From: Saccoglossus kowalevskii
Lineage: Eukaryota; Hemichordata; Enteropneusta; Harrimaniidae
NCBI RefSeq assembly: GCF_000003605.2
Contig: NW_003108610.1
Coordinates: 23,543-48,879 of the forward strand
DNA length: 25,337 bases
Reading direction: 5' to 3'
Part shown: in pieces, positions 1-25,337 of the stretch
Layout: the number at the start of each line of letters is the position of its first letter
Position numbering within the stretch: position 1 is the stretch's first letter
The notes under the pieces: generated by a model
Told to the model about the DNA's origin: nothing
Seen by the model: the letters and a program-made list of their open reading frames with translations, nothing else
The model's database searches: none
Position numbers and translations under genes: made by a program

Positions 1-269
1 TCAACCGTGACATCTCTTCCCATTTTAGTCTGGTTCTTTACTGGACCTATTTCCGCATCAGCCGCCTGAGCTTTCTTTATCTGATCACAGCTCAACTTAG
101 GTTGAATTCTGACATCCCGTGCCTGGGTCTCCATTTCCGTTTCCACCATCCTGGTGTCCGCTATACTTTTTTTCTTTATTTCTTTTTCCTTATTCACTTT
201 TTCTTTATTCCTCATGCAAGTGGGAGTATCCTGCAATTCACTGCTATACTCTCCGACCCTAGAAATCAT
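1..269 (-). pseudogene. Gypsy-like retrotransposon pol fragment (RNase H-integrase linker), runs off the left edge
   Basis: Reading the minus strand from an ATG at 269, the frame stays open for 89 codons to the left edge, so the fragment is cut by the window and has no stop here. Its middle is a Lys/Glu-rich stretch (KEKVNKEKEIKKK, about residues 25-37). It is followed by DVRIQPKLSCDQIKKAQAAD and then AEIGPVKN. A charged linker followed by '(I/L)xxAQxxDxxIGP' is what I know from the region between RNase H and the integrase zinc finger in Gypsy/Ty3 pol proteins. No catalytic motif of reverse transcriptase or integrase lies inside the window, so the assignment rests on this linker alone. The T-rich plus strand at 160-215 is simply the complement of the Lys/Glu-rich codons. 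An in-frame TAG lies just upstream of the ATG, so the 5' part is broken or in another frame. Confidence 0.4.
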
Positions 270-469
270 AGCACTATGTTTTCCCTGCTAACCACATTCC
301 CGTGGATTTTCCCTGACCTATAACCTTATACTCGTATTCCCATAAGTCAACAACCATGATCAGAATCAACCATGCACCTGATGGTGAATTTCCTGTCGTA
401 CAAATACTGCCTGTGGTATCTCACGAAATTCACTAACACCAGTAATTATTTCCTTGTGACGCAATAATA

Positions 470-3112
470 CCTTTTCATTTTTCCACAAAGACAGATCTCA
501 GAATTGAAAACTGAAAACAAGCCAAAAATTCATATTTTGGAGTACAGGTTTGCAAGGCATGCTTGTCATGAGAAAGCATTCCAAGACCTGCCGAGATTTC
601 TTTGACTGTGATTGACTGTGACAAGAGGATCGATATTCTGTGGGAAGTTTCAGTCGGCTTCAAAGAGGCAACACCCAATTGGCAGGGGATGATGCATATC
701 TTGAATCAGGGGAGCCAGCACCGTGGGCAGACGTCAGTCAATGATCAATATGTACTCTTGAGACAAATCATGCATTGTGTCTACATTAGACTTTGTTTGC
801 AACATTGCCATGAAGCACAAAATTCCCACCAGTGTAACTTTTGACCAGCCCTTGTATTGGAAGGCTGCCGAAATAATCATTGATGCGCCACAAAGTATAG
901 GAAATCCCATGGAAGGGACTGGTCTCAAAAAGATAATCGAAAATACAGTTGTGCACATAATGACAGGGAAAGCTGTCAAGAGTGTTTTTTGGGGCCATCT
1001 TCTTGTTGACAAGTGCCAACATAACCAGCTTATAACGGAAATGGTCAAAAAACGATCCCGAGATTCAGACACTGCTGGATCAAGCCGAGAAATTGTACTC
1101 CTCCCTTCTTAGCGGAGAGTCAACACTAGATGATGCTGCTTGTCTTGAGGCTTTGATTCAACTCGAGACAGTAATGGGGAAGAATAAAACTGAACTTGCT
1201 CAGACCTCAAAGATCAGCTAGTTGTGGCTAAATTATCAGCGTTTGGTTGGCATGGCAAGAATGGTGATCAGAGCAGATCGTACTGGGTCTTGGTTGATGC
1301 ATTTGCAGGCAGTGTCTAATTGCATAACAGTCTTTGCTGCAGCTGGACACTTCAATTACCTGCGATCTGCTCATTATTACATTATTATTATTATTATTAA
1401 AATGAGCAACCTGGAGGAAAAGCACCCAGATGTTTATCGAAAGTTCCTTGCTGGTTTTTACGTTGTTCATAGGAGTAATCAGTGCTGGGCAGGGCTTAAT
1501 AGTGATCTTGTAATTGAACAAACATTGATGAGGTCTTTAAAGAGCACTGGTGGTCTAACTGGACATGCAAAACCCTTTAGACCTTGGAGTACAACTGTGC
1601 GATGCAGGATTTCACAGACCTGACCTAAACTACAAGTCTGCAATACAAAAGTTCAACTGAGGCACGCTTCAAAAAAGATGCATCTGATCTCGAGAAAATT
1701 CGAATAAAGCTTGCAGCCTGCTCACCTTTACACCTGGGCAGATGTGATTGTACACGTCTTTGAATCGGTTGGGAACAAAATCATTGAAGATATAATTGGA
1801 AAGTCGGCATTTACTTACAAATTCAAGCCGAAAGACATAGCCCAAACCTTGGGAATATGTCTGCTGTGAAGATTGCTCCTGATCGTACCATTGATCCTGC
1901 CCTTCTGACCCAGCCTTTCCTTGTGGTGTCAAGGTCGTAGATCTTTCGCTTGAAGAGGTTTTGACATATGAACTCTTTGAGGCTGTGATGAACTTTATTC
2001 TTGAAATAGATTGGTACATGCTTGATGGTGGCTCTTTGCTCCACCATTTACCTTGAAAGAAAGGCGACTCATATAACACCGAGTATTTTGGTGACTACAC
2101 TGTGAGACATTATGGACTAGCAACAGCGGTGTTCGATGGCTATGGTAAAGGTCCTCCCATGAAAGACAATACACATCAAGGAAAAAGAAAAAAGCCTGCA
2201 CCCTATTGTTAGTTTCACTGCAGAAACACAGTTTTCAGGCAAAGAGGGGGACTGTTTATCTTGAGACGAAATCAAAGGAGACATGATTGCGCTCATTAGT
2301 ACAGCACTAATTGAAAGGGGATGCAGACGTTGATATCATTAAGGCAACTATTGAAAAATCCCGTCATTGCACCACAACGTTGGTCGTTGAGGATACATAT
2401 TTGCTGATCTTTCTCCTTCATTACTCTAGAACAGACAATGAGATCATCTACTTCTGTTCTGATGCAAATAAGCAGTCAAAAGAACACAAAGTGTATAACA
2501 TTAACCTGTTGAAAGAAACTTTGTACATGCTTACTCAGTCTGTAATTCAACTTCAAGTATTTTCTACATCGTCAGCCTTCTGGAAATTAGTGAAATCTGA
2601 TCTTGTCATGAAGTCTTGTGCTAGTGCATTCATCCTTCAAAACGAATTATACGAGGACATATCAGATCTTGGCAAAGACATAATGGTTAATCTCGTTATT
2701 GCCAAATACAACGTTACACTAACATCACTGCACCACATCATCTTTCACCAAGAAAGTGGCAACTGCTGACTTATTTTTCACTCCTGAACGGCTTCCCCCA
2801 ACATCACCTGCAACAAGATTCAATAGCCAGTGTTGTGTACTTTCAAATCATGGTATGGAAGGGGATGGCAAATGAAATGAATCCAACCGAATGGAGATGG
2901 AAATGATCAGTTAATTCCAATTATGACCCCTAACAAATGCTGAAAATTATTCATTGCATTGTTTGGTGGGATGCAAATTCTCTCAATGCAGCTGTAGACG
3001 CCATGAACTCCCCTGCACTGCTGTATGTGGTCCTTGTCAAACTGAAAATTGTGACAACCCAAACAACGCTCAAGGCGTTGACACTGAAGAAGAGGATGAC
3101 ACTCAAAACTGA
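470..3112 (+). pseudogene. Decayed intronless copy of a multicopy invertebrate family with a FEN/XPG-like core and a Cys-rich tail
   Basis: Coding matches run in one direction but hop between frames. Blocks in order: NDQYVLLRQIMHC (~735-778); FDQPLYWKAAEIIIDAP (~840-892); MEGTGLKKIIE through GHLLVDKC (~907-1017); STLDDAACLEALIQLE (~1118-1170); LWLNYQRLVGMARMVIRADR (~1222-1281); VYRKFLAGFYVVHRSNQCWA (~1432-1491); DASDLEKIRIKLAACSP (~1678-1728); FTYKFKPKDIAQTLG (~1810-1854); LDGGSLLHHLP (2021-2053); LATAVFDGYGKGPPMKDNTH (~2117-2176); GDADVDIIKATIE (~2317-2355); a Cys cluster C-x4-C-x-C-x6-C-x3-C-x2-C-x4-C (2972-3049) and an acidic tail ending TEEEDDTQN at TGA 3110-3112. In-frame stops include TAG 1219 and TGA 2054, and there are several frameshifts. 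I recognise the family as an uncharacterised, high-copy, intronless protein of marine invertebrates. The nuclease reading is inference from the spacing of LDG, VFDG, GDAD and EDT blocks, as in FEN/XPG/Asteroid proteins. This copy is dead. Confidence 0.7.
1373..1400. repeat. (ATT)n microsatellite inside the decayed element
   Basis: An ATT/TTA run lies between the codons for SAHYY and KMSNLE and encodes a string of isoleucines without shifting frame. It looks like an in-frame slippage expansion of a single Ile codon of the ancestral coding sequence. Confidence 0.85.
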
Positions 3113-3214
3113 AAACTCTGAAACTTATTCCATGGACAAAGGTGTTTATGCAATAGGTGATAGTAGACAGCTGCAGGTAATGAATTCAATTCCATAATGA
3201 TTCATTAGCTCTGT

Positions 3215-3466
3215 GATATCCAAAGTGTTCTTAATGTGTTACTTGCCCCACAAAACCTGGGGATATACATCAAGATTATCAAATTTGAGTCAATAGTTAT
3301 GGACTTGCGGTCATTTGCAGGTGTTGGTAGCCATTTTTGACGCCATACTGGATTTGTGTGTTACAAAATATGCCAAAATCATTTTGAATGATCTTAATGT
3401 GTTCTTTGACTGCGAAAACCTAGGGATAGACACCAAGATCATCAAATTTGACTTTATAGTTACAGA
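3215..3466 (+). repeat. Diverged direct repeat (~75 bp, two copies 161 bp apart) 3' of the decayed element
   Basis: The first copy (about 3230-3303) carries CTTAATGTGTTACTTG, then AAAACCTGGGGATA, then CAAGATTATCAAATTTGA and ATAGTTAT. The second (about 3391-3464) carries CTTAATGTGTTCTTTG, then AAAACCTAGGGATA, then CAAGATCATCAAATTTGA and ATAGTTAC. The copies are in the same orientation and begin about 120 bp after the element's stop codon. They may be part of its 3' non-coding end rather than an independent satellite. Confidence 0.75.
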
Positions 3467-3469
3467 GTT

Positions 3470-6400
3470 ATAATCATTATGAAGTTTGAAAAAAAAACAC
3501 TTTTATGGGGGTCCTATTTTGGTAAACTTTTAGTATGTTAAAAGTACACTAACAGAAACACTAACAATAACCAGTTGTATCAAACCACTGTCACCAATGT
3601 GACGTAAAATGCAGTGACGGGCCTTTGTAAAGAGGATGCCAATTTTGGTAGTCGAATAAACCAATTTTCACCCAAGCTCTACCAATTTAAAGTAGGAGAC
3701 TCGAGTCAATGATGTCATATTTATTTTTTTAGACAACAACACTGAGCTGAGCACATTCCAAGTCATTTCACAATCACCTTTAAACATTGTCTGAGACATA
3801 CCATTATGCCACAGGGGGAGACAGAATATATGTGTCTGACAACACAATACAGTGACTGTATCAGCTGTATAAAATTAAAATGTACAATGGGTTGTTGCAA
3901 AGTATCCAAACATGTGTGACTTTCATTCAATCAGCCAGGGCTCTGTACTTTTCAAAACAATTTATGTCACAATATCATTAATTCAGTCCACCGGTTTAAT
4001 GGGGTATTTATTAAATATTGGTTTGTAGTATTAAAAGGCAATTGTTTAAGACAGTAAAATATAATTGTGATAAACAATGACTACTCTATATACGGAAAAG
4101 ATCATTTTTAGTGTATGTTTTTCATAACTAGGGCAAGTTAAATGTATTTTCTATCATTAAACACTTAAAACAGATGTTGACTGCCACAGCAGGGGAGCAT
4201 ACAGAATTGTTTTCAGACAGAAGCAGATATGTGTTTGTTGTCCTCCTGTAAATAATATATGATCTGACCAGATTAACTGAAATGACTCGTGCCACTTAAC
4301 AATCGAGTAACTTTTTTTTTTGCGGGGGGGAGGATATGCTGTTCCTGTACATTAGCATACGTATTACGTTTACATTGCAAAACAGAATAGGCCTTCGAAT
4401 GGAGCAGTGAGGGAAAAGATAAGTTATTTTGAACCAACATAATATTATGTATTCTATTTACCGTAATTAGATTGACAATAAAGGTCAACTAAAAGGACCT
4501 TTGCAAAGCTGGTCATTTAAATATACTTCATAGTACCAACAGTGTGTCGAGTGAATTCCATTAAACGTGTCTTATTTACTTGAAGATTGCCAAATACATT
4601 TTGAAATGTTATATGAAATCCCGAGTTTGACATAAAATGTTTGAATGACCCTGTTTGAAATACTCATATTCCATATAATGAGTAATTCTAAAACGCATTG
4701 CAACAAGTTGGTTGAGTAAATACGTTGTCCATTTAAGCAATATATCTTGCTATCAATTTAAATAAACCAGAAAAAGACGTCATAGTTGGGGTTGAAATAG
4801 TATTGCTCGTACAGCTGTTCAAATATGTGTATTTGTACAACATTGTATGTTTATATTGTATGTTTATATGTAATTATAATTATATTTGTTTCCAAATTCA
4901 ACCCTATCTCATGACGCCTCTTCAAAACATTCTATATTCTCAAATTATTCCTTGAGTGATGTAGCAGAATTGTTTTTCATGATTACGTAGTATATATTTA
5001 ACCACATACGCTAGGGACTGCATTTCAAACATTACATAGATTATTGTCATGCGCTGATGACACCATGTTCCGGATATGATATGTGGAATAAAAAAAAAAT
5101 ATACCACCTATCTCGTTCAAAAATATAACTAATGGTTACTCCGACAACTCGGGTTCGATCTTCCAGATAATTATAATAGAGAATATATCATGTGATATGT
5201 ACATGTCCGTCAAGCTTAGTATAGTCAACACCCTCCCAAAAACCGTTAGAACAAACTAGTGTTTATTAAATGAGAAGCACATATGGATGTTCCTCCATTG
5301 GACGATAAATTAAAATGCGTCACTGTTTTGAGAAATTCTACTAGATAAATTAATGCGTTTTGCTATAGAGCGACACGTTGCTGTTATCCACCGAGGCAGT
5401 TATCTACTGAAAAAAGACATCTACATTTGAGAGTTCAGTGCAGTCAGGTAATTATTTGTCTCATATACGTTTTTAATAGGAGATCGTTCGTCCGATAGGT
5501 TGAGTTGAGTAGATGGACATACGTCTGGTAATCAGTACGTTATATATGCTGTGTAGAAACCCAGTTTTTGTTCTTGAATGAAACACACAATACAGCAACT
5601 TCAATTTAATTGTTAATTCAGTGATACTTTCTCGATCAAATCAAGGTTAATATACGTATTCATGTCAACTTTAATTTGCAAATAGTATTTTGTGTATCAA
5701 CATTGCATAGCAAAGATATCTAAAAAAACATGGCTATTCAATCCCGTGTTGGCGTAGTTGGCTTGTTCTATTATTTTAAGTCTTTACTTTTAAAGCACAG
5801 ATGTGGCACCGTGAACATTCTTATGATTCAGCGTTTGGGACAAACCACCATTAGACGTACATCAACTAAAATGTGTTTATCAAATTACAATTTATTTTTC
5901 CGTTTAATTTTCTTGATTGTCAATATCTTGACATTTCGTAGTACTGTCATTTTATCAATAACGTTTACACAATTAATCTGGTAAAATACATCGTTGGGAT
6001 GATAATAGGAAGCAAATTACCGGACAAAATAAAATTATTTGGGTTTATCTTCAGACAGAACCAGACAGAAAAAACAGCGCAGTAATTAATGTCGTGCAAT
6101 TTGAAATTGTTTCACAAAATAGAAATTCACATTATACAAGAATGTTATAATCACGTCAGTGAAAATTGTCTTTTTCATGTTTGGTACAGCATACATGCAT
6201 ATACGACCGGGGAATGGTGACAATCGCGAATATGTATGACTTATTGAATCTATTAAAGGCTTACAAATTAAATACACCGAGAAGTTTGTTTTATCGCTGT
6301 TAAATGTGTCCAAGACAACTGTTAGATTAAACTTGTACTTTTTAAATTTTTCGTTTAAATCTAGCCGCTCACCATTACGCTGCATATGCTGGTTTTAAAT

Positions 6401-7350
6401 TTCACTTCCTATTATACACAGCATATTATGAGCCTACAATATACTATAATCACTGCAAAAAATACAATTATATTTGGCTTAGTGGAACCAACCAGAACCG
6501 GATATCGCCACGATTATGGGGATTCAACGTTTTATACTTTCTCGTTTGCTAATGAAAATTCGGCAAAGAGATGTTTGCAGTTATTGACTGTTCATATTAT
6601 GAACAAGTGTTGTAACTTATTACTGGAATCACGTTGTACTTGGGTAATTGTCGTGTTTTCGACGTAAATTTGCTATGTGGTAGAATACATTTTTTTCAGT
6701 AATGGTTTTGTGAGTATATAATTTCCATACGTTTTATTGACGCTATATATATACTACAGTGTTTGGGCATTAGATGAGCTCCATCCGAAACGAGACAAGT
6801 CCATGTTGCCACGTCACCAACCTTTTAGAAATAAAAATAAAGCGTTCGTATCGTAGGCTTTGGCTATTTTATCAGGTTTTCGTCCATAACAGGTACACAT
6901 ATTTTTAGTCTGAGCGCCCGTTCATGAATATATAAAAATATTCATGAGAATTTGGAGTTCCGTTCAATTTGCACTGTTAATAATTTAATCGAAACGTATT
7001 TTGGGCTATAATACAGTTATCACCAACTATAGACCTGTTCATAATAATAATACTGAGTGAATAATTTTTTTCTGCCGTCTTGATAAAATTTACACTTATA
7101 CAATATAAGCAAGGTAATGCATCATCAACCCTTGCAGTCACTGACATAAACACGTGATTACGAAGTGTCATGCTGCAACATCTAGCGATAATGTGAAGTT
7201 CTGAAAGTTCAAGTAGTGAAAGTTAGCATTTGCAATGATCCTTCAGCAAGATCAACTGTGTCTGTTCTTATTTGTTTATCAGAGAATCATAACAAAGGCC
7301 ACAAAGGAGTTCAATCCAATGAAATACCGAGTAATGCTCAATAAATCCTC
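3470..7350. other. AT-rich intergenic stretch without a recognisable gene
   Basis: I see no splice-linked coding pattern, known protein motif or RNA gene. Short open frames such as 5730-5984 (+), 6086-6385 (-) and 6386-6667 (+) have no recognisable domains and the composition of chance frames in AT-rich DNA. Small structures present are a 13-bp tandem duplication at 4842-4867, a poly-T/poly-G run at 4311-4332, and a 10-bp perfect inverted repeat (6922-6931 and 6938-6947, TCATGAATAT) with a 6-base loop. Confidence 0.6.
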
Positions 7351-7358
7351 TATCCATC

Positions 7359-7374
7359 TATATAAGTATATAAG
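7359..7374 (+). promoter_or_regulatory. Candidate TATA box (TATATAAG twice) for the CUB-vWD gene
   Basis: TATATAAG occurs twice in direct succession (7359-7366 and 7367-7374), about 210 bp before the proposed start codon. A start site some 25-30 bp downstream would give a 5' leader of about 190 nt holding a 33-codon upstream reading frame (ATG 7429 to TAA 7530). AT-rich sequence produces such boxes by chance, so this is only a candidate. Confidence 0.35.
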
Positions 7375-7524
7375 TCAGTGAACGCACCCAAAACTATTGT
7401 TGTTTTGTTCTAGTATTGTTGAAGTCAGATGCATAGCATCATCAATCACTCACACTTCTGTCACACGAGCATACTATCCAAGTATACTACTACTACCAGT
7501 ATACATAATAAATTATTGTACTGC

Positions 7525-7543
7525 TACTAACACATCGTTTCAG
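7525..7543 (+). promoter_or_regulatory. Candidate 3' splice site in the 5' leader (branch point plus CAG)
   Basis: TACTAAC at 7525-7531 is a perfect consensus branch point, followed 12 nt later by a pyrimidine-containing stretch ending CAG at 7541-7543. If used, the first coding exon would begin at 7544, with a 41-nt leader piece before ATG 7585 and an upstream non-coding exon. Confidence 0.35.
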
Positions 7544-7584
7544 CTTTTCCATAGATAAATACGTCTCGGAGATCAGAGTCAAAT

Positions 7585-7647
7585 ATGATGCTGTGTTTGA
7601 TGGTAATTATTTCAATGGCCAGCTTCACACTTGCTGTTCCAAAAGAG
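7585..7647 (+). other. Coding exon 1: signal peptide
   Basis: The exon encodes 21 residues: a hydrophobic core (LCLMVIISM) ending in a small-residue cleavage context (TLA), then VPKE. ATG 7585 is chosen because it opens the signal peptide; the next codon is also ATG. The donor is GAG|GTAAGT at 7648, phase 0. Intron 1 is 853 bp. Confidence 0.88.
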
Positions 7648-10600
7648 GTAAGTTTAAATCATTAAACACTAAACTACATGTATTGCTTGGATTACTGAGC
7701 GTTTTAATCTAATACTTGCACTGCAATTATTCTAATATTATTTTGAGGAACTATGATGGAGCATTTTCACTTCTACTCACACTAAAATTGAAATCTGGCT
7801 GGGCCATGTTACACAAATAGAGCTATTGTTGTTGTACCCACATTTTGAATTCAGAATTTAGAGAATCACTTTCGTTGTCTTTGTGTCTAATCATCTTGCT
7901 GCGTATGCGTTTTTAGTGCCATAAATAAATTTGTTACACATAAAATATAAGAAATATATGTTGATATGTTAAATTTAAAATATAGAAAAAAATAATGTCA
8001 GTTTATTCTTCTTTCAAATCTACAAACCTGAACATAGCAGATTTTAAAATAGCAAATTTGAACACAGATCTTTAGTGGCGCTGTCCTGGACACAATGGAC
8101 ACCCCTTGTGTAAGGGATACAATTGTATGGGTCCATAACCCAGTCCGTTGGGCGAGATTACCCTTCGTTACCGATATGACATATGACGGTTCATATAACA
8201 ATAGGCTATATTCAATGTTTCATGCCTACTTGAAATATTGCAGTCGTGTTCTGTTTATTGTTTATTTAAACATTGTTTATTTCAATTCGTCTTTTTTCTA
8301 TTTTGATGTGTTGGCATTAGTTGTCGATATTTTTGCTTCCATTGAGGTACATTGATACATAATTGATTCATAATGAGTTTCTTCATCTAAAGCATCACAA
8401 AAACACTGTTGCACACAAATCAATACAATGTTTACAGCGTATGCCATGTATGTCTTTTATTATTCACTATTACTATATTCTATTATTTTATGTTTTCTAG
8501 AAATTGGTTGTAAAGCGAACAGGTAAGTATAATTCCTAAATATTGAATTGTTCAGCAATGGTTCATATTAATTAACAATAAAAGGATCATCACAAGCTTT
8601 AGTGAATATCTACATTGTTTGATGATATATTTAACATGGCCCCATTGTCACCAATTATCACATTGGAACTCCCTCACAGTTTCATTAAAAAGTTCACATA
8701 ATAGAATTTATTATTTATAATAGAATTAATCAATTTAAAAAAGATTTAAAGACCCATCGCATAAGTAGTTACCTGGCATATCCATTTTTCTTGACTATTA
8801 TTAATATTTTAGTTACTTTATTTTCCTTGTATTATATTTGCTAACGAGGGTATATTTCTTAGTTCCTTGGAAGATTTTGTTTATTGTTCTTTTCCCCTAC
8901 CAATTCATTATTTATATTTTCTATTTTTGTTTGAATAGCTGTTTGATTCGTTTAATTGTTTCATAACAGCTTAAGTAATTATTATATCAACTGGTTACTT
9001 GGTTATTTTTTTTGGATAAATAGTTGTTGATGAATTGTATTACATATATATATATAGTTTTACTTGGTTATTTTTTTTGGATAAATAGTTGTTGATGAAT
9101 TGTATTACATATATATAGTTTTCTAGTACAGATTTAGAAATATAAATAGTTTCTGTCTGTCAATGACCTTTACACATAAGTTAACTAGAATGGCAGGGCT
9201 GTGGACTAGACTAGTTCAGTAGAACTATTTTCACAGACCTCATTTTTTTTACATTTTTTTACTATCTACTTAACTACTTGTATTTTTTGCTGATGAAAAT
9301 AAACATATAATGACTAGTGATATAATGACATGTAATGCACCCCTCAAATGCGACATGTCCTTATAATTGAATAGTGTCCATAACAAATAGTGTTCACTCA
9401 TTCAGAATATAGCTAATCATAATTTCTCATTTATGGATGACCACATATGAAAATGAGCAGCACTTCTATGTACCACGCTGAATATTGGTCACTAGGGGAC
9501 GGTCTTTTATAAAGGATGTAAGAATCTAGCAATGACGATGTATATAATTCATTCACTAATTAAAATATGCATGTTTTTGGACAGGATGTGGTGGGAGCTT
9601 TTACATCAATGAAGGCGAGCAAAAGATAATTACTAGTCCTAATTATCCATCTAATTATGACAATAATCTTAACTGCCCTTGGATTGTCTCAACCAGCCCT
9701 GGAAATACTCTCGATGTGAATGCTGTAGATTTTAATATAGAAAACTTAGTGGATATGTTGATAATCCATGATGGGACTGAAGCTGTTCAATGGACTGGCA
9801 ATTCTCTACCACCAAGCTACACATCAGTTTCCAACGAGTTAATATTCATATTCAGAACTGATTCTATGAATAATTACAAGGGATTTAAGTTAATTATTAC
9901 AGGTAATATAAAAAAGGCAAAATTTACATTTCTTCTTTGTAATTCAAAGAAGTGTCAATTAGCTTGTGTTTCACGATAACTGTAGTCATTTGTAAAGATT
10001 ATGTTATTGACTGACAAAATTATGTGAATAATTAATGATATTTCATTTCACTTGATACTGGACAACACTGAATATAGATAGACAATTATAACGTCGTGAA
10101 ATACGAGTGTCCCTTTTCTGGCATTGATCTATCTGAGCCAAGGGTCACATATCAAGGATATATGTAATTTTTGTTGCATATCCCACTTTTGTGGCTATTT
10201 TAAAAAATTAGACGATCTGACGGTGTAAACTCTGAAAGTATTCGGGCACCACATATGTTGACATTGAATATATGAAATGAATATAACCATAATGTGAAGT
10301 AACACTCGGATGATAACTAGATAAACCATGAAATTTGCTGATTTTACTTGTCTACAGGCCGTGGTGGTTTTAGGTATTTTACTTGTATTTGAAATAGATC
10401 ATGGGAATAGTATATTAGATTATGTTATTTAATGGTAGCTGTTGCTATGTTTTGATTTTTGATTTGAAAATAAGGCATGGAATAGTTTAGACATACCAGA
10501 GATTTGGGAAGATATATATTTCTAGATAGACCATAATACTTGTATGTGACATAGTCCCGTTTTGTATTGACTGATAAAATATTTATTAAGATGAACCATG

Positions 10601-11962
10601 TAATTTCCAAATGTATTATATCATTTGAAGATACACCTTAAAATGTGAAGGCCTTGTTTATATTCATCTACAATTATTTATATTATTTATCATATAGTGT
10701 CAGGCGGAAGTGAGAAAGGAGACCCTCATATGACGACATTTGATGGACGTCGATACAGTTTTCAAGGTCAATGCTGGTATACATTTTTCAAAGACTGCAG
10801 TGCACACCCCGATTTTGAAGTGATTAGTAAGTTCGGGCCAAGAGATGATATCAAGAATAAAACAAGAACGGTTTCTTTCAAAGTTACTGTCGGAGACCAG
10901 TATGTTATTGTTAATGGTCGCGATGTAGCTACAGTAAGTTATATCATATAATTAAGCATTCAATTAGTCTGCTAAATCTGTTTAAACTGTTTAAATAGAA
11001 TAGTGCTGAGAGTATATACGATATTATATATTTCAGGGAAGCAAGAATAATGGTCACGTGTACTCACCTTTCATACATGTACAAGAAAATAATGACCTGA
11101 TTACACTGGCGTTCACTTCCAAATATACAACTTTCACTCTGGAGTGGACACCGAGAAAGCATATGTTAAAAGCATCATTCTCTGGCACTGATTACAATGG
11201 CAAGCTCTGTGGTTTGATGGGTAATGCTGATGGTGATACACGTAATGATCTTCAGACGCCCGATGGTTTTGAAGTAAAGGACGTTACTGCGTTCGGTGAA
11301 AGCTGGAAAGTGAAGGGTGAAGTGTAAGTTTGTTATTTCTTTATTTTCTGCTTCGAAAAGTAGTCATACAGTCACTCATTTAAATAACCGAATCTTAAAA
11401 ACGTGATGTATGGTTATTGTTATTTATACTGTCGTGAATGTATGTTACATATTTTGTGTAATATTTAGACTATTAGGATAAAATTGCGATGGTGATTATA
11501 AGGTGATACTTTTGTACTCAACTCCTCACAATTTACTAAAAATATAATAGTAATGTGTATTTCTGCAAAACTGTGCACATGTGTGTTGATATATTTTTGA
11601 GTTTTTAGTTACAGACAGCCAATTAACTCAAGATAAAACGGTTACTTGAAATGCAGTAAACCGCACTTTTTTTAGAAGTATACACATTGTTATATTTATA
11701 TGCTCAGTAAACAAAATCATGTTTAGTTAAAAACAGGTGAAAAAGCTGTCATTATTTGTATAATATGATGCTCAAATTACAGTGCAAAGAAGAGAGCCTT
11801 GCCTTTTTGTTTTATAGAATTTTTTGTTCAGTTTAAAATCCTGAAGATATTACATATTTGACAATTCTACTTTGAAAATGACCGAGTACAAAAATAAGTT
11901 TAATTTAATTTGCAACATATTTAAAGAAATGTCATTTTTTGTTTCATTACAGGTGTGATTAA
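7585..11962 (+). CDS. Secreted CUB-vWD domain protein, six coding exons, 311 aa
   Basis: Joined exons are 7585-7647, 8501-8522, 9585-9902, 10698-10933, 11037-11323 and 11953-11962. All introns are GT-AG and the frame is continuous to TAA. Residues 1-~17 form a hydrophobic signal peptide (MMLCLMVIISMASFTLA). Residues 22-29 contain the dibasic KR of KLVVKRTG. Residues 30-134 are a CUB domain: it starts CGGSF, has SPNYPSNYDNN and CPWIV, and ends GFKLIITG. Residues ~142-310 are a von Willebrand factor D domain: GDPHMTTFDGRRYSFQGQC, KDC, then CGLMGNADGDTRNDLQTPDG and FGESWKV, with a last Cys one residue before the end. No C8, TIL or EGF module follows. The likely role is a secreted extracellular-matrix, mucosal or ligand-binding protein; the vWD start resembles BMPER/crossveinless-2, but the partner is unknown. 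CUB has only two of the usual four cysteines, and the vWD CGLCG motif reads CGLMG. A second copy of exon 2 lies at 22,560-22,581. Confidence 0.9.
8501..8522 (+). other. Coding exon 2: 22-nt micro-exon with a dibasic site
   Basis: The acceptor is TTTTCTAG and the donor GTAAGTATAA. It encodes KLVVKRT plus the first base of a Gly codon, entering in phase 0 and leaving in phase 1. It links signal peptide and CUB and contributes a Lys-Arg pair that could be a proprotein-convertase site. Its near-identical copy, with flanking intron, is at 22,560-22,581, which supports it being a real exon. Confidence 0.85.
8995..9121. repeat. Tandem duplication (65 and 61 bp) in intron 2
   Basis: The block running from ACTTGGTTATTTTTTTTGG through GTTGTTGATGAATTG to a TA run and AGTTTT occurs twice in a row, at about 8997 and 9062. 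The copies differ by 4 bases in the length of the TA run, so this is a recent duplication plus slippage. Confidence 0.9.
9585..9902 (+). other. Coding exon 3: complete CUB domain on one phase 1-1 exon
   Basis: The acceptor is GGACAG and the donor G|GTAATA. The 318-bp exon holds the whole domain from CGG to the final IITG. Hallmarks are SPNYPSNYDNN, CPWIV, the E...D...HDG run (IENLVDMLIIHDG) and FRTDSMNNYKGF. The Glu and two Asp residues match positions used for calcium in calcium-binding CUB domains. Only the first cysteine pair is present. Confidence 0.9.
10698..10933 (+). other. Coding exon 4: N-terminal half of the vWD domain
   Basis: The acceptor is CATATAG and the donor ACA|GTAAGT. It encodes VSGGSEKGDPHM through NGRDVAT. 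It carries the GDPH box, FDGRRYSFQGQC and the next Cys (KDC). It enters in phase 1 and leaves in phase 0. The following intron is only 103 bp. Confidence 0.9.
11037..11323 (+). other. Coding exon 5: C-terminal half of the vWD domain
   Basis: The acceptor is TTTCAG and the donor GT|GTAAGT (phase 2). It encodes the beta-rich middle (LITLAFTSKYTTFTLEW), the CGLMGNADGD block and FGESWKVKGEV. In most vWD domains the corresponding motif is CGLCG; here the second cysteine (residue 274) is Met. Confidence 0.9.
11953..11962 (+). other. Coding exon 6: last cysteine and stop
   Basis: After the acceptor TTACAG, the first base completes Val. TGT GAT TAA then gives Cys-Asp-stop. The split supplies exactly the terminal vWD cysteine expected a few residues after SWKV, which argues that this short coding end is real. 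The 3' untranslated region follows to about 12,175. Confidence 0.75.
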
Positions 11963-12139
11963 GAGTCTTCTAATAACAAATGCTGGACACAGGTTTAGAT
12001 TTTTCAACGCATGTAATTTGAATTATTATGCTGTTGTAATTTGGCAATTCACAGGTATCGATTTCCGAGAATGCAATGGAACGGTGATAGTGGAATACGG
12101 GTTATATATAATCAAGCTTCAATTTAATGTTCAGCATAA

Positions 12140-12156
12140 AATAAATGGGAAATAAA
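12140..12156 (+). terminator. Two polyadenylation signals (AATAAA) of the CUB-vWD gene
   Basis: AATAAA occurs at 12140-12145 and again at 12151-12156, about 180 bp after the stop codon in the terminal exon. The position suits a short 3' untranslated region. The cleavage site itself cannot be placed by eye. Confidence 0.6.
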
Positions 12157-12179
12157 TGGTGAAAGATTGGAAACCAGTG

Positions 12180-14420
12180 TCGCTTTTTTTGTTACTAAAT
12201 ATGAGAACGGATTTGATAAATGATGCAACAAACACGTTGTATGTAGTATGGGTCTGATATCGACCACGTTATAACTGATAATATTATATTGTATGTACAA
12301 GGTCATGTCGGTATTGACTTCCATCAAATATTCCCATTCGGGGATATATAGTTTACCAACACCAGAAAGCGATCGTAAATTATATAGTGACCACGGGGAA
12401 GGGTGATACTACCCTCATATTACGTGTCAGTGTTCGCTCAGAAAATACTGAAGGAATTGGGAAATGTCTGTAATTATGTAAACTCGAATTCAATACTTAA
12501 TGTCTGTCTGATAATTAAGGGGTGATAAAACACCTGTTCAAAACGTTCGTCATCTACTACACAAGCCCAAAAGATACATTTCTTGACAATCTGGAGTGAA
12601 AACCAGTTATAGATTCCAGATCGGTCGATGACATAATGATGTATGGATAATGACCGTTCTAGCGTAACTGGTATCACGCTTAACTGTACTCTACACTGTG
12701 TACAATTCTCATAAGCGAAGCCATCTTTCTGTTCAATACAGAGTATTGTGTTCGTGTACATAAAATGCGAGAAACAAATGTAAGCAATAACGCTATGTTT
12801 ATATTTAATAGAGCGTCATCATCCCAAACGAATATCATGTTCTTTAAAGTTTTGTATACTACTTGCACAGTGCACAGTCTACTCAATGGATCAAATAACA
12901 CATTCACCCAGAAATTCGGTGGTATTTGTTTAAGTATCTTAATTTTGCCAATAGTCACGATTTAAAAATATTATTTTACCCAGTTTTGCAGATTTTGAAA
13001 TTTATGCCTATTTAAGAGGTTGAGGTTAAGGTTAAGGATGCCCAATGTGTTGGTCATTCTACAAGTATTAGCAAAGTGAACGTCTGAATGAAGAATACTC
13101 GGTTCACAAATAAACAAATTCGGATCAAGATGCCGTCACCCTAATCGCTAGACGGTGTTGAGGGATTATTCTTGCAGCCAGAAATATAATGATTTATGAC
13201 ATATCTCACAACGTTGACTTTGTGAATTTTCTGAGCTCGCCAATATGATTTTGTGTGAATATATGGGGAAAGAAGTGGAATATGATATAAATTACCATGT
13301 GTACGTAGTCATTGACGAAGTCATTAAATTTGAATCTTAAGTGTTTTCTTTTGCCTGAACAGAGTAAACGCAAAGGAAGTATTTGCCAAAATAAACAATA
13401 CTACTTAAATCGTGTTACATATCGGATTGATAAAAAAAAGTGGCGGCCTTTCGATAAAATGTTCAGCTGCATAATCTGAATGTATGAATTAGTGTAAGCT
13501 GAGTGACACTGGCAAAGTGATACTGGTGATTATTTAAGTGCGCCTCGGATACTACATCACTTTTAAGATGTACTGTCACGTGCTATGATCACGTTGGGAA
13601 GACGCAAGTGTAGCTCGACGAGCCCCCAGTCAGATTTAACAAACCCGAGTTACGTTTATACGAGGATTGAACGTACTCATTTATTAAAGTTCATTAGTAT
13701 ATATATATATATATAGTACATCAAACAATAATAAGACATTCAAAAATTAATCGCATGCCAAGAAGAAAATGTACTCTCAAGTGAACACGCGTGTATCGCA
13801 TTCAATATTCATGAAACAAATAATGTCAGTGTGGTCAGTGTGTAAACAAATATTTGATTTTTACATTTGGGGATTAATTAATATAGTACCAACAAGACGG
13901 TTGGAAAGGCTGTAAACTGTCGATTTGTTGTTCACATAAAGAGACCAACATGTGGGACATATGCCCTAAAATGTTTCTAACAATATTTCGTGTGCAAATC
14001 TCGGTTTTGTTAGTCGTTTAGGTATCAGTCAGCAGTATGTCAAAAATCCATATTGTTAAGATAGGTCTTCATAGACATTTCGTCATTCAACATAAACATT
14101 ATAAACATGTTTAATAATTGTATATATAAACAAGTACTTCAAAATAAATTATGTATTATTTTGTGTCATCAACAAAATCGGAGATACACCATTGCCTAAG
14201 CAAATTGTGTTTATCTTTGGACAATTTTATTATCGGTGGTGACATTTTTTATCAATTCAGTGACTATTGTCAATAGCGTATAGGGAATATATTTACAAAT
14301 TGGGCATTCACTTGTATTGTTACTTGAGTAGCCTACAGCTTGCATAAATTTACCTGTAGATATAGCCCCTTTAAGTAGACGCAATTGTATGTCACCTTAA
14401 TTTTTAAGAAGTGTCGTAAA
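12180..14420. other. AT-rich stretch without a recognisable gene
   Basis: No exon-like coding, transposon protein motif or RNA gene was recognised. Overlapping minus-strand frames at 12,474-12,761 and 12,680-12,958 show no known domain. A (TA)n run lies at 13,698-13,715. Confidence 0.6.
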
Positions 14421-14429
14421 TACATTTAA

Positions 14430-16480
14430 AATTTGGCTTAATGTCCGTGGATATACCAAGAATATCTCTCCATACGAAATCAAGTCTACTGTTGTTAGTA
14501 TCAGTGAATTAATTAGAAGATTGTAAATAACTTTGTTTTCAAACTTATGTAAACATTCAAACTTCTCATCATTATCAGAGCTGATATACAGTGTATAATT
14601 GTAGCGAGTGGTGTCAGAAAATGGAGCTCATCTGTTTTTTTCATGAAAGTAGTCCAGAAAGGGCAAGTCCGGGAAGCTAGATAAAATAACAGTGTGTAAT
14701 AGTTCGATTTTGCGCTTAAGTATGCGGGAAGAGTGCATGGTAATTCCAGTTTCCAGTGGTATCTCAAACTCATTATATCAATAATCTGGTTATTCCAGCA
14801 CAGGCGAAGTGATCTGTAGAAAATGGTTCAGAATCATAGAGTTATTATAAATTGGCTCGTTAAAGTATTCATGAATTTTGGAAGGTTTAATAGCTCGCTT
14901 AACTGTAATTGAGCTGAAGGAGGCAAGAAGTTCGTTATAGCGTTGAAGATATTTGATTCTGAATGCTTTAATATTGGATTCAATGTGAATGAACCCGAGA
15001 TAATTTCACGAGCTACCCAGTGTTTACCTTGCCGCATAAAGTTGTTGAATTTGTTGGCAGCGTGTCGATTAAATCTTCGGGGGGCATAGAAATGAGGCGA
15101 TGCCTCAGTTTGGATGCACAAAGCTGGTTGATGACTAGTACCCGACCACGGTATGAAATTGCTTCGCAAACTGACCACAGTAATGTAGTTTACAGAGAGA
15201 GAGAGAGAGAGAAAGAGAGAGTAGCCTTGTCGTATGCCACAATTAAAATTTTAATGAGCCTTACCCAAGGCAATGTATATTGTACTATAATTAATGAAAG
15301 TATTCAAGAGATTCTGGTGATGAACACAAACAAACGTGTTTCCTTGATCAATTGATATTATTGGTAACGGAATGTGTTGTTGTTTCGCGTAACACGTATT
15401 AAAATTGTTAGAAATATTTTTTCCGGAGAACTAACTTTGATCAATATGTATGATTTCGGCGAGCACAGAGCGAAACGGATAGACAATTTTTTGGTAAAAA
15501 TGTTGTAGACGGTGCAAAGTAAAAATACAGAACACCAATTTCTAATTAAATTGTAATTGTTCCATCATAGATTACCAGTTCTAACATGGACTTGTTCACA
15601 CCTTTGTATTGTTCCAGATTGAAAAAGAAGGTAGTTGCTGTGCCACTTTCGTGCAACTGCTTAAATCGTGACCGCACGGTGGCGCCCTGTAACTAGGATT
15701 TAATAAGTTTATTGAGCAAGGATTGGTTGTCAGTAATAAGCGATTGAACGTAATTACGAGTGGCGTCATTATTTCGACAGAATGTTTAGCAACTTTTAGA
15801 TTTTGTGTTCGGGCTTTGCTGTACTGCTGTGAAAGCAATTTATTTGTCAGTTTACCTACGTCACAAGAATTTTGAATGACGCAAACTTACCGTTTTTTAA
15901 ATGCCACTGCCTCCATAAGAGTTCAATGAGATAATTCTGTTCGTGTAATAATTGAGAGTTGAGGCACCATATCGCACTATGTTAGCGGCGATTTTTAGTT
16001 TGACAGGGGAGTGGTCAGAACTAATACCTGTTCCGTTAATAGCGGAAAGTATTTTCGTTGCAAGGTTCTTTGAAATGTAAATACGATCAGAACATCAAAA
16101 CGTGCAGCCTCTGGTTCGGCCTTGGGTTCGGCGCGACTACGTTGGTCACCTCCAAGAATAGTTGTTCCAAATGTATCTAACGATTTCAAGAAGCGTTTAA
16201 ACACTTTGAAGTTTTCTCTTCGTTCATTTGGAATAAAATAAGCTTGGAATTAATGAAATTTCTGATATTGTCATTAATACTGGCTTTGATATGCAATGCG
16301 TAACCGGATATAGTTTGATTGACCTGTAGGATGCTAACACAGCTTTTTTAATTCTATAGCAACTGTACCAGAGTTCAGTTCCAAGTGAGAGAACTGTATT
16401 TCACCCGCCAATTGATATGCCACGTGTGGTCATCTATGTTGGTTGTATGAGTTCCCCGCAAAAACTTAAATGTCAGAAGG
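14430..16480 (-). pseudogene. Decayed Tx1/L1-like LINE ORF2 (endonuclease, linker, partial reverse transcriptase, C-terminal part)
   Basis: Read from high to low coordinates, the remnant follows LINE ORF2 order. Endonuclease: GTHTTNIDDHTWHI (~16,425-16,466), NERRENFKVFKRFLKSLDTF (~16,170-16,230), ILGGD (~16,145-16,159), DRIYISKN (~16,066-16,089) and SSDHSPVKLKI (~15,990-16,022). Linker: GATVRSRFKQLHESG (~15,640-15,685) and TTFFFNLEQY (~15,607-15,636). Reverse transcriptase: IISIDQGNTFV (~15,325-15,360) and NCGIRQG (~15,224-15,244). Distal part: RGRVLVINQLCASKLRHRL (~15,096-15,152), GKHWVARE (~15,004-15,027) and LGFIHIESNIKAFRIKYLQR (~14,938-15,000). Below 14,830 the match is weak. The frame shifts repeatedly. 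The Glu of the endonuclease QETH motif is Gly here, and the RT active-site YxDD block is missing. About 2 kb remains of an expected 3 kb or more. It encoded target-primed reverse transcription and is dead. Confidence 0.82.
15194..15221. repeat. (GA)n microsatellite within the LINE remnant
   Basis: The GA run, read as CT/TC on the minus strand, directly follows the codons for CGIRQG. Leu/Ser codons of the PLSP-type RT motif would be expected there. The catalytic YxDD segment is missing on its far side. Confidence 0.9.
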
Positions 16481-16499
16481 AAGTTCAGTTTTCAAAAAG

Positions 16500-18540
16500 A
16501 AAAAGATTATCTCTTGTCCCTTTATGAAGGTGGAGGTAAATGTAATTTAAACAAATAAAAAAAAATATTTGCTTAGCCATCCCTTTCCAGTGATTTTACT
16601 GGCCCTAACATACACGAAATGGCCCCAGAAAAGTTATGATATACTCATTAATTTAAATGTTCACATAGAGCAGCATTTGCTATTGTACTACCCATTTTAC
16701 AACAAATTGACCGTATCAAAATTGACTTTAACTGTCGCCATAGCTCTTTTATGTCGTCAATACCATACAAATACCAAGTATATTTATTATGTCATTAGAT
16801 TGACACAAGCAGAGCTATTGACCAAAAGCTATGTATTATAGTGATAACGATACCATTTACCTCATTTGTTTGGACCATGCCAGTCACCAGTATGTTTTAA
16901 TGGGTTTTAGCTTCATGCAAATGAACAGAAATGTATTGTGACTGTATACTTAGAGATAATTAACACTGAGTTATTTAACAAGCAAACTTCAAGAGTGAAT
17001 GTTCATAACCATTTATAATTAATTGTATAATGAATATGTACAGTACAGTGACGATATTGTACATAATTTAACTTTTGAAGTTGAATTTATGTTAAGTGTG
17101 TGTGGGGATATAATCAATAGGTTGCACATTGATTAAAGGGCACAATTTTGGAACTAGTTTGTATTTATTTAAAATAGTCTAAAAATAATGTTAGCACCCA
17201 CTAATAATAATAGGCTGAGAATCTCATATTTGACTAAGTTGAGAATTTATTGTATTTACAAATCAATATCATCATGATCATTACCATGAAGTACATTGTA
17301 CAATCTGATTAAATATTTCACAGCTTTCAACGGAATCACCACTATCTGATTTAAGCAACTCTGTATTGAAAATCAATATTATCATAATCATTGTCACGAT
17401 GAATCATCTTATTTCCAATATTACTCACTGTAATAAAATCAGTCCACAATGACACTGCCTTAAGTAATAATATCTGCTTCAACTGATCATTATAGGTATC
17501 TGATTTGGCAGTCATAATTTCAGATTTATTGTAATATTTGCTGTACAACGACCAAATTATAGGTATCTGATTTGGCAGTCATAATTTCAGATTTATTGTA
17601 ATATTTGCTGTACAACGAACAAATGTTCCTTTGTTTTGTAATCACTTTAGGGTCGAAGGCCTTTAATATTTGTGAATAAAGACCATATATAATAATAAAA
17701 AAAAAGATTTGGCAGACATATGTCACTTCACGTGGAACAACGTCAACAAATCAATGCCAGATCTAAACTTTGTCATTTCGGGGTTGGCTCTGAAAAGTTT
17801 CTGTCCGACAAAATCATTGTAATTATTAATGTTAACAATAAATCCCTGTTTTAAATCTAATCTGTTAATTTATAAAGTTTATTTTATTAATTTTATTTAT
17901 ATTTGACACGTGCATAATAAATAAAATGACATCTATTTATTATGATAAAAACATGATTTACATCAATATTATAAAATTAAGGTTTAGTGGTATAGTATGT
18001 AGGAAAAAAAGAATTGTGCCTTTTAACCTACATCAAAACTTTTACGTTGTCCCTAAGTTGCATAGTTGACATAAATACACTCTTAGTTTTAAATAGATAC
18101 AACATACTTTAGTTTTTCATACAATGAAATATTAAATACTGACAGAATCAGAATCCATCCACTATTTGGGTAAGAAAATGTTGCTTCTAAAAATGCACAT
18201 TCAAACATACAATTACCAATACTGTTCCATTAGATATAAATTGAACCTGACTTTTCTTTGATACAGCAAAAAAGTGGTAAATCATTTGTCTCCCCGTTCC
18301 CATTACTCCTCAGAGACAGCCTCGTTTTGCCTTGGGCTAGGATATAACAAAACAATAATAAACACATCAATACAAAAGACTCACTCCACGGATCTACATT
18401 TGTTGTTGTTGCTTGTATTCATTCTAAATACAAGTAAATGTTTATCAAATATTTGCTTACAAAAAAAAGGTTATAGTCCATGTCTTTGAAAAAGAAAAAC
18501 ATGACTATTATACATTACGAACTAAATAATATTGATATCT
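16500..18540. other. AT-rich stretch without a recognisable gene
   Basis: Apart from the duplication at 17,489-17,622, I see only AT-rich sequence and short chance frames. AATCAATAT-ATCAT-ATCATT recurs at about 17,260-17,287 and 17,371-17,397. Confidence 0.6.
17489..17622. repeat. 67-bp tandem duplication, two copies
   Basis: The unit begins ATTATAGGTATCTGATTTGG and ends GTACAACGA-CAA. The two adjacent copies differ at only about one base (CGACC versus CGAAC), so this is a recent duplication. Confidence 0.92.
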
Positions 18541-18604
18541 TTTATTGTATCATCTCAACCACTTTCCATTTAGTGTAGTCTTAAAAAATAGTATACATAT
18601 CAGT

Positions 18605-19090
18605 ATGAAGTATTTTTCGCATTTTTTAGTTTTGTTCTGTTTCAACTTATGTCACTGTTATTATAAAAAATGTTTACTATATATATATATATATATATGG
18701 AATTTGAACATGAACGATCCAGGTATAAAGAAATGTGATCCATGCTTTATGGATCTGATTCCTGGCATGTCCAGAAATGTGGCTCTTATCGTTCCAGGTA
18801 TGTTAAGAGTTGTGTCTATGATCGATCCAGGCATCAAGAGTTTTATGGTTCTGGTCGATCCAGTCATCAAGAGAAGTGACTCTAATGACCCAGGCATGTC
18901 AAGATATGTAGCTATGATCAATCCAGGCATATCCAGAGTTTGGGCTTTGATCGATCCAGGCATGTCAAAACATGTGGCTCTGATCCAACCAGGCACGTCA
19001 AGAGATGTGCTTAGATCAATCCAGTCAACAGTTGTGGCTCTGATCAATCTCGTCAATAAGAGATGTGGCTCTGATCAATCTCGTCAATAA
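18605..19090 (+). CDS. Possible short-lived repetitive ORF: signal-peptide-like start plus 11-residue repeats
   Basis: From ATG 18,605 the frame is open for 161 codons. The first 18 residues (MKYFSHFLVLFCFNLCHC) look like a signal peptide. They are followed by YIYIYIW, encoded by the TA microsatellite, and then by eleven-residue repeats of the form DPGMSRxVALI. The frame closes where 31-bp repeat units enter the array and shift it. No splice sites, codon bias or known domain support it. Because the repeat period is a multiple of three, an open frame is expected to persist by chance, and the minus strand is also open. I lean towards a non-genic minisatellite. Confidence 0.15.
   Translation: MKYFSHFLVLFCFNLCHCYYKKCLLYIYIYIWNLNMNDPGIKKCDPCFMDLIPGMSRNVALIVPGMLRVVSMIDPGIKSFMVLVDPVIKRSDSNDPGMSRYVAMINPGISRVWALIDPGMSKHVALIQPGTSRDVLRSIQSTVVALINLVNKRCGSDQSRQ
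18678..18698. repeat. (TA)n microsatellite
   Basis: A pure TA run of about 21 bases lies immediately upstream of the 33-bp minisatellite. Confidence 0.9.
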
Positions 19091-19352
19091 GAGATGTGGC
19101 TCTGATCAATCTCGTCAACAAGAGATGTGGCTCTGATCAATCCAGGCATATCAAGAGATGTGGCTCTGATCAATGCTGTCAGCAAGAGATGTGGTTCTAA
19201 TCAATCCAGGCATACCAAGAGATGTAGCTCTGATCAATCCAGACTTGTCAACAGATGTTGCTTTGATCGATCCATGCATATCAAAAGTTGTGCCTCTGAT
19301 CAATCCCGTCAACAAGAGATGTGGCTCTGATCAATCCAGGCATTTCAAAAGA
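18713..19352. repeat. 33-bp minisatellite, about 20 diverged units
   Basis: The commonest unit begins ATCAATCCAGGCATATCAAG and ends AGATGTGGCTCTG (33 bp). Variants are 29-39 bp long. In the middle (about 19,033-19,130) there are three near-identical 31-bp units with ATCAATCTCGTCAA. The left half keeps a 33-bp period and is open in frame on both strands; the right half mixes 31- and 33-bp units. The array stops close to where the polymerase remnant begins. Confidence 0.9.
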
Positions 19353-19419
19353 TCAAGGCATGCCAATACCTGTGATGAAGGATGAGTTATCTTGCTTCTG
19401 CCAAGTCAAGACATTCAGT

Positions 19420-19862
19420 TTCCATCACCACTCTGGATGACCAGAAAACGCTTGCTTAATTTTCAGAAACATATTCTCATAGGTTGCCAACTCGTTGTAA
19501 TGCCAAACTTTGTACACCTTGGTGATGCGATACCCCACTTCAGCTTTTTTTCAATTCCAGTCTGCACCCAACACCAATCAGCTGACTTGCATTGACACCG
19601 TTGTGCTTATTCGTGCTCTCCGTGCATTTGGAAAAAGAGTGGGAACAACAATTAATTGTAGGTATATACAATCTTCTCAGAGGCAAATCGTTACACTTGA
19701 TAATACCTAATGTCGGGTGCCCAACTGGATATCTCAAGGTATTATTGATGTATGGATAGATGAACCAGTAGTCAACAAATTCTATCTTGTAACATTCCTT
19801 GATCTCGAAATACAGACACAGGGCATTGATACGATCACCGGAGAAAGACTCCCTAACTCTGG
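19420..19862 (-). pseudogene. Polinton/Maverick-type protein-primed family B DNA polymerase fragment
   Basis: On the minus strand, from high to low coordinates, there are RESFSGDRINALCLYFEIKE, then VDYWFIYPYINNTLRYPVGHP (YPVGHP at about 19,714-19,731), IIKCNDLPLRRLYIP and, after a frame change, GYRITKVYKVWHYNE (~19,496-19,540) and MFLKIKQAFSGHPEW (~19,432-19,476). The order and motifs correspond to the motif A region (D-x2-S-L-Y-P in active enzymes) and the adjoining segment of protein-primed family B polymerases. Those of Polintons typically read YPVGHP, KCxxLPPRxLYxP, YRIxKVYEVWHF and FLKxKQEASGxP. Such elements are large self-synthesising, virus-like DNA transposons. The motif A region is altered, frames are shifted, and exonuclease, motifs B and C, integrase, ATPase and capsid genes are not seen. 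It is a dead fragment of about 440 bp. Confidence 0.75.
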
Positions 19863-19877
19863 TGGGGATTGAGATAC

Positions 19878-20560
19878 TTAAATTTCGCTCTCATTTAATA
19901 CTTTGTGCCGAGATCTAATGGCAGCTCCGCGCGTTTCAGTATGTATCAGGTGTTCGAGTTTTAGTTTTTTCTCGGCGAGTGTTCTGCTCACTGAAGGGTG
20001 TGTTTTGCGTTCGTTTTCCATCCTTTGAACTTCGTCACAAAGTATTCGTTTTCCGTTACGAAAATTATTTGCGATGTATGAGATGTATTGTTTAGTCAGT
20101 TGTTTGATATTAAGTTTTCCATATCCCACCAATGTTGTAACGATTAAAAGCGTGTTTTTGTCTCCGCCAAGTCAATCAATATTCAGTAAAAATATTGCAA
20201 TACTCCTGGTCATCAAGAAGTTTTGTGTTAAACGACCAGGTGGTACTGCGGTGAGAAATATTCTCAAGTGACAATGACACAGTAATGAGTGAGTGATCAG
20301 CAAAATGATAGTTATTATGTATACGGAACTGTTTGATGCGAGATCAATAAGAGAATGGGAGGTAGGCCAAGTAAAACCGCTGCAGTTATTATTAAAGTTA
20401 CGCTAGGCATTGATCAACTTAAATCTCTTAATAATATTTAAAAGTAAAGCTGACGGGAAAGTGTGGTTGGCTCTGTCCATGTTAGGATTGACAGTACAGT
20501 TGAAGTCACCACCTATACAACTAAATCGTTATTCAAGCTATTTAAAGGTGATTTAATTCT
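19878..20560 (-). pseudogene. Second LINE remnant: endonuclease and start of the RT linker only
   Basis: Minus-strand order: IGGDFNCTVNPNMDR (~20,470-20,516), KRFKLINA (~20,405-20,430), GFTW (~20,365), HFADHSLITVSL (~20,272-20,310), WSFNTKLLDDQEY (~20,200-20,242), then an open frame from 20,132 to 19,878 containing LEHLIHTETRGAAIRSRHKV. GGDFN, the Trp-containing GFTW and the ADHS motif are the late motifs of an APE-type LINE endonuclease. The (K/R)GAAIRSR box is the conserved linker before reverse transcriptase in Tx1/L1-like elements. The frame changes at least three times. The reverse transcriptase is absent: sequence similarity stops at about 19,880, where the DNA polymerase fragment begins. 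It is clearly a different copy from the LINE at 14.4-16.5 kb, with different residues at shared motifs. Confidence 0.8.
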
Positions 20561-20715
20561 AACAACAATTTTGTGCGATAGTATTGACATAGGTTTTTAT
20601 TTATAGACCATAAACTGATTCGTATTACAATCCATGTTTCCTGGTTACCCTATGCGAGTAACCATCATGCATGCTGGTTCACAAAAACGTTGTTTTTTAC
20701 CGTATCTTTCAGAGC

Positions 20716-20920
20716 GATGTAGAGAGACGTCCGCGAATGGATGCGAGAGACGTCCGCTGATGAGTGAGAGTGACCTCCGCTGATGGATGAGAGAGACGTC
20801 TGCGGATGAATAAGGAAGGCGGCCGGGCATTTGAGCGTTTTGAGGGAGGGAGGGATGGATGGATGAGAGAGACGTTCGCAGATGAATGAGAGAGACGTCT
20901 GAAGATGAATGAGAAAGACC
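20716..20920. repeat. 24-bp minisatellite, about seven units
   Basis: Units of the form GATGAGAGAGACGTCCGCTG (23-24 bp) repeat with changes. A GC-richer insert (about 20,810-20,865, containing GAGGGAGGGAGGGATGGATG) interrupts them. Read on the minus strand, units give an eight-residue SHPFADVSL-like repeat, open because the period is a multiple of three. Confidence 0.88.
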
Positions 20921-20929
20921 ATAGTCCAA

Positions 20930-21510
20930 AAGTGTTCTCTTGTTCGGACCATCAAATTCTGCTCAAATACATTGTCAAATTTGACAAGACCAGATAATTT
21001 TGTTGCGTGCAGGTTCAAATTCACAAAACAGTTTCACTACCCAATGATTCTATGAATGGTGTATTTAATAGACAATGTCGACGCATTGCTTACTATCAGA
21101 TCGATACTATGGTAGCGGGTGTCAACAGCCTGCTATGGTACTCAGTTTGCGTTACCTATTTACAGTGGCAATTAACACGAACTACCATGGTTAACGTACA
21201 TTAAAATAGAATCAAATTTTCGATATGGAAATCGATTGGAAATAAATGTTTCAAGACTAAGTGTTATCCACACAACCCAACATTGGACTAATTTTATATG
21301 TAAAATACACGTGACTAATTTAATGAGAGTAAATACAGTTTTTTTCTTAGTAAACAAATAAACTATTACACTCCATTTGTCAAGGTTGCTGCTCACAGAA
21401 ATAAAGCATTAAATAATCTAAGTGAAATAGTATGCTTCCTATTTTGAATACAATCAACTCCAATCAAACATACAAGTTTAATTTTTTTTTCAAAATTAAC
21501 ATTTTGCAGT
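20930..21510. other. Intergenic, nothing recognised
   Basis: I see no known coding motif, splice-linked exon or repeat here beyond short chance frames. Confidence 0.5.
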
Positions 21511-21519
21511 TGGCATAGA

Positions 21520-22370
21520 ATTACTACCTCTGAAAGTCGTCAGTGAACATATTAAGTACCTCCGGAAATCACCAGGGCAATCCTGAAAGACACTTGTGCA
21601 CATAGTTAATATCGCTGGAAGTCACAAAGACAACTAATTATTACCCTAAAACAACCATTTAATTAGTTATTCTAGTGCTGAGTATGACCTCTGAAAGTCA
21701 CCTTGGGCCATATTTAATATCCATGTATACCACCAAATATTTAGAATACTGAAACTCGCCATGGCATATAATTAATACCTTTTGACACCATGATCAACAT
21801 TTATAATAATGCAATTCAATTAGAGAGAGTTAAGTTAAAATGGCTTTAAATCCATTTAAATCATCAAACCCTACACCTAATTTACAGATTTGAATTTTTT
21901 GAAGATGCAATCAAATATTAAACTATAATATTAAGAAAATGAGGGCCAACAAAACACATAAACCTAATTTATAGATGTGTAAGAAAAATGCAATATATTA
22001 TTAAACTAAAATATGAGGGTCGTCACTAAAAAGCTTTCATTCATTTTGTGGGGACTGTGGTATAATGAATCTTGTAATCATTACACACGCACCCACACTA
22101 AATTAGTACGTGAATATACACATAGAAATTAATGGGCATAAAAGTAGTACCCCTGTAACCAGGTCATGGAATTAATACCCCTGACATCATGTTACAAAAT
22201 AATGCCCATGTAAGTCACCAGGGCAGACAATTAGTACCATGAATTTAGACAAGGCACATATTTAGTCCCCTTGTAAATCACTTGGGCATATAAGTAACTC
22301 CCGTGGATGTACCCAGAGTACATAATCACTACTTCTGTAAATCCCCAGAAGCTCTTATTAATATCCCTGC
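21520..22370. repeat. Field of strongly diverged ~36-42-bp repeats
   Basis: Blocks resembling AGTACC-(4-8)-GTAAATCACCAGGGCATATA-ATT recur. Examples are at 21,526 (ACCTCTGAAAGTCGTCAG), 21,558 (ACCTCCGGAAATCACCAGGG), 21,688 (ACCTCTGAAAGTCACCTTGG), 22,205 (CCCATGTAAGTCACCAGGGC), 22,267 (CCCTTGTAAATCACTTGGGC) and 22,332 (CTTCTGTAAATCCCCAG). The part at about 21,800-22,130 is not clearly repetitive. This looks like an old tandem array. Confidence 0.6.
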
Positions 22371-22411
22371 ATAACAAACTTATGAGATGCAATCTGATGC
22401 TATATTACACA

Positions 22412-22641
22412 TTGTACATTGATACATGCTCGATTAAGTTCATGTTGAGTTTTTTTTTATCTTACGCATCATACAAACCAAATCAACACACTGTTTACGA
22501 CGTATGCCATGTATGCCTATTATTATTCACCATTACTATATTATATTATTTATGTTTTCTAGAAATTGGTTAAAAGGCGAACAGGTAAGTATAATTACTA
22601 AATATTGAATAGTTCAGCAATGTTTGATTCAAAGAACAATA
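22412..22641 (+). other. Duplicated copy of the exon 2 region, with intact 22-nt exon at 22,560-22,581
   Basis: This segment matches 8344-8582. Shared blocks are GTACATTGATACAT, CGTATGCCATGTATG, ATGTTTTCTAGAAATTGGTT, GGTAAGTATAATT and TAAATATTGAAT-GTTCAGCAATG. The exon copy keeps TTTTCTAG in front, GTAAGTATAA behind, the same 22-nt length and the same phases. Three bases differ within it, all changing amino acids: it encodes KLVKRRT-G instead of KLVVKRT-G. No matching exon 1 or CUB exon was recognised between 12 kb and the right edge. It could belong to a tandem paralogue continuing beyond the window, be an alternative exon, or be a leftover of a partial duplication. Confidence 0.8.
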
Positions 22642-22704
22642 ATGACTGCATGACGGTTGTGAAGTTATGCTGTCAAGGTTTGAGACAATGGCACTATAAT
22701 ATGA

Positions 22705-22826
22705 GATTATGAGAATACCATAAAGTATGCACAAAGACAGTACAGCGGGAGTGTCGACCGACGCGCAGGAGAGATCGATGCGACGGCGTACTTGTCTGAA
22801 TGCATACTTTACGGTATCTCGTAATA
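22705..22826. repeat. Imperfect inverted repeat, ~26-bp arms with ~70-nt GC-richer centre
   Basis: The left arm (22,706-22,731, ending CATAAAGTATGCA) pairs with the right arm (22,801-22,825, starting TGCATACTTTACGG) with two mismatches and one indel. A further shorter pairing inside (AGACAGTAC near 22,735 with GTACTTGTCT near 22,788) extends the stem. The centre contains GTCGACCGACGCGC and is GC-richer than its surroundings. It may be a fold-back or MITE-like element or an RNA hairpin. Confidence 0.7.
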
Positions 22827-22829
22827 ACC

Positions 22830-23115
22830 TTAATACCGAAATACAAAAAAAAGTTTAGAACAGTATCAGCGAACTTCTTTGTGTGGAGTCTGGTCTAACC
22901 CATGTTTATTTGTTTTGTTTATGCGCGTAAGCATTTCATATTGTGAATTCGCATTTCCTAATATAGTAGGATAAAAATTACGGCACGCTGTAACTTATGG
23001 CGTTACGGTGACAGATGTATGATAATGTAACATATTGACGGATATTTTTCAAAGTTTAACATAATCACTAAATATAGAAAGGATTAATGGCTTCAGTGTG
23101 TTGTACCAGATGAGG
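22830..23115. other. Short intergenic stretch, nothing recognised
   Basis: I see no coding motif, splice-linked exon or repeat here. Confidence 0.5.
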
Positions 23116-23600
23116 GATTTAACTCTAAAGAAGATGTGCCTTGGTCCACATTGTCAACATTGTAATTCATGAAAATGCTTTGCATCAAACTGGACTTCTT
23201 CTTTTGTGATGATATAGCTTTCTCCAAACATATGCATGTCTTCCATAGTTTTCCAATGTAAATCCGTTGGTTTCTTCTGCTTAGCCTCTCTGCTGCTGTC
23301 CTTGCTTTCCCTGTAGACTCATTTCTGGGTTATTTGTAGGTACAGTCAGAGGTGAACGCTCTATCGTGGGTGGAATTAATTTGCAACTTATGTCATTGTC
23401 ACTTTCTTCAGCGTCTGTTCAGTCTTTCCAATTTGGCAATAAATAGTTATTCTTAAGGCCGTAGTTAGTGACCTGAGTACAAGCCATAGTGATGATAAAC
23501 TCACATGGAACACTGTTGAATACGAGCCCAAGAAACCGGCCAGCTTTCAAATCAGCAACCTCTTTGACTGATTTCTAGACATTTGGGGTACACAACACAT
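23115..23600 (-). pseudogene. Unidentified coding-like remnant
   Basis: On the minus strand, one frame from about 23,575 reads VKEVADLKAGRFLGLVFNSV, then CEFIITMACTQVTNYGLKNN, then LLPNWKD before a stop (about 23,426). After the stop the same frame continues with TDAEESDNDISCKLIPP. In another frame, from about 23,305 down to 23,152, it reads SSREAKQKKPTDLHWKTMED then HMFGESYIITKEEVQFDAKH and FHELQC. Residue composition and the near-continuous reading with few stops suggest a broken protein gene or transposon ORF. I do not recognise the family. Confidence 0.3.
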
Positions 23601-23619
23601 CGCATTTTCAGATATATGT

Positions 23620-25230
23620 TTGTGTAGTGAGTGTAAAATGGTAAAATTCTACCATTGATTGTGGGCTGTTATCAGTTTATATAATATGAAAATAATTAAA
23701 TATATTATTATATATCTTGTGTACAAAACATAATTCATTTTAATGGTATTACCCAGGTGGCTTGTGACCCTCATTATGGTCTCAAACCAATTACTGCATT
23801 GCTCGTGATGACAACTGACCCTTAACATTAGGCAGTATGTTTCGGATACTATTTTGCCTTCTCCTGAATCCAGTTTATTGAAATATTTTTTTCTGAGTGG
23901 ATTTTTTAGTTCACTTCGTCATATATATTTTTTTTAAAGAATGCCATGTTGTTACAGTCAGCATCTGTCAAAGTCTAACATAATTGTACACTCTTGATAA
24001 CCACAAGCAGTTAATGAGCATCCAGGTAAAACCACAATGAATTGTTTGCCTCATCCCATTGCTGGTAGGCATGCAATTCATAGCTGAATTGACCATGCAC
24101 AGACATTTTGTAACGCTACTGGAAGTGCACACTCACATCGCGGCAATTATTTCCTGTATCACGCCTGACCGCAATTGAAGTATTCGGAGGTGAAATTGTC
24201 ATTCATTTGGTAGTTTATTTCCTGTGATAATCAGTTGTTTGTAGCAACTACTGGAATGATTAAGACATGTGATATCTTGTCTTGTCGTTACCATTATAAG
24301 TTATACCAGTGTTACATCACATGCATGTCAAATATATACCAATAGTACACTCATTCAGGAATGACAATAGCAATCCTCGGTATTTATTTACTATGCTATT
24401 ACAGTACGCTTTATAATGATTATTATATGTAGAAACACGACATATAATGACAATGACGTAATCAAAGTCAGTCTGAAAAGTAAACAGTCAACGGCCACGA
24501 TCCAAATCTGAAATAGATTGAAATGACATGTTATATCTGGCGTGTTAGACTCTCAAACGATTATAGTTTGTAATTGTAATTCATTTTCATTTACCGAAAG
24601 TATATTTAACAGCCATTTGATTATAGAATAATTTGTACATTATAATGTTCTTTTTTTGTGTCAACATATAATTAAAAGCTGATTGATAAATTGTAACTGT
24701 TAAACCATCTAAATTAATGAGGTAAACGTATTCTATTTTTATTCTAGAGTGAACTCCATTTTTCAAATAATATTAATGTTTTTTTCACTGCGAGACTCAG
24801 CCTTATGCTTGACATTCAACGCGTCGTGTCAAAAAGGCTATTTAAATGCATATTTCCTCGCTGTACACAATATAAAAAATGAAATTTGATGTAGTACTGT
24901 TGTCTTTACGTTTTACTTTTATAGCTGGGCATTCGGACATTGACAATCAAAAATATCCAAGTTCTGAATCATATAATTCGGATTTGGAGGAAAATACACG
25001 GATTTCATGCAAACATCGCATACTGTATATATTGTTTGTTTGTGTACGTTCGGTATAATTTCTTTATTATATTCTCTATTATTTATTTACCAAGAATACA
25101 AAGTATTAGTGACTTACGATATTGTTGTTATCCCATGAGCCGTACTGCTTTGATAGCTCGACAATCCAGCCGCCATATTGAGAGTTATTGCGCCACCTAC
25201 ATCAGTTATCCTGCCGTCGTGTATTGCAGC
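23620..25230. other. AT-rich stretch without a recognisable gene
   Basis: No CUB, vWD or transposon motif was found. The frame at 24,940-25,257 (+) has no recognisable domain. The candidate acceptor at 24,924 (TTTTATAG) is not followed by a CUB-like reading. Confidence 0.55.
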
Positions 25231-25238
25231 TTTGCATA

Positions 25239-25337
25239 CACACGAATCCTGAGATGAACAGAAACAATGGAGAGGATGTAGTGGATTACTGTTCTATATG
25301 CACACGAATACTGAGATGAACAGATACAATAGAGAGG
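25239..25337. repeat. 62-bp-period tandem repeat, cut by the right edge
   Basis: CACACGAATCCTGAGATGAA (25,239) and CACACGAATACTGAGATGAA (25,301) begin two copies. They continue in parallel through CAGA-ACAAT-GAGAGG to the last base of the window. Further units may follow outside. Confidence 0.85.

Follow-up and report, generated by a model that had tools for sequence, protein, structure and literature searches.

A micro-exon of a Saccoglossus kowalevskii CUB-VWD gene recurs 14 kb downstream in a short duplicated block that is probably an unused fragment

Results and Discussion

The window analyzed here is a 25,337-base stretch of Saccoglossus kowalevskii DNA, bases 23543 to 48879 of the 48,879-base contig C313, in a genome assembly of 572 Mb and 4,830 contigs. 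The 23,542 bases of C313 to the left of the window read N, while the right end of the window (25337) is also the end of the contig, where the sequence runs into short tandem repeats. The window encodes a CUB-VWD gene of six exons on the forward strand (7585 to 11962). Based on the gene model and Pfam, its 311 residues comprise a signal-peptide-like start, the peptide KLVVKRTG, a CUB domain, and a VWD domain, in that order; the gene would encode a secreted product. Exon 1 (7585 to 7647) carries the ATG, the signal-peptide-like stretch, and the residues AVPKE and ends at a phase 0 donor; exon 2 (8501 to 8522) is a micro-exon of 22 nt encoding KLVVKRT(G), entered in phase 0 and left in phase 1, and a paralogue described below has a 22-nt exon of like form. 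The CUB domain is encoded by exon 3 (9585 to 9902; Pfam CUB, 9.1e-17), the first part of the VWD domain by exon 4 (10698 to 10933; Pfam VWD, 8e-23), and the second part by exon 5 (11037 to 11323; gene model and Pfam), followed by the last codons, EVCD, and the stop in exon 6 (11953 to 11962), where a related gene on contig C1847 also aligns. CUB and VWD occur in separate proteins in the available portion of PMC4890752. The window yielded 0 matches to known RNA families at gathering score. It also contains two-unit tandem duplications of 65 and 67 bp, perfect or near-perfect, at 8995 to 9117 and 17489 to 17624, and a minisatellite of 33-bp units (18.6 copies) at 18760 to 19353.

We compared the region around exon 2 with the rest of the window and the genome. 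A source block comprising the tail of intron 1, exon 2, and the start of intron 2 (8347 to 8581, forward strand) has a duplicate in the same orientation about 14 kb downstream (22414 to 22642), delimited by a genome DNA search, alignment, and 20-base bins. This recurrence had been reported in an earlier note on this DNA, whose block coordinates were right to within 1 or 2 bases but whose exon coordinates (22560 to 22581) were three bases too low; the copied exon lies at 22563 to 22584. The two blocks are 79.8% identical with gaps over 242 columns (E = 9e-57), which rules out chance similarity, and in a MAFFT alignment 193 of 222 aligned bases are identical and 29 differ (13% substituted; K80 distance, 0.144). 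Identity in 20-base bins is 70 to 100% within the block (74 to 100% in its outermost bins) and 25 to 45% just outside it on both sides, and the homology is thus confined to a short block with sharp edges, as in a partial duplication. A whole-genome DNA search with 22412 to 22641 returned two matches, the query itself and the gene's own copy, both on C313; a dispersed repeat would have more than two copies, and within the reach of this search a repeat family carrying the exon is thereby rejected.

The copied micro-exon, encoding KLVKRRT(G), is intact in form, as the earlier note had also observed. Its length, its phases (0 in, 1 out), and both splice sites (ttttctag before the exon, gtaagtat after it) are kept, and its three differences from exon 2 all change amino acids: two bases turn a GTA codon into AAA and one turns AAG into AGG, converting KLVVKRTG to KLVKRRTG (VVKR to VKRR) while a basic pair stays at the same place.

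No gene was found around the copy. When the gene region (6500 to 12200) was compared with 12201 to 25337, the block was the sole blastn hit (E up to 0.01), tblastx added no match with an E value below 0.2, and by tblastn the gene's protein reached E = 3.1 at best in 12201 to 25337. Introns 1 and 2 measure 853 and 1062 bp in the window gene and about 600 and 1572 bp in a second CUB-VWD gene on contig C696, and therefore partner exons would be expected close to the copy. Upstream, a scan for signal-peptide exons with a phase 0 GTRRG donor found 0 in 12001 to 22562, the 10.5 kb before the copied exon; a stricter form of the scan recovers the real exon 1. The same scan relaxed to any GTR donor gave four candidates on the forward strand (two of which share one ATG) versus six on the reverse strand, and the forward candidates are therefore not above background. 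Downstream, no CUB exon was recognized in 22585 to 25337, the 2,753 bases (2.75 kb) between the copied exon and the end of C313, although the two intron 2 lengths would place such an exon inside this interval. Phase-1 acceptors at 23447, 24895, and 24925 each lead into 40 or more open codons; none of these three stretches is CUB-like by eye, and tblastn with the gene's protein gave no match to them. Degenerate repeats of about 25 to 30 bp occupy 21511 to 22311, directly upstream of the copied block.

The earlier note had read the kept splice sites as a sign of a live exon, and this argument fails on three counts. First, the exon and its flanks have diverged equally (3/22 versus 26/200 bases; Fisher p = 1, a comparison of low power), such that the coding part displays no preferential conservation. 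Second, the four core AG/GT bases would survive 13% divergence in a dead copy with a probability of 0.57, counting substitutions alone. Third, 15% of simulated dead copies kept AG/GT and acquired no indel in 36 bp, and 13% also kept the frame open; among runs with three exon hits, all three were amino acid changes in 34%. On the other side, substitutions are sparser in the 43 bases next to the splice sites than in the remaining flanks (2/43 versus 24/157, p = 0.076), a weak signal that constraint acting on the parental copy could also explain by itself. The micro-exon of the C696 gene polarizes two of the three exon changes, leaving the third unclear; both arose in the copy, which fits relaxation of the copy alone. 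The intact copied exon gives no evidence of selection, though with numbers this small it may be under weak constraint.

The CUB-VWD gene on C696 (locus L036, C696:18500-28400, minus strand) has the same layout as the window gene: a signal-peptide-like exon 1, MKMRLLVIISLVSLTLAAPKDV, is followed by a 22-nt exon at C696:23717-23738, AAATCAATTGGGAAGAGGTCAG, which encodes KSIGKRS in phases 0 and 1, then by a CUB exon (Pfam, 2e-17) and a first VWD exon (Pfam, 1.5e-13), with all exon borders set by eye. No second VWD exon was seen before the stretch ends in N. Its CUB domain is 38% identical to that of the window gene and, unlike the duplicated block, it is a separate gene rather than a block copy. 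Among 37 of 42 loci (the five gene loci on C313 were set aside, and three of the 37 are all N), this micro-exon form appeared in C696 alone, and the CUB loci on C4668 and C1551 contain no phase-1 exon of 18 to 30 nt with a basic pair; the micro-exon is therefore documented for two genes rather than as a general feature of CUB genes. A K...KR micro-exon is common to these two distant CUB-VWD genes, and in both the position of the basic pair, just before CUB, suggests a short propeptide cut after KR. The shared micro-exon, with its bearing on this probable propeptide, is a small side result.

We next considered whether the copy could belong to a whole-gene duplicate. A genome protein search gave 134 matches with E up to 0.001 (127 of 482 candidates scored), with many VWD relatives. 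Among the candidates scored, identity outside the window gene peaked at 74%, in a short stretch of C4611; C1847 had the lowest E value (second VWD exon, 69% identical); and CUB gave no near paralogue, its best other match being 44% identical (C4668). Had the whole gene been copied along with a block still 87% alike in its introns, the CUB and VWD exons should well exceed these identities. For a VWD tree, 22 relatives were drawn from the 30 best-scoring loci plus C696, and 18 were kept after dropping four that cover fewer than 120 residues, including C696. In the resulting 19-sequence tree, C1847 is sister to the window gene (support, 0.805). The DNA of the two genes is 77 to 78% identical in coding exons and 66% in the last exon plus 3′ part, with a dS of 0.58, a dN of 0.19, and introns that are 43 to 49% different. 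This closest relative therefore does not match the block in divergence (dS of 0.58 versus K80 of 0.144). The C1847 gene (L038, C1847:240000-241716) is truncated: its contig ends 371 bp upstream of the first VWD exon, so that the gene lacks its 5′ part at the end that might adjoin C313. In a neighboring clade of the tree, the genes on C4340 (L037) and C4611 (L039) have FN3 before VWD (Pfam, 3.9e-8 and 4.5e-9) and no CUB match in the upstream stretches examined. Across this genome the VWD unit thus follows N-terminal domains of more than one kind, and C1847 may have no micro-exon at all.

These relatives bear on the strongest rival explanation, raised in the earlier note as a tandem paralogue starting within the window. 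In the form considered here, the copy would be exon 2 of a second gene that continues past the end of C313 onto a reversed C1847, which would supply its VWD exons, with exon 1 and the CUB exon unrecognized or in the gap. We consider this possible but unlikely. C1847 is the closest VWD relative, and its orientation and its truncation at a contig end are compatible with this arrangement, which keeps the proposal alive, and C696 demonstrates that another CUB-VWD gene with such a micro-exon exists. However, no partner exon was found up to the contig end, whether a GTRRG-donor exon 1 in the 10.5 kb upstream or a CUB exon in the 2.75 kb downstream, and the tree neighbors C4340 and C4611 carry FN3 and no CUB in the stretches examined. 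Furthermore, the split from C1847 is much older than the block, its gene divergence far exceeding the block's 13%, and gene conversion homogenizing the exon 2 region would therefore be required. The explanation survives because the assembly ends here. Its functional form, in which a second, tandem CUB-VWD gene running on into C1847 makes use of the copied exon, with conversion keeping exon 2 alike and the site changed from KR to KRR, is marginally less likely still.

A misassembled right end of C313, with a haplotype or a distant paralogous locus attached, is improbable. The copy does lie less than 2.8 kb from the end of the contig, which closes with short tandem repeats, but no second contig carries the block, and divergence of 13% is high for alleles. 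The sequence beyond the block is dominated in searches by a dispersed-repeat core of about 330 bp with many genome copies (22695 to 23026), which starts 52 bp after the copied block and has an inner inverted repeat (22715 to 22739 and 22793 to 22817). A genome search with 22643 to 25337 gave 53 matches including itself, and the other 52 all fall within 22685 to 23053; only 40 of 3,400 first-look candidates were scored and these were crowded by the repeat, so other kinds of match may be missing. The lack of a scored match elsewhere to 23054 to 25337 consequently argues only weakly against misassembly.

The earlier note's other suggestion, that the CUB-VWD gene uses the copy as an alternative exon 2, drew on the shared phase and splice sites and on the difference at a basic cleavage-like site but is extremely improbable, because the copy (22563) does not lie between the exons to be joined (exon 1, 7585 to 7647; exon 3, 9585) but about 13 kb after exon 3 and 10.6 kb after the stop codon (11962), which excludes ordinary cis-splicing and would require trans-splicing or back-splicing.

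We therefore favor the reading that the duplicated block is an isolated, unused leftover of a small duplication, an orphan exon probably without effect. A segment of about 235 bp, running from the last part of intron 1 through exon 2 into the first part of intron 2, would have been copied in the same orientation about 14 kb downstream, past the end of the gene, perhaps by a template-switch type event or another small dispersed duplication. The copy would then have diverged by about 0.14 substitutions per site, any constraint of its own being undetectable, and the copied exon would go unused; on this reading, the usable look of its splice sites reflects the youth of the copy, which has not had time to lose them, and not their use.

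As a fragment, the duplicated block is ordinary. Mutually exclusive duplicated exons of the Dscam and SNAP25 type lie side by side between shared flanking exons. Like the copy described here, they are duplicates of equal length and phase with amino acid changes, but they adjoin between those shared flanking exons, whereas this copy does not. Another parallel is provided by unannotated tandem exon duplications, for which PMC9013439 reports 4,027 targets in the introns of human genes, away from annotated exons and repeats. There, as here, an exon was copied nearby and left unannotated; those copies lie in introns, whereas this one lies beyond the end of the gene and is known from sequence alone. 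The copied exon shows that 22 bases flanked by good splice sites may pass for a working exon well after their duplication, and it thus serves as a caution that splice sites alone are poor ground for calling exons.

Near the end of the contig, a small open frame without a Pfam match (24879 to 25055; MKFDVVLLSLRFTFIAGHSDIDNQKYPSSESYN...) has the look of a signal-peptide start and could be either a product of chance or the opening exon of a further gene truncated where C313 ends.
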